64,000 nucleotides of DNA. It comes from a virus. The translations under genes and the position numbers were made by a program. The notes under the pieces were generated by a model. That model saw only the letters and a list, made by a program, of their open reading frames with translations. It had not been told where the DNA came from and searched no databases. Location of the stretch: positions 1 through 64,000 of IMG/VR virus record IMGVR_UViG_3300008450_000030; one strand, given 5' to 3'. This document shows positions 1 through 64,000 of this stretch, piece after piece (position 1 is the first letter of the stretch; every line of letters begins with the position of its first letter).

Positions 1-367
1 TACCAACAATCCCTTGTGCTACCAAGTAGTTTGGTGTTAGCAAGGTATCGAAACTGCTGGCCCCGCCTATCGGATTCCAGCCCCATTGAAACACTCTACT
101 GCCTTCGCCTAAAGACCCAATGCTTGTAAGTCCTGACTGATAGTAGCTCTGGTCTGGGCGTGGGTTGCGAACTGCTTGTGGGTCGTCTACTGGATACATA
201 CCCAGCAGCAACTGCGGATGGTCAGGGTCCCAGCACTCTGGGCATACAAGCAGGTTATACGTCTTGGTCCGTATGACTTCCTTCTTGAGCACGGTCAACT
301 TAAACCGCTGCCCACATCGGTCACACTCCGCAATCGAGTTCTTGGCTGAAGTGTACCTATTACCCAT
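1..367 (-). CDS. Partial zinc-ribbon phage protein (runs off the window)
   Basis: The reading frame starts with ATG at 367-365, just after the stop of the upstream adaptor-like gene, and has no stop before the window edge, so about 122 residues are visible. C15xxC18 and C42xxC45 form a four-cysteine zinc-ribbon pattern at the N-terminus. The rest is Pro/Gly-rich with no recognised domain. Position after the adaptor gene suggests a head-tail or virion-associated role, which is inference only. Confidence 0.6.
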   Translation of the reverse strand, partial: MGNRYTSAKNSIAECDRCGQRFKLTVLKKEVIRTKTYNLLVCPECWDPDHPQLLLGMYPVDDPQAVRNPRPDQSYYQSGLTSIGSLGEGSRVFQWGWNPIGGASSFDTLLTPNYLVAQGIVG

Positions 368-368
368 A

Positions 369-1061
369 TCAACCTATGAACATCTGCCGTGGTACGAAGC
401 GCACCGATGCTTTCTCTCGGTCTTCAGACGAAGCCAAGTCCCAAGCCTCATCGTACTGAGACTTGAGGAACGGAAGCCGCTCCATACCAGTCGGCAGTTT
501 TCCAGCCAAGTAGTACGCCAAGCCAGCAACCATACAAGGAATGAACCGGAACGGCACATCCATCGTGTTCACACCGTTGCCAGCATCCTGAATTCTGCGC
601 AGCCGCCAGTACACCAACGTGTAGTAGTTGTTCTGATTTGGCACAGGCCAAAGAGTAATCGTTGGGGTAGGGGTCAAACGATCAATGTAGATTTGGATCG
701 GACGAGCTTGGCTTAGCTTGTTGGGGATCGTAGCGTAGGTAGATACAGAAATGCGGGTAACGGACAGGTCTGCTTGCGTTGAGACATTACCCGGACTCGT
801 GCGGATAACGTGCTCCATCAGGTCTACCGTGTCAGACGGGAGAGCGTATGTCGCAGTGCCTTGTACAAGAGGGATAGAACCCTGCTCAACAGTCCATAGG
901 TTAATCCCGCGATTAGCCCAATCAGCAAACAGAAGATTGAGACTGCGCCTTGCAGTCTTGAGATCGTAACCCGAACGAAGTTCTGCTCCACAACGCTCAA
1001 ACGCCTCTTCTACCAGTTCCGTGAGATCGAGGTTAAATGCCGTTGTGCCTGAGGTTGCCAT
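369..1061 (-). CDS. Head-tail adaptor-like protein
   Basis: 230 residues, mostly helical at the N-terminus (a segment with LVEEAFERCG, then a RRSLNLLFADWANRG segment) followed by a beta-rich middle with LWPVPN. This resembles the SU10-type or P22 gp4-like adaptor proteins that bind under the portal and close the head. Length is typical for that group. It is followed, with a one-base gap, by the zinc-ribbon gene at the left edge. The family call rests on pattern memory, not on a search. Confidence 0.55.
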   Translation of the reverse strand: MATSGTTAFNLDLTELVEEAFERCGAELRSGYDLKTARRSLNLLFADWANRGINLWTVEQGSIPLVQGTATYALPSDTVDLMEHVIRTSPGNVSTQADLSVTRISVSTYATIPNKLSQARPIQIYIDRLTPTPTITLWPVPNQNNYYTLVYWRLRRIQDAGNGVNTMDVPFRFIPCMVAGLAYYLAGKLPTGMERLPFLKSQYDEAWDLASSEDREKASVRFVPRQMFIG

Positions 1062-1309
1062 TACTTACCTTTTGCTGTCAACGCGGATCGTTTGAAGGCT
1101 TGAGCCGTGGGCGCGCCCGATTGACCAACGGAGCGCATTTCTTCGCCAGAGCCTTTAGCAATTCGCTTGCGCTTGGCGTTAATGTTGGCATACAGACCTA
1201 CTTCCCCACCCTCTTTGTACAGCCCGACAGGTTCATTCCCGTCACGCTTCTTGGTAGTACGGGGCATCTTCTTGGGGTTGACGGCCCCCATACCGCGAGA
1301 GGGCATCAT
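1061..1309 (-). CDS. Small basic phage protein
   Basis: 82 residues, rich in Lys/Arg, with an NPKKMPRTTKK segment and a C-terminal part reading KGSGEEMRSVG then GAPTAQAFKRSA. Several ATGs lie near the start (codons 1, 2, 7 and 15), so the true N-terminus is uncertain. It belongs to a row of small basic proteins (1061-2334) in the late operon. Function is unknown; a structural or DNA-contacting role would fit the charge but is not shown. Confidence 0.55.
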   Translation of the reverse strand: MMPSRGMGAVNPKKMPRTTKKRDGNEPVGLYKEGGEVGLYANINAKRKRIAKGSGEEMRSVGQSGAPTAQAFKRSALTAKGK

Positions 1310-1311
1310 GG

Positions 1312-1539
1312 TTAAACCATCTTACCTTTGGTCTTACCCTTAGTAGCAATTCCGTCAGCAGCGCGAACGAAACCACCCTTAGCCATTTTCTTGACAGTCT
1401 TTGGATTAGCGGGGGCCGAAGCAGTGGGATCAGGTTTGGGGGCTGGCTTTGCCTTTTTTGAGGGGGGCGCAGAGCCACCATCAATATCCTTAGGAGGAGG
1501 CGTACCGGAGTCGGCGGTCCAAACTTTGTCGCTTGCCAT
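1312..1539 (-). CDS. Small Lys/Pro-rich protein with GGF-ADG-KG motif
   Basis: 75 residues with a Pro/Lys/Ala-rich low-complexity middle and a C-terminal module MAKGGFVRAADGIATKGKTK. The same module recurs in the next gene upstream (1549-1806), so the two are probably partial paralogues. Function is unknown. Two bases separate it from the following gene. Confidence 0.55.
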   Translation of the reverse strand: MASDKVWTADSGTPPPKDIDGGSAPPSKKAKPAPKPDPTASAPANPKTVKKMAKGGFVRAADGIATKGKTKGKMV

Positions 1540-1548
1540 GATATTTCC

Positions 1549-1806
1549 TTACTTGCAGCTTCCGCCACGTTTCATTGCGATCATCGTACCCTTGGTACGG
1601 CCTTGGGTAGCCTTGCCATCAGCGGAGCTAGTAAACCCGCCACCAGCGTACTTGGTAGGCTTCGCCTTACCAGACTTGCCGTGGACGCCTTCAGCCGCTT
1701 CGCCCATATCATATTTTGCCTTGGATTTGGCCTTGACCTTCATTTCCTTAGCTTCTTCAGCCTTGGTTTCCTTACCCATGAATGGGAACATTTTCTTAGT
1801 AGCCAT
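1549..1806 (-). CDS. Small Lys-rich protein with GGF-ADG-KG motif
   Basis: 85 residues from ATG at 1806, preceded by a Shine-Dalgarno-like GGTGGTG. A longer frame upstream to 1917 would overlap the preceding membrane-protein gene and has no good ribosome site. The N-terminus is MATKKMFPFMGKETKAEE, the middle is highly charged, and the C-terminus has GGGFTSSADGKATQGRTKG, matching the tail of the 1312-1539 product. Function unknown. Confidence 0.6.
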   Translation of the reverse strand: MATKKMFPFMGKETKAEEAKEMKVKAKSKAKYDMGEAAEGVHGKSGKAKPTKYAGGGFTSSADGKATQGRTKGTMIAMKRGGSCK

Positions 1807-1892
1807 ATCACCACCTTTCGCAAATAGTGCGTTTTTACCGTGCCTAGTCTTAGGCCTGTTCACCTTTTGAAGGTGCGCTTTGGGCTTAGTAT

Positions 1893-2075
1893 TCACTTGA
1901 GCCCTCTTCCTGTCCACCCACGAACAGTATCAGTCTCCCAGATGCGGAAGCCTGTCCAAATGATCGTAAACAGTGCTGCAATTGATGGGAGGATATTCAC
2001 AAGCGTGCCTACTACGGTTGCTAGGGACACGGCATCCATCACGTGTTTGGTAACCTCAAAAGCTTCGTCTTTCAT
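1893..2075 (-). CDS. Small membrane protein, holin candidate
   Basis: 60 residues with one long or two short hydrophobic segments at about residues 15-46 (SLATVVGTLVNILPS then IAALFTIIWTGFRIW) and a basic C-terminus. Size, topology and charge fit a class II-type phage holin that would permeabilise the inner membrane. The GH108 endolysin lies far away (59 kb) beside two other holin-like genes, so this may be an alternative holin or another membrane protein. Confidence 0.5.
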   Translation of the reverse strand: MKDEAFEVTKHVMDAVSLATVVGTLVNILPSIAALFTIIWTGFRIWETDTVRGWTGRGLK

Positions 2076-2076
2076 C

Positions 2077-2334
2077 TTAGCACTTCCATCGTTTGAGAGA
2101 TGCGGCCTTGCGAGTGGGTTGCCCCTTCTCGTCTTTCATTGGCCCCGGCATACCTGACATTCTGGCGCAGAACGATTTCTTCCGTGGGCCACCTTCAGGC
2201 TGAGGTGCTTTGAGGTTGCTGCCTGTGGCAGCATTGTATTTCTCTCTTCCCTTGGCGGTCAAGCCCGCACCCTTAGATACCGGGAGTTTTTCGCCTCGAC
2301 CAACGGCTAGGGATGGGGTCTTCTTCTTGGGCAT
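2077..2334 (-). CDS. DUF6321-like small basic protein
   Basis: 85 residues with the signature SFCARMSGMPGPMKDEKG and GLTAKGREKYNAATGSNLK, which I associate with the uncharacterised phage family DUF6321. It ends in a Trp-Lys-Cys tail. It sits between the repeat-rich fibre gene and the small membrane protein. Function is not known; the family name is from memory. Confidence 0.6.
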   Translation of the reverse strand: MPKKKTPSLAVGRGEKLPVSKGAGLTAKGREKYNAATGSNLKAPQPEGGPRKKSFCARMSGMPGPMKDEKGQPTRKAASLKRWKC

Positions 2335-2342
2335 AGTGAGTC

Positions 2343-3302
2343 CTACTGTAGCGTAACGACCAAATAATTGTTCAAGACCTTGACAAATCGCCCGTATTCA
2401 ATGTCATACAGTATCAGTCCGTCAAGATTGACTCCGCTTCCTTCAACGAAATTGAGCGTTCCGGTGACGACAATCGCGGACACAGAACCAGACATGGAAA
2501 GGGCATCAGCGCCGTTCAGATAGGCCAGTGAACCAGCGTTAGACAGATTGCCAGTAAACGATGGGGTGTCAGCGCCATCTGTGGTGGCTATAGTTCCGTT
2601 GACAGATACCGCACCACTAAACGATGGGGTGTCTGCACCGTCTGTTGTGGAGATTGTTCCGCTGACAGATATTGCGCCGTTGAACGCTGGAGTATCTGCG
2701 CCGTCAGTGGTTGCTATTGACCCTGTATTGGTCAACAAGCCTGCAAACGAAATGATGTCTGTGCCGTCTGTGGTGTTTAGCGTACCCGCAAGGATCAGTG
2801 AACCAGAAGCATTAAGAACGTCTGCGCCGTCTGTTGTGGCAATAGTGCCAGTGACAGCAAGGCTAGCCGTTCCCGAAGCAATGAGAACATCCGCACCGTC
2901 AGTGGTGGCGCTTGTACCTGTATTGGTCAGTACAGCGTTGGCCGCGAGTACGTCTGCGCCATCTGTGGTTGCTAGTGTGCCAGTAACATTAAGGCTAGCC
3001 GTTCCCGAAGCATTGAGAACATCCGCACCGTCAGTGGTGTTTGATGTACCTGTATTGGTTAGTACACCAGCAGAAGCAAGAACGTCTGCGCCATCGGTCT
3101 TGGTTAGCGAGGCAGTGTTGGTAAGGGTTCCGCTGGCAGCAAGAACGTCTGCGCCGTCTGTGGACGCTAGAGTTCCAACAATCCCAGTGACGCCAGCGGT
3201 CTGAAATGCGTCATTCTGAAACGCATCCGCTTGAAAGGCTGGGTCAGCCGCCGCAGGTGCTGAAGAGGCTGCGCCACCAAGTAATAGTGGCGTGAACCAC
3301 AT
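2343..3302 (-). CDS. Tandem-repeat (TTDGAD) fibre-like protein
   Basis: 319 residues. After an Ala-rich, short hydrophobic N-terminus and two DAFQ copies, about eleven imperfect repeats of roughly 20 residues follow, each centred on a T-T-D-G-A-D-V-L core, for example at ASTDGADVL, KTDGADVL and several TTDGADTP. The C-terminal 45 residues are unique (IVVTGTLNFVEG onward). Short beta repeats of this kind are typical of phage tail fibres or surface decoration. A long opposite-strand frame here is a shadow of the repeats. Confidence 0.6.
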   Translation of the reverse strand: MWFTPLLLGGAASSAPAAADPAFQADAFQNDAFQTAGVTGIVGTLASTDGADVLAASGTLTNTASLTKTDGADVLASAGVLTNTGTSNTTDGADVLNASGTASLNVTGTLATTDGADVLAANAVLTNTGTSATTDGADVLIASGTASLAVTGTIATTDGADVLNASGSLILAGTLNTTDGTDIISFAGLLTNTGSIATTDGADTPAFNGAISVSGTISTTDGADTPSFSGAVSVNGTIATTDGADTPSFTGNLSNAGSLAYLNGADALSMSGSVSAIVVTGTLNFVEGSGVNLDGLILYDIEYGRFVKVLNNYLVVTLQ

Positions 3303-3662
3303 TTAAGCCACCTGTCTAATCGACCAAGAAATTGCTCTGTCCGTACCTTGCAACTTCGTCAAGGTGTATGTCCAGCCATGCATGAGCAAGAGGGCTGAGG
3401 TAACGTAAACAGGTGCTGTCTGCACTCCGCTAATCGTGGTGTCGTCAATGACGCGCTGCGTACTTCCCGGCGAACCAGACGACACAACCTTCTCATAAAT
3501 CCTGAGTTGATAGGACTCCGTAGCCGTCAGGTTACTGAAGTCGAGGAACAGTTGGTAAATACCATCAGCGGTCTGGGCAGATACCGTGGTGCTGTTCGAC
3601 GGCAGGTCGTACTGGGTCGTGCTGATGGTGGCAGAGCCGCTAAATGCCTCAGTAATAGCCAT
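3303..3662 (-). CDS. Small beta-rich virion protein
   Basis: 119 residues with alternating hydrophobic/polar strands and no cysteine. Recognisable stretches are DGIYQLFLDFSNLTATESYQ and RIYEKVVSSGS. It overlaps the upstream glycine-rich adhesin gene by one base and is followed directly by the repeat protein. A structural or fibre-associated role is inferred from context. Confidence 0.55.
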   Translation of the reverse strand: MAITEAFSGSATISTTQYDLPSNSTTVSAQTADGIYQLFLDFSNLTATESYQLRIYEKVVSSGSPGSTQRVIDDTTISGVQTAPVYVTSALLLMHGWTYTLTKLQGTDRAISWSIRQVA

Positions 3663-4603
3663 TAGTCTACACTCCAGTAGGTGATAGCCACAAAACCGGG
3701 AGCCCCGTTCCCGCCAGCAGCGTCCCCCCCGCCGCCACTACCACCACCCCCAAAGCCGTAAGTTGGAGCCGTACCTGCTGCCCCTCCATTTGCCCCCGGA
3801 GCACCAAAACCAAACAAAGAGTGCCCACCAGCCCCACCAGCCCCGCGAGACAATGTGCCTGTTGTATTGCCAGTGCCTCCGGAAGGATTAACAGTTTGCT
3901 CTAAATTTGTACCGCCGAGGGTAATAAAAGAGCGTGCAACAAACGTGTTCCCACCGCCAGCAACGCTCCCAGTTGCGGCCCCCGCACAACCCCCAGAACC
4001 CCCCCAGTTGAAAATAATCGCATCAACGCCAAGCGGGTATATCCGCGAAGTAACATACGTTCCCATTGACCCTGCCGCACCCGCTGTGGCTCCACCGTTT
4101 CCAGTTGGTGATCCAGCATTACCTCCAGCGGCAAAGGTGGTTGGACTAGACCCCCCAGCAGTGCCTGCGGTAGGGTTTCCAGCAGTATTAGTAAGCAAGA
4201 CTCTGCCAGATACGTTTTGACTAAACGCAATCGGCAAACCAGCCACAGACGTATTACCCGGCGTTCCACCTGCGGCTCCAATAGCGCCTCCAGCACCTCC
4301 AGCGGCTATTGTGATCGTTAACGTGCTTTTTGGGGTGACTGCGACAAAAGGCGCATTAAAACAATAACCACCCGCTCCCCCACCTCCTCCCCCAACAGAT
4401 ATAGCCCCGCTGCCGTTTCCGCCGCCGCAACCGCCAGCACCTGCATTGGTCATGCCTAAAGTAATAGAGGCCACTCCATCTGGGACTGTCCATGTCCACG
4501 GCCCGGACGTTGATGTGGCGTCAACAACGCCATCAGTAACTAGCCCCGTTCCGACCTTGAACTCAACAATATGCTGACGCAGTATTGGTGAACCGTAACT
4601 CAT
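3662..4603 (-). CDS. Glycine-rich tail adhesin-like protein
   Basis: 313 residues. A short beta-rich N-terminal part (to about residue 50) precedes a long glycine-rich region with many runs such as GGGGGGAGG and GAGGAGGHS, ending in GAPGFVAITYW. Glycine-rich domains of this type occur in phage receptor-binding adhesins, where poly-glycine helices pack together. A second, independent glycine-rich protein is encoded at 62245-63882. It overlaps the upstream gene by four bases (ATGA). Confidence 0.6.
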   Translation of the reverse strand: MSYGSPILRQHIVEFKVGTGLVTDGVVDATSTSGPWTWTVPDGVASITLGMTNAGAGGCGGGNGSGAISVGGGGGGAGGYCFNAPFVAVTPKSTLTITIAAGGAGGAIGAAGGTPGNTSVAGLPIAFSQNVSGRVLLTNTAGNPTAGTAGGSSPTTFAAGGNAGSPTGNGGATAGAAGSMGTYVTSRIYPLGVDAIIFNWGGSGGCAGAATGSVAGGGNTFVARSFITLGGTNLEQTVNPSGGTGNTTGTLSRGAGGAGGHSLFGFGAPGANGGAAGTAPTYGFGGGGSGGGGDAAGGNGAPGFVAITYWSVD

Positions 4604-5013
4604 ACCGTCACCCCCAGAATTCGATCCGCATCAGCGGTGGTGATGTATCCCTGACTGGCGCAATGGTTGACGAAGTACACGGTGTCTGGGTCTTGCAGGT
4701 TGACATCCTCGGCCAGATCAAGCAGTTGAAGCCCGTCCACGATCACCGGGTCATTGGCTGCGCGAATACTGATGCGCTGCTGGGCCGTGAAACGGCGCAA
4801 GAACTCCAGCCTCGACACTGGGCCGGGAGGCAAGATCACCACCGGAGCCTTGCTGAAGTCCACCCCGTCGTACAAATCACCGGGGCCGAACTGGGTCAGA
4901 TCACCAGTGCGCTCGATGCAGATATGGTCGGGGTAGAACTGCTGCGCCCTTGCCACTGAGTCGGCACAGATGCAGTTCTCGACGATGCCGTTGGCGATGA
5001 GGAAAACGTCCAT
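4600..5013 (-). CDS. Tail-fibre locus protein, unknown
   Basis: 137 residues. The N-terminus MDVFLIANGIVENCICADSV is followed by an acidic middle and a helical C-terminus with RLEFLRRFTAQQRISIRAA. The arrangement between glycosyltransferase/methyltransferase genes and an adhesin would fit a fibre-assembly chaperone or a baseplate-type accessory protein. No domain is recognised. Confidence 0.5.
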   Translation of the reverse strand: MDVFLIANGIVENCICADSVARAQQFYPDHICIERTGDLTQFGPGDLYDGVDFSKAPVVILPPGPVSRLEFLRRFTAQQRISIRAANDPVIVDGLQLLDLAEDVNLQDPDTVYFVNHCASQGYITTADADRILGVTV

Positions 5014-5015
5014 AC

Positions 5016-5558
5016 TTAATCCACTACTTTTACAGGCTTGACCAAAGTAGCATACAGATCAGTAGCCGCTTCTTTGTAGTTCTGAAGCGCAAACTGGACA
5101 TGATCTGGATGCCTTGCGCCGAGTTCTGGGCTAAACGAATAGCCCCACGTTGCATCGAAATTGCAGGAGTACCCCTCTGGGTTCCATTTTATATCGGTGT
5201 GGGAAGCGTTGGTAGCCCTCCACTCCCGCTTCAGGTAGTAATAGAACATCTCAGCCACCGGGGGCCATTGATGGGTGAAGTCCCCATAGGCCCGATTTGA
5301 CGCCCAATGAGGCGTGGCAATGATGGCTTTGCCACCGTCCTTCAGCACCCGGAAGGCTTCGTTCATAAAGTGAACGCGCTGCCGAGCAGTCAGATGCTCA
5401 AGGAAGTGGCTGGCGTTTATCTCTTCCACCGTGCCATCTTCCCAAGGCCACGGGTCAACACCGATGTTCAGAACGACATCGACACCTTCCATAGCGTACT
5501 GATCGACGCCGAGGAATCCTTCTTTCTTGCGTGGGCCACAGCCGAGGTCAAGTTTCAT
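5016..5558 (-). CDS. Class I SAM-dependent methyltransferase
   Basis: 180 residues from ATG at 5558; a TTG nine bases upstream is less likely. Motif I is LDLGCGPRKKEGF at residues 3-15, with the acidic post-motif GVDQY and a later HFLEHLTARQR plus VLKDGGKAIIATP typical of motifs II-III. It should methylate a small molecule, sugar or protein using S-adenosylmethionine. It follows a glycosyltransferase gene by two bases, so the pair may act on the same glycan. The substrate is unknown. Confidence 0.8.
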   Translation of the reverse strand: MKLDLGCGPRKKEGFLGVDQYAMEGVDVVLNIGVDPWPWEDGTVEEINASHFLEHLTARQRVHFMNEAFRVLKDGGKAIIATPHWASNRAYGDFTHQWPPVAEMFYYYLKREWRATNASHTDIKWNPEGYSCNFDATWGYSFSPELGARHPDHVQFALQNYKEAATDLYATLVKPVKVVD

Positions 5559-5560
5559 AG

Positions 5561-6295
5561 TCACCAAGTGTAGTCAGGAATCCCGCCGCGCTTGCCTTCA
5601 AGGTCATAGTGCCCGACCTTTACTGAACAATCTATAGCGCACCGATAGCCGTGTTTACGAGCTTCGGCCCAGAAGTAGAGGTCTTGAGTAGCCACGCCGC
5701 CTTCAGTCTGGGTCACAAACCACGGCTTGCGGAGTTTCTCATCCTTGAACATATCCAGACGCCAGACATTAAACCCCATCCCCGTGCCGTAGCACTCGAC
5801 CAGCCCACCGTTGGGATCAGGCTTTTGGGGGCGGAAGTTCTGGATCGGGTCTTTGATGTCACCCCAGATTTGAGCGCAGCCTCCCGGCCCTTGGGTGAAG
5901 TACAAACCACCAATACAAGCGTACTCAGGATGCGCTTCCATCTGGGCCAACAACTTGATGATCCCGTCTGCTGGCGGGATGTTGTCGTGTTCCAGCGTGA
6001 TGATGTACTTCCACTTGGACAGATCAGGATGCGCGAGGATGCTCTCGATGGCAGAACTAAACGCTTTGCCTACTTCCATCCCAACTGCCCATAGCCGAGT
6101 GAACTTGGCGTTAGGTGGGGCGTACAGGTTCATCCAACTGGCGACTGCCTTAGTCGGAATTTGACCGAAACACGGCACGATCTGGATGCATGACAGGTCT
6201 TTGTAGGACTTGTCTGCCGTCAACCGGGAGATGGTTTCGTCCAGATCAGCGTTGTGTTTGCCACCGTCATAGGATGAAATGATTTGTGGCTGCAT
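5561..6295 (-). CDS. Glycosyltransferase (GT-A fold, family 2-like)
   Basis: 244 residues from ATG at 6295, which overlaps the stop of the preceding gene (TGATG). A nucleotide-sugar site is suggested by the acidic motif ITLEHDNIPP, followed by GGLYFTQG and a downstream DLYFWAEARKHGYR. The GT-A arrangement fits a cytoplasmic enzyme that could glycosylate a virion protein or host surface glycan. Its place inside the tail-fibre genes makes a virion target plausible, but this is inference. Confidence 0.7.
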   Translation of the reverse strand: MQPQIISSYDGGKHNADLDETISRLTADKSYKDLSCIQIVPCFGQIPTKAVASWMNLYAPPNAKFTRLWAVGMEVGKAFSSAIESILAHPDLSKWKYIITLEHDNIPPADGIIKLLAQMEAHPEYACIGGLYFTQGPGGCAQIWGDIKDPIQNFRPQKPDPNGGLVECYGTGMGFNVWRLDMFKDEKLRKPWFVTQTEGGVATQDLYFWAEARKHGYRCAIDCSVKVGHYDLEGKRGGIPDYTW

Positions 6296-6456
6296 CAAGG
6301 CATCCCGACAACCAACGTGGCAACGTAAACGGCCCCGCCTGTTACGTCATACTCCCGAACGCAAAGTGCGATATTGGGCACGGGGTTGCTCAGTACGATG
6401 TAGACCACCTCGTCAACCGTAATGCGTTGGCAACTAGCAAAATCATTGATGTCCAT
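6295..6456 (-). CDS. Small protein of 53 residues, unknown
   Basis: ATG at 6456 lies one base beyond the stop of the fibre gene 6458-7408, and its TGA overlaps the ATG of the glycosyltransferase gene. The product starts MDINDFASCQRITVDEVVYI and ends in VATLVVGMP, a compact alternating pattern suggesting a small beta domain. The tight spacing on both sides is the main reason to accept it. Confidence 0.6.
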   Translation of the reverse strand: MDINDFASCQRITVDEVVYIVLSNPVPNIALCVREYDVTGGAVYVATLVVGMP

Positions 6457-6457
6457 C

Positions 6458-7408
6458 TTAGACCGTGCCGTTTATGAACATGACCGCTGGGGCGCGGAAC
6501 GCAAGCGAATCAGAACCGCGAATTTGACTAAAGGCAACGCTGTTTGGCATCCCTGATGTAGTCGCACTATAAACGCCCTGCCCCAACGTCCATTGCTGCG
6601 TGGTGCTATGCGCTTGACCGAAGAAGCCCACAAAGTTGCTGTTGACGTTGGAAACCAACATCTGCGAAACGGACGCATTACCCCCGGCTGTTGTGGTTCG
6701 AGACAAGTGCCCAATCCAGATTTCACTTTCTGGGACGGTCAAAGACCACGGGAACGTGAGCAAACGCATACCGGAGTGCAAAGAGTAACTACCAACCGTG
6801 CCAGAAAATGTCAACGCGGTGCTAAACGAAGTGCTTGCGCTCAATGACAGGGTGCTGACGTTTTGCGTGTAGAACCCCATCCAGTAACTCAACGTGACTG
6901 AGCCTGTGGAGTTGGTAGCGTTGGTGTAGGCAACTGGAACGCCAACACGGTTTTGGAAGTAATACGGCGAGTGTTCTGGCTCGAAATACAGAGTTCCCTG
7001 ACCTTGCTGACCCGCAACCATCATCAGGTCGGAGTAAGGTGTCCAGCCGTCGTAGGTGGCATTGGGGATGATTGAAGCAGTTACCGTGCTGCCCGCCATG
7101 CCAAACGTAACGCCGTTGGCGTTGCTGAACAAAGCAGTACCGCTGGACAAAGTTGATCCGGCTACTGCCAGACCGATACCACCCCCGCCATTGCCGCCGC
7201 TGATGATGATGGTGCTGCCCGTCCCGCTCAGAGTGACGTTGTTGCCGCCCTGATAGACGATGTTTGTACCGCTGATAGTGGATGCACCAGCGGTGTTCCC
7301 TGCAAGGGTCACAAACTGATTGTGGCCGCTGTTCCAATCAGATGGGCGAACTACAGATGTGGCTGTACCGTCGCCTACCGTTTGGCTATACGCATGGTAC
7401 AGAGCCAT
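6458..7408 (-). CDS. Tail fibre / receptor-binding-like protein
   Basis: 316 residues, Ser/Thr/Gly-rich and beta-structured. An N-terminal part with VRPSDWNSGHNQFVTLAG is followed by a Gly-rich hinge GGNGGGGIG and a C-terminal domain of about 190 residues. The N-terminal pattern is common in phage fibre proteins. It is followed closely by a 53-residue gene and the glycosyltransferase. Confidence 0.6.
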   Translation of the reverse strand: MALYHAYSQTVGDGTATSVVRPSDWNSGHNQFVTLAGNTAGASTISGTNIVYQGGNNVTLSGTGSTIIISGGNGGGGIGLAVAGSTLSSGTALFSNANGVTFGMAGSTVTASIIPNATYDGWTPYSDLMMVAGQQGQGTLYFEPEHSPYYFQNRVGVPVAYTNATNSTGSVTLSYWMGFYTQNVSTLSLSASTSFSTALTFSGTVGSYSLHSGMRLLTFPWSLTVPESEIWIGHLSRTTTAGGNASVSQMLVSNVNSNFVGFFGQAHSTTQQWTLGQGVYSATTSGMPNSVAFSQIRGSDSLAFRAPAVMFINGTV

Positions 7409-7410
7409 GA

Positions 7411-7818
7411 TTACGCTCCGAAGGCGGTAATCGTAGCGAAGTTAGTTACAGCAACCGTCAAACCGATGCTAATGGTGGTGGTGTTCAAATTCAGATCAGA
7501 ACCAGAAGTACCGCACAGACCTTGCAACACCGCATTGGTAGTGGTCACTGCGGATGGGTAAATGCGGAAATACCCCGCCGTCCCCGCGCCAGTTGCCGTG
7601 GCTGAAGTAATGGCGTTAAACGTCAACACCCCGCTAGACGCCGTCCCAAGTCCCGATACGCTACAAGTAAGCGTAGCCAACAAAGACCCAGAATCAGCCG
7701 TACCGCAGTTGGCAGGGGGCGAGCCCGTGAAAATTTTCATTACCGCAGACGTACCCGCTTGGGTAGCAATGTCCGTCATTGCGTTGGTGCGGTGCGTAGT
7801 TGAGTACTGGAGAGCCAT
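7411..7818 (-). CDS. Virion structural protein, beta-rich
   Basis: 135 residues with Ala/Thr/Ser-rich beta composition; MKIFTGSPPANCGTADSG is the most distinctive stretch. Two bases separate it from the fibre gene that follows. Small proteins of this type are typical of phage tail or head-decoration genes; no more specific call can be made. Confidence 0.55.
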   Translation of the reverse strand: MALQYSTTHRTNAMTDIATQAGTSAVMKIFTGSPPANCGTADSGSLLATLTCSVSGLGTASSGVLTFNAITSATATGAGTAGYFRIYPSAVTTTNAVLQGLCGTSGSDLNLNTTTISIGLTVAVTNFATITAFGA

Positions 7819-7837
7819 GTTGAATCCTTAAATAGGC

Positions 7838-8071
7838 CTATGAATAAGACAATGATGCTCGATCATTCCATACATTGACAGAACCATCATTACCGTTCGC
7901 CCATGTAATAGACATACTGCCGCCAGTATTGTCTAGCTTGTAGATCGACCACACAGGGGAAGAAAGAGCGGCCCCAGTAGCGGCCCTACCAATGTAGTAA
8001 ATGGGGGCAGCAGAAGCATCCAGTTGGGTAGCCGTGCCTTCTGGGGCGCGGTAACTTACTTGGCTGCTCAT
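7838..8071 (-). CDS. Small virion-associated protein
   Basis: 77 residues, no cysteine, with aromatic beta pattern PIYYIGRAATG and SMSITWANGNDG. It starts three bases after the coiled-coil gene ends. Function unknown. Confidence 0.5.
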   Translation of the reverse strand: MSSQVSYRAPEGTATQLDASAAPIYYIGRAATGAALSSPVWSIYKLDNTGGSMSITWANGNDGSVNVWNDRASLSYS

Positions 8072-8074
8072 GCA

Positions 8075-8614
8075 TTACTCTACCGTAAAGGAGTCAGCGA
8101 ACTTCTTAGCTTGTGCCTTTGCCTTCTCCAACTTAGCTTCCAATTGCGTAATTGAAGCATCCAACTCGGCTTGCCGGATTTGGGCTTGAACTACACTAGA
8201 GTCATGCCGCTTCTGGTTCGCCTCAATCTTCGCGGCGATATCAGCCTGTGCAGCAGCAAACGCTGCCTGAGCTTTGGTTGACTCTGTTTCAACAGCAGTC
8301 AAGATGTCCGCAATCTTCGCGCTAGCTTGTTGTTGAGCTTCAGCAATCGCTTGAACAGACTCAGCTTTAGCCTGAGTAGCCGCTGCAATGCTAGCGACAA
8401 CCGCTTCCTTGTTCGTAGCAATCTCACCCTTGAGGTCTTCCACCGTCTTTTGGAGATCGGCTACTTCCTTAGTTAGAGCATCTTTATGGTTAGTAGCGTT
8501 TGCAAGTACGGAAAATACTTCATCCGCGCCATTTAGCGCCGTGACCATAGGAGCAAAGAAGCTAATAGCTTGCGTCAATGTAGCCGCTGCTTTACTAACA
8601 TCGTTCTTGTTCAT
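8075..8614 (-). CDS. Coiled-coil protein
   Basis: 179 residues, almost entirely helical with heptad-like Ala/Gln/Glu/Lys patterning from about residue 45 to 175 (for example TKEVADLQKTVEDLKGEIA). It lies between two small beta proteins in the late operon. A trimeric fibre shaft or virion-assembly role would fit, but the sequence does not decide this. Confidence 0.6.
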   Translation of the reverse strand: MNKNDVSKAAATLTQAISFFAPMVTALNGADEVFSVLANATNHKDALTKEVADLQKTVEDLKGEIATNKEAVVASIAAATQAKAESVQAIAEAQQQASAKIADILTAVETESTKAQAAFAAAQADIAAKIEANQKRHDSSVVQAQIRQAELDASITQLEAKLEKAKAQAKKFADSFTVE

Positions 8615-8615
8615 G

Positions 8616-8948
8616 TTAATACCCCGCCTGAATGACTGTAAGCGTTGCTGAACCAGAAGTCCATGCTGTGATCTCCAACCTGACGGCGGTTACTGGGTAC
8701 GTAAGATTGCCCGTCTTGTTAGCTGTTTGCGCCACCAGAGCCGTCAGATCAGTATACCAAGTAGCAGTGCTAGGGTTAAAATCCGAAGCATACACATTAT
8801 CAAATGTGTAGGTGACAGAATATGTCAACCCAGCGCCCGAGGAAATCTTTACGCCCATACCCACATTAAACGGGTCGGCGTAATTATTCAGGGGGATCGG
8901 AGGGGATACGCTGATAGCGGATAGCGTAACTCGTACTGGCCTTGCCAT
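8616..8948 (-). CDS. Small virion structural protein
   Basis: 110 residues with beta-strand patterning and a segment PIPLNNYADPFNVGMGVKIS. It starts 43 bases after the gene at 8992-9480 and is followed one base later by the coiled-coil gene. It resembles small phage decoration or tail proteins in composition only. Confidence 0.5.
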   Translation of the reverse strand: MARPVRVTLSAISVSPPIPLNNYADPFNVGMGVKISSGAGLTYSVTYTFDNVYASDFNPSTATWYTDLTALVAQTANKTGNLTYPVTAVRLEITAWTSGSATLTVIQAGY

Positions 8949-8991
8949 AATTTATCTCCTATGAAATGGGGGCCGAAGCCCCCGAGACTAA

Positions 8992-9480
8992 TTAGGCAGT
9001 AAAGGCGGTTGGAGCAATCGCACCGTCAGGGTTACGCACGATATACGCGATGGAGAACACTCCAGCGCCCGTACCACCACCGCCGTTGGTTTGCGTAAAC
9101 GAGACAATTGCGTCAGTCGAACCAACATTGGCGACGAGGCCGGGGTTAGTCGTACCGAGAGCAAGCGCAGCAACACCAGTAGCGCCCGCAGCAGGGGAGG
9201 CAACCGTGATTGCCGCCGTGATAGCCGTACCGTTCACGAAGATCGTGAGCGTTGGGTTCGTGGTGGTGTACGCGGTAGTAATCAGAAACTGGACGTTCTG
9301 AATGGCTGCTCCAGCGGGGAGAACAGCCAGAACGGTATTAGCCGTGGTGTCAGCGTAAGCGACAGTTTTGAACTGCACAGAGGGGCAAGCACCGATATTG
9401 CGGATCGTGCCAGCGGTAGTGCCAGTCGTGTCCTTAACAGTGCCGAGCAGCCAAGGGCCAAGGTGAGTTGCGAATCCCAT
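8992..9480 (-). CDS. Virion structural protein, decoration-like
   Basis: 162 residues, Ala/Thr/Gly-rich. The N-terminus MGFATHLGPWLLGTVKDTTG precedes a beta domain with PTLTIFVNGTAIT and a Gly-rich loop. It is the first gene downstream of the capsid terminator, with a 167-base gap to the major capsid gene, so it may have its own transcript. A head-decoration role is possible. Confidence 0.5.
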   Translation of the reverse strand: MGFATHLGPWLLGTVKDTTGTTAGTIRNIGACPSVQFKTVAYADTTANTVLAVLPAGAAIQNVQFLITTAYTTTNPTLTIFVNGTAITAAITVASPAAGATGVAALALGTTNPGLVANVGSTDAIVSFTQTNGGGGTGAGVFSIAYIVRNPDGAIAPTAFTA

Positions 9481-9574
9481 GATATATCCTCATTTGCGGC
9501 TTGCTGTCTTGAGGGAAGTCTGCCAAGTCAGTCAACAAGCCAAGTAGTCTTGGTACTACGGTTGTACCACACCC

Positions 9575-9612
9575 AAACAAAAAAGAAAAGGGGTAGGCTT
9601 GTGACCTACCCC
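9575..9612 (-). terminator. Rho-independent terminator after the major capsid gene
   Basis: Read on the minus strand, an 8-bp stem GGGGTAGG/CCTACCCC (9590-9597 with 9605-9612) encloses a 7-base loop and is followed by a T-rich tract at 9589-9575 with only two interruptions. It lies 36 bases past the stop of the capsid gene, as expected for tuning capsid transcript levels. Confidence 0.85.
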
Positions 9613-9647
9613 CAATCCAGCCGGGAACCCCCAACCCTATCTAACTA

Positions 9648-10559
9648 TCAGGTCGAACCTGACGATCCCCACATACCCAGAGGATCAGACCAGCCGAACG
9701 AATAACGCTCGCGGGACTTGTAGCGGACATTGCCCGTGTCGAAGTCACCGTCCATGCTGTTAGACAGCGGGGTGCGAACGAAATGCTTCATGCCGTTAGG
9801 AACGTCCGTGGTCAGGAACCAAGCGTTGTTGTCGGTCAAGAAGTTGTTAATGGTATAGCCTTCTGGGACTGAACCATTGTTCTTCAGAGCGTTGATATCG
9901 TTATCGGTAGTACCAACACGGAGGCTGGTTTCCAACAGACGGGTAGCAACGAACTGCAGAGCAGGAGGAACAATCATCTTCTTGGGCTTAGCAGCGATCA
10001 GCAGACCACGCTCATCCGTCCAAGCAGCGATCTGAATAACGGCGGCTTCAAGCGAAGTCTCGTTCAGGTCAGCTTGGGTAGTAGGCGTGTTGCTGTTCGT
10101 ACCACCAGACACCAGAGGGTGAGCCGCGCTGAACAGAGCCACGCCATCGCCACCGAGGTAGCCATTGGAGAAACCGTTGTTCAGAACTGCAGCAGCCTTA
10201 ACCTGCTTGGTGTAGGCCATAGCCCGTGCCAAAGACTTCGTGTAACGAGCCGAAAGGCTGTCATACAGATTGTCTTCAACAGCTTCTTCGGTAATCGAGA
10301 AGCCCAGAGCGATAGTCTCGTGGTTGTATCGAGTCGTCCAAGCTTCCTGCGCATTGTCGTAGGAAATGGCAGAGCCTTCGTTCTTGACTGGAGCAGCCGA
10401 GAAGCCAGACAGCTTGGTTTCTTCTTCAAAGGAACGCTCAGAGGTTTCAGTCTCGTAGATTTCCTTGTGTTGCTCGCCGTAGCGAGAATACTCCATACCA
10501 AACAAGGCGTTGAGGCCGGGGAGGAGTTCTTTAAGTAGTTGTGCGCGTGAAATAGCCAT
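9648..10559 (-). CDS. Major capsid protein (Mu gpT-like family)
   Basis: 303 residues. The N-terminal MAISRAQLLKELLPGLNALF, the central LGFSITEEAVEDNLYDSLS, the glycine/histidine loop GVALFSAAHPLVSGG and RYSFGWSDPLG near the C-terminus match the Mu-like major head subunit group in length and order. It follows scaffold and a second head protein, and a strong terminator lies directly downstream. It should assemble the HK97-fold procapsid shell around the scaffold. Confidence 0.85.
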   Translation of the reverse strand: MAISRAQLLKELLPGLNALFGMEYSRYGEQHKEIYETETSERSFEEETKLSGFSAAPVKNEGSAISYDNAQEAWTTRYNHETIALGFSITEEAVEDNLYDSLSARYTKSLARAMAYTKQVKAAAVLNNGFSNGYLGGDGVALFSAAHPLVSGGTNSNTPTTQADLNETSLEAAVIQIAAWTDERGLLIAAKPKKMIVPPALQFVATRLLETSLRVGTTDNDINALKNNGSVPEGYTINNFLTDNNAWFLTTDVPNGMKHFVRTPLSNSMDGDFDTGNVRYKSRERYSFGWSDPLGMWGSSGST

Positions 10560-10572
10560 TTTGTATTACTCC

Positions 10573-11418
10573 TTAGACAGCAGCAGCCGTGTAGTACGAA
10601 TGACTAGCGAAGTTAATCTTCACCAACATTTCGGGAATCTGCGTGAACAGAATCGTAGAGCTAGCGGGGATAACCGTTGCGCTGTTGCCCAAAGAGCTAG
10701 TTGCCACGTTGATAGTGACAGACGTAGCGCCAGCGGCGGCTGCGACGGAAACGAACGAACCCGTACGGACGATCTGACCGTTAGGCGTAGCACCACCGAA
10801 GATGTACGAGACATCAGTACCGACAGGGATTGCCGAAGGCAGTGCGCTGCAAGTGATAGTCGTAGAAGACGAAGAACCCGTTGCGGCAATCGAAACAGCC
10901 GTATCAGGAACAACACCAACCACACGTACTGGGAACGCTGCGGTAGTCAGGGTAGCAGAGTACAGCAAGGCATTTGCCGAGTTGCCCGTGTTGACGTTAC
11001 CCGTATTGTCGATCATGGAATAGTTCTGACCGAGCATAGCGTAGTTGCCAGAAGCCATCACCGTGGTTGCTGAGCAAACAGCAGCCTTGAAGACCGTATC
11101 AGGATCATCACAGACGATTGCAGTACCGCCAGCAGCCGTACCAGCGGGCCAAGACTGTGAGTACACAGTTTGCTTGGTGCTTGGGTTGGTGTAGTAGCAA
11201 CCGAGGAAGATACCAACCATTGCAGCACTTTGGCCGCTGGTGGTAACTGCGAAGCGCGACACGTTGCCACGGATGATCTTCACGAAATCGCCGTAGAAGA
11301 TGCCCGTAGTGTCGCCGTATTGGATTGGATATTCACGGGTAGAACCCGCGAACACTTGACCACCAATCAGATTGATTGGCTTTAGGCCATATGGTTTATC
11401 AATAGTGGGATATGCCAT
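10573..11418 (-). CDS. Second head protein next to the major capsid protein
   Basis: 281 residues. The N-terminus MAYPTIDKPYGLKPINLIGG leads into a beta-rich body with many Ser/Thr/Ala runs. It sits 13 bases upstream of the major capsid gene. A head-decoration or minor capsid protein is the likely role; a second HK97-fold shell protein cannot be excluded. No catalytic motif is seen. Confidence 0.6.
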   Translation of the reverse strand: MAYPTIDKPYGLKPINLIGGQVFAGSTREYPIQYGDTTGIFYGDFVKIIRGNVSRFAVTTSGQSAAMVGIFLGCYYTNPSTKQTVYSQSWPAGTAAGGTAIVCDDPDTVFKAAVCSATTVMASGNYAMLGQNYSMIDNTGNVNTGNSANALLYSATLTTAAFPVRVVGVVPDTAVSIAATGSSSSTTITCSALPSAIPVGTDVSYIFGGATPNGQIVRTGSFVSVAAAAGATSVTINVATSSLGNSATVIPASSTILFTQIPEMLVKINFASHSYYTAAAV

Positions 11419-11432
11419 TTAAGACTCCTGTT

Positions 11433-11912
11433 TTAAGAACCAGAACCGAAAGTGACCTTCGACTTCTTCTCTGCGAACAGAGGCATACGAGGGTCACTAT
11501 CACGAAAGAAGTTGTTGTCTACCGATTCCATCTGAGACTTGTTCTGGTTGGAGTAGTGAGCTTCACGCTGATCCAAGAACTCTTTAGGAATACGGCAAAG
11601 CAACAGCCCACCCATTTCGATGTTTCCCTTGAAACGACCTTCTGTGGTGGCGTGCATCATCATCTCAGGATAGTCCTCTGCCTTGCAGGGTTCGTATCCT
11701 TCGCGTAACTTGGAAGAAATGTTTGATGGATCAGATACGCCAACCGTAGCAGTGCGAATCCACCTGTGTTTCCATCCCTCACGTTCGTCAGGGCTAGGAA
11801 GTGTCTCAGGAGGACGCCATGCTTGCTGGCGCTTGGTTGTAGAGCGTGACTCCAACTCGCGGTTGATGCGTGTCTGGGCCTTCTCGGAAGCAACGGTTTG
11901 ATCCATATTCAT
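11433..11912 (-). CDS. Head morphogenesis protein, unknown
   Basis: 159 residues, charged and mixed alpha/beta, with the pattern CKAEDYPEMMMHATTEGRFK and GLLLCRIPKEFLDQ. The start ATG overlaps the stop of the scaffold gene (ATGA). Its conserved place between scaffold and capsid genes argues for a function in procapsid assembly; no motif names it. Confidence 0.55.
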   Translation of the reverse strand: MNMDQTVASEKAQTRINRELESRSTTKRQQAWRPPETLPSPDEREGWKHRWIRTATVGVSDPSNISSKLREGYEPCKAEDYPEMMMHATTEGRFKGNIEMGGLLLCRIPKEFLDQREAHYSNQNKSQMESVDNNFFRDSDPRMPLFAEKKSKVTFGSGS

Positions 11913-12856
11913 TCACCTCTTTTCAGTTGAGCAACCTGTTTTGCGTATAGTTCCAAAGGAACCCCAAGTCTGCGAGCTATCGCGGCTTCGGATGCCTTCA
12001 ACTTAATACGGTTAGGCGGTGTACTGCGCGTAGCCGGAGCTACTACAGTAGATGGTTTTGTGGCACGGCGTGGGGTACTATCCTCGTCCGGTTCATCGCT
12101 CTGAGCGGTTTCAAACTGCTCAGGAAATCTCTTACGCATCGTCTTATCAATAACATCAAAGTATTCTTTGCTACCGATAAAGTCTGCACCATACTCGCGT
12201 TGCAAACGCCTGTCAAGTCCCATCGCTGCGGCGGTCATTTCTTCATCCTTACCCCACCAATCACTATTGGCCTCGACCCAGCGTTGGGTACGTGGATGCT
12301 CGATGGGTTTCGCTGCGGCGGGCTGATACTCTTTCTCTTCAACCTCGATTGGCTGCATACCAGCAGCACGCTCCAGACGGAGGGCTGCTTTGGTAATCTC
12401 AGCATTGGCTTCCGTTAGCGCGTCGGCATCGCCACTCTCGTATGCCTCTTTGTACTTCTTCTTCGCTACCTGAAGATCAGTTTCAGCCGCGCCCTTGGAC
12501 GTTTCAATATAGGCTTTGCTGCCATTAGCAAGCTGCTGTTGAAGGCGTTTGTTCTCCTCAAACACCTGTTTGGCGAAGGTTTCTGCAGCGGTGCGCTCAC
12601 GCACAGCCTCTTCCTTGGCCCTACGCTCATCGTGATAGCCACGAGTGAATTTCTTGATCCTTGCCTGTACTTTCTCGTCGTACGTAGCAAGTTCTTCCTC
12701 CGTAGGGTCCTCAACGGGCTCCTTCATTGGCTTGCGATTGCGGTCCCCCGTGGGGGTGTCATCCTCAATCTCTACCTCAAACTTGTCGTCTTCGACAACA
12801 GCCTTAGCCGCTTTCTTCTCTTCGATCTCGTCGGGAAACTCAAAGTCGTCGTTCAT
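11909..12856 (-). CDS. Scaffolding protein
   Basis: 315 residues, strongly acidic at the N-terminus (DDFEFPDEIEEKK), predicted coiled coil through about residues 70-180, and a basic C-terminal tail (RIKLKASEAAIARRLG then LKRGE). Acidic-helical-basic architecture directly upstream of the capsid gene is typical of scaffolds, whose C-terminus binds the shell. No protease gene was recognised nearby. Confidence 0.7.
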   Translation of the reverse strand: MNDDFEFPDEIEEKKAAKAVVEDDKFEVEIEDDTPTGDRNRKPMKEPVEDPTEEELATYDEKVQARIKKFTRGYHDERRAKEEAVRERTAAETFAKQVFEENKRLQQQLANGSKAYIETSKGAAETDLQVAKKKYKEAYESGDADALTEANAEITKAALRLERAAGMQPIEVEEKEYQPAAAKPIEHPRTQRWVEANSDWWGKDEEMTAAAMGLDRRLQREYGADFIGSKEYFDVIDKTMRKRFPEQFETAQSDEPDEDSTPRRATKPSTVVAPATRSTPPNRIKLKASEAAIARRLGVPLELYAKQVAQLKRGE

Positions 12857-12865
12857 GTTTGCTCC

Positions 12866-13285
12866 TTAACTAGCACGTGTAATGCCACGGGGGTCTTCAA
12901 CTACCGCCTCAACTGAGTCGTCGTTGATGATGCGGAATTCACGGTTTTGAATCTTCAAGCGTGTACCGGAATTAGGGCGGCAGATGATGAAATCGCCTTC
13001 CTTGCAAGATGGACCACTAGGGAACCGAGTCTTGTCCTTGTACGCATCTGGGCCAACCTTGACCACGAACAGTACTGGGGTCAGCATCTCTTCGTAGTAC
13101 ATGGTCTTAGCATCTTTGACGATGCCAACTTCGCTGTTCTGATACTCCTCTATAGCGTCGGGAACAACGCACAGGAGGTGAAACGTCTTGGGGTCTGGCA
13201 ACTGCTTGGCCTTCTGCTCGGTATCCTTGTTGAGGATTCCAGACAAATCTACGGCAGCGTTTTGGAACTTGAAGAGATCATTCAT
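12866..13285 (-). CDS. GroES-like cochaperonin
   Basis: 139 residues. From residue 38 the pattern LLCVVPDAIEEYQNSEVGIV, then LFVVKVGPDAYKD, then CKEGDFIICRPNSGTRLKI and REFRIINDDSVEAVVEDP follows the GroES beta-barrel order (V-P near the start, V-x-V-G-P in the middle, GD-x-V, and a C-terminal D-D-S-x-V). Phage versions replace host GroES in folding of the capsid protein by GroEL, as in T4 gp31. A mobile loop would lie near residues 50-70. It overlaps the next gene by eight bases. Confidence 0.65.
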   Translation of the reverse strand: MNDLFKFQNAAVDLSGILNKDTEQKAKQLPDPKTFHLLCVVPDAIEEYQNSEVGIVKDAKTMYYEEMLTPVLFVVKVGPDAYKDKTRFPSGPSCKEGDFIICRPNSGTRLKIQNREFRIINDDSVEAVVEDPRGITRAS

Positions 13286-13475
13286 CGGCGTATTCTGCTT
13301 TCTGCACTAGGTCGTTGATTGTGTTTTCTGCGAGGCTTAGACCAAGGATCACCCCGCAGACATGACGATACTCATCATGGCTGGACGCTCTACCGGAGGA
13401 GATGAACGTGATTCGCTCATCACGAAGCTTGTGCATCTCCTTAACCGCTATCGCTAATACTTTGTACCCATCCAA
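13278..13475 (-). CDS. Small conserved head-operon protein
   Basis: 65 residues, helical, with the stretch HDEYRHVCGVILGLSLAEN. It lies directly between portal and GroES-like genes with an eight-base overlap to the latter. Small proteins of this size and pattern are common next to portals in podovirus-like genomes. Function unknown. Confidence 0.6.
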   Translation of the reverse strand: MDGYKVLAIAVKEMHKLRDERITFISSGRASSHDEYRHVCGVILGLSLAENTINDLVQKAEYADE

Positions 13476-15989
13476 TTAACGCTCCTTCGAGAAGGGATTG
13501 CTGGGCTGGTTTCGTTGCGCTGCCCGTTGCGCTGCGTTCTGAGACATCTGAGCTTTGTGCTTGGCAATGTCTACGCCAACTTTGGCACTATCAAGTTCAA
13601 TCTGACGATCCAGTTTGTCCCGTGCAGCGGCTGCAGTAGCACCAACCTGCATAGCCGCGATCTCTTTCTGTGACTCAATGCGCTCACGCTCGATCTCAAT
13701 CTGGTCAGCTTTGGCTGCAGCGTCGATCTGCTGCTTCTGTTGCTTGAGTTCCAACTCCTTCATCTTCAGTTGGAGTTCTTGCTGCTGCATCTGCACGATT
13801 GGGTCTTGTGCTTGTTGCTGTGCTTTTTGCTGCTGAGACTCTTGCTGGTTCTGCTGGAGAAGCTGCTCCGCAGCTTGCATAGTCATCATGGCAAGTTGCT
13901 CGGCCATCTCGGGAGGCATGTTCTTGGTCTGGTCCTCAGTTGGCAGTGGCATACCCATAATCTGCTCGATGCGCCTACGGTATGCGAACGCAATGTGCTC
14001 GTTAATGTGGTCCATAAGCGCACCAGCGATAAGCTGCGCCTTGGGGTTGTTTGCCATCAACTGCTGAATCTGAGGGTCCTGCATCGCAGCCATATGCACT
14101 TTGATATGCGCTTCTTGGTTCTGGATAAGGAACGCCTTGACGGACTTGCCAGTCAGCAGGTTCTGGTTCTCCTGCACTGGGTCAGTAGGTACTTGATCTT
14201 CCTCTACAGGGACCAGCTTCGCCGCATCCTTGACCCCAAGGACCTCAATCATGCTGCGGTGCAGCAAAGGCAAGTTGTAGAGTTGCGGTGCGCTCTGGGC
14301 CAACTGGAACACGGCTTGGTAGGTCACGATCTTCTGTGCCATCGTCGCTGCGTTCGGGTCCGACACAGGGATAACGTCCACCATGTCGTAGTCGGCTTTC
14401 TTAACCTGACGGTTACCTTCTACTGGGTCGTAGTCATACTCCTCGGGCGTATAGTCAGCAATGATGACCTTCAGGAGCTTGAACTCCTGCTTCATGGCGT
14501 AGTGCATCCGTGACTGCACAGCCGTCATCACCTTGAGGGTTCGCTCCAGAATCGCCAGCGTTGTCCCTACTGGGGCATTGCTAGACATATCCGATACCTT
14601 CATGTCTCCCGCAGATGCAAACGCACGCCCTTCCTGCACGATTCTGTCGAACAGGGTGTAGAGAACTTGGCTTGGTTCTTTGTACGGCAGCGGTAGAATG
14701 TTGTCTCGGATGCTTCCTGAAGGCACATCTACGTCTCGGAATTCTCCGGGAGCGATTGGGGTATCGTCACCCTTGATCCGCAAGCCCCGTGACTTCAAGC
14801 CACCGGGGAGGTTAGACAGCGTACCTGCATCCACCAACTGACGAATCAGCATGGTGGCGCTCTTGGCGTAGCCACCGATGAGGTGGATCAGACCGTACCC
14901 GTAGAAGCCGAAGCCGGGGATGTATTGGTAGTGGACGAAGTGCTGGCGCTTGGTGTGGAGTTCATCCCCCTCGTACCAATTTCTACGAATGGCTAGGATT
15001 TCTCCTGTGCTTTTTTCTACTGTGACTACGTAAGGAAGGGCAATCCCAGTCTCCTTCCCCTTCTTGTCCGTATGCTCAAACCCCGGCAGGTCCAAGTCAA
15101 CGTGCATCTCCAAGATGCGGAACCGATCATCGTTCAGGGCAGTCATGCCCATCTCTTCGGCTTTCTGCTTCTCGATGTCGTCAAGCTCGTGGGTGGGCTC
15201 ACCCAACTCCACATCGCAATAGAACCCAGCTTCCTGCAGCTTGAGAATCTCGTTCTTGGTCTTGCGCATCACGTGCGTGACCCGCTCGGCGGTTTCCAAA
15301 GACGATGCTCCGTACGGAACCACGATGTCCTCAGCAGGGATAAACATCGCCGTCTGACGCCCCTTGCTTGGGTCGTAGTACACCTTCTTGAAGGCAGAGC
15401 CAGCCAGAGGCAGGTTCCACAGCAACTTCTCATGCTCTGGGCGGTACTCGCTCATCACCTCAGTAAGCTGGTAGTTCATGTCCTCGCGCACACGGGAGGC
15501 TGCTTCTTCCCGCTTACGGTCAATAGCACCGACGATCAGGGTCTTGACTGGCCCCGCTGCGGGGAAAGTCTCCATCATGGACTCGGACTGGAACCGCACT
15601 ACTGACTCTGTGAGCATGGGGTGGAACACTCCACAAGCTCCGTTCCACGGTTCAGTGCGCTCTTCGTACTTCAGCCCAAGCAACTTCAGCCCGTCTACAT
15701 AGGTAGAAATCCAGTCCTTGCGGTCACCGATGTCTTTGGTGAAGTCATCAATCAGGTCCCCACCCAGCAGCTTCAGGGCTGAGTCGTCCATGTAATCAGC
15801 GAGGTTCGCATCGAACGTATCAGCGGTTTCCTTCTCGGGCATGAGGTCAATCTCAAGGTCACCGATGCCGATGCTCACAGCTTCAGGGTCTTCGATCTCA
15901 ATTTCTATCTCTGGAGCTTGATTCTCCATGTCCAGTTCATCCAACCCCATAGGGGCTGCGTACAACCCTTTGTCCATATTGCCAGCCAT
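13476..15989 (-). CDS. Portal protein
   Basis: 837 residues, the length class of the P22/SU10-type large portals. An acidic N-terminal 60 residues precede the portal core (YEERTEPWNGACGVFHPML; LPLAGSAFKKVYYDP), and the C-terminal 150 residues are a Gln/Met-rich coiled coil with many QQQ and KMKELELKQQK-type heptads, matching the barrel of long portals. It should form the dodecameric ring through which DNA is packaged and ejected. It follows terminase with a 9-base gap. Confidence 0.85.
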   Translation of the reverse strand: MAGNMDKGLYAAPMGLDELDMENQAPEIEIEIEDPEAVSIGIGDLEIDLMPEKETADTFDANLADYMDDSALKLLGGDLIDDFTKDIGDRKDWISTYVDGLKLLGLKYEERTEPWNGACGVFHPMLTESVVRFQSESMMETFPAAGPVKTLIVGAIDRKREEAASRVREDMNYQLTEVMSEYRPEHEKLLWNLPLAGSAFKKVYYDPSKGRQTAMFIPAEDIVVPYGASSLETAERVTHVMRKTKNEILKLQEAGFYCDVELGEPTHELDDIEKQKAEEMGMTALNDDRFRILEMHVDLDLPGFEHTDKKGKETGIALPYVVTVEKSTGEILAIRRNWYEGDELHTKRQHFVHYQYIPGFGFYGYGLIHLIGGYAKSATMLIRQLVDAGTLSNLPGGLKSRGLRIKGDDTPIAPGEFRDVDVPSGSIRDNILPLPYKEPSQVLYTLFDRIVQEGRAFASAGDMKVSDMSSNAPVGTTLAILERTLKVMTAVQSRMHYAMKQEFKLLKVIIADYTPEEYDYDPVEGNRQVKKADYDMVDVIPVSDPNAATMAQKIVTYQAVFQLAQSAPQLYNLPLLHRSMIEVLGVKDAAKLVPVEEDQVPTDPVQENQNLLTGKSVKAFLIQNQEAHIKVHMAAMQDPQIQQLMANNPKAQLIAGALMDHINEHIAFAYRRRIEQIMGMPLPTEDQTKNMPPEMAEQLAMMTMQAAEQLLQQNQQESQQQKAQQQAQDPIVQMQQQELQLKMKELELKQQKQQIDAAAKADQIEIERERIESQKEIAAMQVGATAAAARDKLDRQIELDSAKVGVDIAKHKAQMSQNAAQRAAQRNQPSNPFSKER

Positions 15990-15998
15990 TTTGTGTCC

Positions 15999-17522
15999 TT
16001 AAACTGTGTAGTACCGCTCTTTGCGGGAGCTTTTGAACCATTGAACTTCTTCGGGCTCGTCTGTAGGCAGACGGAGGAAACCCCCCTGCCTGAACCGCAT
16101 CAGGGCTAGAGTCGTTGCGTCCACCAAGTCATCGTGCTCGCCTGAGGGAAACTCAGCGACTTCATCCACTAACTCCTCAGCCCAGCGAGTTTGAGGGACC
16201 CACACTTTCCCAGAGGCGATTATGTCCGAGACTGCGTTCAAACGGGCGATCTTGTCCTGACCCTTGGATGGCGTGTATTCCTGTACTGGTATGCCCATCG
16301 CCCGTAGGTCGTAGATCAGCGGAGCCCCCGATGCCTTCTTCTCGATCAGCACACCGTCAGGCTCGTACTTGTTGTACTCCTTGAGCACATCTTTCTTCAG
16401 GTCTGGGTACTCAACTCGCTTCTTGTATGTGTTGAGCAAGATGATGTTCGGCCTGTTGCCATCTTTCAGATGGTTAAATATCCCCCACGTAGTACCTGCG
16501 GAATAGTCGGCGCGGTTGTTTTTCTCGAACGCCGTGTCCCAAGTCTGGAGAATATAGTCGCATTTAGGTGGGTCGTCCTCCTCCCACCACTGCCACCAAT
16601 CTCGCTTGACAATAGCACTCTCATTACCAACAGGGTTCTGCTGATACTGTGCTTGCCACTTCGCGTTGGGTAGTTCTTCCTTGAGGGCCTCTAGCTCCTC
16701 AATACCCCAGAACTGAGGCCACAGTGGGTTACCACTCGGCAGAATCGCCGGGAATTCAATAACCTCCCACTCTTCACCGCCCCGTTGAGCCGCACTCTTT
16801 AGTACCTGCCCAGTCAAATCCCTCTGACTCCAGCGCGTCATCACAACTACGATGGCTCCTCCCGGCTGCAGACGCTGCCGTGGTCCTGATGTGTACCACT
16901 CGTACACCTTATCGTATACGTCTGGGTTGATAGCTGCCTGTGCAGCCTCTTGTTCTGAGTGTGGGTCGTCAATAATGAGTACGTCAGCACCCTTACCCGT
17001 CACCGCGCCGCCCACACCGATAGCGAAGTAGTCACCGCCCTTGCTGGTGTTCCATCTACCAGCCGCTTTCGAGTCCACTTGAAGCGAAAGCTCGGGGAAA
17101 ATGTCCTTATACGCCTCGGAATCGACCAAATTTCGTACTTTTCGACCAAAACCGACAGCCAACTCAGCAGTGTGGGACGTTTGAATGACTTTCTTGGCAG
17201 GAAACTTGCCCAAGAACCACGCAGGGAGCAGATAAGAGGCAAATTCGCTCTTGGTATGGCGCGGAGGCATGTTGATGATGAGCCTCTTGCACGATCCAGA
17301 GGCCACTCTCTCGAACGCATCAGCCATTCTGCGGTGGTGAGCACCCGAAATGAACGAAGGCCACGCTTTCTCCACGAACTTGATGAACTTGGTCTGGCAG
17401 AGTTCTCGCTCTTTCAGCTTCTCCAGCCGAATTAGCTGCGCCTCAAGTACCCGCAAGTCCGACTCGCTCAGTTTCCCTGAGTTAATCAGAGTTTCTATGT
17501 CTGAGAGGGTTACTTCACTCAT
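15999..17522 (-). CDS. terL: Large terminase subunit
   Basis: 507 residues. Walker A-like NMPPRHTKSEF (about residues 84-94) and Walker B VLIIDDP (181-187) form the packaging ATPase, and the C-terminal RNase H-fold nuclease shows TWDTAFEKNNRADYSAGTTW, KKASGAPLIYDLRAMG and DDLVDATTLALMRF. The order and spacing are those of terminase large subunits. It overlaps the upstream gene by eight bases. Confidence 0.93.
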   Translation of the reverse strand: MSEVTLSDIETLINSGKLSESDLRVLEAQLIRLEKLKERELCQTKFIKFVEKAWPSFISGAHHRRMADAFERVASGSCKRLIINMPPRHTKSEFASYLLPAWFLGKFPAKKVIQTSHTAELAVGFGRKVRNLVDSEAYKDIFPELSLQVDSKAAGRWNTSKGGDYFAIGVGGAVTGKGADVLIIDDPHSEQEAAQAAINPDVYDKVYEWYTSGPRQRLQPGGAIVVVMTRWSQRDLTGQVLKSAAQRGGEEWEVIEFPAILPSGNPLWPQFWGIEELEALKEELPNAKWQAQYQQNPVGNESAIVKRDWWQWWEEDDPPKCDYILQTWDTAFEKNNRADYSAGTTWGIFNHLKDGNRPNIILLNTYKKRVEYPDLKKDVLKEYNKYEPDGVLIEKKASGAPLIYDLRAMGIPVQEYTPSKGQDKIARLNAVSDIIASGKVWVPQTRWAEELVDEVAEFPSGEHDDLVDATTLALMRFRQGGFLRLPTDEPEEVQWFKSSRKERYYTV

Positions 17523-18126
17523 CGTTTTGGATATCTTCTGGGGTATCTTTGGGCATATCTATCTGCATCTCTTGGCTTGGGCTCATACCCAGTTGCGCAT
17601 CGAGGTCATCAATAGGGCCAATATCCGTAATGTCTGCGTTCAATAGTCGTTTTACTCGCTCCTTGATACTATTTTCAAGGGCTATGGATGTCTTATGGTG
17701 GATAGTTACTTCACTACGCTCAGTGAACAGCCCAATATCGCTGTGCTTACCTAGCAATTCCAACGCACGGAGTTCTAGCTTCGGGTCGCCGCAATCCGCA
17801 AGGCTTACTAGCTTGTTGGTAATGAAGTTCCGAGCTTGCAGCGCATCTGCAAACGAACTGAAGTCGAACCGCCTGATTAGCGCATGGGCTGCAGCGGCTT
17901 CTGGAGAAGACGACAAATGCTTCGGGACGTTCGGTTTGTCCGTACCTTGGATGAGTTCTGCTGCTTTGTGCAGGTCATCGTCGTCGTAGCTGATGTCCCC
18001 ACCGAGTTCCTTAATGAAGTCGATAGTGTTCGCAGCAACAGCGAGGCTATCTGAATGGGTCTTGGGCTGCTCATCAGATATGTCGAACGGCAGAGGCACT
18101 GCCGTAGTTGGCTCAATTTTCTGCAT
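17515..18126 (-). CDS. Small terminase-like protein
   Basis: 203 residues from ATG at 18126; a longer reading to 18351 would translate the C-rich strand of the G-tract region into low-complexity Pro/Phe and was rejected. The middle is helical (HALIRRFDFSSFADALQ, LELRALELLGKHSDIGLF), with a following segment rich in Ser/Ile. Its place directly upstream of the large terminase supports a small-subunit role in DNA recognition. No helix-turn-helix is certain. Confidence 0.6.
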   Translation of the reverse strand: MQKIEPTTAVPLPFDISDEQPKTHSDSLAVAANTIDFIKELGGDISYDDDDLHKAAELIQGTDKPNVPKHLSSSPEAAAAHALIRRFDFSSFADALQARNFITNKLVSLADCGDPKLELRALELLGKHSDIGLFTERSEVTIHHKTSIALENSIKERVKRLLNADITDIGPIDDLDAQLGMSPSQEMQIDMPKDTPEDIQNDE

Positions 18127-18176
18127 ATGCACCGTGGTTAGCGGGAAGTTGCCCGAAATGTACCAGAAAAATATAT

Positions 18177-18273
18177 GGGGGTGGGGGGTGTACGAAAAGA
18201 AAAATGATGGGGGTGGGTTCTGGAATACAGATTTCCGTAGGAGAGTATAGAAAAAGTGAAGGGGGGTGGGGGG
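18177..18273 (+). repeat. Three paired G-tracts in the divergent region
   Basis: Plus-strand G-runs occur as pairs separated by one T: GGGGGTGGGGGG at 18177-18188, GGGGGTGGG at 18209-18217 and GGGGGGTGGGGGG at 18261-18273. They lie between the leftward packaging operon and the rightward early promoter and could fold as G-quadruplexes. A minus-strand TATACT (18244-18249) inside the region has no matching -35, so I do not call a late promoter. The rest of 18127-18442 holds nothing else I can name. Confidence 0.55.
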
Positions 18274-18384
18274 TGAAATGAAAAACTCGAATCTTTGTGA
18301 TCGAGTGAGCGGAACACTGTGTATGGGGGCCCCACCTCCTTGCCCTGCCAAAATGGGGTCATGGGGTCTTTCTACCCGTCAACC

Positions 18385-18397
18385 CTAACATTGTGAG
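18385..18397. promoter_or_regulatory. Degenerate operator palindrome
   Basis: CTAACATTGTGAG: one mismatch in the right half compared with the CTAACNNNGTTAG consensus. It is 46 bases upstream of the early -35. Confidence 0.4.
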
Positions 18398-18442
18398 GCC
18401 ACTCCCCACCATTCCACACCTGAATTATTCTTTACGGGAAAC

Positions 18443-18471
18443 TTGAATTGTACCCTATTTTGCGATATAAT
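18443..18471 (+). promoter_or_regulatory. Early promoter P1 (sigma70 type)
   Basis: TTGAAT at 18443-18448 and a perfect TATAAT at 18466-18471 with a 17-base spacer. Transcription would begin near 18478 and reach the gene at 18551; an operator palindrome lies about 40 bases downstream of the start. Confidence 0.8.
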
Positions 18472-18516
18472 AGCGGCATGGCATCGGAATCGTTGTCATC
18501 CGGTTAGGCGGTCCCC

Positions 18517-18529
18517 CTAACATTGTTAG
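18517..18529. promoter_or_regulatory. Operator palindrome
   Basis: Perfect CTAACATTGTTAG in the leader between promoter P1 and the first early gene, 22 bases before its ATG. Confidence 0.75.
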
Positions 18530-18550
18530 AGTAATTAGAAGGGTTTCATC

Positions 18551-19180
18551 ATGTCTCAAGTTCAAGTAATCCGCGCAGATGCTGCGCCCGAGTTGGCCCC
18601 TCTCCGCGCTGCTATCGCAGACGCTGCCGCTACTGTCTACGGGGCCAAGATTCGGTACGCCGAATCGTTGAATCTTTCGTTCGGCGTGACTCTCGAAGCA
18701 CTCGAAGTCAAGTCGGCGGATGGTTCGATAATTGATCTGCGCCCGTCTGTCACGGGTTGGTTTGATGTCGAACATGGTTCGACGGCCCCTGATGCTAAGC
18801 CCATCTTGACCGAGAAGGAGGCTTTGTATAACGTGCTCAAGGGTTCAAAGCACTCGAACCCGTCGAAAGTCTGGGCAGATATCCGAAAGTATGGTCGCGC
18901 AGATGCGATGAAACAGGCAGAGGGCATCTGTCTGGCCGGAATCAAAGCGCAGTCCATTGTCATGCCAGAGGGCACAACACGGCCTGACCCGTTGGCGGCA
19001 GATGCTAAGGGCGCGAACGACTCGAAGTCAATCCGTCTGCGAATGATGGATGATCTGAAAGTGCTCTACAAAGCAGCGAAGCGCGAGAAGTCGCTGAGCA
19101 CGGAGGAGGCAAACTGTCTGGTGCATATCAGTAGCGCGCTGATTGCACTCGGCGTTGATCTGTCAACCCTCACGAAGTAA
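18551..19180 (+). CDS. First early protein, unknown
   Basis: 209 residues, acidic and mostly helical; recognisable stretches include NVLKGSKHSNPSKVWADIRK and a C-terminal helix SLSTEEANCLVHISSALIAL. It is the only gene between promoter P1 and a terminator at 19247, so it forms its own transcript. No domain is recognised. As the first early gene, a host-takeover or regulatory role is plausible but unproven. Confidence 0.7.
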   Translation: MSQVQVIRADAAPELAPLRAAIADAAATVYGAKIRYAESLNLSFGVTLEALEVKSADGSIIDLRPSVTGWFDVEHGSTAPDAKPILTEKEALYNVLKGSKHSNPSKVWADIRKYGRADAMKQAEGICLAGIKAQSIVMPEGTTRPDPLAADAKGANDSKSIRLRMMDDLKVLYKAAKREKSLSTEEANCLVHISSALIALGVDLSTLTK

Positions 19181-19194
19181 TCTAGCAAGACGGG

Positions 19195-19217
19195 ACCGCC
19201 TAACATTGTTAGGCGGT
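19195..19217. promoter_or_regulatory. Extended operator palindrome after the first early gene
   Basis: The core CTAACATTGTTAG is at 19200-19212, and the symmetry extends outward to ACCGCC/GGCGGT arms of 10 bp in total on each side. It lies 14 bases past the stop codon. Confidence 0.7.
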
Positions 19218-19246
19218 TTCCCCCTAAACCCTCTCCCGCTAGCCTC

Positions 19247-19273
19247 AAGCCCGCCACTCGGCGGGCTTTTTTT
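19247..19273 (+). terminator. Rho-independent terminator
   Basis: Nine-bp stem AAGCCCGCC/GGCGGGCTT with an ACTC loop, followed by a seven-T run. It ends the P1 transcript. Confidence 0.9.
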
Positions 19274-19293
19274 CGTCCGTCATTTTGCTTCAC

Positions 19294-19312
19294 GGCCTAA
19301 CAATGTTAGGCC
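19294..19312. promoter_or_regulatory. Operator palindrome
   Basis: GGCCTAACAATGTTAGGCC, a 19-bp palindrome with the core at 19297-19309, in non-coding DNA past the terminator. Confidence 0.7.
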
Positions 19313-19396
19313 ATCGTCGGCCCGCTTCGCGGACCAGTTCTCTGTGCGGGGGTAGGGGCAAGCATGGCGTCTAGGCGCGTTACGTTTCCGCAGCGG

Positions 19397-19409
19397 CTAA
19401 CAATGTTAG
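19397..19409. promoter_or_regulatory. Operator palindrome
   Basis: CTAACAATGTTAG flanked by near-symmetric GC-rich bases, just before the second direct repeat. Confidence 0.7.
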
Positions 19410-19532
19410 GCCGCGCTGGACCAGTTCTCTGTGCGGGGGTAGGGGCAAGGCGGCGTTACGTTTTTGCCTGTGGTAGGGGATACCCTAGTTTTCGATCACT
19501 ATCTGTAGTTTGTTACGTTTTTCAGAGCCAGA

Positions 19533-19547
19533 TGAGAATGATTCTCA
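19533..19547. promoter_or_regulatory. Fur-box-like 7-1-7 palindrome
   Basis: TGAGAATGATTCTCA is a perfect 7-1-7 inverted repeat and differs at one base in each half from the Fur 7-1-7 consensus TGATAATNATTATCA. A single site cannot establish Fur control. Confidence 0.3.
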
Positions 19548-19605
19548 CAGTAGGCCCAGAAACGTAACGCCACCGCTGGACCAGTTCTCTGCGCGGGGGT
19601 AGTGC

Positions 19606-19618
19606 CTAACAATGTTAT
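19606..19618. promoter_or_regulatory. Operator palindrome, last base degenerate
   Basis: CTAACAATGTTAT directly after the third direct repeat; the TAACNNNGTTA core is intact. Confidence 0.6.
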
Positions 19619-19693
19619 GTTTTTGGGCGTTATGTTACGTTTTTGGCGTCGTTGTTACGCCACACTTTTCGCTAAGTCCTTGTCAGCAAAGGG

Positions 19694-19840
19694 ATGTTAC
19701 GTTGTTACGTTTTTGGCGAAAATGTATGGAAGTCCACCAAGCCGGAAAAAAGCATAACGGACAGCAAGCGCAATTCGCACTACACGTTCAATTTTCTGGC
19801 GCCATTCATATATTTTCTAAAAAACGTAACAACGTAACAT
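19694..19840. repeat. 21-bp perfect inverted repeat
   Basis: Arms at 19694-19714 (begins ATGTTACGTTG) and 19820-19840 (ends CAACGTAACAT) are exact reverse complements, separated by 105 bases containing an AT-rich patch near 19809-19824. Each arm carries two TTACGTT motifs. A cruciform or a two-sided protein-binding site is possible. Confidence 0.8.
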
Positions 19841-19984
19841 ACCCCATTTTTCGTCTCTAAGTCATTGATTTATATGGCGATGTTGCGTTACGTTTTCCGT
19901 TACGTTTTCATTTCCCCCTCGTAACATCAGAACGCGCCAAACGTAACGCGACCCCCCTCTTGCTCCCGCTCTTGCTTCCGCCCC

Positions 19985-20055
19985 AACTTTACTCTGCGTA
20001 GTATAGTTTGCTTGACATTCATACCTTTTTGTGTTATACTTTAGGTTGAGTGGGA
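19985..20055 (+). repeat. Promoter cassette, copy A of a 71-bp duplication
   Basis: This 71-base block is repeated at 22760-22830 with six differences. Both copies carry the same -35 and -10 hexamers and the flanking sequence down to TTGARTGGGA. Confidence 0.85.
20012..20040 (+). promoter_or_regulatory. Early promoter P2 (sigma70 consensus)
   Basis: Perfect TTGACA (20012-20017), 17-base spacer and TATACT (20035-20040). The predicted start near 20047 is about 45 bases upstream of an operator palindrome. It drives the run of small genes from 20117. Confidence 0.88.
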
Positions 20056-20091
20056 ATTTCTCCTACTCGCGGCAACTACCCCTAACAAAGT

Positions 20092-20104
20092 TAGGTGTAC
20101 ATCA
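20092..20104. promoter_or_regulatory. Operator palindrome in the P2 leader
   Basis: CTAACAAAGTTAG between promoter P2 and the first gene it serves, 13 bases before the ATG at 20117. Confidence 0.75.
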
Positions 20105-20116
20105 GAAAGGTTAGCG

Positions 20117-20356
20117 ATGAGCAGCAGATCAGGAAACAACCCAGACCTAGACTGGGGCGAGTGCGGGCTGTGTGGAGATGACGTATCAAGCGAGAGGCTT
20201 CGGCTTGGGTACGTACTGTGCCTATGCTGCGGTGAGCAAGCAGCAGTCGAGGCCCGCAGTTCATGGTGCGTTGTGCCCATGAACAAGAGCAACTACATCC
20301 TAGTCACCGACCTAACTTTGTTAGCCCAACTCAACCCAAAGAGGACCACACCATGA
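20117..20356 (+). CDS. Small zinc-ribbon protein
   Basis: 79 residues. Cysteine pairs CGLC and CLCC, about 20 residues apart, form a zinc-ribbon, and the C-terminal half reads SSWCVVPMNKSNYILVTDL, a pattern I associate with small conserved phage proteins. A palindrome at 20312-20324 is translated as DLTLLA inside the gene. Stop and the next start overlap (ATGA). Start supported by AGAAAGG eight bases upstream. Confidence 0.65.
   Translation: MSSRSGNNPDLDWGECGLCGDDVSSERLRLGYVLCLCCGEQAAVEARSSWCVVPMNKSNYILVTDLTLLAQLNPKRTTP
20312..20324. promoter_or_regulatory. Intragenic operator palindrome
   Basis: CTAACTTTGTTAG inside the zinc-ribbon gene, read CTA-ACT-TTG-TTA. Confidence 0.65.
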
Positions 20357-20520
20357 ACACCCGCGAAGTAACCAACCAACTCCTGCGATGGATGGATGAT
20401 GGCTTGATTTCCCCCAAAGCCCTAGCCGAAGCCTGTCTCAAGTACATGAGCGAATCCGATGTCGCAGACATGGCGCATTGCAACGAACTCATCTGCAACG
20501 ATGAGGAGGAACAAGAATGA
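20353..20520 (+). CDS. Small acidic helical protein
   Basis: 55 residues beginning MNTREVTNQLLRWMDDGLIS, ending in an acidic NDEEEQE tail. It overlaps both neighbours by four bases (ATGA), a strong sign of a real coupled gene. The AGAGGA upstream is a good ribosome site. Function unknown. Confidence 0.65.
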   Translation: MNTREVTNQLLRWMDDGLISPKALAEACLKYMSESDVADMAHCNELICNDEEEQE

Positions 20521-20744
20521 ACACCCGATTCGCAAACAAGTATGAGAAGGCTCTCATGTTGTGCCTTACTGCTAAGTTAGCAGGTGAAGTGCTCAACTAC
20601 GACGTAACCAAGGACAGCCGTGGCTATCGCTACATCATGGCCGAAACCGATAGCGGGTGGAGCGAGTGGTTCAACGAGGCGATGGAAGATGAGTTCAGCG
20701 ATGAGTACCGCGACTCATGGATGCACAGGGGGTGTGATGCGTAA
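20517..20744 (+). CDS. Small acidic protein
   Basis: 75 residues starting MNTRFANKYEKALMLCLTAK, with Trp/Glu/Asp-rich C-terminal half ending in MHRGCDA. Its start overlaps the preceding stop and its end overlaps the next gene. Unknown function. Confidence 0.6.
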   Translation: MNTRFANKYEKALMLCLTAKLAGEVLNYDVTKDSRGYRYIMAETDSGWSEWFNEAMEDEFSDEYRDSWMHRGCDA

Positions 20745-20838
20745 CTCAGACTCTACGGGCACGTGGCTGCTCGCCATCGTCTATTGGGCCGCAGCCATCG
20801 TGCTGCTACTTGACCTTTTCTATTGGAGGCCGTTGTGA
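20737..20838 (+). CDS. 33-residue single-pass membrane protein
   Basis: ATG at 20737 follows AGGGGGT. The product has a polar N-terminus, one hydrophobic segment (WLLAIVYWAAAIVLLLDLF at residues 10-28) and a short basic tail. It would be an inner-membrane microprotein. Overlaps with both neighbours support translation. Membrane microproteins of early phage genes often affect host cell functions or superinfection; that is inference. Confidence 0.6.
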   Translation: MRNSDSTGTWLLAIVYWAAAIVLLLDLFYWRPL

Positions 20839-21122
20839 TATTCGTAGACCTGAAGAAATTCAAGAGCCCTTCGCTCATCAGCCCCGTGTTCCACCAGCCT
20901 AACTTTGTTATGCGGGACCATAAGCACAGGGACGCTCTGCTCCGACTCATAGAGTTGGAGGTTGGTGTGCAGCAGATGGGGCAGTACATCCTGCAGTTGA
21001 TGCGTAACCCCGAGGCAACGGACGAGCAGATCACGACTGTCCGTACCATGTACGTTGACATCTACAAGAAGTTTTCCGAGGCACAGGATGCCGTGTTCAA
21101 GTACAAAGGAGAAACGAAGTGA
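20835..21122 (+). CDS. Helical early protein, unknown
   Basis: 95 residues from GTG at 20835, which overlaps the previous stop (GTGA) and has GGAGG seven bases upstream; a TTG farther upstream is less likely. The body is helical (RLIELEVGVQQMGQYILQLM). A palindrome-like CTAACTTTGTTAT is coded within it. Unknown function. Confidence 0.6.
   Translation: MIFVDLKKFKSPSLISPVFHQPNFVMRDHKHRDALLRLIELEVGVQQMGQYILQLMRNPEATDEQITTVRTMYVDIYKKFSEAQDAVFKYKGETK
20899..20911. promoter_or_regulatory. Intragenic operator palindrome
   Basis: CTAACTTTGTTAT, read CCT-AAC-TTT-GTT-ATG; last base off consensus. Confidence 0.55.
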
Positions 21123-21298
21123 CCAAGAAGAAAACCTTCTGGGTGCAGATGGTCAAGACCATTCACGTGCCTATCGTCGCCGCAGATGAGGATGCTGCTT
21201 CTAACGCAGCCAAAGAGAACGATGTGGCCGGAGGCAACGCGCTGAAGTGGGCTGTTGCCGACGCTATTGTGTATGACGTAAACCAAGAGGGGGCATGA
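21119..21298 (+). CDS. Small protein of 59 residues, unknown
   Basis: GTG at 21119 overlaps the previous TGA. The sequence is amphipathic and mildly acidic (VTKKKTFWVQMVKTIHVPIV, then ADEDAASNAAKEND), ending TGA at 21298. A ribosome site AAGGAGAAACG precedes it. No motif recognised. Confidence 0.6.
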   Translation: MTKKKTFWVQMVKTIHVPIVAADEDAASNAAKENDVAGGNALKWAVADAIVYDVNQEGA

Positions 21299-21299
21299 G

Positions 21300-21413
21300 A
21301 TGCACGGACTTATGCAAGATGGCATCGAGGATCGGGAGACACGTAGGCTTTCTATGTGGTTCGCTACCCGCTTGGGCGACTTCCGAGAGTGGCAACCAAA
21401 AAGGGAGGCCTAA
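21300..21413 (+). CDS. 37-residue early protein
   Basis: ATG at 21300 follows a GAGGGGG tract. The product, MHGLMQDGIEDRETRRLSMW onward, is charged and helical. Its TAA stop (21411-21413) lies inside an operator palindrome that also holds the next gene's ATG. Real by position and coupling, function unknown. Confidence 0.55.
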   Translation: MHGLMQDGIEDRETRRLSMWFATRLGDFREWQPKREA

Positions 21414-21422
21414 CAATGTTAG
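21410..21422. promoter_or_regulatory. Operator palindrome forming a stop-start junction
   Basis: CTAACAATGTTAG contains the TAA stop of the 37-residue gene and the ATG start of the next gene, with AAGGGAGG just upstream. Confidence 0.8.
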
Positions 21423-21574
21423 CCTTTCACGTTGAAGGCAGGAGTCGAGGCGGGGACTTGTCCATCGCCGAGATCATTGAGTCACGCACCGCTAGAGGTG
21501 CGCGTCAACAGTTCGCTGCTCTCTACCCCACGCTTAGGGGTATCAGGGTATACCGACTGCAGACTATTAACTAA
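21416..21574 (+). CDS. 52-residue early protein
   Basis: Starts at the ATG in the palindrome, with AAGGGAGG eight bases before; the alternative upstream GTG-type start would overlap the previous gene fully. The sequence runs MLAFHVEGRSRGGDLSIAEI and is Arg-rich in the second half. No domain is recognised. Confidence 0.65.
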   Translation: MLAFHVEGRSRGGDLSIAEIIESRTARGARQQFAALYPTLRGIRVYRLQTIN

Positions 21575-21605
21575 TCAACTAACCAACCTATCAGGAGAAA
21601 CGATC

Positions 21606-22760
21606 ATGTGGGGAAACAACGGAATGAACAGCACCATGCGGGCACTCCCGTATGTGCGCGAGTACTCACTCGCAAAGCGCATCCTTGACTCGACCACCCC
21701 CGTGCGCGGGAGTGGGGTGAACGCTGGCATCAAGCCATTGGGGGCACGTAACAATGTTACGGCGTACTCGGTGCGGGCGGGTACTGTTGACGCTACGGAC
21801 GTAGAGTTTATGCTCTACAAAACACCCGTCATTACGTTCAAGAAAGACGGGCGCATCCTCGTAAGGATGGAGCGGTGGAACACGAACACCACCCGTGAAT
21901 TCATAAACTCTATCCTCAACGTGTCCTGCTACGCCAAGAGTGGCAAGAGCGTGATGGAACTACACGGAGGCGGTGGTTTGTCCGTCATCCCGCCGACTGG
22001 ATTGGTGCTGCGCTACGATGTAGATGCAACACCTCCACGCCTTGTCTTCGACGCCAAACCCAAGTTCACGGGCTATGCGGTCAGCCGAGCGAAGGCTAAC
22101 AAAGTTAGGGCGCAGTTCTCTGAGTTCGCCAAGTACTTCAAGGGGTGTGTGAATCTGCGCTCCGTCGAGATGATCGAGAAGTCGTACTACGGAGGAGGGC
22201 ACACGAAGTACAACGCCATCGAGTACACGGGCGCTGAGATCGCCGAGGTTCTCGGTGATGAGGATGAGAGTACCGCTGTGGTGGCGAACCCTTGGACTGA
22301 GTGGGAATTGCTCAAGCACAGGCCCTTCCACCAATTCCGTCCGATGGGGTACAACACGTACGCCAACTGGATCGCCGAGTACAACGCCAAGTGTGCGGAG
22401 TTCTTAGACCTCATCAAGAATGACCAGCCCGACGACACGAAGACACAGAACTTCTACAAGGCTATGGTCATCTGCATGATCCTCAACGGGAAAAAGCCCA
22501 ACAAGGAAACTCCCCACGTAGTTGTTCGTAACCTCACCACCATCGTGGTCGAGAACTTCGAGACTATCTGGAAGATGTACTTCGCTAAGGATATTCTGGA
22601 AGAAGTAGTGCTCAAGGATGGGGTCACACCCAATCAGACCTACACCAACTGGATGTGGATGTATGACCAAGTGAAGGTAGCCGAGGCCGAGGCGCAAGAG
22701 CGCAAGTACAAGGGCGAACTGCCGTTCAACCCCGGCGAGAGCGTCCAGTACTTTGCTTGA
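21606..22760 (+). CDS. Conserved unknown protein upstream of the MoxR module
   Basis: 384 residues from ATG at 21606, preceded by the leader ATCAGGAGAAACGATC that recurs at later genes. It is mixed alpha/beta with a Gly-rich turn (ELHGGGGLSV) and a Tyr/Gly-rich turn (KSYYGGGHTKYN). Two palindromes lie inside it (21748 and 22096). Length and location directly upstream of the AAA ATPase suggest a partner of that module, but no domain could be named. It ends at the first base of the promoter cassette. Confidence 0.65.
   Translation: MWGNNGMNSTMRALPYVREYSLAKRILDSTTPVRGSGVNAGIKPLGARNNVTAYSVRAGTVDATDVEFMLYKTPVITFKKDGRILVRMERWNTNTTREFINSILNVSCYAKSGKSVMELHGGGGLSVIPPTGLVLRYDVDATPPRLVFDAKPKFTGYAVSRAKANKVRAQFSEFAKYFKGCVNLRSVEMIEKSYYGGGHTKYNAIEYTGAEIAEVLGDEDESTAVVANPWTEWELLKHRPFHQFRPMGYNTYANWIAEYNAKCAEFLDLIKNDQPDDTKTQNFYKAMVICMILNGKKPNKETPHVVVRNLTTIVVENFETIWKMYFAKDILEEVVLKDGVTPNQTYTNWMWMYDQVKVAEAEAQERKYKGELPFNPGESVQYFA
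21748..21760. promoter_or_regulatory. Intragenic operator palindrome
   Basis: GTAACAATGTTAC, symmetric to the outermost bases, read CGT-AAC-AAT-GTT-ACG. Confidence 0.6.
22096..22108. promoter_or_regulatory. Intragenic operator palindrome
   Basis: CTAACAAAGTTAG, read GCT-AAC-AAA-GTT-AGG. Confidence 0.65.
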
Positions 22761-22830
22761 ACTTTACTTTCCGTAGTAAAGTTTGCTTGACATTCACACC
22801 TTATTGTGTTATACTTTAGGTTGAATGGGA
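22760..22830 (+). repeat. Promoter cassette, copy B of a 71-bp duplication
   Basis: Matches 19985-20055 with six changes and begins at the stop codon of the preceding gene. Confidence 0.85.
22787..22815 (+). promoter_or_regulatory. Early promoter P3 (sigma70 consensus)
   Basis: TTGACA (22787-22792), 17-base spacer, TATACT (22810-22815). It serves the MoxR gene, with half-site repeats and an operator in the leader. Confidence 0.88.
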
Positions 22831-22838
22831 TTTCGTGT

Positions 22839-22864
22839 GTTAGTTGTTAGTTGTTAGTCGTTAG
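22839..22864 (+). repeat. Four GTTAG half-sites in tandem
   Basis: GTTAG occurs at 22839, 22846, 22853 and 22860, a strict 7-base period, in the P3 leader. Each is half of the operator palindrome. Further downstream CATTAGTGTT is doubled in tandem at 22900-22919. Confidence 0.6.
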
Positions 22865-22878
22865 TCCGCGCCCTACCC

Positions 22879-22891
22879 CTAACAAAGTTAG
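22879..22891. promoter_or_regulatory. Operator palindrome in the P3 leader
   Basis: CTAACAAAGTTAG between the half-site array and the MoxR-like gene. Confidence 0.75.
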
Positions 22892-22935
22892 GCGGGCATC
22901 ATTAGTGTTCATTAGTGTTTATCAGGAGTTAGAAA

Positions 22936-24003
22936 ATGGCTGAGATCAAGTTCGGTAAGACTGTCACCCTCAAGCAAGCCGCACGGCTCATCTTCACCAA
23001 CCCAGAGGTTCGGTTCCTTGTTCGCGGCGAACCAGGAATTGGGAAGTCCTCGCTGTTGGAGGACGTTGCTGCTCAGGCTGGTTGCGAGTATGCCTATATC
23101 GACGTACCAAACATGGATTTGGGTGACATCGCGATGCCCGTGATAGATCACGTGGAGAAGGTCACTCGCTATTACCCTAACGCTAGGTTCGGACTTCACA
23201 CGGGTCGCCCGATGGCGATCATGTTGGACGAGTTCAGCAAGGGCATGGATGCGGTCAAAAACATGTTGCATCCCATGTTGGAAAAGAAGAACCCGCGACT
23301 GGCCGACAAGCCAATCGTTAAGGGTACTTACGTATTCCTGACTGGCAACCTGTCTTCGGACGGGGTGGGCGATGTGGTCAAGTCTCACTCGCAGAACCGC
23401 ATCGTTGAGATCGTGGTGCAGAAACCTACAGCGGAGGAGTGGATCGAGTGGGCGATCCAGAAGGGGACCATCGAGCCTGAGATTATTGCGTGGGTCAATC
23501 AGTACCCCCACGCTCTTGCTTCGTACACGGATGCCGCACAAGCGGACAACCCGTACATCTACCACCCACGGCGTACCCAGAATGGGTTCGTCACCCCGCG
23601 CTCACTCGAAACGGCATCTAACATTGTTAGCACCCGTGGGTTGAACGACACCGACGCTGTTATCGCCGCTCTGATTGGTGCTTTGGGTGAGAGCGCAGCG
23701 CGTGACGTTCAGGCGTACATCGAGTTCAGCGATCAACTCCCATCGTGGGACGCGATGATTAAGAACCCTAAGACTACGACTGTACCGACTAGCCCTGCTG
23801 CCTGCGCCATTGTGGTGTTCGGTGCTATCGCACGTATGACCAAGGAGACTATCGCTCCGTTCATGGAGTACCTCGAACGCTTCGATGCCGAGTGGCAAGC
23901 AGTCTTTGCGATCAACATCGCCAAGGCTACGGCTAAGCAGAGCATCGCCTTCTCTAGTAAGGCGTTCGCCGAGTGGGTCGCTAAGAATCAGGACCTGTTG
24001 TGA
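22936..24003 (+). CDS. MoxR-family AAA+ ATPase
   Basis: 355 residues. Walker A GEPGIGKSS at residues 31-39, Walker B AIMLDEF near 94-100, and a sensor-1 region VFLTGN soon after, followed by DGVGDVVKSHSQNRI, fit the MoxR AAA+ group. These ATPases usually work with a VWA-domain partner to remodel or mature a target protein, and such a partner is encoded two genes downstream. The start has AGGAGTTAGAAA in front. A palindrome at 23618 is coded as SNIVS. Confidence 0.85.
   Translation: MAEIKFGKTVTLKQAARLIFTNPEVRFLVRGEPGIGKSSLLEDVAAQAGCEYAYIDVPNMDLGDIAMPVIDHVEKVTRYYPNARFGLHTGRPMAIMLDEFSKGMDAVKNMLHPMLEKKNPRLADKPIVKGTYVFLTGNLSSDGVGDVVKSHSQNRIVEIVVQKPTAEEWIEWAIQKGTIEPEIIAWVNQYPHALASYTDAAQADNPYIYHPRRTQNGFVTPRSLETASNIVSTRGLNDTDAVIAALIGALGESAARDVQAYIEFSDQLPSWDAMIKNPKTTTVPTSPAACAIVVFGAIARMTKETIAPFMEYLERFDAEWQAVFAINIAKATAKQSIAFSSKAFAEWVAKNQDLL
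23618..23630. promoter_or_regulatory. Intragenic operator palindrome
   Basis: CTAACATTGTTAG, read TCT-AAC-ATT-GTT-AGC inside the MoxR-like gene. Confidence 0.65.
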
Positions 24004-24188
24004 AAGTTTTCTGGCGGTACAACATGACGCCAAATAATTGGCGTGATGGAGATACACCCTTCATGGTAGAAGTATGCCGTGTTACGGGTAAGGGCGAATA
24101 CGGAATCGAGGTAATTGCTGAGATTCCGTATGAAGAGTTGAGCATTGCCAAGGTAATGATTGAGTTAGCAAACAACGAGGAGTCCTAA
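24000..24188 (+). CDS. 62-residue protein inside the MoxR-VWA pair
   Basis: GTG at 24000 overlaps the MoxR stop (GTGA). The product MKVFWRYNMTPNNWRDGDTP onward is mixed beta/alpha, ending NNEES; its TAA lies inside an operator palindrome. Unknown, but translationally tied to the module. Confidence 0.6.
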   Translation: MKVFWRYNMTPNNWRDGDTPFMVEVCRVTGKGEYGIEVIAEIPYEELSIAKVMIELANNEES

Positions 24189-24197
24189 CAATGTTAG
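24185..24197. promoter_or_regulatory. Operator palindrome forming a stop-start junction
   Basis: CTAACAATGTTAG again holds a TAA stop (24186-24188) and the next ATG (24191), identical to the arrangement at 21410. Confidence 0.8.
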
Positions 24198-25450
24198 AAG
24201 AACGCAAATTGCAGAAGGCCAAGATCAGCCTGATGCGTAACCCACGGTTCGCGCTGTGGTCTGGCATCCTGATGGTGGGTAAGACCTCCATTGTGGATAA
24301 CGTAGCAACAGCATCGACAAACGGACGCGACGAGGTGTATGGTCGCGGGTTCGTCAAGGAACTTTCCGACAAGGAGTTGTGCTTCCTTGTACTGCACGAG
24401 TCCTTGCACAAGGCTCTTCGTCATCTCACTACGTGGAAGAAACTCCACGATGAGAACCACAAGTTGGCGAACGCTGCCTGTGACTACGTGATTAACCTCA
24501 TGCTGATCGAACTCGACCCGAACGGCGAAACCATCGTCATGCCTAAGATCAAGGATGGTCCGCTGAAGGGTCAGCCGATGGGTCTGATCGACGCTCGGTT
24601 CAAGGGGATGAACGCCAAGCAGGTGTTCGACATTCTCAAGCAGGAGCAGAAGGAAGGTGGCGACGAGGGTGACGAGCCCATCGACGGAAGCGGGCGTGTT
24701 CCCAGCAAAGGCGACGGCAATGGCGACCCGAAGGGGGGCGCAGGGTTGGACGAGCACGACTGGGATGGTGCTGCCGAGATGACTGCCGACGAGCGCAAGC
24801 AGTTGGAGCGTGAAGTCGATCAGGCTATTAGGCAAGGGCTAATGGCTGAGAAGAAGGTAGGCAAGGGTGGCGGTGGGATGGGCCGCGAGTTGATGGACCT
24901 GATGGAGCCGAAGATCAACTGGCGCGATGCGTTGCGCGAGTTCGTCAAGGCTACGTGCAACGCCAAGGATACGTCCTCTTGGCGTAAGGTGAACCGCCGC
25001 TACTTGGCCGACGATGTGTATATGCCCTCGCTGGTTGGCGAGAAGGTTAGGCATATCGTTGTAGGCATTGACACCTCAGGCTCCATCGGTGACAAGGAGT
25101 TGGCCGAAGCATTGGCCGAGGTCAAGGCTATCTCCGAGGAAGTCAACCCTGATGTGGTGGACTTGATCTACTGGGACGGTGGCGTTGCTGCCCATGAAAT
25201 CTACGAGGGCGCTGATGTATCTAACATTGTTAGTTCCACCAAGCCGAAAGGTGGTGGGGGTACTTCGCCATCTTGTGTGTCTACTTACCTCAAGAATAAG
25301 CACATCGTTCCAGAGTGCGTTCTCATGCTCACAGATGGATACGTGGGTAGCGATTGGGGTACGGGATGGACGGCTCCTGTGCTCTGGGTCGTCTTTGGTG
25401 GCAATACTGTTGTCGCGCCTAACGGCAAGACAATTCATGTTCGGGATTAA
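24191..25450 (+). CDS. DUF2201-type metallopeptidase/VWA protein
   Basis: 419 residues. An N-terminal HESLH zinc site (H69, E70, H73) with a further H78 and the following NAACDYVINLML match the DUF2201 metallopeptidase-like domain. A flexible, charged Gly-rich linker (about 155-215) leads to a VWA-like domain with the MIDAS motif DTSGS (residues 294-298) and LMLTDGYVG near the end. It should act with the MoxR ATPase, with metal-dependent substrate binding by the VWA part. Its ATG is in an operator palindrome. A second palindrome (25221) is coded as SNIVS. Confidence 0.8.
   Translation: MLEERKLQKAKISLMRNPRFALWSGILMVGKTSIVDNVATASTNGRDEVYGRGFVKELSDKELCFLVLHESLHKALRHLTTWKKLHDENHKLANAACDYVINLMLIELDPNGETIVMPKIKDGPLKGQPMGLIDARFKGMNAKQVFDILKQEQKEGGDEGDEPIDGSGRVPSKGDGNGDPKGGAGLDEHDWDGAAEMTADERKQLEREVDQAIRQGLMAEKKVGKGGGGMGRELMDLMEPKINWRDALREFVKATCNAKDTSSWRKVNRRYLADDVYMPSLVGEKVRHIVVGIDTSGSIGDKELAEALAEVKAISEEVNPDVVDLIYWDGGVAAHEIYEGADVSNIVSSTKPKGGGGTSPSCVSTYLKNKHIVPECVLMLTDGYVGSDWGTGWTAPVLWVVFGGNTVVAPNGKTIHVRD
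25221..25233. promoter_or_regulatory. Intragenic operator palindrome
   Basis: CTAACATTGTTAG, read TCT-AAC-ATT-GTT-AGT inside the VWA gene. Confidence 0.65.
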
Positions 25451-25460
25451 GGAGAGAGAA

Positions 25461-25682
25461 GTGGTAGTGCTTTCGTTTGGATACGGGGACTACGTAGTTT
25501 CCCCGAAGGATGCAGTCACCATCATGGAGATACTGCAGAAATCAGAACGCTATGAGTGCAAGTACGTGAGCGGGGGGGACAACACCCATCACGTGTACTC
25601 ATCGGGCGAGAGTCTCACCGCTAAGTTGATTAGCGATGATATGTACCGCATGGCGAAGTTGGCTGGCAAGCCAGATCGGTAA
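25461..25682 (+). CDS. 73-residue protein, unknown
   Basis: Start chosen at GTG 25461 because AAGGAGA lies 5-12 bases upstream; an in-frame ATG at 25437 would overlap the VWA gene and lacks a ribosome site. The product, MVVLSFGYGDYVVSPKDAVT onward, is beta/alpha with a basic end (MAKLAGKPDR). Function unknown. Confidence 0.6.
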   Translation: MVVLSFGYGDYVVSPKDAVTIMEILQKSERYECKYVSGGDNTHHVYSSGESLTAKLISDDMYRMAKLAGKPDR

Positions 25683-25692
25683 CACCACGGGC

Positions 25693-25721
25693 GCACGATA
25701 ACAACACCCTTGTTATCGTGC
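25693..25721 (+). other. 12-bp perfect hairpin without T-run
   Basis: GCACGATAACAA (25693-25704) pairs fully with 25710-25721 across a five-base CACCC loop. No U-tract follows, so it is not a classic terminator; it may be an RNA processing or stability element immediately before an operator palindrome. Confidence 0.7.
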
Positions 25722-25734
25722 CTAACAATGTTAG
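25722..25734. promoter_or_regulatory. Operator palindrome next to the hairpin
   Basis: CTAACAATGTTAG, one base past the hairpin and seven before the structured region. Its ATG would open only a 16-codon frame. Confidence 0.7.
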
Positions 25735-25740
25735 CAACCA

Positions 25741-25892
25741 AGTCGAGGGGGAACATAAGGCAACGCTTGCAAGCCTAGCAGATGCGAACAAGCGATGTTG
25801 GAACCGTTGGTCCCTCGACTGCTGGAAGTGTATCCAACGGTTCCCCTTTCATACATTGAACAGGGGCGGCAATGAATCTGCTTTTCCGCCCC
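25741..25892 (+). ncRNA. Candidate structured RNA with pseudoknot
   Basis: Within a 293-base gap without a credible gene: AGTCGAGGG (25741-25749) pairs with CCCTCGACT (25812-25820), and GGAACCGTTGG (25800-25810) pairs with CCAACGGTTCC (25834-25844). The right arm of the first helix lies in the loop of the second, which defines an H-type pseudoknot. A 6-bp helix CGCTTG/CAAGCG (25764-25769/25789-25794) and a 7-bp helix GGGGCGG/CCGCCCC (25863-25869/25886-25892) flank it. Short frames here (25-30 codons) are unconvincing. Known RNA class not recognised. Confidence 0.5.
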
Positions 25893-25932
25893 ACTATTTC
25901 TTAGGACCAGTTCCCCAAGTTCCCCAACCCGC

Positions 25933-25945
25933 CTAACAAAGTTAG
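25933..25945. promoter_or_regulatory. Operator palindrome in leader
   Basis: CTAACAAAGTTAG, 31 bases before the gene at 25976 and just after the structured region. Confidence 0.7.
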
Positions 25946-25975
25946 GTATCACATTTCAATCATCAGGAGAAACGT

Positions 25976-26839
25976 ATGAGTATTAGCGCATCAGCAGTAT
26001 TAGTGGAGTTGAACATCTCTGTGTGGCCCGCATCAAAGATTGATCGGGAGACTACAGACCGAGTTAACTTCGACGCATCAGCCGTGTCGAACGCATCGCA
26101 AACCAAGAAGAACCTTTTCGCTGGCACGGGTCTGCGTAAGGACATCGAGAAGTTCGCCGCTCGTGTCCGTCTGTACCACAACCTCAACACGTTGCCGTGG
26201 GCAGACAAGGGTGAGCGACTCGCGCCGACCAAGATTTTCATGGAGTACAAGACGGCGATGAACGCCTTCGAGTCTCAGTTCGGTGCTATGTGCAACAACT
26301 TCTACGCGGAGTACCCGCGTCTGGTTGCGGAAGCACCCACAAACCTCGGCAAGTTGTTCAAGGCTGAGGACTACCCACCCCTTGATGAGGTGCGGTGCAA
26401 GTTCGGGTTCCGTCGCTCGACTAACCCCCTGTCGGATGCTGGCGACTTCCGCCTAGACATACCAGCGCAGGACTTGGTAGAGATTCAGGCGGCGTACGAA
26501 AAGCAGTTCGAGGAGCGGCTCGCCGACGCGATGAAGGCTCCGTGGGATCGACTGCACAAGATGTTGACGGGCATCAGCGAGAAGTTGACCGACGACACGG
26601 CTGAGGATAGCGACGTACCCAAGAAGCGGTACTACGACTCCCTCATCACCAACCCGCTTGAGTTGTGCGAGTTGTTGACCAAACTCAACGTGACCAACGA
26701 TCCAAAGTTGGAGGAGGCACGGCGTCAACTTGAGGTAACAATGTTAGGTGCAGATATCGAGAGGATCAAGGAGGATGCAGATGTACGTAGCAACGTGAAG
26801 TCCAAGGTCGATGCGATCCTTAGCAAGTTCGAGTGGTAA
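25976..26839 (+). CDS. DUF3150-like unknown protein
   Basis: 287 residues, ATG preceded by the shared leader CATCAGGAGAAACGT. The N-terminus has VELNISVWPASKIDRE then VNFDASAVSNA, which I tentatively match to DUF3150-like phage proteins; the rest is helical with repeated Asp/Glu/Lys segments. Its place behind the MoxR-VWA genes suggests a shared function. A palindrome at 26735 is coded as EVTMLG. Confidence 0.6.
   Translation: MSISASAVLVELNISVWPASKIDRETTDRVNFDASAVSNASQTKKNLFAGTGLRKDIEKFAARVRLYHNLNTLPWADKGERLAPTKIFMEYKTAMNAFESQFGAMCNNFYAEYPRLVAEAPTNLGKLFKAEDYPPLDEVRCKFGFRRSTNPLSDAGDFRLDIPAQDLVEIQAAYEKQFEERLADAMKAPWDRLHKMLTGISEKLTDDTAEDSDVPKKRYYDSLITNPLELCELLTKLNVTNDPKLEEARRQLEVTMLGADIERIKEDADVRSNVKSKVDAILSKFEW
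26735..26747. promoter_or_regulatory. Intragenic operator palindrome
   Basis: GTAACAATGTTAG, read GTA-ACA-ATG-TTA; first base off consensus. Confidence 0.6.
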
Positions 26840-26864
26840 TCAACAATCATCAGGAGTAACGAAA

Positions 26865-27740
26865 ATGATACTAGGACTTACGAACACCAACGTGCGCTTC
26901 AGCACGAAACTCGCCGAGAAAGCCGCTCAACGAGAGAAGGACGGGCAGGAGCCTATGCTTTGTGGCGACATGCTCAAGAAGGTCATAACTAAGTTAGCCA
27001 CAGACAAACCTCTGTGGGACTTCATTGCTTTCAAGACGAACAACTCACGCGATGTGATCGAGTTCGCGGTGTTGGGGGCGAACGCCGAGAGGCTCGGTGA
27101 GATCGGCTTTGACTGGCATGGTAGGAACTACTGCATCTACGTCAAGAACAAGCGTATTTCGGACAAGTTGACCCGAAACGACAGGTACAAGACTATGGAC
27201 ATAGACAAAGCGGTACTCAAGGTGAAGAAGATGTTCGGGTCTATGAGTACCAACGAACGCATAGCCCAAGAGACTTCCAAAGCCTCGGTGCTAACCGACA
27301 AGGTGCGAAACGCTAAGTGGGCACAGATACGTGATGTCGAGGCCAAGATCGAACGTGTTGCTCATCAATACATCATGGAGGAGGGGTACGAGACTTTCCT
27401 TGCTTGGCTGAAGGAACATCCAAGCCAGAAGGCTAAGGACACTTTGGAAGGGATAGATAACAAAGTTAGGCTTGGCGTCGAGATGTTGACCATCGAGAAG
27501 GTTCGGAATCATTTCAACGAAGGCAAGGCTGTGCTGGTCATCAAAGACGGCTCGAAATATATTGTCAAAGTGGGTGACAAAGTGGACCTTTACGACGATA
27601 CTTCGCTTCCCCAAGAAATGCGGGGGAAGTTAGGGATGCTGAAATTGGTGGAGGCCGAGCAATTCTTGACCGACATCGGTTGCCGCATCAACGACGAGAC
27701 TTTTGTTCTCATTCTTGAGGAGGTGCAGCATGAGAGTTGA
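26865..27740 (+). CDS. Conserved-module protein, unknown
   Basis: 291 residues from ATG at 26865, preceded by the shared ATCAGGAGTAACGAAA leader. It has an alpha/beta N-terminal half with IYVKNKRISDK and a helical middle (KIERVAHQYIMEEGYETFLA), then a beta tail (KYIVKVGDKVDLYDD). Two palindromes lie in the coding sequence (26985 and 27457). No domain was recognised. It is the last large gene of the module. Confidence 0.6.
   Translation: MILGLTNTNVRFSTKLAEKAAQREKDGQEPMLCGDMLKKVITKLATDKPLWDFIAFKTNNSRDVIEFAVLGANAERLGEIGFDWHGRNYCIYVKNKRISDKLTRNDRYKTMDIDKAVLKVKKMFGSMSTNERIAQETSKASVLTDKVRNAKWAQIRDVEAKIERVAHQYIMEEGYETFLAWLKEHPSQKAKDTLEGIDNKVRLGVEMLTIEKVRNHFNEGKAVLVIKDGSKYIVKVGDKVDLYDDTSLPQEMRGKLGMLKLVEAEQFLTDIGCRINDETFVLILEEVQHES
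26985..26997. promoter_or_regulatory. Intragenic operator palindrome
   Basis: ATAACTAAGTTAG, read ATA-ACT-AAG-TTA. Confidence 0.5.
27457..27469. promoter_or_regulatory. Intragenic operator palindrome
   Basis: ATAACAAAGTTAG, read GAT-AAC-AAA-GTT-AGG. Confidence 0.6.
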
Positions 27741-27888
27741 ACTACTGAAAACATCGCGTCGGTTGTGGCAACCGATGGACTACATCCCTGCGGACCTGAC
27801 TCGCAAGAATCAGTTGAAGTGGGCACAGGCCGTGCAGAAACTTGGAGACAAGTGGCTGCTAGCGCAGGGTGTGCAGAGGAAGGAATGA
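27730..27888 (+). CDS. 52-residue basic protein
   Basis: ATG at 27730 with GAGGAGG eight bases before, overlapping the upstream gene by 11 bases. The product MRVELLKTSRRLWQPMDYIP then helical KWAQAVQKLGDKWLL is basic. Function unknown. Confidence 0.6.
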   Translation: MRVELLKTSRRLWQPMDYIPADLTRKNQLKWAQAVQKLGDKWLLAQGVQRKE

Positions 27889-28077
27889 GTGAAGACGACT
27901 ACAGCAGGTTTTCCATGCCCCCAGTGTGGGACATGGACGAGAGTTCTGGAAACCCGAAACGGCAACATACGGAGAAGGGTGTGCGTGAACTCACACCGTT
28001 TCTCTACCGAGGAGAAAGTCCTTGGCCCTTCAAATACAGTATCACCACAGGAGAAGTTAGATGACGACAGGAATTGA
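27889..28077 (+). CDS. NrdR-like zinc-ribbon protein
   Basis: 62 residues from GTG at 27889, directly after the previous stop and with AGAGGAAGGA upstream. CPQCGTWTRVLETRNG followed by IRRRVCVNSHRFSTEE matches the zinc-ribbon part of NrdR repressors (CPxCG, R-V-x-x-S/T-R, IRRRR, RFxT-x-E). The second cysteine pair is altered (C-V-N-S-H, with His or Ser in place of the last Cys). It lacks the ATP-cone. A short DNA-binding role is possible. A frame shift in the opposite direction gives a less convincing reading. Confidence 0.65.
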   Translation: MKTTTAGFPCPQCGTWTRVLETRNGNIRRRVCVNSHRFSTEEKVLGPSNTVSPQEKLDDDRN

Positions 28078-28309
28078 AAACTTAAAGTTGCCCGTAGTTA
28101 AGAAGGGTCGCGGCCCCGGCAAGAAGCCAGCCTTGATCTGCACTAGCCTACGGCTGTCGAGAGAAGTAATGGACTACTACAAGCAGTTCGAGAACCAGCA
28201 AGTGAAGATGCGGCAAGTCCTGACGGACTACTGCCTGAACGAGCAAGCCCTAACAAAGTTAGGCTTTAACAACGTAACCATTAGCGAAGGAGAAGAGCAT
28301 GTTGGCTAA
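28061..28309 (+). CDS. Ribbon-helix-helix-like small protein
   Basis: 82 residues. A basic N-terminus (KKGRGPGKKPA) precedes ICTSLRLSREVMDYYKQF and KMRQVLTDYCLN, a strand-helix-helix pattern resembling RHH or BrnA-type DNA-binding proteins. No toxin gene is next to it. RHH dimers bind palindromes, so it is one candidate for the operator-binding regulator. The gene itself holds a palindrome (28250) coded as ALTKLG. Confidence 0.5.
   Translation: MTTGIENLKLPVVKKGRGPGKKPALICTSLRLSREVMDYYKQFENQQVKMRQVLTDYCLNEQALTKLGFNNVTISEGEEHVG
28250..28262. promoter_or_regulatory. Intragenic operator palindrome
   Basis: CTAACAAAGTTAG, read CTA-ACA-AAG-TTA. Confidence 0.65.
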
Positions 28310-28778
28310 AGAAAAGAAAGATGAAGTTCGGGCGTTCCTAAAGGAGAGTCCGCATATCAGTTTGCAGAACGTAGCGTTGCTGTATGACGTTACGTATGCG
28401 CAGGTATACGCACTCAACCGTGAAGTCCACGGCGTTAAGCCGAGGGCCAAGAAGGCTGCGAAGAAGCCAGCGGTCAAGGCCAAGGCAAAGATGGGCCGCA
28501 AGGCTATTCTTGCGAAGGCGGCGGATCAGTATCCCATGCCGCTGCTCCCCCCTGCGCCAGTAATGGTTTACGGGCCTGACATGGTGAACCAGCCACCGCA
28601 CTACACGTATGGCGGCATCGAGACTATCGACTTCATCGAGGCCAAGGACTTGAACTACAACTTGGGCAATGTGGTTAAGTACGTAACCCGTAGCGGACTC
28701 AAGGGTACGCGCATCGAAGACCTCAAGAAAGCCAAGTGGTACTTGGAGCGCGAGATCGGTTCGCTGCTCGGCGACTAA
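28299..28778 (+). CDS. HTH plus DUF3310 protein
   Basis: 159 residues. The N-terminal part (ISLQNVALLYDVTYAQVYAL at about residues 20-40) looks like a helix-turn-helix; a Lys/Ala linker follows; and the C-terminal VNQPPHYTYGGIETIDFIEA plus GNVVKYVTRSG match DUF3310, a family seen in T7 gp1.7-type nucleotide kinases. It may act in nucleotide metabolism. AAGGAGAAGAGC precedes the ATG. Its TAA stop is in an operator palindrome. Confidence 0.75.
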   Translation: MLAKEKKDEVRAFLKESPHISLQNVALLYDVTYAQVYALNREVHGVKPRAKKAAKKPAVKAKAKMGRKAILAKAADQYPMPLLPPAPVMVYGPDMVNQPPHYTYGGIETIDFIEAKDLNYNLGNVVKYVTRSGLKGTRIEDLKKAKWYLEREIGSLLGD

Positions 28779-28787
28779 CAAAGTTAG
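28775..28787. promoter_or_regulatory. Operator palindrome holding a stop codon
   Basis: CTAACAAAGTTAG; its TAA is the stop of the DUF3310 gene. A terminator follows. Confidence 0.7.
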
Positions 28788-28803
28788 GGTTTCCTCTCCC
28801 ACT

Positions 28804-28828
28804 AAGCCACCTTCGGGTGGCTTTTTTT
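28804..28828 (+). terminator. Rho-independent terminator with UUCG loop
   Basis: Stem AAGCCACC/GGTGGCTT (8 bp) with a TTCG tetraloop and a seven-T run closes the MoxR-module transcript. Confidence 0.92.
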
Positions 28829-28832
28829 CGTC

Positions 28833-28860
28833 TTGACTTTGTAAAGGGTTGTGCTACGAT
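28833..28860 (+). promoter_or_regulatory. Early promoter P4 (extended -10)
   Basis: TTGACT (28833-28838), 16-base spacer, and TGCTACGAT giving an extended -10 TACGAT (28855-28860). It closely resembles P5 at 37160. It drives the nuclease and polymerase genes. Confidence 0.78.
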
Positions 28861-28888
28861 CATGGCTTGAAAACTACTGGAGGATGAG

Positions 28889-29215
28889 ATGCCCGCAACA
28901 CCTGAGGCCAAGGTCAAGGCCAAGATCAAAGCCATTCTCAAGGCACACAACGCCTACTACGTTATGCCCATAGGTACGGGCTACGGCAATTCAGGCGTCC
29001 CCGACTTCATCTGCTGCGTCAATGGTCAGTTCCTCGCTATCGAGGCTAAGGCTGGCAAGGGCAAGCCGACTGCATTGCAGGACAAGAACATCCGAGACAT
29101 ACGCACCGCTGGCGGCTACGCTATGGTGGTCAACGAAGACAACCTCGAAGAACTCGAAACGCTGATCGCTAACTATGTTAGGTGGGGTGAGAGTTATCAA
29201 GATCGGCACGTATGA
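28889..29215 (+). CDS. VRR-NUC domain nuclease
   Basis: 108 residues. GVPDFICC (D39), then AIEAKAG (E52, K54) form the PD...ExK catalytic core of VRR-NUC nucleases, usually Holliday-junction or structure-specific. It heads the replication operon behind P4 and overlaps the polymerase gene by four bases. Length is typical for stand-alone phage versions. Confidence 0.82.
   Translation: MPATPEAKVKAKIKAILKAHNAYYVMPIGTGYGNSGVPDFICCVNGQFLAIEAKAGKGKPTALQDKNIRDIRTAGGYAMVVNEDNLEELETLIANYVRWGESYQDRHV
29169..29181. promoter_or_regulatory. Intragenic operator palindrome
   Basis: CTAACTATGTTAG, read GCT-AAC-TAT-GTT-AGG. Confidence 0.55.
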
Positions 29216-31023
29216 TTCTGACAATCGACTTCGAGACTTTCTACTCGCAGGAGTTCAGCCTAACAAAGTTAACCACGGAGGAGTACATCCGCTCTTCCGA
29301 GTTCGAGGTTATCGGTGTTGCAGTACAGGTAGACGATGGGGAGCCCGAGTGGTTCAGCGGCGATGCTTTGAAGACCCATGCGTTCCTGAGCAAATTCGAC
29401 TGGGGTAACTCCACAGCGGTAGCGCACAACGCTGTGTTCGACGGGGCTATCCTTAATTGGTTGTACGGTATACGCCCTAAGGGGTGGGTGGACACCCTCA
29501 GCATGGCACGTGCTCTGCACGGTACTGAAGTAGGCGGTAGTCTCAAGGTGCTAGCCGAGCACTACAAGATAGGCGTGAAGGGCACGGAGGTAGTCGATGC
29601 CATTGGGCTGAGGCGTGAGCAGTTCGGTGCTGAGCAACTAGCGCAGTATGGCGAGTACTGCAAGAACGATGTGGCCCTGACTTGGAAGTTGTACAAGGCG
29701 ATGGGTGACTTCCCCGCAGTTGAGTTGAGCCTGATTGATATCACGCTGCGGATGTTCACCGAGCCCGTACTGCAGTTGGACAGGATGGCATTATCCGCGC
29801 ACCTTATCCGTATAAAGGCGCACAAAGTCCAACTCCTTGGCGAGTTCGACAAAGACACGCTGATGAGCAACCCCAAGTTTGCCGGGGCCCTAACAGAGTT
29901 AGGGGTCACTCCTCCTATGAAGGTTAGCCCAGCGAACGGCAAGCAGACCTATGCCTTCTCTAAGTCCGACGAAGAGTTCACGGCACTACTTGAGCACGAC
30001 AATCTGAGGGTGCAAGCCCTTGTCGCTGCACGGCTAGGTACTAAGTCCACCCTCGAAGAGACACGAACCGAGCGGCTGATAGGGACCGCCGAGCGAGGCC
30101 CTTTGCCAGTTCCCCTCCGGTACTACGCTGCCCATACTGGGCGATGGGGTGGCGACGACAAGTTGAACCTCCAGAACCTCCCACGGGGTTCGCTGCTCAA
30201 GAAGTGCATCATCGCGCCAATGGGCTACTACGTCCTTGACTCAGACTCTTCCCAGATTGAAGCGCGTACGCTGGCATGGCTAGCGGGGCAGACTGATCTA
30301 GTCGAAGCGTTTGATCGGGGCGAGGATGTGTACCGCATTATGGCTGCTCGCATATACACCAAGGCCGAAGCAGACATCACGAAGGAAGAACGCTTTGTGG
30401 GTAAGACAACCATCCTTGGCGCAGGGTACGGGATGGGTGCGGCTAGGTTCCAAACGCAACTCAAGACGTTCGGCGTAACCATTGAGTTGGATGAGTGCCA
30501 GCGGATCATCGACACGTACCGCACAACGTACGGCAGTATAAAAAAGTTATGGGCCGAGGCGGGTAAGGCTATAGATGCCATCATGGAAGACAAGCACACC
30601 ACACTAGGAGTGAACGGAGTGCTGAACGTAGACGGCAAGAAGGGCATCCTTCTGCCTAACGGCCTACGCCTAAAGTACCCCAATCTACGCAACCATCAGG
30701 ACGACGATGGGGATACTGAAACTGTGTACGACACGAGGAAAGGGAAAGCCACTATCCTCACGCGCATTTATGGGGGTAAGGTCGTAGAGAACGTGTGCCA
30801 AGCACTCGCTCGAATTATCATTGGCGACCAGATGCTCATCGTCAATAAGAAGTACCGTGTTGTGATGACTGTGCATGATGCCATTGCGTGTGTAGTGCCA
30901 GAGGAAGAGATACATACGGCCAAAGAGTACATCGAAATGTGTATGAGATTACGCCCATCGTGGGCGCTGGATTTACCACTAAATTGTGAGGCTGGATATG
31001 GAGAAAGTTACGGCGATTGTTGA
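29212..31023 (+). CDS. Family A DNA polymerase with proofreading exonuclease
   Basis: 603 residues. The 3'-5' exonuclease (DEDDy) shows D6/E8 in IDFETF, D77 in AHNAVFDG and Y149xxxD153. The polymerase part has motif A LDSDSSQIEAR (D343-D345), motif B GKTTILGAGYGMG and motif C TVHDA (H555-D556). It has no 5'-3' exonuclease domain. It is the replicative polymerase of the phage. Palindromes at 29260 and 29890 lie inside the gene. Confidence 0.93.
   Translation: MILTIDFETFYSQEFSLTKLTTEEYIRSSEFEVIGVAVQVDDGEPEWFSGDALKTHAFLSKFDWGNSTAVAHNAVFDGAILNWLYGIRPKGWVDTLSMARALHGTEVGGSLKVLAEHYKIGVKGTEVVDAIGLRREQFGAEQLAQYGEYCKNDVALTWKLYKAMGDFPAVELSLIDITLRMFTEPVLQLDRMALSAHLIRIKAHKVQLLGEFDKDTLMSNPKFAGALTELGVTPPMKVSPANGKQTYAFSKSDEEFTALLEHDNLRVQALVAARLGTKSTLEETRTERLIGTAERGPLPVPLRYYAAHTGRWGGDDKLNLQNLPRGSLLKKCIIAPMGYYVLDSDSSQIEARTLAWLAGQTDLVEAFDRGEDVYRIMAARIYTKAEADITKEERFVGKTTILGAGYGMGAARFQTQLKTFGVTIELDECQRIIDTYRTTYGSIKKLWAEAGKAIDAIMEDKHTTLGVNGVLNVDGKKGILLPNGLRLKYPNLRNHQDDDGDTETVYDTRKGKATILTRIYGGKVVENVCQALARIIIGDQMLIVNKKYRVVMTVHDAIACVVPEEEIHTAKEYIEMCMRLRPSWALDLPLNCEAGYGESYGDC
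29260..29272. promoter_or_regulatory. Intragenic operator palindrome
   Basis: CTAACAAAGTTAA; the last base is off consensus, core intact. Confidence 0.5.
29890..29902. promoter_or_regulatory. Intragenic operator palindrome
   Basis: CTAACAGAGTTAG, read CTA-ACA-GAG-TTA in the polymerase gene. Confidence 0.55.
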
Positions 31024-31201
31024 CTACGCTTACCCCTGCATGATGGCAGAGAAGGGTTTACGTAAAGTGCATGACGCGATGTTGAACAATGATTTTGATA
31101 CCGCTATAGAGGCTGCTATACAAACGCTAGTAGATACGAAGTTGATGGTCAATGCGATCAAAGACATGAAAGACATGAATGAGAAATTGAGGTCGGTATG
31201 A
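30998..31201 (+). CDS. 67-residue helical protein
   Basis: ATG at 30998 with GAGG upstream overlaps the polymerase end by 26 bases; a GTG 12 bases upstream is an alternative. The product is helical and Met-rich (KDMKDMNEKL). It overlaps the next start by four bases. Function unknown. Confidence 0.6.
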   Translation: MEKVTAIVDYAYPCMMAEKGLRKVHDAMLNNDFDTAIEAAIQTLVDTKLMVNAIKDMKDMNEKLRSV

Positions 31202-31863
31202 AGCCAATCATCTGGTCGTTCAGTAGTCTGAAGACATTCCAGCAGTGCCCCAAAAAGTACTACCACACCAAGGTAGCGAAGGACATTGTTGAACCTGATA
31301 CGGTAGCAACCTTATACGGGAAGTCTGCCCATACCGCCGCAGAAGACTTCATTCGGGAGGGCAAACCAATCGAGCCCAAGTTCGATTACATGAAGTCCAC
31401 GCTAGATGAGTTGGCAAAGATTCCCGGCGAGAAGTTGGTCGAGGTCAAGTTAGGGCTAACGAAAGACTTGAAAGCCTGTGACTTCAACGCCCCAGACGTA
31501 TGGTGGCACGGCATCGCCGACTTGGTTGTGCTGGACCATGAACGGCAGTTGGCCTACTCGGTGGACTACAAGACCAGCAAGAGCGCACGGTATGCGGACG
31601 TTAAGCAGTTGGACCTTGTGGCGGTGGGTATCTTCGCCAAGTTCCCTAACATTGTTAGAGTGAAGTCTGCTTTGATATTTGTAGTGAGCAAAGAGTTTGT
31701 TAGGGCTGAGCACCATGTAAATATGATTCACAAGTACATGGAGAAGCCAGCGCAAGATGTGGCGCGGATCGAGCAAGCGTATGAGTCGGGTGTTTGGAAT
31801 CCAGTCCAAGGCCCGTTGTGTAAGTTCTGCTCTGTTTCCTCGTGTATGTATAACCGCAACTAG
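31198..31863 (+). CDS. Cas4/RecB-like PD-(D/E)XK nuclease with Fe-S motif
   Basis: 221 residues. C17 in FQQCPKK and C208xxC211xxxxC216 near the end form a likely four-cysteine iron-sulfur cluster. Nuclease residues are H45 (GKSAHTAAEDF), D108 (GIADLVV) and D123xK125 (SVDYKTSKS). This is the Cas4/RecB-type exonuclease arrangement, here in a phage replication operon with no CRISPR genes, so it probably processes DNA ends in recombination or replication. Confidence 0.85.
   Translation: MKPIIWSFSSLKTFQQCPKKYYHTKVAKDIVEPDTVATLYGKSAHTAAEDFIREGKPIEPKFDYMKSTLDELAKIPGEKLVEVKLGLTKDLKACDFNAPDVWWHGIADLVVLDHERQLAYSVDYKTSKSARYADVKQLDLVAVGIFAKFPNIVRVKSALIFVVSKEFVRAEHHVNMIHKYMEKPAQDVARIEQAYESGVWNPVQGPLCKFCSVSSCMYNRN
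31646..31658. promoter_or_regulatory. Intragenic operator palindrome
   Basis: CTAACATTGTTAG, read CCT-AAC-ATT-GTT-AGA in the Cas4-like gene. Confidence 0.65.
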
Positions 31864-31872
31864 GAGAAGCGG

Positions 31873-32055
31873 ATGATTCCAACGGATATGTGTAGTGGGT
31901 CGTGCCAAGGCAAGAGAGAAAACTGCCCTGCGCCACAAGCGTGTGGGTGGCCTGACCCAGAGGGTGAGGATAAGGGGTTTCTAGACGCAGTTGTGTTCGT
32001 ATTAGCGGTGTTGAGTTTAGTTGTACTTTGTTTTGGAGTAATGATATGGCTTTGA
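31873..32055 (+). CDS. Cys-rich single-pass membrane protein
   Basis: 60 residues; AGGAGAAGCGG precedes ATG. The N-terminal 25 residues hold four cysteines (MCSGSC, NCPAPQAC), followed by a charged link and a hydrophobic segment from about residue 36 (FLDAVVFVLAVLSLVVLC). It should anchor in the inner membrane with the Cys-rich part on one side. Unknown function. Confidence 0.6.
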   Translation: MIPTDMCSGSCQGKRENCPAPQACGWPDPEGEDKGFLDAVVFVLAVLSLVVLCFGVMIWL

Positions 32056-32237
32056 TTTGGCGGTGTGCTGCACAGGCAGCGAAAGACTCTATGCGTAACC
32101 GTGTACCTATTCAGGAAATCCTAAAGGCCACGGGGGCTGGGTGGGAGATACCCAACAATATGCAGCCACCCGAGGATGCAACTGCTAAGGAATTAGCGTT
32201 GTGGGTACGCGAGGTTGCTAGGCCATGCGCTTCTTAA
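32046..32237 (+). CDS. 63-residue protein, unknown
   Basis: ATG at 32046 overlaps the preceding gene end. Product MALIWRCAAQAAKDSMRNRV then a Pro-rich middle (NNMQPPEDATAKE). It overlaps the next gene's start by 13 bases. No domain recognised. Confidence 0.5.
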   Translation: MALIWRCAAQAAKDSMRNRVPIQEILKATGAGWEIPNNMQPPEDATAKELALWVREVARPCAS

Positions 32238-32401
32238 TCTTAGCGTTGTCTTCGGTGCTTTGGCTGTATGCGTGTTCGCAGCCGCCTGAAATAGTACCCG
32301 AGGACGATGAGAACGACATCTATCGTTGCTATCTCAACAAGGACGGCACGTTACTCATCTGCCCCGAGAAGACAAAGCCAACGAGGATGGCGCGTGATTA
32401 G
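32225..32401 (+). CDS. Small lipoprotein
   Basis: 58 residues from ATG at 32225. A short signal MRFLILALSSVLWLYACS has a lipobox L-Y-A-C, with Cys17 as the predicted lipidated residue. The mature part is acidic (PPEIVPEDDENDIY) with two more Cys. A phage-encoded early lipoprotein resembles superinfection-exclusion proteins such as T5 Llp. An Rz1-type spanin is less likely, because no Rz partner or lysis gene is nearby. Confidence 0.6.
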   Translation: MRFLILALSSVLWLYACSQPPEIVPEDDENDIYRCYLNKDGTLLICPEKTKPTRMARD

Positions 32402-32585
32402 CTGGGAGAAGGCACTGGAGATAACAAAGTTATTGGAGGTAGTCAAAGAAGACTGCCGCCGAGAGTCTTTGGCGATGCTGCTCAAAGCCGAGGGGTTTCA
32501 ACTGCCACGGGCTGTACCTACAGATACGCTGCATGACTTACATAAACTTGCCGAGTTCATCAGGCTGCACTCAAGGATACTTTAA
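32394..32585 (+). CDS. 63-residue helical protein
   Basis: GTG at 32394 with GAGGA nine bases before, overlapping the lipoprotein stop by eight bases. Product starts MISWEKALEITKLLEVVKED and is helical throughout. A palindrome core (32421) is coded within. Function unknown. Confidence 0.55.
   Translation: MISWEKALEITKLLEVVKEDCRRESLAMLLKAEGFQLPRAVPTDTLHDLHKLAEFIRLHSRIL
32421..32433. promoter_or_regulatory. Intragenic operator palindrome, outer bases degenerate
   Basis: ATAACAAAGTTAT with an intact TAACNNNGTTA core. Confidence 0.5.
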
Positions 32586-32587
32586 CA

Positions 32588-32893
32588 ATGGGAACACCCA
32601 TCTTAGGGTACATCTACAGACAAGCCCCCACACCGGAAGGTGAGGAGCACCCCAATATAGAGAGATTAGCCGTATTTGCGAAGGAGGATAAAGTGACGAA
32701 AACAACGATGAACCTATACCCAGTCAAGTTCGAGTGCATCTGCCAAGACACTGCTGAACAGTTGTTCATCATAGAGAACAACGATGGGCCGACAGCCAAT
32801 GTGTATATCAAAACCCCCGTCACAGTTGAATACTGGGATGAGATCGCAGCCAAGGTTCGAGAGGCTTTGGTGATGATGGACTTGGGGAATTGA
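32588..32893 (+). CDS. Unknown early protein
   Basis: 101 residues, MGTPILGYIYRQAPTPEGEE then a beta-rich middle (PVKFECICQDTAEQLF) and a helical end. It begins three bases after the preceding stop. Function unknown. Confidence 0.6.
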   Translation: MGTPILGYIYRQAPTPEGEEHPNIERLAVFAKEDKVTKTTMNLYPVKFECICQDTAEQLFIIENNDGPTANVYIKTPVTVEYWDEIAAKVREALVMMDLGN

Positions 32894-32894
32894 G

Positions 32895-33278
32895 ATGGCG
32901 ACGATAGGCTTTACTCGAATATGTTTTGTATGCGATAAGAAGAAGGTCGCGTTAGGTGGCACGTTCAATCCACGCCAAAAGGTGTGGAAGTGCGCTGGTT
33001 GTTCCGGCAATACTACGAAATGGAATATGGAAGATTTGTATAAACCTAGATGGCACAAAGGCCCACCCCCGAGCATCGGCTGGTGGCCGACAAAGAACAC
33101 GTTAAACACACACCAAGGTGCGTACCGTTGGTGGGATGGAGAGGTATGGAGTTGGCCCGCATTTATGCATGAGTCCGCAGCCAAGGCTGCACACTGGGCG
33201 GCTAAAAAAGAACTTGGACGCAACGACATCGAGTGGACTGACCGCCCTAAAAATTGGCCCGAGAGAAGCAAAACTTAG
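32895..33278 (+). CDS. Zinc-ribbon, Trp-rich protein
   Basis: 127 residues. CFVC and CAGC (about residues 10-13 and 35-38) form a zinc-ribbon, followed by a Trp-rich, basic stretch (SIGWWPTKNT; AYRWWDGEVW). It could bind nucleic acid. Function unknown. Confidence 0.6.
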   Translation: MATIGFTRICFVCDKKKVALGGTFNPRQKVWKCAGCSGNTTKWNMEDLYKPRWHKGPPPSIGWWPTKNTLNTHQGAYRWWDGEVWSWPAFMHESAAKAAHWAAKKELGRNDIEWTDRPKNWPERSKT

Positions 33279-33287
33279 GAGAGAAAT

Positions 33288-33515
33288 ATGTACAACGACA
33301 AAGATTTAGACATTGTGAACGTGCTGCGTATGTACGCAGACGATCTTCATTCGGATGGCGGGTTCAACGGTTATGCACGGGCAATGTCTCTTGCAGCCGA
33401 TGAGATCGTGAAACTGCGCGATCACGCTAAAGCAACGGAGGAAGACTTGGTGGCAACCATCGAGCAGCGCGATGCAGCACGGGCGGTTTTGAAGGACTGG
33501 CATGAAACTCGATAA
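33288..33515 (+). CDS. 75-residue helical protein
   Basis: AGGAGAGAAAT precedes ATG. The product MYNDKDLDIVNVLRMYADDL onward is acidic and helical, with C-terminal RDAARAVLKDWHETR. It overlaps the next gene by 14 bases. Unknown. Confidence 0.55.
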   Translation: MYNDKDLDIVNVLRMYADDLHSDGGFNGYARAMSLAADEIVKLRDHAKATEEDLVATIEQRDAARAVLKDWHETR

Positions 33516-33777
33516 GGAATTACTAAAAAATGTTTCATCAAACAGTGATGTCTTACCCGGAAACATCTACCCCGCGAAGGGGGGTCGCAAGTCCCCCGGC
33601 ACTGAGTTCTGGCTTGTGGTGTCATGCTCCACGAACGGGGCGCACTGTATCGGGTTTAGTGCCGATGGTGAGCCTGTGTCTACAACCTCATACCTCAAGT
33701 CAGCGATGCGAGAGCGTCCGGTGGTGGGGAGAGTTGATATGGCATCTTTGATACTGAAAGAGTTGAACAATGAGTGA
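33502..33777 (+). CDS. Unknown protein, 91 residues
   Basis: MKLDKELLKNVSSNSDVLPG then a Gly-rich beta middle (FWLVVSCSTNGAHCIGF) and helical end. Start codon overlaps the upstream gene; stop overlaps the downstream start. Unknown function. Confidence 0.55.
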   Translation: MKLDKELLKNVSSNSDVLPGNIYPAKGGRKSPGTEFWLVVSCSTNGAHCIGFSADGEPVSTTSYLKSAMRERPVVGRVDMASLILKELNNE

Positions 33778-34147
33778 CCTACGCAAAGCAGCAGAGGCTG
33801 CACTGGCTGCAATGAACTCCGGGCCTGACGTTGACCCGATCTTTGCTGGTGAAACCATCACCGCCCTCCGCGCTGCCCTCGCGCAGCCTGAGCAAGACTT
33901 GCAGTTGGTTGCCAACCTGTTGAAAGAGTATGGGCTGGAAACGCTGGAAGTTATTGCCGCACTCAAAACGCAGCCTGAGCAGGAGCCTGTGGCGGTGGTA
34001 GCAATGGATGTTTCAGGTGTGCATATGTCCTATGGTGGTCAATACCTTGGACAGAAGCCTGATACCAAGATTGCAATGCTGCTGAAAGACTTGCCAGTAG
34101 GGACACATCTTTACGTTGCTGTAGGGATGGGGGTCAGTAATGAGTGA
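33770..34147 (+). CDS. MSDLRK-type accessory protein A
   Basis: 125 residues. The N-terminus MSDLRKAAEAALAAMNSGPD with RAALAQPEQD is a pattern common in accessory genes of proteobacterial phages. The C-terminal half is beta-rich (VAVVAMDVSGVHMSYGG). Same N-terminal MSDLRK as the next gene; probably related by duplication. Confidence 0.6.
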   Translation: MSDLRKAAEAALAAMNSGPDVDPIFAGETITALRAALAQPEQDLQLVANLLKEYGLETLEVIAALKTQPEQEPVAVVAMDVSGVHMSYGGQYLGQKPDTKIAMLLKDLPVGTHLYVAVGMGVSNE

Positions 34148-34502
34148 CCTACGCAAGATGGCGCGGGATGCTGGGTTCAACACAGAGTTTGATGACTATG
34201 TGATAGACCATTGGCAACGTTTTGAAAAGTTTGCTCGACTCATAAATGCTGAAGCCCTCGCGCAGCATGAAGAGCCTGTACTTTGGGTGATGCCAGACGG
34301 CAAGACTGCTGATAAGTGGGCACTTCAGTTTTATGGGGGTCAAGCAGGAGAACCTTTATACAAGGCTCCTCCCCAGCGCAACACCTTGCCGTTGTCAGAT
34401 GACGAGATCAAGTGCATCAAACCAATATGCGCTGACTTTGTGAGTTTCCGTGCTGGTGTGCGACACGCCGAGCGAGAGCATGGAATTGGGGGTGAGAAAT
34501 GA
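34140..34502 (+). CDS. MSDLRK-type accessory protein B
   Basis: 120 residues; it shares MSDLRK with the previous product and the ending FRAGVRHAEREHGI with the next one (FQAGVAWAENAHGI). EEPVLWVMPDGKTADKW is a beta segment. It overlaps both neighbours (ATGA). Function unknown. Confidence 0.6.
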   Translation: MSDLRKMARDAGFNTEFDDYVIDHWQRFEKFARLINAEALAQHEEPVLWVMPDGKTADKWALQFYGGQAGEPLYKAPPQRNTLPLSDDEIKCIKPICADFVSFRAGVRHAEREHGIGGEK

Positions 34503-34846
34503 ACGCAAGACTTTTGGAACTTGCCGAACAATCCGGCATAGCCAAAGTACTTAACCAACACGCATGGGAATTCGGCAGTGGCAAGTTTGAACTAGACCAT
34601 TACCCAGAGTTAACCAAGTTTGCTGAGTTGGTTATTGCTGCCTACACACCACCGCCCCACCCCATCTATCTTGCAAGCGACAGCAGGTTTTACGAAATCC
34701 CTCAACGGCAGAAGCCGCTGCCGGAGTCCGAGGTGAATGAAATGTATAGAGAAATGTTCTGTGTCCCGAAAGGCAAAACGCTGACACACCAAAATTGGTT
34801 TCAAGCAGGTGTTGCGTGGGCAGAAAACGCGCACGGGATTCGTTAA
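34499..34846 (+). CDS. Accessory protein C (paralogue-like)
   Basis: 115 residues, MNARLLELAEQSGIAKVLNQ, a Pro-rich segment (PPPHPIYL), and a C-terminus similar to that of protein B. Unknown function. Confidence 0.6.
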   Translation: MNARLLELAEQSGIAKVLNQHAWEFGSGKFELDHYPELTKFAELVIAAYTPPPHPIYLASDSRFYEIPQRQKPLPESEVNEMYREMFCVPKGKTLTHQNWFQAGVAWAENAHGIR

Positions 34847-35011
34847 ATGGACAAGCCGAAGCCCGACCTCATCAAGAAAGCGATGATGACCGAGATGGAT
34901 CGACGGCTTGATCTAATGCGGGAGTACCTGCTTATGCAGGAGAAGATGACCCCGCTTGCTGCGCTTGAGTACAACGTGTTGATGGCTAAATTAACTAAGG
35001 AGACAAAATGA
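34847..35011 (+). CDS. 54-residue Met-rich helical protein
   Basis: ATG at 34847 comes right after the preceding TAA, and its TGA overlaps the next ATG. The product, MDKPKPDLIKKAMMTEMDRR onward, is a charged helix with ten Met. Unknown. Coupling on both sides supports it. Confidence 0.6.
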   Translation: MDKPKPDLIKKAMMTEMDRRLDLMREYLLMQEKMTPLAALEYNVLMAKLTKETK

Positions 35012-35226
35012 GTGTAGATAACGGTGGACCAGCGTTTCCCTTGGACCTGACGGTTGAAGGCGATCACCGCTGGGGGTACGGCATGATGCTGAGAGATTAC
35101 TTTGCAGCGAAGGCGCTGCCAAGTTTAATCACAAGATTTGCCCCTGATGATTCGGGTATAGAAAGAGCAGCAACGCTAGCGTATGCCTACGCCGACGCAA
35201 TGATCGAAGCAAGGAAGGTGAAATAA
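35008..35226 (+). CDS. Conserved small prophage-type protein
   Basis: 72 residues. [20 protein letters not shown] followed by [13 protein letters not shown] and [13 protein letters not shown] is a recurring pattern in phage and prophage genes (GGPAFP, GM-LRDYFA, YAxADAM). Function not known. Start overlaps the upstream stop. Confidence 0.7.
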
Positions 35227-35483
35227 TGCAGACCGACAGCCCAGCAGAAATCCTTATGCGTTTGTACTCCCAGAAAAGTGATCTGGCAGCAGACGCAGCA
35301 GCAGAGATCATTCGCCTACGCCAAGCACTACGCTGGCAGCAGGATCGGGAAGGTAGAATTGGCACACATAGCCCCGACTGCTATACGTTCGGGCATAACC
35401 ATTACGAGTGCGCCCTCCGCAAGATCAAGTCGCTGGAGGAGGATCATAGGTTTGCACAGGCGCTAGGCCCGTGCGGTAAATAA
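35226..35483 (+). CDS. 85-residue protein, unknown
   Basis: [20 protein letters not shown], a helical N-terminus ([18 protein letters not shown]), then Cys/His residues ([17 protein letters not shown]) that could bind a metal. Unknown function. Confidence 0.55.
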
Positions 35484-35493
35484 CGGAGTCATC

Positions 35494-35769
35494 ATGCCCT
35501 ACGTCAACAAGCCCCGCCCGTACAAAAAAGAGTACGCACAACAAGTCGCTAGGGGTGAAGGTCCAACACGAGCGAAGCGAGGGCAAGCACGTGCCGAAAT
35601 GGACAAAAAGGGGATTGACCGCACAGGTAAAGACATAGATCATACGGTCCCACTGTCAAAAGGTGGAACCAACGCACCGAGCAACCTAAAGCTGAAAGCA
35701 CCGAGCGCAAATCGTTCGTTCAGCAGGAATTCGGACCACACCGTGAAAGTCAACAAGCCTAAAAAATGA
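35494..35769 (+). CDS. HNH-like small protein
   Basis: 91 residues, highly basic. The pattern DIDHTVPLSKGGTNAPSNL is the H-x-x-P-L-S-x-G-G-x-N-x-x-x-N-L signature of HNH nucleases, but the usual upstream zinc cysteines are missing. It may be a minimal HNH enzyme. It precedes the helicase gene and overlaps it by four bases. Confidence 0.6.
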   Translation: MPYVNKPRPYKKEYAQQVARGEGPTRAKRGQARAEMDKKGIDRTGKDIDHTVPLSKGGTNAPSNLKLKAPSANRSFSRNSDHTVKVNKPKK

Positions 35770-37163
35770 ACCTATCAGAGTACAAGTGGCCCCGTCCGCA
35801 CGGGTTCACACCGTTCGATCATCAGAAAGTTACATCAGAATTCCTCATCGCCAACCGCAAGGCCTTCTGCTTCAACGAGCAGGGTACGGGGAAGACAGCA
35901 TCAGTGATTTGGTCAGTAGACTATTTGATGCAAGTAGGGTTAGTGAAGCGTGTGTTAGTGATCTGCCCGCTGTCAATCATGAAGTCGGCATGGCAGAACG
36001 ATTTGTTCAAGTTTGCGTTGCACCGCAGCGTTGCGGTTGCTTATGGTTCGGCTAAGAAGCGTAAAGAGATCATCGACTCCGGTGCAGAGTTCGTCATCAT
36101 CAATTTCGATGGTGTGGGCATCGTGAAGGAAGAGATCATGGCTGGCGGGTTCGATCTTGTCGTAGTAGATGAAGCATCAGCATATAAGAACGCACAGACA
36201 ACTAGATGGAAGACCCTTCGTGACATCATGAAGGTGGTCAAGGGGCTGTGGATGTTGACGGGTACTCCCGCCGCTCAGTCCCCCGTAGACGCATACGGTT
36301 TAGCCAAGTTGGTTAACCCTAAGTCAGTTGCCCCGTTCTTGGGGCAGTTCCGCGACACCGTGATGTTCAAGGTGAGCGACTATCGGTACATCCCCAGACC
36401 CGAAGCGAAGCACATAGTCCACAAGATTCTGCAGCCAGCGATCAGGTTTGAGAAGGCCCAGTGCCTAGACCTCCCACCAGTTATCCACGTGGATCGGGAC
36501 GCACCGCTCACTTCACAGCAGTATGCGTACTACAAGACGCTCAAGAAGGAAATGTTCTTCGAGGCGGCTGGGGAAGAAATCTCTGCCGTCAACGCTGCGG
36601 TGAAGATCAACAAACTACTGCAGATTTCCAGCGGCGCGGTCTACACCGACAACAAGAGCGTCATCGAGTTCGACGTAAGCAACAGGCTTAACGTAGTACA
36701 AGAAGTGATTGAGGAAGCAAGCCACAAGGTGCTTGTGTTCGTTCCGTTCACTCACACGATAGCCCTACTGAAGAACCACCTAGACAAGAACAACATCAGT
36801 TGCGAAGTCATCAACGGTTCGGTATCGGTGAACAAGCGATCTGAGATCGTGAGGATGTTCCAAGAGAATGAGTCCCCAAGAGTGCTCATCATCCAACCGC
36901 AAGCAGCCTCCCACGGGCTAACACTAACGGCAGCGAACACAATCATTTGGTACGCTCCGTGCTCTAGTGTGGAAACGTACCTTCAAGCCAATGCACGTAT
37001 TGACCGCCCCGGTCAGGTCAACAACATGACCATCGTGCATATATCGGGCTCCCCGGTTGAGGCCAAGATGTACGCACTTCTGCGTAACAACGTAGACAAC
37101 CACCAGCATGTGATTGATCTTTACCGCCAAGAAATTTCTGACGCGCCCGTAGAAATCGCTTGA
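35766..37163 (+). CDS. SNF2-type DEAD/DEAH helicase
   Basis: 465 residues. Walker A QGTGKTAS (GTGKT at 40-44), Walker B VVVDEASAYKN (DEAS at 135-138), and the helicase motifs TGTPAAQSPVD and QANARIDRPGQ identify an SF2/SNF2-like ATPase. Phage homologues act in replication, recombination or transcription switching. The gene ends directly before promoter P5. Confidence 0.85.
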   Translation: MNLSEYKWPRPHGFTPFDHQKVTSEFLIANRKAFCFNEQGTGKTASVIWSVDYLMQVGLVKRVLVICPLSIMKSAWQNDLFKFALHRSVAVAYGSAKKRKEIIDSGAEFVIINFDGVGIVKEEIMAGGFDLVVVDEASAYKNAQTTRWKTLRDIMKVVKGLWMLTGTPAAQSPVDAYGLAKLVNPKSVAPFLGQFRDTVMFKVSDYRYIPRPEAKHIVHKILQPAIRFEKAQCLDLPPVIHVDRDAPLTSQQYAYYKTLKKEMFFEAAGEEISAVNAAVKINKLLQISSGAVYTDNKSVIEFDVSNRLNVVQEVIEEASHKVLVFVPFTHTIALLKNHLDKNNISCEVINGSVSVNKRSEIVRMFQENESPRVLIIQPQAASHGLTLTAANTIIWYAPCSSVETYLQANARIDRPGQVNNMTIVHISGSPVEAKMYALLRNNVDNHQHVIDLYRQEISDAPVEIA

Positions 37164-37187
37164 CAATGTAAAGAGTCTTGCTAAGAT
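37160..37187 (+). promoter_or_regulatory. Early promoter P5 (extended -10)
   Basis: TTGACA (37160-37165), 16-base spacer and TGCTAAGAT giving a -10 TAAGAT (37182-37187). Its spacer and core match P4. An operator lies at about +4. Confidence 0.8.
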
Positions 37188-37196
37188 AGACCTCCC

Positions 37197-37209
37197 GTAA
37201 CAAAGTTAG
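37197..37209. promoter_or_regulatory. Operator palindrome at the P5 start
   Basis: GTAACAAAGTTAG begins ten bases after the -10 of P5, where a bound protein would block initiation or escape. Confidence 0.7.
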
Positions 37210-37218
37210 GAGATTAGG

Positions 37219-37641
37219 ATGAACGAAGAGGTTCAGGCAGAGTCATCTGTGTCTGTAGACAAGCTGGCCGAGGCTTACATCAAGATTAGAGATGCCAAGG
37301 ACATGCTGACAGGCAAGTACAAGGCAGAGTGCGCCGAGATGGACGCACAGATGGATGTTCTGGAAGGGGCGATGCTTGACACGTGCAAGCAGCTAAACGC
37401 CGACAGCATCCGCACACAACATGGCACAGTCATTCGCTCGGTCAAGTCTAAGTACTGGACGGGCGACTGGGATTCGATGTATCAGTTCATCCGTGAACAT
37501 GATGCGTTCGGCCTGTTGGAGAAGAGACTTCATCAAACCAATATGAAGGAGTTCCTCTCTGAGAATCCAGATTCATTCCCGATGGGGATGAACGTAGAAA
37601 ACTCGTACACCATTGTTGTTAGACGCGCAAAAGGAAACTGA
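37219..37641 (+). CDS. Conserved replication-region protein, unknown
   Basis: 140 residues. A helical N-terminal half (IRDAKDMLTGKYKAECAEMD) is followed by HGTVIRSVKSKYWTGDWDSM and FLSENPDSFPMGMNVENSYT, a pattern common in phage replication clusters. It directly precedes the candidate ssDNA-binding protein. A recombination accessory role is plausible. Confidence 0.6.
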   Translation: MNEEVQAESSVSVDKLAEAYIKIRDAKDMLTGKYKAECAEMDAQMDVLEGAMLDTCKQLNADSIRTQHGTVIRSVKSKYWTGDWDSMYQFIREHDAFGLLEKRLHQTNMKEFLSENPDSFPMGMNVENSYTIVVRRAKGN

Positions 37642-37643
37642 AA

Positions 37644-38549
37644 ATGAGCAACCTCACTATTTTGAACCAAGAACTCCCCGACTTCCTGCAGAACGCTGGC
37701 CTCAGCGAACTGACCAAGCAAATCGCTGGTAAGAGCGGGGTCAAGCGTATCGTCCCCAAGAACGGCATCTTCCGCAAGATGGTCGGTGGCGAAGAGATGG
37801 GCAAGGTCAAGGGTGCGATTAACGTGGTCATCGTTAACGCCTCGCCTAAGGTTGGTCGTATCTTCTACGCTAAGCAGTGGACTCCCGACGCCGAGCCGAC
37901 TTCGCCAGATTGCTTCTCGAACGATGGTGCTGTGCCTGATGCTGGTGCTGCCAACCCTCAGTCGGATCGTTGCGACTCTTGCGACCAGAACATCAAGGGT
38001 TCGGGCATGGCGAACTCCAAGGCTTGCCGCTACTCGCGCCGACTGGCCGTGATGCTGGAGGAGAACTTCAACTCCGCACTTGAGAACGATGTGTACCAGA
38101 TGAATCTGGCCTCGAAGTCTTTGTTCGGTGATAGCCCTTCCGACAAGACGCACAAGTTCGAGAACTACTCGAAGTACCTCGCCAACAACGGCAAGAGCTT
38201 GGACTACGTGGTTACGGAGATCAGCTTCAATGAGGACAACGATAACCAGTCGGTTATGTTCACTGCCACTAGGTTCATCAACAAGGCGGAACACGCAGTC
38301 ACCAGCAAGCACTCTGCTGCGCCTGAGACGAAGAAGATGGTGATGATGACTCCGTATCAAGCGGATGCGTCTGGCAAGAACCAAGCGGCAGCAGCCCCTG
38401 CCCCTGCGTTGGCAGCACCTAAGGTTGATGTCGAGGATGCCGTGGAAGTCGCGCCCAAGAAGCGCGAAGTCAAGAAGACTGAGACGCCTGTGCCTACTGC
38501 CAAACCCGCTCTGGATTCGGTAGTTAAGGCGTGGACGGACGAGGAGTAA
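37644..38549 (+). CDS. Candidate ssDNA-binding protein
   Basis: 301 residues. Four Cys around residues 91-130 (DCFSN, RCDSCDQN, KACRYS) may bind zinc. An Ala/Pro-rich linker and an acidic C-terminal tip (KAWTDEE) are typical of phage single-strand binding proteins. No clear OB-fold signature is visible. Placement between helicase and primase genes supports the idea. Confidence 0.45.
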   Translation: MSNLTILNQELPDFLQNAGLSELTKQIAGKSGVKRIVPKNGIFRKMVGGEEMGKVKGAINVVIVNASPKVGRIFYAKQWTPDAEPTSPDCFSNDGAVPDAGAANPQSDRCDSCDQNIKGSGMANSKACRYSRRLAVMLEENFNSALENDVYQMNLASKSLFGDSPSDKTHKFENYSKYLANNGKSLDYVVTEISFNEDNDNQSVMFTATRFINKAEHAVTSKHSAAPETKKMVMMTPYQADASGKNQAAAAPAPALAAPKVDVEDAVEVAPKKREVKKTETPVPTAKPALDSVVKAWTDEE

Positions 38550-38551
38550 GC

Positions 38552-38791
38552 ATGAGCTATGGTTACAGCCAGAACTTAGTCAAAGCTAATAAAAAAGCGG
38601 ATGCTGAGTCTCTGGGCGTAGCCTTGGGCAGAACGTGCATTGATTGCGGTATTTCTGTCAAACAGATAGCCCTCGAACTGGGGGTTAGCCGAATGACGAT
38701 CTACAACTGGTTTTGGGGGCTAAACACCCCCGCTCCACCACACCATGACCGCATCAAGCAATTCATAGAGTGCCACAAGAAACGCAAATAA
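38552..38791 (+). CDS. Helix-turn-helix DNA-binding protein
   Basis: 79 residues from ATG at 38552, preceded by GACGAGGAGTAAGC. ISVKQIALELGVSRMTIYNW (about residues 34-53) is a clear helix-turn-helix. The rest is short and basic. It is a candidate for the operator-binding regulator or a replication initiation factor. Confidence 0.7.
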   Translation: MSYGYSQNLVKANKKADAESLGVALGRTCIDCGISVKQIALELGVSRMTIYNWFWGLNTPAPPHHDRIKQFIECHKKRK

Positions 38792-38792
38792 T

Positions 38793-41648
38793 ATGTCCAC
38801 ATTCGATCTGCTCGACGCCGTACTGCCCCCCGAGGGACGGTTCTGCGCACTGGGGTTAGGTCGATACGCAGATCAGCACTTTGTAGAAACTAGAGAAGAG
38901 GTTACCAAGCTAGCCCAGCGTTTTGTTAAGGCGAAGTTCGATGCGTTCTTTGGATGCGCTAAGTACGGACCTCTCAATAACAGAGAACACAAAAATGCTA
39001 TCTACTTCCGAGCCCTATGGGTGGACATCGACTGTGGACCTAGTAAGGCCGAGCCAGATGAGAAGGGTAGAGTCAAGGGCTACATCGACCAATCCACTGG
39101 ATTAGCCGAGCTTCAGAAGTTTTGCAAAACTGTAGGTCTACCGCGCCCTATCTTAGTAAGTTCCGGTTACGGGGTACACGCTTACTGGCTACTCGACAGC
39201 ACGATTGAGCAGTGGCAATGGAAGCCTCTTGCCGAGCGGCTCCGAGAATTGTGCAACGAGCACCAACTGATTGTTGATCCATCAGTATTTGAGCCATCGC
39301 GTGTACTGCGTATTCCCGGTACGTTTAACTTCAAAAACGGAGAAACAAAAGAAGTAGTAGTTCTGAACGAGGAGACTCTGCGCATGAGTTATGCGCAGGT
39401 TCAAGGCATCCTTTCAGCAGAAGCACCTAAGCCAGTAGAAGAAAGACCAGCCTTCATCCCGGCAGTTAGTCCGATGATGGAAGCGTTGCTTGCCAACAAG
39501 ATAAAACGCTTCAAGACCATCATGATGAAGACGGCCAACGGAGTCGGCTGCAATCAACTACTGCACTGCTACGAGAACCAAGCATCTATAGAGGAACCGC
39601 TCTGGCGATCCGCACTATCAATCACCGCCTTCTGCGTAGACAAGGACACGGCATCTCACAAGATGTCCAACAAGCATCCCGAGTACAACCCAGCAGAAGT
39701 AGACGGGAAGATAGCGCACCTAGTAGCGAAGGGTGGCCCACACCATTGCGCTACGTTCGAGAAGCAGAACCCGACAGGCTGCGACGGCTGCACACATAAA
39801 GGCAGCATCAAGTCACCGATTGTGCTTGGCGTGGAGATTGCCGAGGCTACAGAAGAAGACAACGAAGTAGAGGTAGAGACTGAGGAGGGCTCTCAGACAG
39901 TAACCATACCCGAGTACCCATTCCCGTACTTCAGGGGTAAGAACGGCGGCATCTACATAAAGCCGGGGGCTGATGAGGAAGATGGCCCTAAGCTCGTATA
40001 CGAACATGACCTGTATGTGGTCAAACGGATGAGGGACCCTGAGATGGGTGAGGTTGCGCTGTTCAGGCTGCACTTGCCCCACGATGGGATTAAAGAGTTT
40101 GCTATTTCTACCGCTGTAATTTCATCCAAGGATGAACTCCGAAAGATGCTAGCGCAGCAGGGTGTAGTAGCACATCCGAAGCAGTACGAATCACTATCTT
40201 CGTTCGTTGTTATGTGCATCAAGAATCTACAGTATGAGAAGAAAGCCGACACTATGAGAACACAATTTGGTTGGATCGACAACGACAGCAAGTTCATTAT
40301 GGGTGACAAAGAGATCACCAAGGACGGTATGTTCTACAGCCCACCTACGCTAGCTACCGAGTCTTTAGCACATAAGATTCATGCCAAGGGGAGCATGGAG
40401 AAGTGGAGGGAAGTCTACGACCTGTATGGGTTGCCGGGGATGGAGGGTCAGGCTTTCGGTGCGCTTACCGCCTTTGGTTCACCGATATTCAAGTTCACTG
40501 GATTGGATGGTGCTCTCATCAACCTTATCTATGAATTCGCTGGTTCTGGTAAGTCCACGGTTCTGCGTATGTGCAACAGTGTCTACGGTATGCCTAAAGA
40601 GCTAATGGCTACCGCAGCAGATACATTGAACGCCAAGATACAGCAGTTGGGTGTGCTTAATAACATGCCCAACACGATTGACGAAATCACCAACATGAAG
40701 GGGTTGGAGTTTTCGGATATGGCCTACGCAGTCTCTCAAGGGCGAGGCAAGAACCGTATGCGTGGGTCTGTGAACCAGATGCGGACCAACAACACCACGT
40801 GGCAGAACATGAGCCTGTGCTCATCTAACGCCAGCTTTTACGAGAAACTAGGCTCAGTAAAGAGTTCCCCCGATGGAGAGTCAGTTCGTTTGATCGAGTA
40901 TCGGATTGAGCCTAGCGACATCATCAGTGTGGCGCATGGTAAACAGATGTTTGACCATCAACTGAACGAGAACTACGGTCACGCAGGAGTTATCTACGTC
41001 CAGTGGCTAGTGAATAACTTGGAGGAGGCAAAGCAGTTGCTTGCTAAGGTACAGGCTAGGCTTGACCGTGACCTTCAACTCACTTCCCGTGAGCGGTTCT
41101 GGTCTGCTTCCGTGGCTTCCAACATCACGGGCGGACTGATAGCCAAGGGCTTGGGGCTCATTAACTTCGACATGAAGGCTGTATACGCATGGGCACTGAC
41201 CATGATTAAAAACATCCGCAATGACGTTAAGACACCGCAATCCAACCCAGTAGCCACCCTCGGCGAGTTCATAAATGAGCACATCAACAACACCCTCGTT
41301 GTCAGCGGCAATGTGGATACAAGAAGTGGGATGAACGCTCTGCCGACGCTAGAGCCCCGTGGGGAGCTATTGATTCGCTACGAGCCAGATACCAAGATGA
41401 TCTACATAGCAGCCAAGCAGTTCAAGAGTTATTGCGTAGAACAGCAGACAAACTACAGCAATTTGCTGCAAGAGTTAAAGGCTCTTGGGGTCTACCAGAA
41501 AGCTGAGAACAAACGCATGGCTGCGGGGATGAAGGTCAAATCTCCATCAGTCCGTGCGCTGTGGTTCGATGGGTCTACGTCAGAATTCCTTCAAGTGGAT
41601 TCTATGATTGGTACAGATGAAGGTCGAGACAGTCTCGTATCAGATTGA
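38793..41648 (+). CDS. Primase-helicase (AEP primase fused to DUF927-like helicase)
   Basis: 951 residues. The N-terminal AEP primase shows LWVDIDCGP (D78, D80), LVSSGYGVHAYWLLD (H129) and VLRIPGTFNFK. A linker with several Cys (HHCATFEKQNPTGCDGC) may bind zinc. The C-terminal part has Walker A FAGSGKST (residues 582-589), IDEITNMKGLEFS as the Walker B/sensor region, and RGKNRMRG, matching the DUF927-type phage helicase group. It should prime and unwind DNA at the fork. Confidence 0.85.
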   Translation: MSTFDLLDAVLPPEGRFCALGLGRYADQHFVETREEVTKLAQRFVKAKFDAFFGCAKYGPLNNREHKNAIYFRALWVDIDCGPSKAEPDEKGRVKGYIDQSTGLAELQKFCKTVGLPRPILVSSGYGVHAYWLLDSTIEQWQWKPLAERLRELCNEHQLIVDPSVFEPSRVLRIPGTFNFKNGETKEVVVLNEETLRMSYAQVQGILSAEAPKPVEERPAFIPAVSPMMEALLANKIKRFKTIMMKTANGVGCNQLLHCYENQASIEEPLWRSALSITAFCVDKDTASHKMSNKHPEYNPAEVDGKIAHLVAKGGPHHCATFEKQNPTGCDGCTHKGSIKSPIVLGVEIAEATEEDNEVEVETEEGSQTVTIPEYPFPYFRGKNGGIYIKPGADEEDGPKLVYEHDLYVVKRMRDPEMGEVALFRLHLPHDGIKEFAISTAVISSKDELRKMLAQQGVVAHPKQYESLSSFVVMCIKNLQYEKKADTMRTQFGWIDNDSKFIMGDKEITKDGMFYSPPTLATESLAHKIHAKGSMEKWREVYDLYGLPGMEGQAFGALTAFGSPIFKFTGLDGALINLIYEFAGSGKSTVLRMCNSVYGMPKELMATAADTLNAKIQQLGVLNNMPNTIDEITNMKGLEFSDMAYAVSQGRGKNRMRGSVNQMRTNNTTWQNMSLCSSNASFYEKLGSVKSSPDGESVRLIEYRIEPSDIISVAHGKQMFDHQLNENYGHAGVIYVQWLVNNLEEAKQLLAKVQARLDRDLQLTSRERFWSASVASNITGGLIAKGLGLINFDMKAVYAWALTMIKNIRNDVKTPQSNPVATLGEFINEHINNTLVVSGNVDTRSGMNALPTLEPRGELLIRYEPDTKMIYIAAKQFKSYCVEQQTNYSNLLQELKALGVYQKAENKRMAAGMKVKSPSVRALWFDGSTSEFLQVDSMIGTDEGRDSLVSD

Positions 41649-41811
41649 TTGGTCCAAGTTCAGGAAAGGGTACTCGTTCTTTGTACCCTGCATAGACCAC
41701 GAGGAGGCTAGGAAATCCCTAGCCAAGACCATGAAACGCCTGAAGATGTCCATAGTCACCAGAGTTGTGGTGGAAGAGGGCATCAAGGGCTTGCGGGTCT
41801 GGAGAGTCTAG
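41617..41811 (+). CDS. Small basic protein after the primase
   Basis: 64 residues from ATG at 41617, overlapping the end of the primase-helicase gene. MKVETVSYQIDWSKFRKGYS then beta/alpha with VVEEGIKGLRVWRV. The last gene before the terminator. Function unknown; similar small proteins follow phage primases. Confidence 0.6.
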   Translation: MKVETVSYQIDWSKFRKGYSFFVPCIDHEEARKSLAKTMKRLKMSIVTRVVVEEGIKGLRVWRV

Positions 41812-41841
41812 GCTAGAGTAGAACCCTCCTTTGTTCAGTTG

Positions 41842-41868
41842 AGCCCCGCCCTAGAGCGGGGCTTTTTT
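41842..41868 (+). terminator. Early-arm rho-independent terminator
   Basis: Eight-bp stem AGCCCCGC/GCGGGGCT with a CCTAGA loop and seven T. It ends rightward transcription and meets the stop of the opposing late operon. Confidence 0.93.
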
Positions 41869-44800
41869 TATTCCTTACTCTTTTCCTTGGCCTTTTTCTC
41901 CCTGCCCGCTTTTTCTGCCTCAGACGCAGCCCTACGGGATGGTGTTACCGCCTTAATAAACAGTGGTATATTTTTATCGTTCAAGGTCACTCCACGGAAA
42001 GAAGTGGCACGTTGCTCTGCCTTAGCCATTATTGAGTTCTCGATATCGTCCCCCTCAATGTTGTAGGTAGGGAACCGCATATTCCATTTAGCTACGTCTT
42101 TAGCAACGATGTCCGAGAACTTCTTGAAGTTCTTATCCTTGAACTCTCGTTCCATGTTGTCCAAGAGTACCTGACGTTCGTTGAGGATTTTCTGCTCAAG
42201 CCCGATTACCTTAAACGTAACGTACTGCGTATTAGCAAGTAGGTCAGAACGGAAACCAACTGCTTGTGCGATCAACAGCCCAGTAGAGAAGGCATCCTTG
42301 GAAAGAATCTGAGTGCCCTTGCTATCCTTGGCTCCTTCCGTCCACAGCTTGTTTGCGGTTATCACGTTGCGGAATCCAGCGGGGGCCATCTTACGCACCC
42401 CTTTGTCTATGTCTCCTCTAGAGAACGCTTCCCACGCTTCTGCCCCTGCAAGCAGCATATTAGGGCTAGGACCGATGTGGTCTATGGCAAACGCTATTGC
42501 CGTATCCTTTAACGTCTTCTCTTCTTTGCTCTCACGGAGCCAAAGGTTGTTAAGGCTCGTGCGGCTAGAGAAGTCTATTCCAGAGAACGCATTGACTGGA
42601 CCACGTTCAACGATTGTTGCCAGACTAACCCCACCAATCTTGGTACTGCCAAGCTGCTCTTGCAAATACACAGTACGGAACCAAAGCTCGAAGCTCAAGG
42701 ACTTGATATCTTCAGGCCAGTCGTCTTCCCTAAGTTCATCCCAAGCCCAGCCGAGTATGCCCATGATCGTGCTGAACATTGGGAGGCCGACAACACCCGC
42801 AAGTACGTAAGTAGCAGCAAGAGTACCGAAGAACTTCTTAGCGGCTTCGCCTCTGGTGTGCCCATCCATCGGCTTAATCATCTCCTTGAAGTTTTTCAGC
42901 AAGAAGAGCGTTACGTGGAGGCTGTAGAACATGAACTGAGTAAGCACCTTACCCGTAGCACTCTTCATCCAGAGTGGGCGGTTGTAGTCTCCGTAGTTGC
43001 CGAGAGCCTCATTGGTATCGTGGACAGCAGCATCAACTGCTTTCTCTCTTGTCATCCCCGGCTGGCGCATATTTAGCCTGAACGAGGATAGGAACATAAC
43101 TTCACGAGACATCCGTTCGGTGGAGTGCATCAAGCCACCGAGGACCAGCAGATCAACTGTGTCCTTACCAAACTGAACTATCGGAGCACTTTGCTTGCCA
43201 GTCGGTGTTTCCTTGTAGTCGAACACGCTACCAGCGAATGTAGAAGACGCTACATCACGAGAAGTCATCTGCTTGACTGCCCAGACTTCCTCTGGCGATA
43301 ACCCCATACCGTGCTCAATAGATGGCGCAACCCAAGACTTAGACCCGTCTGGGTTAGTAACGTATACGCCAAAGTGCTGCCAGACTTTCAGCATCCGCAG
43401 CATCTCCTTGTTGGCATCGACCACGCCGTACTTAGAGAGCACAGGCATACCTTGCTGGAAGATACTGAGCGGCTGGATCAGTGCAGTTGAAGCACCGCCG
43501 AGGTAGTAGATGTACGCTGCTTTGTTGAGCCACTTCGCAATAGTTTGCGCCACAGAATCATCGTTGGCGAACTTCAGGGAGTCCTTTACCCGAGCTTCCA
43601 TCTCAGCAACGAACGGCTCTTGGTTAGGACGATTGACAATCGAATCCCGCGCTTGAGACAGCGAGTTACGCAGCAATGGAGAGTACTTGATGCGGGCAAG
43701 CTGAGTTGCCATCTTTGCGGTAGTCGTTGCTACATCGCGCAAGAAGTCTGTGCTAGCCCCTGCGATACCTTCACGGTGGATGAACTGCTTGCGGAAACTC
43801 TGCTCGGGCATCGTCTGCAGGTAGATTTGGTACATGGCGTCCTTCAACGCCTCTTTTGCCTCCGCATCTTGCAGGTTCGATTTTTCAACAAGGTCAAAGA
43901 TTTCCCGCAGCATCTCGCTGTTGTCTACCGTAGCCCTACGCAAAGAGGAGATGTCGTTGCCGTAGGTGAACTCTTGGTCTTCCAGCAGTAGTCCAAGTTT
44001 GTCTGCGCGGCGGGTTTCCCACGCTTTGTTTGTCTCATTGGGCTTGCGCTTGATCTGTTCATCAGCAAGGGCACGCATAAGCCGATCACGCTCGGCCATA
44101 GTCTCCCGCATATAGAACTTGCGGGTCTTGCCTTTGCCGACGCTAAGCCAGTACTCGCCTCGGCGAACCAGAGCAAAATACGGGGTGATCTTCGGACCCT
44201 TCTCATACATGGCCCGAATCTTCTTCATTATCACCTTCTGCTCAACCAACGTCAGCTTGCTGCTAGAAATCTGATCGTCTAGGAGCTTGGAGAAGTACTG
44301 AGACAGAGCAACGAAGTGATCCCTAACACGCTTGTATACACGCTGGCCTTCACTACCCAGATCGGTATACATTCTGTCAAGACTAGCGTTACGCTCCTTG
44401 GCCTTAGGGTCGGCAGGATCAACTTCCGCAAGAGTAGCTATCTGCGTAATGCGTTCCAGTTTCCCTCTGAGCGCAGGGTCGTTACGGAAGGCGCGGTCAA
44501 CGTCCGTTACTAGATTACTCGCAGACTTGAGAAGCTGCTGCGTCATGCCACTCATCTGCTGCATCAGCTTAGATGTGTACTGCAAGGAAGGCACGGACGA
44601 AGAAGCCCAATCCACCAAGAACTGAGTCGTGGGGATTTTTACCAAGAACTTGCGGGTGGCTACGTCGAGGACGTTGTAGATGTCTTGAAGAAGGGGGATA
44701 ACCTTCCGAGGGTCCTGTGCCATCTGCAGCATGGTTGCTGCCTTGGCGAACTGCTCGGCTTTGTTCGACTCCTCGAACTTATGTGTAGCTACAGCTACCG

Positions 44801-47800
44801 CAGCATCTACTTCCTTCTGGCTCCTTACTGCCTCTCGGACCTCTTCAGCTTCGCCAGAAATTCCGGCAGAGATGCCGACTTGTCCAGTATCTTTAGGGCC
44901 TTTTCCAGAGCTAGGGGGTAGGCTTTGTCTGAGCGTTCCTGCTCCGCTAGGGTCTGAGTTGTCAGCAGAAACACTTCCATTTTCGATTTGTTCGTTGCCA
45001 TCGTCTTTGAAGCGGTTTCCACGAGCCTCGAAATTTCCATTTTTGAACTCCGTATGCAAGAAGAGGAACACATCAAGATTATCTTTGATATGTTTAGTGA
45101 GGTTATCTAAAACCTGATCCATGTTTATGCCGGGGAATGTCCGCAGCAGCGCCATGATGGTTTGAAACTCTGTTACAAAATTAGCATCGTGGCTACGTAC
45201 TTTGAAGTGCGCCAACTCATGTTGCATTGTGGTAAACATAGCAAGAGCAATCGTGGCAGGGTCTTTACCTCTGTTCCCTTTATCCGCTATGTAGGGGGAA
45301 ATAGCGCATGGGTTTATGAATAAACCCTTAAATGGTATTACTGTGCTGGCCCCAAGATATTTAATATCAACGCTTACGCCAACTACTACCCCATCTAACC
45401 CTTCATAATCCCCTTCCCCCGCAGCGATTAGCGCATTGCGCAGAAGCATAAAGATGTTACCTACCTCTGCTACATACTTGTTGTAGCGTTCCTCACCAAA
45501 TTTTGCGCGAGCAACATCAGACAAAGACGCATCCAAAGGTAGAGCATCAGCTTGATCTTCTACCTTAGGGATAATACCTCTATTAGTAAGCTCTGCGATG
45601 ATTTCAGTAGCCGTACCCCCTACAGCGCGAAAGTCGTCTTCATTCCATTCGTTTTTGTATGCGTAAGTAAAACGGTATTCCGACGATTCAGGGCGATAGC
45701 TAGACTCCCATGTTCTAGTGAGTATGTACGTGTCGGGGGGGTTAGAAGTAACAAGTTTGTTTAACCTAGCAAGGTTGGCGTGGTGTTTGGTAAGGGTTTC
45801 GCGGCGTTCAGTCTGCTTAGTATTATCATGAACCATAACCATATTAGGGTCAAGATTCTCTTGCGGTATGGTTAGTTCATCTATGTTTATATGAGTTCCA
45901 GCCAAATCCTCGTTAGTGATTTCTGGAACCTCTCGACCATTTATGTAAACTACCCCATCACGCACTTCGACTTTATCCCCTGCGCGTATAAGCGTGAAGG
46001 CATTATCTGTAACAGGTACTTTAGGCTCCAGTGTTGCTGCGTTTGTAAGCTTCCCATTAGGTTTTACATACTGCACAGTGCCAAAATTTGTGGCCTCTTT
46101 TGACAAGTCTACATGGCGGTATAGAGCTACTAAATAGTTAAATATCTTACCAAAGTCATTCTTTGCAGCTTCAGAAAAACCTTGCCGATTGAGGTCAAAA
46201 GGATAGCCGGGGTCTTCTGGTTTAGCTACAGAAGCTACGTCTATGTAGAAAACATACGGCAGCTTATCAGCGTTCCACGCCTGTGTCTCTTTTAATGCCG
46301 TGCTAAACTGCCATAACCCATTTGATAGGATGTGAGTATTGTCCCCATATTGTTTACTAGGTATTTTGCTTGCGTAAATACGCGCTATACCCCAGTTAAA
46401 CTTAACATTAGCGAATGGGGTATATGTATCTAAATCAAACTTAGAGCCTATAGGTGCTTGATATAAATATGGGTCTTCGCTGTTTAACTTCTCAACCCAC
46501 ACATCAATGTTGTCAAACAACGGGCTCCTTTTGAGCACTGGGCTATTTACGAGGCTACCCTCTTCAAACGGTATCTCTTTTACTGCCCCCGTGGATGCTT
46601 CTTCGTAAGTTTCAGGTATTTCAACCGTTATAGAAGTACCATGCCCATCAGGGAAAAGAGTATCCCTGTAGTACTTTACTGTTTCAGGATCAGAAGTAGT
46701 AATGACTTTGATCTCGGGTATTTTTACACCACTTTTTTCCCTAGCTTCTTCTATAGCTTTTTCGATTGCGGGTAGCATGGCAAGGACTATAGGATCATCT
46801 CCGATAGCGTCTTTTATGCTTTGCAGTGCCGCTTGCGGACTACCGGCCATAGCTAAGCCAAGTTCTTCTCCAGTAGTAGATAGTTTAGAGATAACCCCAT
46901 TGCGCAAAGATACAGCTTCAAGACTTTTGTTTTCAAACAAAAACAGCATTTTTGCAATGCCAAGCCCACCCGAAGCACGTTCAGTACCTTTGACCGTACC
47001 AGCAATCTGTAGGAACTGTTTCCCCATCACGCTGCTAGGCATACCGGGGCCATTGTCAATTATCTGTACTTTACGATTAGCCTTGTCAACTTTTACATCT
47101 ACCCTGCCTTTAATAAGCCCATGTTTTTCTATACCCTCTTTAATGGCGTCAAATCCATTCTGAAATAGCTCCTTAATAGATACCCGTGCAATATCAGTAG
47201 GTTCACCATACAGTTTAGACCCAAGCAACTTAGCAAGTCGGCGTAAATCACCTCCGGGGGTAGCAGTTTGTTCCTCATATATGTCTGCCGCTGCGCTAAC
47301 AAGGTCATACGCAAGCCTAGTACCGACTGGCTCCCGTGCGGACAACAGCCTATCTGTAACTACAATAAGGTCAGACAGGGCGTTGGTATCCCCATCATCC
47401 ATGCCGAACAGGTCACGGATAGAGCGCACAAAACGGTTGAAGAAGCTCGTATCTTCCTCATACCCCTCAGCCGTCATGAGAAACTCTTGCATATCCTCAT
47501 CGGTCAGACCGTAGGCTATGAACTCCTCAGGGCGAGAGAAAGCCTCGCCAAATTGGTTGAGTGCTCCAATCTGAGGTGACAGTTTTCTTTTTTGTGTAGC
47601 TACATCCCACTGCGCGTTGAGTCTCTTGTACTGGTAATTCGCACTAGCCATAGTACGCATGAGGTCGTTAGCCGCCTGTACCAGAGGCGAGTCGAGCCGC
47701 ATACCATTTGCGATGAGTTCAAGAGCAAGCGTTATCTTGCGGTTAGTAGCTGCGTGCAGTAGTTCGTGCAGGACGGTGACGTTGTTTACGCCTTGGCCCG

Positions 47801-50800
47801 CACCAAACGATGCCCCGCGCACATAGATGACCTTCTCTTTGGTCTTGTAGCTCTCAGTGTAGAGAGCAAGCGCACGGTTCCAATGCCGCAGATTCTTGCT
47901 TTTCTGCAGTTCCGCAGGTAGCGGTTGCCCCTTTTCGATTACAACAAACTTGACCCCAGAGACAAAACTCTTGAGCCTCCGACCAAGCTTACGCTGGAAG
48001 GGATTACCAGTCTTGATGATGTGGGAGAGGGCCTGAGAGCCCGTAGTGAACTGAGCAAACTTAGGGTCAGCAACACCCTGCCCGATCTTAGAGTACAGGT
48101 TTTTACCCTGCTTCTGAAGGTCCATGCCCTTCTTGATCTCTGCCTTCTCTCTGGCATCAGAAGTTTGTGGGTGCTCAAGCGCAGCCTTGACCCGCTCGGC
48201 TACTTTAGTCCCGCGCAGAAGAGGGTCACCTTGCAGGGCAAGCAACTCACGGGTGTGCTGCCGCCTCTGAGAAACTCTTTCTGCTTGCGCTTCCTTTAGG
48301 TCGTTCTCATCCTTGAACGCCCCCTCATCAATAGGGGTAGCCAGCTTCTCTAGAGCTTTCAGAATACGGGTAACTGCACGTTCTGCACGCGCCTTTGCTG
48401 CCTGTACTGGCCTACTCTCGGTTAGCTTTTGCTCTCGCTGCTCTTCTGTGAGGACAGTTGGCCGACCCCGTTTGGTCTTTGGGGTTGTGGAAACAGCGGG
48501 TGCTGCCGCTCCTTGCGCTTCTGCTTGCTGGGTTTCAGGGGTTTCAGTGCCACTTGCGGTTTCCTCAGTAGTGGTTGTGGAGGTAGTAGGTTTCGGCGCA
48601 CGGATCATCGCGCCATCGTCTTGGGGTTCAAAGCCATTACGGGCGTACCAGCTAACTAGAGCGTCTTGCTGTAGTTCTCCGCTGGCCTTAGGCATGATGA
48701 CAAGACGTTCATTGTTCTCGTCTGCCCATGAGGTGAGCTTGTTCAGGACTTCTGACGCCCTACCACTCTGCCCGCCCGCTTGTTTGTTCATGCTGTACAG
48801 CATGACCGCGCCATCACGATCTGGGTACTCAGAGACAATATCGTCGTCTTCCCCAAGGCGTTTAATGCCAGCGAGGACAGATTCATTCCCAACAACACCC
48901 CTGTCATTCTCAAAGCTAAGCAGGGTTTTTTCCGTCTTTACTGCAGTCGGCTGTGTTCCTTCTCCTCCATCAACCCGTCCAGCATCCTGCTCAGTAGAAA
49001 CCACTCCATCTGGTTCAGTTCCGGGAGTTCCCTCGGCAGTGACGACTGCACTGGGCTGCTCAGCCACAGAAACGCCTGTTCCAGTTGTAGTAGTGACAGG
49101 TTTGTTAGCTGGTTTCTTTGATCGGGTACGCGATTCCTTCTCAGCTTGCGCATCTGCTTCAGCCTCCTCATTAGCTTGTTGGGTAGCCTGTTGGAGAGCT
49201 ACTTGTGGTTCTACACCAGCATCAATGAACCCCTGAGTAAGTTCGTCAATACGACCTTGCGGGGCAGAAGTTACCAGCTTGGCAGTAGCATCCTTAGAGC
49301 GTTGGGCCTTCGCCGCTTGCTCGGCCTCAAAGTCCTGCATCTGCCGTTCGGCCATCTGCATGGCGTCGTCTTCGGGAACACCAGTGGCTGCGATTTGTGT
49401 TGCCAGTTCCTCTACTTGCTTTCTACGCTGTAGCGTACTTTGCAGTTTCTGCAGTCTTTCTTCGTCTGGTGTAAATGGTGCGCCGACAGTAGTGGCGGCT
49501 GGCGGTGGGGCAGCGGGGCGTTGCCCGATAGGATTCAAGAACCCCTTAGACCGAGCAATCATTTCGCTCAAGCCTTCGTAGCTTCTGTCTTCCTTGTAGC
49601 CCTTAGGCTCCAGAGCACTCTGCAGTTTCTGTATGCCTTTAACCGCACCGATAGTAGTACCCGCAGTCACCCCAGACTGCAGCACGGTCTGGCGCAGAGT
49701 CTCTTCGAGTTGTTGGTACAGGCCCAACAGGGAAGGGTTTTTATTAAGCCCCACACTAGGAAGTACATCAATGCCGTACTGAGTAAGAGTAGTAGCAAGT
49801 TCTGACGGTATCTCCCCGGCAATAGACTTACCAACGTACTTGGCAATGTCGTTACCGCCATCGGCTACGTACTTCTTGAGTCCAGCTAGGGCCTTGGTCA
49901 TACCGAAGCGTTCAAAGAATACTTCAGCCGCTGCCATTGGTACGGATCGACCAAGGGCTTCCGTTGGTTTGACCCCCGCATCCCTAGACTCGTTGTAGGA
50001 CTGCGCGAATTGGTTGAATCCAGCTTGCAACAACACAGGAGCAGCCGTACCCGTAAGCGCACCTAGTACCAGCATAGGAGCTTGAGTGGCGAAAGACGCC
50101 ATCGCGTGCTGAGCCGACTTAGCAAAGATGGACTCGCCTTCAGGGATCGCCCCTGCTCGCTCTTTTTCGATACGGGAAAGGCCAGCGGTGTATCTTTGGA
50201 GGTCTTCGTTTCCGGTAACGTCAGCGTACATACGCTGCAGACCAAGACCCGTTTGCGTATTTAGCGCACCTATCTCAGCACCAACTCGGCGAACGAACCC
50301 AGCGCCTTCAAGTTCTTTCTTGCGTATAGCTGCTTCTCTACCAGCAACCTCACCGACTACATCCCGATCCATGCCTTGCACTCTAGGGTTAAGTGTCAGC
50401 CCAGATAGCGCATCCCCCATAGCACGGTTTCTAGCCGCTTCGGGGTTCATACCGTTTTTAATGTAGTACGCAGTACGTGCCTCAATACTTGCGTCAGTCA
50501 GTCCTTGGACAGTAGGCAGGGCTTTTTCGGTAGCGGCGTACTGTGCAGCTATGTCCCTAGCCGCAGTCCCGTAGACCCCCGGCTGCTTAGTAAGGTTCTG
50601 GAGTGAGACTGCCCGCTTATCCTCAGGCATGGCATCGAGGCGAGCCTTGATAGCACTAACAAAGTTAGGATCAATAGCCGAACGCCCAACGGCTTCTTGC
50701 GTAGGCGTACGCTCGGGGACGGTAGCGCCCTTGAACTCAAAGGGCTTATCCTTGTCTTCCATCCCGAACAGTTTGCCGAGCATGGAGTTGGGAGCGATAC

Positions 50801-51050
50801 CCAACCCTTTGGTAGCGGTCTGCGCTAGCCCTTCTCCTGCTATCTTGAAGAAGCCGGGGCGTTCTTCAGCGGGAGGGGTTTCTTGCTCAAGCGGGGTGTA
50901 CTCTACCCCTTCTGCGCTAGTCGTGTTTGATTCAAACGGGGTGTACTCTACCCCCTCTGCACTAGCGTCAAGCGGGGTGTACTCTAGCCCCTCCGCACTC
51001 TCCACTTTTTTGTTTACGGGAGTTTTTGCGGCGGGGCTAGAGGGTGTCAT
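41868..51050 (-). CDS. Giant polyvalent virion protein
   Basis: 3060 residues; start overlaps the preceding stop (ATGA). Three N-terminal copies of SAEGxEYTPx lie at 18-27, 30-39 and 45-54. A hydrophobic helical region spans about 305-440, followed by Gln/Glu-rich linkers. A GNAT-like stretch (about 715-822: LNKLTSWADENNERLVIMPK then LVSWYARNGFEP) precedes a zinc metallopeptidase motif HELLH (1095-1099). A GHKL ATPase region has the N-box ELFQNGFDA (1294), DNGPGM (1332-1337) and SGGLGIAKM (from 1360). A second HExxH, HELAHFKVRSH (1944-1954), has metzincin-like spacing. The C-terminal part (about 2690-2780) has a membrane-like segment and resembles LPD-type polyvalent domains. Such proteins are thought to enter the host with phage DNA. 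Confidence 0.85.
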   Translation of the reverse strand: MTPSSPAAKTPVNKKVESAEGLEYTPLDASAEGVEYTPFESNTTSAEGVEYTPLEQETPPAEERPGFFKIAGEGLAQTATKGLGIAPNSMLGKLFGMEDKDKPFEFKGATVPERTPTQEAVGRSAIDPNFVSAIKARLDAMPEDKRAVSLQNLTKQPGVYGTAARDIAAQYAATEKALPTVQGLTDASIEARTAYYIKNGMNPEAARNRAMGDALSGLTLNPRVQGMDRDVVGEVAGREAAIRKKELEGAGFVRRVGAEIGALNTQTGLGLQRMYADVTGNEDLQRYTAGLSRIEKERAGAIPEGESIFAKSAQHAMASFATQAPMLVLGALTGTAAPVLLQAGFNQFAQSYNESRDAGVKPTEALGRSVPMAAAEVFFERFGMTKALAGLKKYVADGGNDIAKYVGKSIAGEIPSELATTLTQYGIDVLPSVGLNKNPSLLGLYQQLEETLRQTVLQSGVTAGTTIGAVKGIQKLQSALEPKGYKEDRSYEGLSEMIARSKGFLNPIGQRPAAPPPAATTVGAPFTPDEERLQKLQSTLQRRKQVEELATQIAATGVPEDDAMQMAERQMQDFEAEQAAKAQRSKDATAKLVTSAPQGRIDELTQGFIDAGVEPQVALQQATQQANEEAEADAQAEKESRTRSKKPANKPVTTTTGTGVSVAEQPSAVVTAEGTPGTEPDGVVSTEQDAGRVDGGEGTQPTAVKTEKTLLSFENDRGVVGNESVLAGIKRLGEDDDIVSEYPDRDGAVMLYSMNKQAGGQSGRASEVLNKLTSWADENNERLVIMPKASGELQQDALVSWYARNGFEPQDDGAMIRAPKPTTSTTTTEETASGTETPETQQAEAQGAAAPAVSTTPKTKRGRPTVLTEEQREQKLTESRPVQAAKARAERAVTRILKALEKLATPIDEGAFKDENDLKEAQAERVSQRRQHTRELLALQGDPLLRGTKVAERVKAALEHPQTSDAREKAEIKKGMDLQKQGKNLYSKIGQGVADPKFAQFTTGSQALSHIIKTGNPFQRKLGRRLKSFVSGVKFVVIEKGQPLPAELQKSKNLRHWNRALALYTESYKTKEKVIYVRGASFGAGQGVNNVTVLHELLHAATNRKITLALELIANGMRLDSPLVQAANDLMRTMASANYQYKRLNAQWDVATQKRKLSPQIGALNQFGEAFSRPEEFIAYGLTDEDMQEFLMTAEGYEEDTSFFNRFVRSIRDLFGMDDGDTNALSDLIVVTDRLLSAREPVGTRLAYDLVSAAADIYEEQTATPGGDLRRLAKLLGSKLYGEPTDIARVSIKELFQNGFDAIKEGIEKHGLIKGRVDVKVDKANRKVQIIDNGPGMPSSVMGKQFLQIAGTVKGTERASGGLGIAKMLFLFENKSLEAVSLRNGVISKLSTTGEELGLAMAGSPQAALQSIKDAIGDDPIVLAMLPAIEKAIEEAREKSGVKIPEIKVITTSDPETVKYYRDTLFPDGHGTSITVEIPETYEEASTGAVKEIPFEEGSLVNSPVLKRSPLFDNIDVWVEKLNSEDPYLYQAPIGSKFDLDTYTPFANVKFNWGIARIYASKIPSKQYGDNTHILSNGLWQFSTALKETQAWNADKLPYVFYIDVASVAKPEDPGYPFDLNRQGFSEAAKNDFGKIFNYLVALYRHVDLSKEATNFGTVQYVKPNGKLTNAATLEPKVPVTDNAFTLIRAGDKVEVRDGVVYINGREVPEITNEDLAGTHINIDELTIPQENLDPNMVMVHDNTKQTERRETLTKHHANLARLNKLVTSNPPDTYILTRTWESSYRPESSEYRFTYAYKNEWNEDDFRAVGGTATEIIAELTNRGIIPKVEDQADALPLDASLSDVARAKFGEERYNKYVAEVGNIFMLLRNALIAAGEGDYEGLDGVVVGVSVDIKYLGASTVIPFKGLFINPCAISPYIADKGNRGKDPATIALAMFTTMQHELAHFKVRSHDANFVTEFQTIMALLRTFPGINMDQVLDNLTKHIKDNLDVFLFLHTEFKNGNFEARGNRFKDDGNEQIENGSVSADNSDPSGAGTLRQSLPPSSGKGPKDTGQVGISAGISGEAEEVREAVRSQKEVDAAVAVATHKFEESNKAEQFAKAATMLQMAQDPRKVIPLLQDIYNVLDVATRKFLVKIPTTQFLVDWASSSVPSLQYTSKLMQQMSGMTQQLLKSASNLVTDVDRAFRNDPALRGKLERITQIATLAEVDPADPKAKERNASLDRMYTDLGSEGQRVYKRVRDHFVALSQYFSKLLDDQISSSKLTLVEQKVIMKKIRAMYEKGPKITPYFALVRRGEYWLSVGKGKTRKFYMRETMAERDRLMRALADEQIKRKPNETNKAWETRRADKLGLLLEDQEFTYGNDISSLRRATVDNSEMLREIFDLVEKSNLQDAEAKEALKDAMYQIYLQTMPEQSFRKQFIHREGIAGASTDFLRDVATTTAKMATQLARIKYSPLLRNSLSQARDSIVNRPNQEPFVAEMEARVKDSLKFANDDSVAQTIAKWLNKAAYIYYLGGASTALIQPLSIFQQGMPVLSKYGVVDANKEMLRMLKVWQHFGVYVTNPDGSKSWVAPSIEHGMGLSPEEVWAVKQMTSRDVASSTFAGSVFDYKETPTGKQSAPIVQFGKDTVDLLVLGGLMHSTERMSREVMFLSSFRLNMRQPGMTREKAVDAAVHDTNEALGNYGDYNRPLWMKSATGKVLTQFMFYSLHVTLFLLKNFKEMIKPMDGHTRGEAAKKFFGTLAATYVLAGVVGLPMFSTIMGILGWAWDELREDDWPEDIKSLSFELWFRTVYLQEQLGSTKIGGVSLATIVERGPVNAFSGIDFSSRTSLNNLWLRESKEEKTLKDTAIAFAIDHIGPSPNMLLAGAEAWEAFSRGDIDKGVRKMAPAGFRNVITANKLWTEGAKDSKGTQILSKDAFSTGLLIAQAVGFRSDLLANTQYVTFKVIGLEQKILNERQVLLDNMEREFKDKNFKKFSDIVAKDVAKWNMRFPTYNIEGDDIENSIMAKAEQRATSFRGVTLNDKNIPLFIKAVTPSRRAASEAEKAGREKKAKEKSKE
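50656..50668. promoter_or_regulatory. Isolated palindrome in the late arm
   Basis: CTAACAAAGTTAG inside the giant gene, the only copy outside the early region; may be a chance match. Confidence 0.3.
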
Positions 51051-53545
51051 CTTACTTTTCCTTTTGGTTTGCCGTCAGCGCCGTAGACGATACCGTCCTT
51101 AACGTAGTCGCCCTTAGCGCCTACTGCTTTGGGTGGTACTGTATCAGGTTTCGCCGAATTAGGCTTTACGCCAGAACCCATTCTTGTGTTAGCTGCTTCA
51201 GTAAGCCTATCTAGCGCCGCAGCCATAGCCTCAGGGTCTTCTTCCATCAACGCCTGTCGATATCCGGGGTCAAGCAGTTTTTGTTTCTGTACGTCTGCTG
51301 CCACAGCAGCACTAGCTGCCTGAACAGTTCTGGCCGTTTGCACCGCCACTGCGCGTGCCCCCATGTCCTTGCGCTCCGTTGTCGCAATAGTGCCAGCTTC
51401 GTTTCGTATCTGCGCGTCGGTCCAGTCAGGGTGCTGCTCTCTAAGAAAATCTACTTTTGCTTGGAAGTTCAATTCGTCCAGTTTTACTTGCGCGGTTTTA
51501 CCGGAACCAGAGCCAGAACCCGACCCCCTACCAATCGGCCTAAGAGCCTGAGCAAGTTTTGCCCCAACAGTACCTCTGTTAAGAAGCGTAGTGCGTTTTT
51601 CCTTGACCGCTGCCAACTTAGCCGCTTCTGCCAGCCGAATAGATTCCTGAGCGCCTTTGATGTCACCGATGCTCTGCTTGTATTCCGCGTCGGCAAGCTG
51701 GTACTGATATTCCTCGATAGCATCCCGCTGTTTGCCGCTTTCTTTCAAGTTCTGGCCGTATTCCCCAGCGAATTTAGGTAGAGCATTACTCAGGCCACTA
51801 CTGAGATTAGACCCCTGTAGTAGGTTTCCAGCAGCACCCAAGAGCGCAACACCAAGACCCTTTTTCTCTTGCTCTCCAATTTTGGCCTCCCTAGCCGCGA
51901 GTTTTTCTCGCATCGGGGCGTATGGGCTAGGTCCGGCCAAATCACGCATTTCGTCGCGTTCCTTTATGATGGAAGCGCGACGTTGCTCATCGGTCAGCGG
52001 AGTTGGTTCTTTAAGGTTGTCGAATTGATCGAACGCATCTGCTGTTCTAAGCGCAACCCTACGGTACTGCTCTGGGATACCGGGAGACTCTAGATACCGA
52101 TCCTCCCTATCGTCTTCGTATTCATCCTCTGAACTACCACCCCCACGAGCAAAAGCAACGATGCCACCGTTAGCCATGCTCTCTTGTGTAGGCACGATGT
52201 TGTTGACCATATCCTGTGAGGCCATAGCAGAAATGCTATTAGGTGCGATTTGTTCTGCGGGGGCTTCCGGGGGTTGGGTTATAGCAGGGAGCACTGCTTG
52301 TCCTGTACCACCCTCAGCACCTACACCACGTTTCTGCATCTCTTCAGCAATAACTCTGATCCGCTCGGGATCACCCATCCGCACAGCAATATCGTAAGCC
52401 TGTTTAAGTTGCTCGTTACTTAACATAGGGACAATAGCGGCTACGTTATCGTCACCCGTGATACCGCCACTAGTAATACCACCATCAGCATAGGCCAGAC
52501 CGCCACGCGCAAACAGTTGGCTTGCTCCAGCAGCAGCAGTACCAGCAGCAGCTAGGTTCTGTGCAGTACTAGGGCCAGCACTGTACATTGAAGTAGTGGA
52601 CGAAGAGCCAGACGGCACTGCGCGTAAGAGGTCAGACCTACGCATGATCTGATCCCAGTCGAAGTTCTTCTGGTTCATCCAGTCTTGATAACCAATATCA
52701 AGACCTTTTTGCGCTTGGGCTTGCTGCTGCTGTCCGTAGGTATTACGCAGCTTATTGATATCCATGCCTTGCTGGAACTGCTGCCCACCAAGCGTAGACA
52801 ACACCTGAGCAGCGTTGAGCCCAGCGGTAGAACCAAACTGCCGTGACTGTTCCCGCGCCTGATCTGCTGAAAGACCGTACTGTGCGCGATTCTGCGCGTT
52901 CTGCATCTGCCGCTGTTGGTCCGCGCTGAACATCCCTGCGGCCTGATTGAAGGCGTCACTGTAGCCTCTGGCGTTGATGTCCGCCATGTTCTGCAGGGTG
53001 TTCTTTTCAGTCATAGACTGCTGCAACGCGCCGCGAGTACCACCAAAAGCACCCATGCCCACTGCTTTGGCAGCGTTCAGGTTCTGTGCTTGCATACCCG
53101 CACTAGCCGCTTCCCGTATCTGCGGAGCCAGTGCGCCCTGAAGAAACGGGTTCATGTACTGATCGACATTCGCACCCGTGTACTGCTGAAGCTGGTTGTT
53201 GTACTGGTTCTGGAAATCAGCGGGGTTGTACTGCCCTGCCTGAGTAGCCATTTGCGTAGCAGTACCGATCTGCGGCGCAACACCCATGTTTTGAGCGTCT
53301 GTATAAGACTGCTGCTGCATCGGGTCAAAACCCGCCAGCCTATTACCGCCGTACTGTTCGTACCCTTGCTCGGTAAGCTCCATACCCTTAGCAAGGGTTT
53401 CCTTAGCGGCTTCACGAGCCCACGGCGCAACATCGCTGATTACGGTTTGCGTAGTATTCGCAGGAGTCTTTCCACCCCCACCACCGCCGAGGTTCAACCC
53501 GAAAACTCCAGCCCAGCGCAGTGCGCTCAACAACAACTTAACCAT
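51047..53545 (-). CDS. Internal virion / ejection-like protein
   Basis: 832 residues. A short hydrophobic N-terminus with LNLGGGGGGKTPA is followed by a helical, Gln/Ala-rich central part (QQRQMQNAQNRAQYGLS; AQAQKGLDIG) and a glycine/acidic stretch around 470-500, then a helical C-terminal region with NLLQGSNLSSGL and ending in a Gly/Lys tail. Its composition resembles podovirus internal core or ejection proteins. It precedes the giant gene with a four-base overlap. Confidence 0.6.
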   Translation of the reverse strand: MVKLLLSALRWAGVFGLNLGGGGGGKTPANTTQTVISDVAPWAREAAKETLAKGMELTEQGYEQYGGNRLAGFDPMQQQSYTDAQNMGVAPQIGTATQMATQAGQYNPADFQNQYNNQLQQYTGANVDQYMNPFLQGALAPQIREAASAGMQAQNLNAAKAVGMGAFGGTRGALQQSMTEKNTLQNMADINARGYSDAFNQAAGMFSADQQRQMQNAQNRAQYGLSADQAREQSRQFGSTAGLNAAQVLSTLGGQQFQQGMDINKLRNTYGQQQQAQAQKGLDIGYQDWMNQKNFDWDQIMRRSDLLRAVPSGSSSTTSMYSAGPSTAQNLAAAGTAAAGASQLFARGGLAYADGGITSGGITGDDNVAAIVPMLSNEQLKQAYDIAVRMGDPERIRVIAEEMQKRGVGAEGGTGQAVLPAITQPPEAPAEQIAPNSISAMASQDMVNNIVPTQESMANGGIVAFARGGGSSEDEYEDDREDRYLESPGIPEQYRRVALRTADAFDQFDNLKEPTPLTDEQRRASIIKERDEMRDLAGPSPYAPMREKLAAREAKIGEQEKKGLGVALLGAAGNLLQGSNLSSGLSNALPKFAGEYGQNLKESGKQRDAIEEYQYQLADAEYKQSIGDIKGAQESIRLAEAAKLAAVKEKRTTLLNRGTVGAKLAQALRPIGRGSGSGSGSGKTAQVKLDELNFQAKVDFLREQHPDWTDAQIRNEAGTIATTERKDMGARAVAVQTARTVQAASAAVAADVQKQKLLDPGYRQALMEEDPEAMAAALDRLTEAANTRMGSGVKPNSAKPDTVPPKAVGAKGDYVKDGIVYGADGKPKGKVR

Positions 53546-53984
53546 TTAGGTGCTCCTTGCGGTACTCATCAAACCGTTCATGGAATATAGCTTTCCATAC
53601 TTCCGGTAGAACTTCTCTAGCTTTTTCTGCCCCTACGCAAACATGCACAGCGTAGGCGATTATGTTCCCCGCAGCGTAGCGGAGTCCATGCGAAATCTCA
53701 ATCCCGTGTGGGTCTTTGTCCGCCTCGTACCTGTTTGCTGTCTCGTAGGAGGAAACAACAACAAGCCACATAGGGAGGATGGCATCCTGAATGGAGCGGT
53801 AGAACGGATTGGCGGGTAGATAAACCAGCGCCGTGAGAAAAGCCCTGTTGATCTCTATCTCAGAGACGGGCTTATCTTTGTCTACTAAGTCATCCCAAGT
53901 ATGCAGCAAATCTACGAAAGCACGAAACATATTGAGGGCATGTTGATCGCCCCCAAACCACTCCAGTTTGCCCTCGTCGGTCAT
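53538..53984 (-). CDS. Helical virion-operon protein
   Basis: 148 residues, all-helical, with LHTWDDLVDKDKPV and HVCVGAEKAREVLPE. The D-D-x-x-D-like motif resembles isoprenoid-synthase metal sites but is not enough for a call. It overlaps both neighbours slightly. Likely a conserved phage structural or assembly protein. Confidence 0.5.
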   Translation of the reverse strand: MTDEGKLEWFGGDQHALNMFRAFVDLLHTWDDLVDKDKPVSEIEINRAFLTALVYLPANPFYRSIQDAILPMWLVVVSSYETANRYEADKDPHGIEISHGLRYAAGNIIAYAVHVCVGAEKAREVLPEVWKAIFHERFDEYRKEHLNG

Positions 53985-55246
53985 GCTGGGAGGTACTTCT
54001 CAGAGCGGCTGTTGTGAGCCACCTTGTTTTTCCCAGTGCTCTTCTTCCGTGCCTTCTGGATACGATCCATCATCGCGTACAGTTTACGAGCACCTGCTTC
54101 AGTAGAGCCATTACCAAGCTCAGACACTATGCGTGCAGGGATAACGAACTCACCATCAGCCAGCCGAGCGGGTTGTCTTTTGCCAATCACAGCAGGAATA
54201 GAGTCCGAGACACCATCGCCGGGGCCACGAAGCAGTCGGCCACCATCAGAGTAGCTGCCCAAATTGGACGAAGCTGAGTTCAACCCACGCATGACGCCGC
54301 CAGCAGCAGCAAGTTTAGTGAACCCACGGTTCTTGAAGTAACCCATCTCCTTGCCGCTTGCCAAGTTAGATTGGTAGTCTGGAGAGGAATACACGCTGTC
54401 GTCCGTACCTTGGTTGTACGAGTACTCTGGCATAGAGGTATCTTCCTCTATTTCCTTAGGCTTCTTTTCTCCGGGCATCATGGACAGCAAAGTACCGCCC
54501 GTAATGAAAGGATGCTCTTTAGCAAACCCCATCAGGTTCTCACCAGAAAGCCCCCTGCCCATTGCTGCGGCGCGGTCAGACACACTACCTAAACCCTCAA
54601 ACTTAGCAACATTAGCGGCGTTCATAGCCTCTGGGGAAGCAATTGGAGCAACTTGCGATACGCCAGTATTCGCCCCCAGAGAGGAGTATTTTGTATAAGC
54701 ATCAGCAGGTGCGTTAAACCGTAAGCCTTGCCCCGCAGTGCCATCCATACCGAGAGGTGAGGTAGTAGCAAGATCGGTAGCAGCAATATCACCAACACCA
54801 GCAACAGGAGCACCAGCGCCAACACCAGCAACAGGAGCAACAGGAGCACCAGCACCAGCAACAGGAGCACCAGCACCAGCACTTCCAGCAGCACCAGCAG
54901 CACCCAAACTCGCCCCCAAACTTGCACCGCCGTAAGCCCCAAGACCAGCCATCAGACCCTTTTTAAGACTACCTTTTGCAAGCCCCATGCCGCCACCAAC
55001 CATCATAGCGGCTATATGCGGTGGGACCCCCATCATGGACAGGCCAACACCTGCAACAGTAGGAAGAATCTTAGACAGAAACCCCGCTTCGGCTAGGCCA
55101 GTTTCGGGGTTGATGGTCAACGAACCGCCATGTTTCCTAGCGATCTCTTGCAGGGCGTTGACCTCGCCACGACCCATGTGGACAAGTTCTGTATCTGGGC
55201 CTCGGCCTTGGCTGGCAAGATGACGGGCAGCGAGTTGAAGGCTCAT
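53981..55246 (-). CDS. Ala/Gly-rich virion protein with membrane-active segment
   Basis: 421 residues. The first part is helical; residues about 58-110 are hydrophobic (ILPTVAGVGLSMMGVPPHIA then GLGAYGGASLGASLG), followed by repeats of GAGAPVAPVAGVG. The C-terminal 100 residues contain the motif DSIPAVIGKRQPARLADGEF with VIPARIVSELGNGSTEAG, recurring in phage structural proteins. A pore-forming internal protein is plausible. Confidence 0.55.
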   Translation of the reverse strand: MSLQLAARHLASQGRGPDTELVHMGRGEVNALQEIARKHGGSLTINPETGLAEAGFLSKILPTVAGVGLSMMGVPPHIAAMMVGGGMGLAKGSLKKGLMAGLGAYGGASLGASLGAAGAAGSAGAGAPVAGAGAPVAPVAGVGAGAPVAGVGDIAATDLATTSPLGMDGTAGQGLRFNAPADAYTKYSSLGANTGVSQVAPIASPEAMNAANVAKFEGLGSVSDRAAAMGRGLSGENLMGFAKEHPFITGGTLLSMMPGEKKPKEIEEDTSMPEYSYNQGTDDSVYSSPDYQSNLASGKEMGYFKNRGFTKLAAAGGVMRGLNSASSNLGSYSDGGRLLRGPGDGVSDSIPAVIGKRQPARLADGEFVIPARIVSELGNGSTEAGARKLYAMMDRIQKARKKSTGKNKVAHNSRSEKYLPA

Positions 55247-55279
55247 AGCTTCCTCACGGAATTATTGGGGTTGATGTTA

Positions 55280-55936
55280 TCACGCAGGTAGCGCGGATAC
55301 AAATGACATCGTGGCTACGACAGAGGCGGTAGAGGGCTTGGTTGGCAAGATGGTGGCAATGTAGGTCGGGAGTGTCACTAGAATGTTTGTAGCCGACCAG
55401 TAAATTTCCACCTCATCTTCTGCTTCCATTGAGAGGAAGTAGTTCCAGCCCTTGATGTCGTGCGACGGGTCTAGTGGTGTTTTGTGGGCAGGCATACCGA
55501 CTTTTCCCGTAGACCCAACAATGTCTACTCCGTTTTGCTTAAGCCAGATGAAAACATCCTGTGGAGCATTGTCATTGTTTTCTACCTGCACGCTGAACTG
55601 CATATTGTAGATACCAGCGTTTGCTACTTTCATAGCAGACGAGACAAGAGAGACTCCGTTGCTGAAGTCCGTTTGAGTCATCAGCACTTGCGTTGCTGTG
55701 TTAGCCGCTGTCATTGACTGTGAGGCATAACTGGAGAACGCCCCGTATGGGATGTTCAAAAACCTACCGCCTTGCCCCCCAGCCAACGGTCCTAGCGTCC
55801 CGTCAATCTGATTGAAATACAGCCGCAGTACGTTGTTTAGCTGATCCAGATACCTCGCATCTGGCGGCTGTGGGCTAGACGGTAGCCTCGGGGCTACAGT
55901 TGGAATTAGCCGACTGATTAGTGGGCTAGTTGCCAT
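55280..55936 (-). CDS. C1q/TNF-like fibre or decoration protein
   Basis: 218 residues from ATG at 55936, which overlaps the TAA of the homing endonuclease gene (TAATG), with GGGGGGA seven bases before. The C-terminal 130 residues (GIYNMQFSVQVENNDNAPQD; VFIWLKQNGVDI) follow the beta jelly-roll pattern of phage trimeric C1q-like domains. Probably a tail or head fibre component. Confidence 0.6.
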   Translation of the reverse strand: MATSPLISRLIPTVAPRLPSSPQPPDARYLDQLNNVLRLYFNQIDGTLGPLAGGQGGRFLNIPYGAFSSYASQSMTAANTATQVLMTQTDFSNGVSLVSSAMKVANAGIYNMQFSVQVENNDNAPQDVFIWLKQNGVDIVGSTGKVGMPAHKTPLDPSHDIKGWNYFLSMEAEDEVEIYWSATNILVTLPTYIATILPTKPSTASVVATMSFVSALPA

Positions 55937-56565
55937 TAAATATCCCCCCAATGCAGTCGCTCAAGTTCCTTGCGAGCAGTAGCAGCTTCTTCGATACTGT
56001 GACAGGCTTTTGAGTAGAAACCTTTGCTTTTCACGGAGACTTTTCCATAGTACCGATTATTGCGAATGACTACCCCAACTACGCCGGTCTTGCTGTTTGC
56101 TCGCACTCTGACATTCCTATTTTGGGTTGTGGCCCCTGCCCACCGACAGTTTTCTGGTCCATAGTTTCCGTATGTATTGATCCTATCCAGCGTCTCATCC
56201 CCGTTTGGTTCGCCCATATCCGCAGCAAAGTTGATGTACTCATGCCAATGCTCGCATACAGTAATACCTTTGCCACCGTAGCGCGGATAGTCTTTATCTC
56301 TAGGATTGTTGCATCGGCGTAGCATTGCACGCCATGTATTGTAAGAACCTTTGTTAGTTCCGCCGTGCTTGGTAATCTGCTCCTGTAACCAACAACCGCA
56401 CGATGTTGTATTGCCCGTAACCAAAGAGCCGGATGGAACGCACACTTCTGTACCACAATCACAACGACATCGCCAAAGTGCTTTCTTCAAGACGTTAGCC
56501 CCGTTGCGCTCAAGTGCAACCAACCTCCCAAAGCGCTGTCCAGTTCTATCAATAAGTTTAGGCAT
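55936..56565 (-). CDS. HNH/AP2 homing endonuclease
   Basis: 209 residues from ATG at 56565 with GGAG ten bases upstream. A zinc-ribbon CRCDCG and CGCW, an HNH-like core LDRINTYGNYGPENCRWAG and a C-terminal AP2-like segment (GVVIRNNRYYGKVSVKSKGF) identify a free-standing homing endonuclease. It lies between two structural genes. It likely spreads itself into phage genomes lacking it. Confidence 0.85.
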   Translation of the reverse strand: MPKLIDRTGQRFGRLVALERNGANVLKKALWRCRCDCGTEVCVPSGSLVTGNTTSCGCWLQEQITKHGGTNKGSYNTWRAMLRRCNNPRDKDYPRYGGKGITVCEHWHEYINFAADMGEPNGDETLDRINTYGNYGPENCRWAGATTQNRNVRVRANSKTGVVGVVIRNNRYYGKVSVKSKGFYSKACHSIEEAATARKELERLHWGDI

Positions 56566-56621
56566 TGCAGGACTCCGTAATTGAAGCCCCCATTGTATCG
56601 ACATTTGACAGGATGGCAAGG

Positions 56622-59072
56622 TCATTTCCTCCCATCAGGGCGGATATCAATACGGGTCACACCTAACTGCCACTGTACGCCGAGCGTGTCGGAACTGACC
56701 TTGAAGGCCATCTGCCTACCTCGAATCCGCACATAGACTTGCTCAGTGAACTGCTGAACGGTGTAGGTACGTTGGCTTTGGTAGTTCTGGGTACTTATCA
56801 CATCCGGGACAGCAGACGTTCCGTAATCAGCACCGGGGAAGGTCCGTGGCCTAGTTGTGAACATTGCCGTTGGGTTGTTGACGAACGAGCCATCAAAGGT
56901 CAAGTCAGGAATCAGACGCCAGACGAACCCGTAGTTATGCCCATCCCCAATGTCAAAGTCGGAAGACTGTATGTACGCAGAGATGGGGTTTGGTGGATTG
57001 ACTGTCGCATCGTCTGTGCCTGTCTCTTGGTAGACAAGCTGTGCGTTGGTTGTGCCCCCAGCCGCGCCATAGATCATGGACATAGGCACTTCCCGCAATG
57101 AGCTATCTAGCCAAGCGGTGCGCCCTTGATTGTCGCCCTCAAAGTTAGCCCAGTCCCCGTACCACCAGACTTGATCCAAGTAGTCATAGACAACATAACG
57201 ATCTATCTCGGTAGAATTTGCGGAACAGTAGCTCCACCAGACTTCGCTGTAGCCTTCGTTAGTACCTGCGTGGAATTGGTACGCTTGGGATAAGTTGATG
57301 TCTGTGAAAACATACTCGCGCAACGTACATGGCAAAGTCTGCACTCGGCCTGAGTACATAAAGAACTTGTCCATCCCCATCCAGTAAGTGATATTGCTGG
57401 CAGTGGCAACAGCGTTGGGGCCATTGATAGATATATTGTCCTCAAGAATCTGAAAGCCCCACACATACGGTGGGCCAAGGTACTGCATAGAGTACAAAGC
57501 AGAGTCAGTGAAAACCAAAATCTCTTGTCGGGTTTGGATGGCAGTGATAATAGACGAGCCGTGGCTCAAACGGTAGTCACCCGCTTGGTTAGTTGTTGCG
57601 GGGTTCCATGTGTAGTAGCTTTCCTGATCCGACCAGCGAATCTGCATGGGGTCAAGGGTGTTGGTAGCGTAAGTGTTCGTGGGGTCGTTACACCCAAGGG
57701 CAATCACAAAGCGTGAAGCATCGGAAACAATCGCAAAGTTAACTACTGAGGGGCAGGTAGAGTCCACCAGAGCCCCACCCACGGTTGTACCCGCCCTAAT
57801 CTCCACTCCTCGATCAAAAATAGTGGGGGCTGGGTTGGTGTCCCAGTAGTACATCGGACCACCGCGAGCGCAGAAAACAAGGTTCTCACCGAAGTTGGAC
57901 TGACTCCACAAGCGCATCTGCAAGCCAATACCCACACCAGATGTTGCCGCGACACCCCAACCAGTGAACAAAGTAGACAACTGAATGACAGCGCCTGTAA
58001 GGTGTACGGCGGGAAAAGTCCCACTAGCCGCCCGGACGCAGCCAGTAAACGTAGTCGGCGAAGTGCCCGTATAGGAGATCAACTCTGAGTCAATCAGGAA
58101 CGTACCTGCAGTACCAAAGCCTGTCGTACTGGCTACCGTAATCGTCGTAGTGACCAACTGAACAATAGCACCTGTGGCATGGGCTACAGCAAAAGTGCTG
58201 CTAGCCCCACGAACACAGCCAGTAAGCGTGTTGGTAGAAACTCCAGAAAAAGTAATCAGTTCGTTGTCAACAACGATTGTGCCCGGAGCAGTGAACCCAG
58301 TCGCGCTTGTCAGCACAATAGAAGTTGCAGAGGAAGTGATCGCTCCGTTAAGCGTAGTTTGTGTTACCGCGCCAAGCGTAGTGGACGCAACACCCGTGAC
58401 TGCTCCGCCCCAAGCACCCGAACCCCAACCCACACCAGTCGTGTATATCTCATTACCTGTCGTAATCTGGAACGCAAATGTTGCGTTTACCGTTGGAGTG
58501 CCCGAAGTTGCAGCGGCTGTAGCTACAGTAATGTAGAAGGTGTTTGAGTCGTTATAGGTGACCTGATACTCACCATCCATCGTATCCTGTGAAATACCGT
58601 TAACTACACCAGTTGTCCCAGAGATGGTTACAAAGTCACCTGTCTGAGCGCCGTGAGAAGGGTAGTTAACTCTAACCTGTGTAGATGCGGCTGTAGTCGT
58701 GAACGCATTAGTAGCAAGTGCAGGGGTCAGTCGTAACGGGGTAACGTCATAAAACGCACCGCCCGGACCATTCTGGATGTAGTACTTGAGGTTAGTACCA
58801 ACGGCGAGCAAGTTGTAGGCTGACAGCGTGACCCAGTTCCACATCGCCCGCGCTATGCCCCAGAGCGTGCCCGTAGGCGGGGCGGATACATCGGTAGTTA
58901 CCCCCGCGATTTCCGCAGATAGAACACCACTGTCGCTGACCCAACCCCCCATCTTTTCAGGTTGTCCTGAACGGAAGCGAATCTTGTTGCACTCATACCA
59001 GCCACCTTCGTTGCCATAAGTGGTGGTTTCCCTGTTTACACCGGGATTGAACTTGAGTTTCTGTAGTGGCAT
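56622..59072 (-). CDS. Large virion structural protein, stabilisation-like
   Basis: 816 residues. The N-terminus MPLQKLKFNPGVNRETTTYG then GGWYECNKIRFRSGQPEKMG matches a phage structural group related to head or DNA stabilisation proteins. Two internal repeats with VDNELITFSGVS and LTGCVRGASSTF type sequence lie around residues 250-350. The C-terminal half is beta-rich. A tail or head closure role is likely; the exact one is not determined. Confidence 0.6.
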   Translation of the reverse strand: MPLQKLKFNPGVNRETTTYGNEGGWYECNKIRFRSGQPEKMGGWVSDSGVLSAEIAGVTTDVSAPPTGTLWGIARAMWNWVTLSAYNLLAVGTNLKYYIQNGPGGAFYDVTPLRLTPALATNAFTTTAASTQVRVNYPSHGAQTGDFVTISGTTGVVNGISQDTMDGEYQVTYNDSNTFYITVATAAATSGTPTVNATFAFQITTGNEIYTTGVGWGSGAWGGAVTGVASTTLGAVTQTTLNGAITSSATSIVLTSATGFTAPGTIVVDNELITFSGVSTNTLTGCVRGASSTFAVAHATGAIVQLVTTTITVASTTGFGTAGTFLIDSELISYTGTSPTTFTGCVRAASGTFPAVHLTGAVIQLSTLFTGWGVAATSGVGIGLQMRLWSQSNFGENLVFCARGGPMYYWDTNPAPTIFDRGVEIRAGTTVGGALVDSTCPSVVNFAIVSDASRFVIALGCNDPTNTYATNTLDPMQIRWSDQESYYTWNPATTNQAGDYRLSHGSSIITAIQTRQEILVFTDSALYSMQYLGPPYVWGFQILEDNISINGPNAVATASNITYWMGMDKFFMYSGRVQTLPCTLREYVFTDINLSQAYQFHAGTNEGYSEVWWSYCSANSTEIDRYVVYDYLDQVWWYGDWANFEGDNQGRTAWLDSSLREVPMSMIYGAAGGTTNAQLVYQETGTDDATVNPPNPISAYIQSSDFDIGDGHNYGFVWRLIPDLTFDGSFVNNPTAMFTTRPRTFPGADYGTSAVPDVISTQNYQSQRTYTVQQFTEQVYVRIRGRQMAFKVSSDTLGVQWQLGVTRIDIRPDGRK

Positions 59073-59079
59073 AGATGCC

Positions 59080-59586
59080 TCACATTGAAAGCGCGGCGGC
59101 TTTTACTTCATTGACCCTACGCTCCCAACCCTTACCGAAGGTGGGCCAAGTGGACAGCCCTTGCAGGAACTTCAGACGTTGGGCACTAAAGTTGGTGATT
59201 ATGGTTGCTGGGGATGTAACTGAGGCAATAGCAAGAGTTTGTGGGCCGATTGACCCATCCGCTGTCACACCTAGAGCCGACTGAAGCCATTGAGATGCCC
59301 GACGAACCCCGCTATTTACCGCCGCATCGAAGACACAATAGTCAACACCAGAGGGCAACTTGTCGCCCTTGACTCGCTCCCAGTATAAATCCTTGTACAG
59401 CGGCTTGACCATGTCTTTGGTAAGCGCCTTCATCTCTTCTTCAGTCACGGAGCGATCAAGCCAATTCTCCCAGACTGTCTGCGTAACGCCAAGGTTTGTT
59501 CTGCCACCGGGATCGCTGGGATGGTTAACGTATCCGCCCTCATGCTTGATAAGGTGATTGAAGCAAGCATCCCAGTTGGTGTTCAT
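59080..59586 (-). CDS. Endolysin, GH108 N-acetylmuramidase
   Basis: 168 residues. HEGGYVNHPSDPGGRTNLGV with catalytic Glu16 and the C-terminal VTADGSIGPQTLA peptidoglycan-binding motif match GH108 plus PG_binding_3. It cleaves the peptidoglycan backbone at lysis. No signal peptide is evident, so a holin is needed; two holin-like genes overlap just upstream. Confidence 0.92.
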   Translation of the reverse strand: MNTNWDACFNHLIKHEGGYVNHPSDPGGRTNLGVTQTVWENWLDRSVTEEEMKALTKDMVKPLYKDLYWERVKGDKLPSGVDYCVFDAAVNSGVRRASQWLQSALGVTADGSIGPQTLAIASVTSPATIITNFSAQRLKFLQGLSTWPTFGKGWERRVNEVKAAALSM

Positions 59587-59804
59587 TTGGTATCTTCCTT
59601 GTTGTCCTTGCCGATTTTGATCCCGGCAATGGTTCCGACAAAAGCCCCGACAATGGTGTTAAAGGAAGGCTGGAGCATTTTGAACAACTCATCGTTGTTT
59701 ACATTGACATCAAACAGCCCGACCAAAGAAGCCATACAAGTCGCAACCAAAACAAGGGCCAAAGATAGGCAGCAAATGATGGTGATGTAGTCGGCTATCT
59801 TCAT
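59583..59804 (-). CDS. Small holin-like membrane protein
   Basis: 73 residues. Two hydrophobic segments (about residues 6-31 and 48-65: IICCLSLALVLVATCMASLV; NTIVGAFVGTIAGIKIG) with a basic C-terminus. Overlaps both the endolysin gene and the larger holin gene by four bases. A second holin or holin regulator. Confidence 0.65.
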   Translation of the reverse strand: MKIADYITIICCLSLALVLVATCMASLVGLFDVNVNNDELFKMLQPSFNTIVGAFVGTIAGIKIGKDNKEDTK

Positions 59805-60286
59805 TTCCTTAGTGCCTCAGCCTTTTCCTTGGAACCGATACTGCTGCCGAACCAGAAATTCAGCATAGTGGCAAGCACCGTTCCGAGGATAAACCCAAGA
59901 ATGGTGTCCGCAAACCGAACGCTTTTATCTGGAATTACGCTGAACGTAATAAAACCAATGTAGATAGTGGCTGCAACTGACCAGTAGGCAGTCAGGTACA
60001 TCGTGAATCGCTTGGAGAAGATATCCGACTGATTGAGCGCAGCAACCTGCATGGCCCTAGCGTCGGCAGTGTTGGCGTACTGCATCTTCAGCTTCTCGAC
60101 ATCAATCTGCGCCAGCTTGAGTGCGGCTTCGGGATCGGCGGAAATGGCTTTGGTCACCGCCTCGACGGTATCTGCTACACCCAGCTTAGAAGCAATAGCC
60201 GATACAGCAGCACCCCCCAAGGGGCCAGCAACAATAGTTGCAAGAGCAGGGGCAACACTTCCAAGAAGTTTGAGCAGTTCATTCAT
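59801..60286 (-). CDS. 3TM holin-like protein
   Basis: 161 residues from ATG at 60286, whose A is shared with the upstream TAA; an ATG 18 bases earlier is less likely. An N-terminal hydrophobic segment, then a charged helical middle, then two C-terminal membrane segments (about 98-117 and 126-145) fit the 3-TM holin family seen in gene-transfer agents. It should form inner-membrane lesions for lysis. Confidence 0.7.
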   Translation of the reverse strand: MNELLKLLGSVAPALATIVAGPLGGAAVSAIASKLGVADTVEAVTKAISADPEAALKLAQIDVEKLKMQYANTADARAMQVAALNQSDIFSKRFTMYLTAYWSVAATIYIGFITFSVIPDKSVRFADTILGFILGTVLATMLNFWFGSSIGSKEKAEALRK

Positions 60287-61401
60287 TACGCCGTCCGCTT
60301 CCACATATACACAGTGATGTACGGCTGGTAGTTGAGGTTCGTGCCTGCAACGCCTGCGCTGGTGATGGTCGTGGCCGCAGTCGGCGTTGCGGAGTTGTTG
60401 CCCGTTGTGATTGTGTGGGTATGCGCCCCAGCCAAGCTTGTAAGTCCCGCCGTTGCCGTTGCGCCAGAAGTTGCTGTCAGTCGATATTCTGAGTCTCCGC
60501 CCGGAGTTTTAAGGTATCCGATTGGGCTATTGGGCAACGAGATAACACTTGTATCAGAATCATTATTCGATGCGACATAGTGCTGATGGCCCCCAGCAGA
60601 CACAGTGGTCCCCGAGTGCGTGTGGGTTGTATTCGAGAGGTTCGTCGTTGCTGTGTGCGTGTGGTCAATTACGACTGAATCCGCATAGCCGCCTGTTTCT
60701 TCTGCGGCGTCAAATAGCGGGTTTGTGCCATCAAAGCCTACAGGAACTCTACCCGCACCAAACGCTGTCCAAGTACCAAAACCAAGCAGGGTTCCGGGAT
60801 TCGTGTTGTCCGTGGCGTTGGTGTAGATTGAACCAACAGGATAGAGCGCAAGCGCAGCGGCAGCAATCACCGCCTGTACAAATGCTGTTGTAGCAACTTG
60901 TGCTGTATTAGTAACTGTAGCTGCAGTTGGCGCAAGTGGGGTTCCGGTCATAACCGGGGACGCCATCGTAGGGGAGATGAAGTGCGTGTTCTGCTGACGG
61001 AAGTTCGTCGCATCACTCCACACAGTCATCGTAGCCCCGGCAGGGATAGCAACCCCTGTACCCGCTGCTGTCGTATTGCCAATCACCGTGCTGTTGTAGA
61101 TCGTAGCAACGTAGATTGTGTCGTTGAAAACCGTGTACTGTTTTGCTACAGGAGGCGCATAGACAGCAAAGGCCGCAGCCGTGGACGTAGTCAACCGGAT
61201 CATCGCATTGCGAGACTGGTCTGCTGCGCCATAAAGCGCGGTAAACGCCTGTGCTGCTGTGGTCACCGATACTGAGTTGTACCCAGAAACCGAAGCCTCA
61301 ATCAGCGTGCCGATGTTCGTATTAGTAGTGTTGCCCCATGCACCAGCCTGCGTACCAGTAGTAATGAGTTCAAAACGAAGGTTAGGTGAAAAAGTACTCA
61401 T
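60286..61401 (-). CDS. Tail collar / fibre protein
   Basis: 371 residues. The C-terminal part carries YPVGSIYTNATDNTNPGTLL and FGTWTAFGAGRVPVG, the tail-collar (gp12-like) pattern, plus His-rich repeats (HTHSGTTVSAGGHQHYV; AHTHTITTG) that typically bind metal in fibre tips, and NYQPYITVYMWKRTA at the end. A receptor-contacting short tail fibre is likely. Confidence 0.8.
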   Translation of the reverse strand: MSTFSPNLRFELITTGTQAGAWGNTTNTNIGTLIEASVSGYNSVSVTTAAQAFTALYGAADQSRNAMIRLTTSTAAAFAVYAPPVAKQYTVFNDTIYVATIYNSTVIGNTTAAGTGVAIPAGATMTVWSDATNFRQQNTHFISPTMASPVMTGTPLAPTAATVTNTAQVATTAFVQAVIAAAALALYPVGSIYTNATDNTNPGTLLGFGTWTAFGAGRVPVGFDGTNPLFDAAEETGGYADSVVIDHTHTATTNLSNTTHTHSGTTVSAGGHQHYVASNNDSDTSVISLPNSPIGYLKTPGGDSEYRLTATSGATATAGLTSLAGAHTHTITTGNNSATPTAATTITSAGVAGTNLNYQPYITVYMWKRTA

Positions 61402-61413
61402 GGGGTTCCTTAC

Positions 61414-61587
61414 TTATATGAATCGGGGTTCTTGTGTAGCGGGTAGAGGTGGGGAGTCAGCACCGATCCCGTGAAGAATTTCGATAGAACGCGCAAAGTT
61501 GTGCAACTCTATCTCACTAGGGATGCCCGGAAGACTCTTGATAAGTAGAGCAAGCACTTCAGGGTCTATGGGTTTGATGTCCACCAT
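61414..61587 (-). CDS. 57-residue protein between fibre genes
   Basis: ATG at 61587 lies one base after the preceding stop; TAA at 61414. The product MVDIKPIDPEVLALLIKSLP then HNFARSIEILHGIG is helical and slightly acidic. Coupled by spacing. Function unknown; a small fibre chaperone is possible. Confidence 0.6.
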   Translation of the reverse strand: MVDIKPIDPEVLALLIKSLPGIPSEIELHNFARSIEILHGIGADSPPLPATQEPRFI

Positions 61588-61588
61588 C

Positions 61589-62248
61589 TTAACCTTTGTA
61601 ATTCAGCGCGTCCCCGACATCACAACGAGTCCACCCTAATGGGTTTTCTTCAGGATTATTGATCTCCCGAACCTCTTCTAGCAATCGGTACGAAGCACAT
61701 ATTAGACTAAATCTTTCACGCCGTAACTCATCGCACCTAAGTTTGGCAGGCTCAAATGTGTCGAAACACTCGTACTGCCCTGTTGTGGGGTTGAAGACTT
61801 GATAGCAATTAACTGGGTGGTCAAAGACACCATCCCCATCTAGGTCGCAATTCTCTAGTGTATGTACATCCGCACCTTCGGGGCATTGGGCCTGAACATG
61901 GAACATCCACTCTTCAGTGGCTATTTGCTCTGCTTGCTTTTGTTGGATTGTATCTATAGCTTCTTGTTGATTAAGAAATATAGTGTCAGTATATGTAATA
62001 TTCATGCCTTCTACACGATACCTATTGGTTTTGACAAACTCACAAAGCTGCACAATAGCATCGCCGCTATAAAGGTACACCTTCGCCCAATTTACCCACC
62101 ATTGAGGATGTATATCTAGTCCCGCATCTTGTTGTAATTTCTGGACAAATTGAAGCCGACTTAATCCTGTATACCCAGAATCCTCAAGGTGTTGAACAAT
62201 AATAGGACAGCCGCCAACGGCAAGGAGTGCATCTTTGGTAACGATCAT
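61589..62248 (-). CDS. Unknown fibre-locus protein with acidic EF-hand-like loop
   Basis: 219 residues. The first 150 residues are helical (GLSRLQFVQKLQQDAGLDI; QQEAIDTIQQKQAEQIA), followed by a DLDGDGVFDHPVNCYQ calcium-loop-like motif and many Cys. It overlaps the upstream adhesin gene by four bases. A virion-associated or fibre-assembly role is plausible. Confidence 0.55.
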   Translation of the reverse strand: MIVTKDALLAVGGCPIIVQHLEDSGYTGLSRLQFVQKLQQDAGLDIHPQWWVNWAKVYLYSGDAIVQLCEFVKTNRYRVEGMNITYTDTIFLNQQEAIDTIQQKQAEQIATEEWMFHVQAQCPEGADVHTLENCDLDGDGVFDHPVNCYQVFNPTTGQYECFDTFEPAKLRCDELRRERFSLICASYRLLEEVREINNPEENPLGWTRCDVGDALNYKG

Positions 62249-63882
62249 GATGTTGCTCCGTAGGTTGTGCCTGTACCGGAAATGCCTACACTAAAACCAC
62301 TAAAATCAATCGCTTTACCCCCAGCCGCACCAGCATTGGAAACTACGGCAGTACCGGACACTATAGTTGCATTTGTACCCGCAACTCCCCCCGCTCCACC
62401 TGTACCTCCAGTAACAGGAGATGTGAATGGGGTCCATATTAGGCCTGTACCACCATTAGACCCCCAACCACCCCCGCCACCACCTCCGTAGACTGGTGAA
62501 TAAAGTCCAATACCCCCTCCACCACCAGCTTGACCCCCATTACCCGCGATTGCACCTGAAGTGTTAGTCGAGACTGCTGCGGCTGATGCGCCCGCAAATA
62601 TCCTACCGCCACCACCCCCACTAGCTAGGGGTATGGGTAGGGTGGAGTTGGCGGTTCCATTCCCCCCGCTACCACCTAGCCCACCGCCGACACCACCAGC
62701 AAGGAAGACTGGCCCTGTAGTGCGGTAAGCACTACCTCCAACACCACCTCCTGCCCCACCACCCCCACCAGCACTGGAGTCAGCAGCCCTTATTACACCA
62801 CCACCACCGCCACCTCCACCGCCAATAAAAGAACCCGCCTCCTTAACAACTGTAGTAGCAAATCCTATTTTAAGTGCAGTAGAACCGTTTGCCGCCGCTG
62901 CATAAGTTGTGCTAGCACCAGAACTTCCCCCACCAACCCCACCACATCCCATAATCTTACCGTTGTTTCTAAAGGTAAGTATATCCCCAGCAACCCCGCC
63001 GCTAAGTGTGAGGGCGGGAGTCCCCGGAGAGTCGGAGTAAATATAAACATTATTAACAATGACGTTAATGTTTGTAAGCCCTGCCGAATACGTACCAGAT
63101 GTAGTTTTGGTCAGGTTGGTGGAAGCAAAGGTTGCTACGTTGAGCGTAGCCGGACCAGTGGCATTGGCCGTTATTGTTATGGTAACGGTCTGGCGTATAA
63201 CTGCTGTAACATTACGGACAGAGCCAGTTGCAGAATTACCAGAGATGGCTTTTAGTGTCTGTCTACCTAGCGTGTTAGCACTACTTGTGGCGCTAACAGG
63301 GACGATCTCTAGGGAGAGTTCTCCCGATACCGATGTAACAGACGCCGCTGCTGATGTTCCGGTAAGCGCCCTGCGGTTCTCTTCTGTGAACGTGTTTACG
63401 CTGGAGGTGGCGCTGACGAACGTGAGTCCTTTGGAGACTAGATCGGATACCGACGTAATAGACGCCGTTGCGCTAACCGATGTTAGTGCTTGCGTATTAG
63501 CCGCCGCAGATACAGCGCCAACCGTGCCCGGAGTCCCCGTGGCAGAGCGCCCCGTCAACTGCTTTAGAGTCGTTCGGGTAAAGGTTGTTACGGACCCTGT
63601 AGCAGTTAAGGACGCCGGGATTACCGTAACAAAAGGTGTGGCGAAGGCTGTTGGCGTGCCTGCACTACCCGTGGCAGATACGGCTGGTACGGCTACCTCT
63701 TTTTCATAGCCGAGATCACCAACGCTTCCAGACGCACTGACACCGGACAGCACCCCAGTAGGTACGGCATCTATGTCCCGTATGATCGTCGTACCGCTTA
63801 CCCCACTTAACGCAACCGTTGTGGGGCGTGTAACTGGGCTCCATGAATCACTCGGCCCAGTATCAATAACCGACCAAGACAT
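62245..63882 (-). CDS. Large tail adhesin: repeat stalk plus glycine-rich tip
   Basis: 545 residues. The first 240 residues carry repeats of a VSATGSV-type motif (for example VSATSSVNTF, TSAAASVTSVS, NSATGSVRNVT). The second half from about 315 is glycine-rich (GGGGGGGGG, GGGGAGGGVG) and ends GGKAIDFSGFSVGISGTGTT. This is the classic layout of a phage adhesin with stalk and poly-glycine receptor-binding tip. It pairs with the glycine-rich protein at 3662-4603. Confidence 0.7.
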   Translation of the reverse strand: MSWSVIDTGPSDSWSPVTRPTTVALSGVSGTTIIRDIDAVPTGVLSGVSASGSVGDLGYEKEVAVPAVSATGSAGTPTAFATPFVTVIPASLTATGSVTTFTRTTLKQLTGRSATGTPGTVGAVSAAANTQALTSVSATASITSVSDLVSKGLTFVSATSSVNTFTEENRRALTGTSAAASVTSVSGELSLEIVPVSATSSANTLGRQTLKAISGNSATGSVRNVTAVIRQTVTITITANATGPATLNVATFASTNLTKTTSGTYSAGLTNINVIVNNVYIYSDSPGTPALTLSGGVAGDILTFRNNGKIMGCGGVGGGSSGASTTYAAAANGSTALKIGFATTVVKEAGSFIGGGGGGGGGVIRAADSSAGGGGGAGGGVGGSAYRTTGPVFLAGGVGGGLGGSGGNGTANSTLPIPLASGGGGGRIFAGASAAAVSTNTSGAIAGNGGQAGGGGGIGLYSPVYGGGGGGGWGSNGGTGLIWTPFTSPVTGGTGGAGGVAGTNATIVSGTAVVSNAGAAGGKAIDFSGFSVGISGTGTTYGATS

Positions 63883-63891
63883 CGTGGAACC

Positions 63892-64000
63892 TTAAGCGAT
63901 ATTGATAAGCGCAGTACCTGCGCCGTTCACAGGCATAGTCAGCGTGAATGTGCCAGTGGTTACGCTCTGCGAACCGAAGTTATGTACGCTGACAGCGCGG
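63892..64000 (-). CDS. Partial structural protein at the right edge
   Basis: The last 35 codons of a gene entering from beyond the window: RAVSVHNFGSQSVTTGTF, then a hydrophobic beta end TMPVNGAGTALINIA and TAA at 63892. It ends nine bases before the adhesin ATG. Beta composition fits a fibre protein. Confidence 0.5.
   Translation of the reverse strand, partial: RAVSVHNFGSQSVTTGTFTLTMPVNGAGTALINIA

Follow-up and report, generated by a model that had tools for sequence, protein, structure and literature searches.

A constant GHKL ATPase-zincin core in giant polyvalent proteins of uncultured, mostly aquatic short-tailed phages

The window analysed here is a stretch of 64,000 nucleotides (positions 1 to 64,000) from a virus contig of 66,207 bases, IMG/VR record IMGVR_UViG_3300008450_000030, which encodes TerL, portal, DNA polymerase, and helicase. 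No deposited phage TerL exceeds 57% identity to that of the contig, and the closest come from aquatic phages (e.g., DSL-LC04 and Pelagibacter phages). Positions 41868-51050 hold one uninterrupted open reading frame (ORF) of 3060 residues; a sequence-only reading of this DNA had recognized the frame and given no strand, and it lies on the minus strand. The start codon lies in an ATGA shared with the gene before it, which matches a DNA ejection protein in PHROGs, and the setting is a podovirus-like late operon in which the giant gene directly follows the ejection-protein gene. An ejection protein homologue likewise lies upstream of the related ORF in 61 of 82 related loci, some of the remainder being truncated contigs. 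The features of the locus are as follows, with residue r of the giant protein starting at position 51050-3(r-1):

51047..53545, minus strand: DNA ejection protein gene (phrog_4287), directly upstream of the giant ORF and overlapping it
41868..51050, minus strand: giant polyvalent/ejection-type protein, 3060 residues
48981..50717, minus strand: residues 112-690 (N-terminal), conserved across the 34 close-clade loci
48531..48968, minus strand: residues 695-840, GNAT-like half domain that occurs sporadically among relatives, at differing positions
47316..48053, minus strand: zincin 1, residues 1000-1245, with HELLH at 1095 and a conserved EF(I/V)AYG; homologue of PDB 9sfn_G
46551..47264, minus strand: HSP90-like GHKL ATPase domain, residues 1263-1500 (E1294, N1298, D1301; D1332-G1336; G1361-K1367; G1471-T1472)
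45816..46550, minus strand: GHKL transducer-like domain, residues 1501-1745, with invariant SNGLWQF and R1622
45033..45515, minus strand: zincin 2, residues 1846-2006, WLM/YgjP-like, HELAHFKVRSHDANF (HExxHx5HxxxF)
44259..44636, minus strand: LPD39, residues 2139-2264 (28.7 bits against a cut-off of 27)
41970..44183, minus strand: PLxRFG C-terminal domain, residues 2290-3027 (E = 3.5e-91)

The earlier description of this gene product as a polyvalent, probable internal virion protein finds good support in the adjacent ejection-protein gene, the LPD39 and PLxRFG domains, and the homology of zincin 1 to a solved internal virion protein. Two zincins, a GHKL ATPase, and an LPD39 domain scoring above its cut-off occur in one polypeptide, portal and TerL are encoded in the same record, and the PLxRFG C-terminal part is common to DarB-like giant proteins. 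A C-terminal part previously called membrane-like amounts to one strong hydrophobic stretch inside the PLxRFG domain (residues 2739-2770); another stretch, at residues 323-345, belongs to the N-terminal region. The proposed GNAT domain at about residues 715-822 is weakly supported. The segment matches phage acetyltransferases (E = 2e-3), its relatives match Acetyltransf_7 (E = 0.003-0.02), and the predicted structure shows the beta-alpha-beta-alpha-beta half of the GNAT topology; however, the segment of the window protein has no Pfam match, and the several GNAT structures among the Foldseek matches of its model are all non-significant. A good homologue was found in one locus only (L015), with weak ones at other positions in two more (L072 and L084). 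Residues 695-840 are likely a degenerate or half GNAT, for which acetyltransferase activity is doubtful.

The central part of the protein carries a GHKL ATPase, in agreement with the HSP90/GHKL-type ATPase suggested at about residues 1290-1370. This segment matches PF02518 (E = 3.4e-5) and the HSP90 family NF010683 (E = 3.7e-5), and a GHKL family match was obtained in each of 16 relatives scanned. The single GHKL segment, searched by sequence against the PDB, matched nothing beyond chance level. We predicted the structure of the module formed by the GHKL and zincin 2 regions with AlphaFold from a 61-sequence alignment; the model has a pLDDT of 84.9, rising above 90 in most of the GHKL core and of zincin 2. 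In a Foldseek search against the PDB, it matched HSP90, TRAP1, SMCHD1, MORC, and GyrB (E = 1e-11 to 1e-9), and since these matches span about 430-490 columns, the transducer is present too. GHKL structures alone were among the matches listed, with zincin 2 not separately represented. The N box, G1, and G2 motifs show little or no variation across the 70 distinct ORFs of the family, and the fold is of the Bergerat type followed by a transducer; the ATP pocket, like the zinc pocket of zincin 2, was judged from conservation and fold. When the transducer was compared locally by HMM with those of HtpG, MutL, and GyrB, no significant alignment resulted, so that any assignment to a GHKL subfamily by this domain is one of fold. 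For the same reason, the alignment of the invariant R1622 with HtpG R336 in a global comparison, at 328 versus 302 residues from the catalytic glutamate, is only suggestive of a counterpart. A Peptidase_S26 candidate at residues 1690-1720 (E = 0.004) was discarded, being below the cut-off and inside the conserved transducer region.

The second HExxH motif noticed at residue 1944 reads HELAH and belongs to a metallopeptidase domain that family profiles place with the WLM and YgjP-like (Wss1-like) enzymes. Pfam profiles run on 49 family members matched WLM in 44 and YgjP-like in 48. The window protein itself scores 16.1 bits with WLM, under the Pfam gathering cut-off of 26, while the best relative reaches E = 1.2e-5, and Wss1p ranks second among the PDB profile matches of zincin 2 (E = 0.0073). 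For a protein of this composition, the expected number of HExxH motifs is 0.02. The first such motif, HELLH at residue 1095, also proved to lie in a genuine zincin homologue: zincin 1 matches chain G of PDB 9sfn ("Internal virion protein") both by sequence and by profile (E = 7.7e-19), the match covering zincin 1 only. The downstream EF(I/V)AYG may supply the third zinc ligand.

Searching IMG/VR with a profile of the module brought up 79 contigs in addition to the window. A single-sequence scan with the GHKL part had returned no relatives, and it was a query with the middle part plus zincin 2 that opened the family. Complete module ORFs range from 1895 to 3355 residues. One frame, at L051:2-16657, runs open for 5552 codons with a truncated 5' end and carries the module at residues 3334-4068. 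Among the 70 distinct module ORFs, pairwise identity is 28-57%, and hardly any variation is seen in the catalytic residues of either enzyme: E1294, N1298, D1301, D1332, G1336, G1361, G1364, K1367, G1471, and R1622 of the GHKL part, together with H1944, E1945, H1948, H1954, and F1958 of zincin 2. Zincin 2 is carried by all 70, and a check for exceptions returned none. This association was not selected for, because the patterns used in the DNA scan (FANVKFN and SNGLWQF) were transducer sequences of the GHKL part, and a tblastn match sufficed for confirmation. Zincin 1 precedes the module in 30 of these ORFs, follows it in 12 (mostly as partial matches), and was not detected in 28. One 3037-residue ORF (L029:7082-16192) has the swapped order, with GHKL and zincin 2 followed by zincin 1. 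The linkers of relatives are long, low in identity, and differing, with the module intact throughout; ART-PolyVal domains occur in four of 16 members scanned and LPD38 or LPD22 in some. Because zincin 1 moves or escapes detection and the other domains vary, the constant core is the pair of GHKL and zincin 2, residues 1263-2006, around which the remaining domains are shuffled. The unit is therefore not a GHKL ATPase between two proteases, as had been proposed; zincin 1 is optional and mobile relative to the module.

The giant protein also appears to diverge quickly. Between the window and the genome of locus L008, TerL is 87% identical and the module about 50-54%, the pattern expected for a protein that faces the host and evolves quickly. 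Another TerL homologue (L097, G005:C1:21894-23411; 68% identical) contains one in-frame TGA that may be a sequencing error, a pseudogene mutation, or recoding.

The phages that carry the module are short-tailed, uncultured, and mostly aquatic, and form a family. Searching the GHKL/transducer part by tblastn against 50,697 phage records gave no match at E values up to 1, and a distant relative used as query gave generic GHKL matches only, including RIIA. No full copy of the module was found in these records, in plasmids (tested with the GHKL part), or in 84,980 prokaryote genomes; plasmid matches were limited to the GHKL core, as were the four weak matches in the prokaryote genomes. Nor was the module seen in the stretches examined of the TerL-related isolates DSL-LC04, HTVC023P, and Pag-Yong1. 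The last of these, a Planktothrix phage, encodes a 2772-residue "large polyvalent protein" that has two HExxH motifs and lacks the GHKL module (L093:3-8318). On the Agrobacterium plasmid NZ_CP072139.1 (L003:3229-6551), a gene for a PIN-like domain protein and one for a GHKL "ATP-binding protein" form a two-gene unit beside DGQHR-domain genes; the GHKL protein matches the module profile (E = 1.3e-14), and the unit looks like a possible defence cassette. By Foldseek, the unnamed viral protein A0A516L4L2 of UniProt (a BFVD fragment) matches the whole module (TM 0.69, 27% identity), and therefore a sequence of this kind is already deposited, though we found no description of it. The open (non-subscription) literature searched likewise held no earlier description of a GHKL-zincin pairing in polyvalent or phage proteins. 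As far as we found, the fixed pair of an HSP90-like GHKL ATPase and a Wss1-like zincin is new, whereas polyvalent ejection proteins are known as a kind.

Several known systems resemble parts of this protein. It shares with the polyvalent proteins surveyed by Iyer et al. (2017; PMC5512222) the giant multidomain phage format, zincins, LPD39, ART or GNAT-like domains in relatives, and late-gene neighbours, and differs in having a GHKL-zincin unit as its constant core; HSP90 or GHKL domains are not mentioned in that survey. Podophage internal virion proteins, i.e., 9sfn_G and a 1576-residue protein of Limnohabitans phage YIMV22061, have a homologous zincin 1 with HExxH and EF/ELxAxG motifs and are encoded in the same position after tail-tube and ejection genes, but they are about half as long; 9sfn_G is matched only at zincin 1, and the YIMV22061 protein gave no match to the module. 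HSP90/HtpG shares the N-terminal ATPase motifs and is the best cellular match both by structure and, among those compared, by profile (hhalign P = 6e-7). In contrast to HSP90, zincin 2 sits where the C-terminal dimerization domain would be, and the transducer is not recognizable by local sequence comparison. The protein is not HSP90 proper, as that dimerization domain is absent and no full HSP90 family score comes close to its cut-off (22 bits against 455). The Wss1/WLM and YgjP-like metallopeptidases share the HExxHx5HxxxF motif, but here the domain is fused to a GHKL ATPase and the window member scores weakly. T4 rIIA, a phage GHKL protein tied to counter-defence (PMC7824862), is among the viral Foldseek matches of the module; unlike the giant protein, it is made after infection and has no known zincin. 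Sequence similarity to it did not extend past the generic GHKL motifs, this being the weakest of four comparisons (hhalign P = 0.005) with the GHKL core alone aligned.

It is established that GHKL ATPases work as dimer clamps gated by ATP. ATP is found in the cytoplasm, so this domain can only work in one of two places, the producing cell or, once ejected, the new host. The ejection-protein context, the divergence relative to TerL, and the co-occurring ART domains lead us to favour the new host modestly. In our leading explanation, to which we assign a probability of roughly 40%, this is an ejected polyvalent protein whose two-enzyme payload, an ATP-clamped zinc protease, acts in the host cytoplasm. 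The protein would be carried in the phage head and ejected with the DNA, placing a part of itself in the cytoplasm. There the central payload (residues 1263-2006), an HSP90-like GHKL ATPase and transducer joined to a Wss1/YgjP-like zinc protease, would bind ATP and close its dimer clamp on a substrate, which may be a folded or DNA-bound host protein or an ejectosome component; zincin 2, tethered to the clamp, would then cut this substrate. Zincin 1 and the C-terminal LPD39/PLxRFG part would serve virion packaging, ejection, or processing.

The main rival explanation keeps the enzymes in the producing cell or head, where the zincins would cut the giant protein or other virion proteins and a GHKL chaperone would fold the giant protein or load it into the capsid, with nothing enzymatic delivered. 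The fixed coupling of GHKL and zincin 2 fits this equally well, and chaperone/peptidase pairs encoded by jumbo phages are believed to take part in building the virion (PMC7824862). However, the linkers vary around a module that is itself preserved, no conserved site of cleavage was found, and the ART-PolyVal domains of family members suggest host targets; we regard assembly or self-processing as somewhat doubtful. Less probable still is a role for the GHKL ATPase where the ejection channel opens into the cytoplasm: it would refold ejection proteins or aid DNA entry, and the protease would dismantle the channel afterwards. T7 gp16 does unfold in part for exit, its C-terminal part reaching the cytoplasm (PMC8954989). 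The position of the giant gene after the ejection protein gene and the two hydrophobic stretches of its product would suit such a role. Against it, GHKL ATPases are switches or clamps, and we know of none that is a DNA-translocating motor; nor, to our knowledge, is any virion ATPase needed for DNA ejection in T7-like phages. That the module is a relic or scaffold devoid of catalysis is very improbable, given catalytic residues of both enzymes that stay invariant or nearly so in 70 ORFs with pairwise identities down to 28%.

The earlier suggestion of an injected anti-defence or take-over machine is plausible, although no target is indicated by the data. A more specific claim, that phages inject an ATP-gated protease made of an HSP90-type clamp fused to a Wss1-like zincin and thereby destroy specific host or DNA-bound proteins as the DNA enters, is unlikely enough to be advanced only tentatively. 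The energy-dependent proteases known to us use AAA+ unfoldases; an HSP90-type ATPase driving or gating a protease would, if true, represent a different principle. Within the databases searched, the module is specific to phages, many aquatic lineages of which conserve it, and its 744 residues offer an accessible test piece for the action of polyvalent proteins in the host.

Two smaller ORFs of the window were assigned by eye. The one at 55936-56625, among structural genes, starts with a MPKLIDRTGQRFGRL-like sequence and resembles a homing-endonuclease/AP2-type protein. The other, at 5016-5567 among tail genes (MKLDLGCGPRKKEGF), resembles a SAM-dependent methyltransferase.
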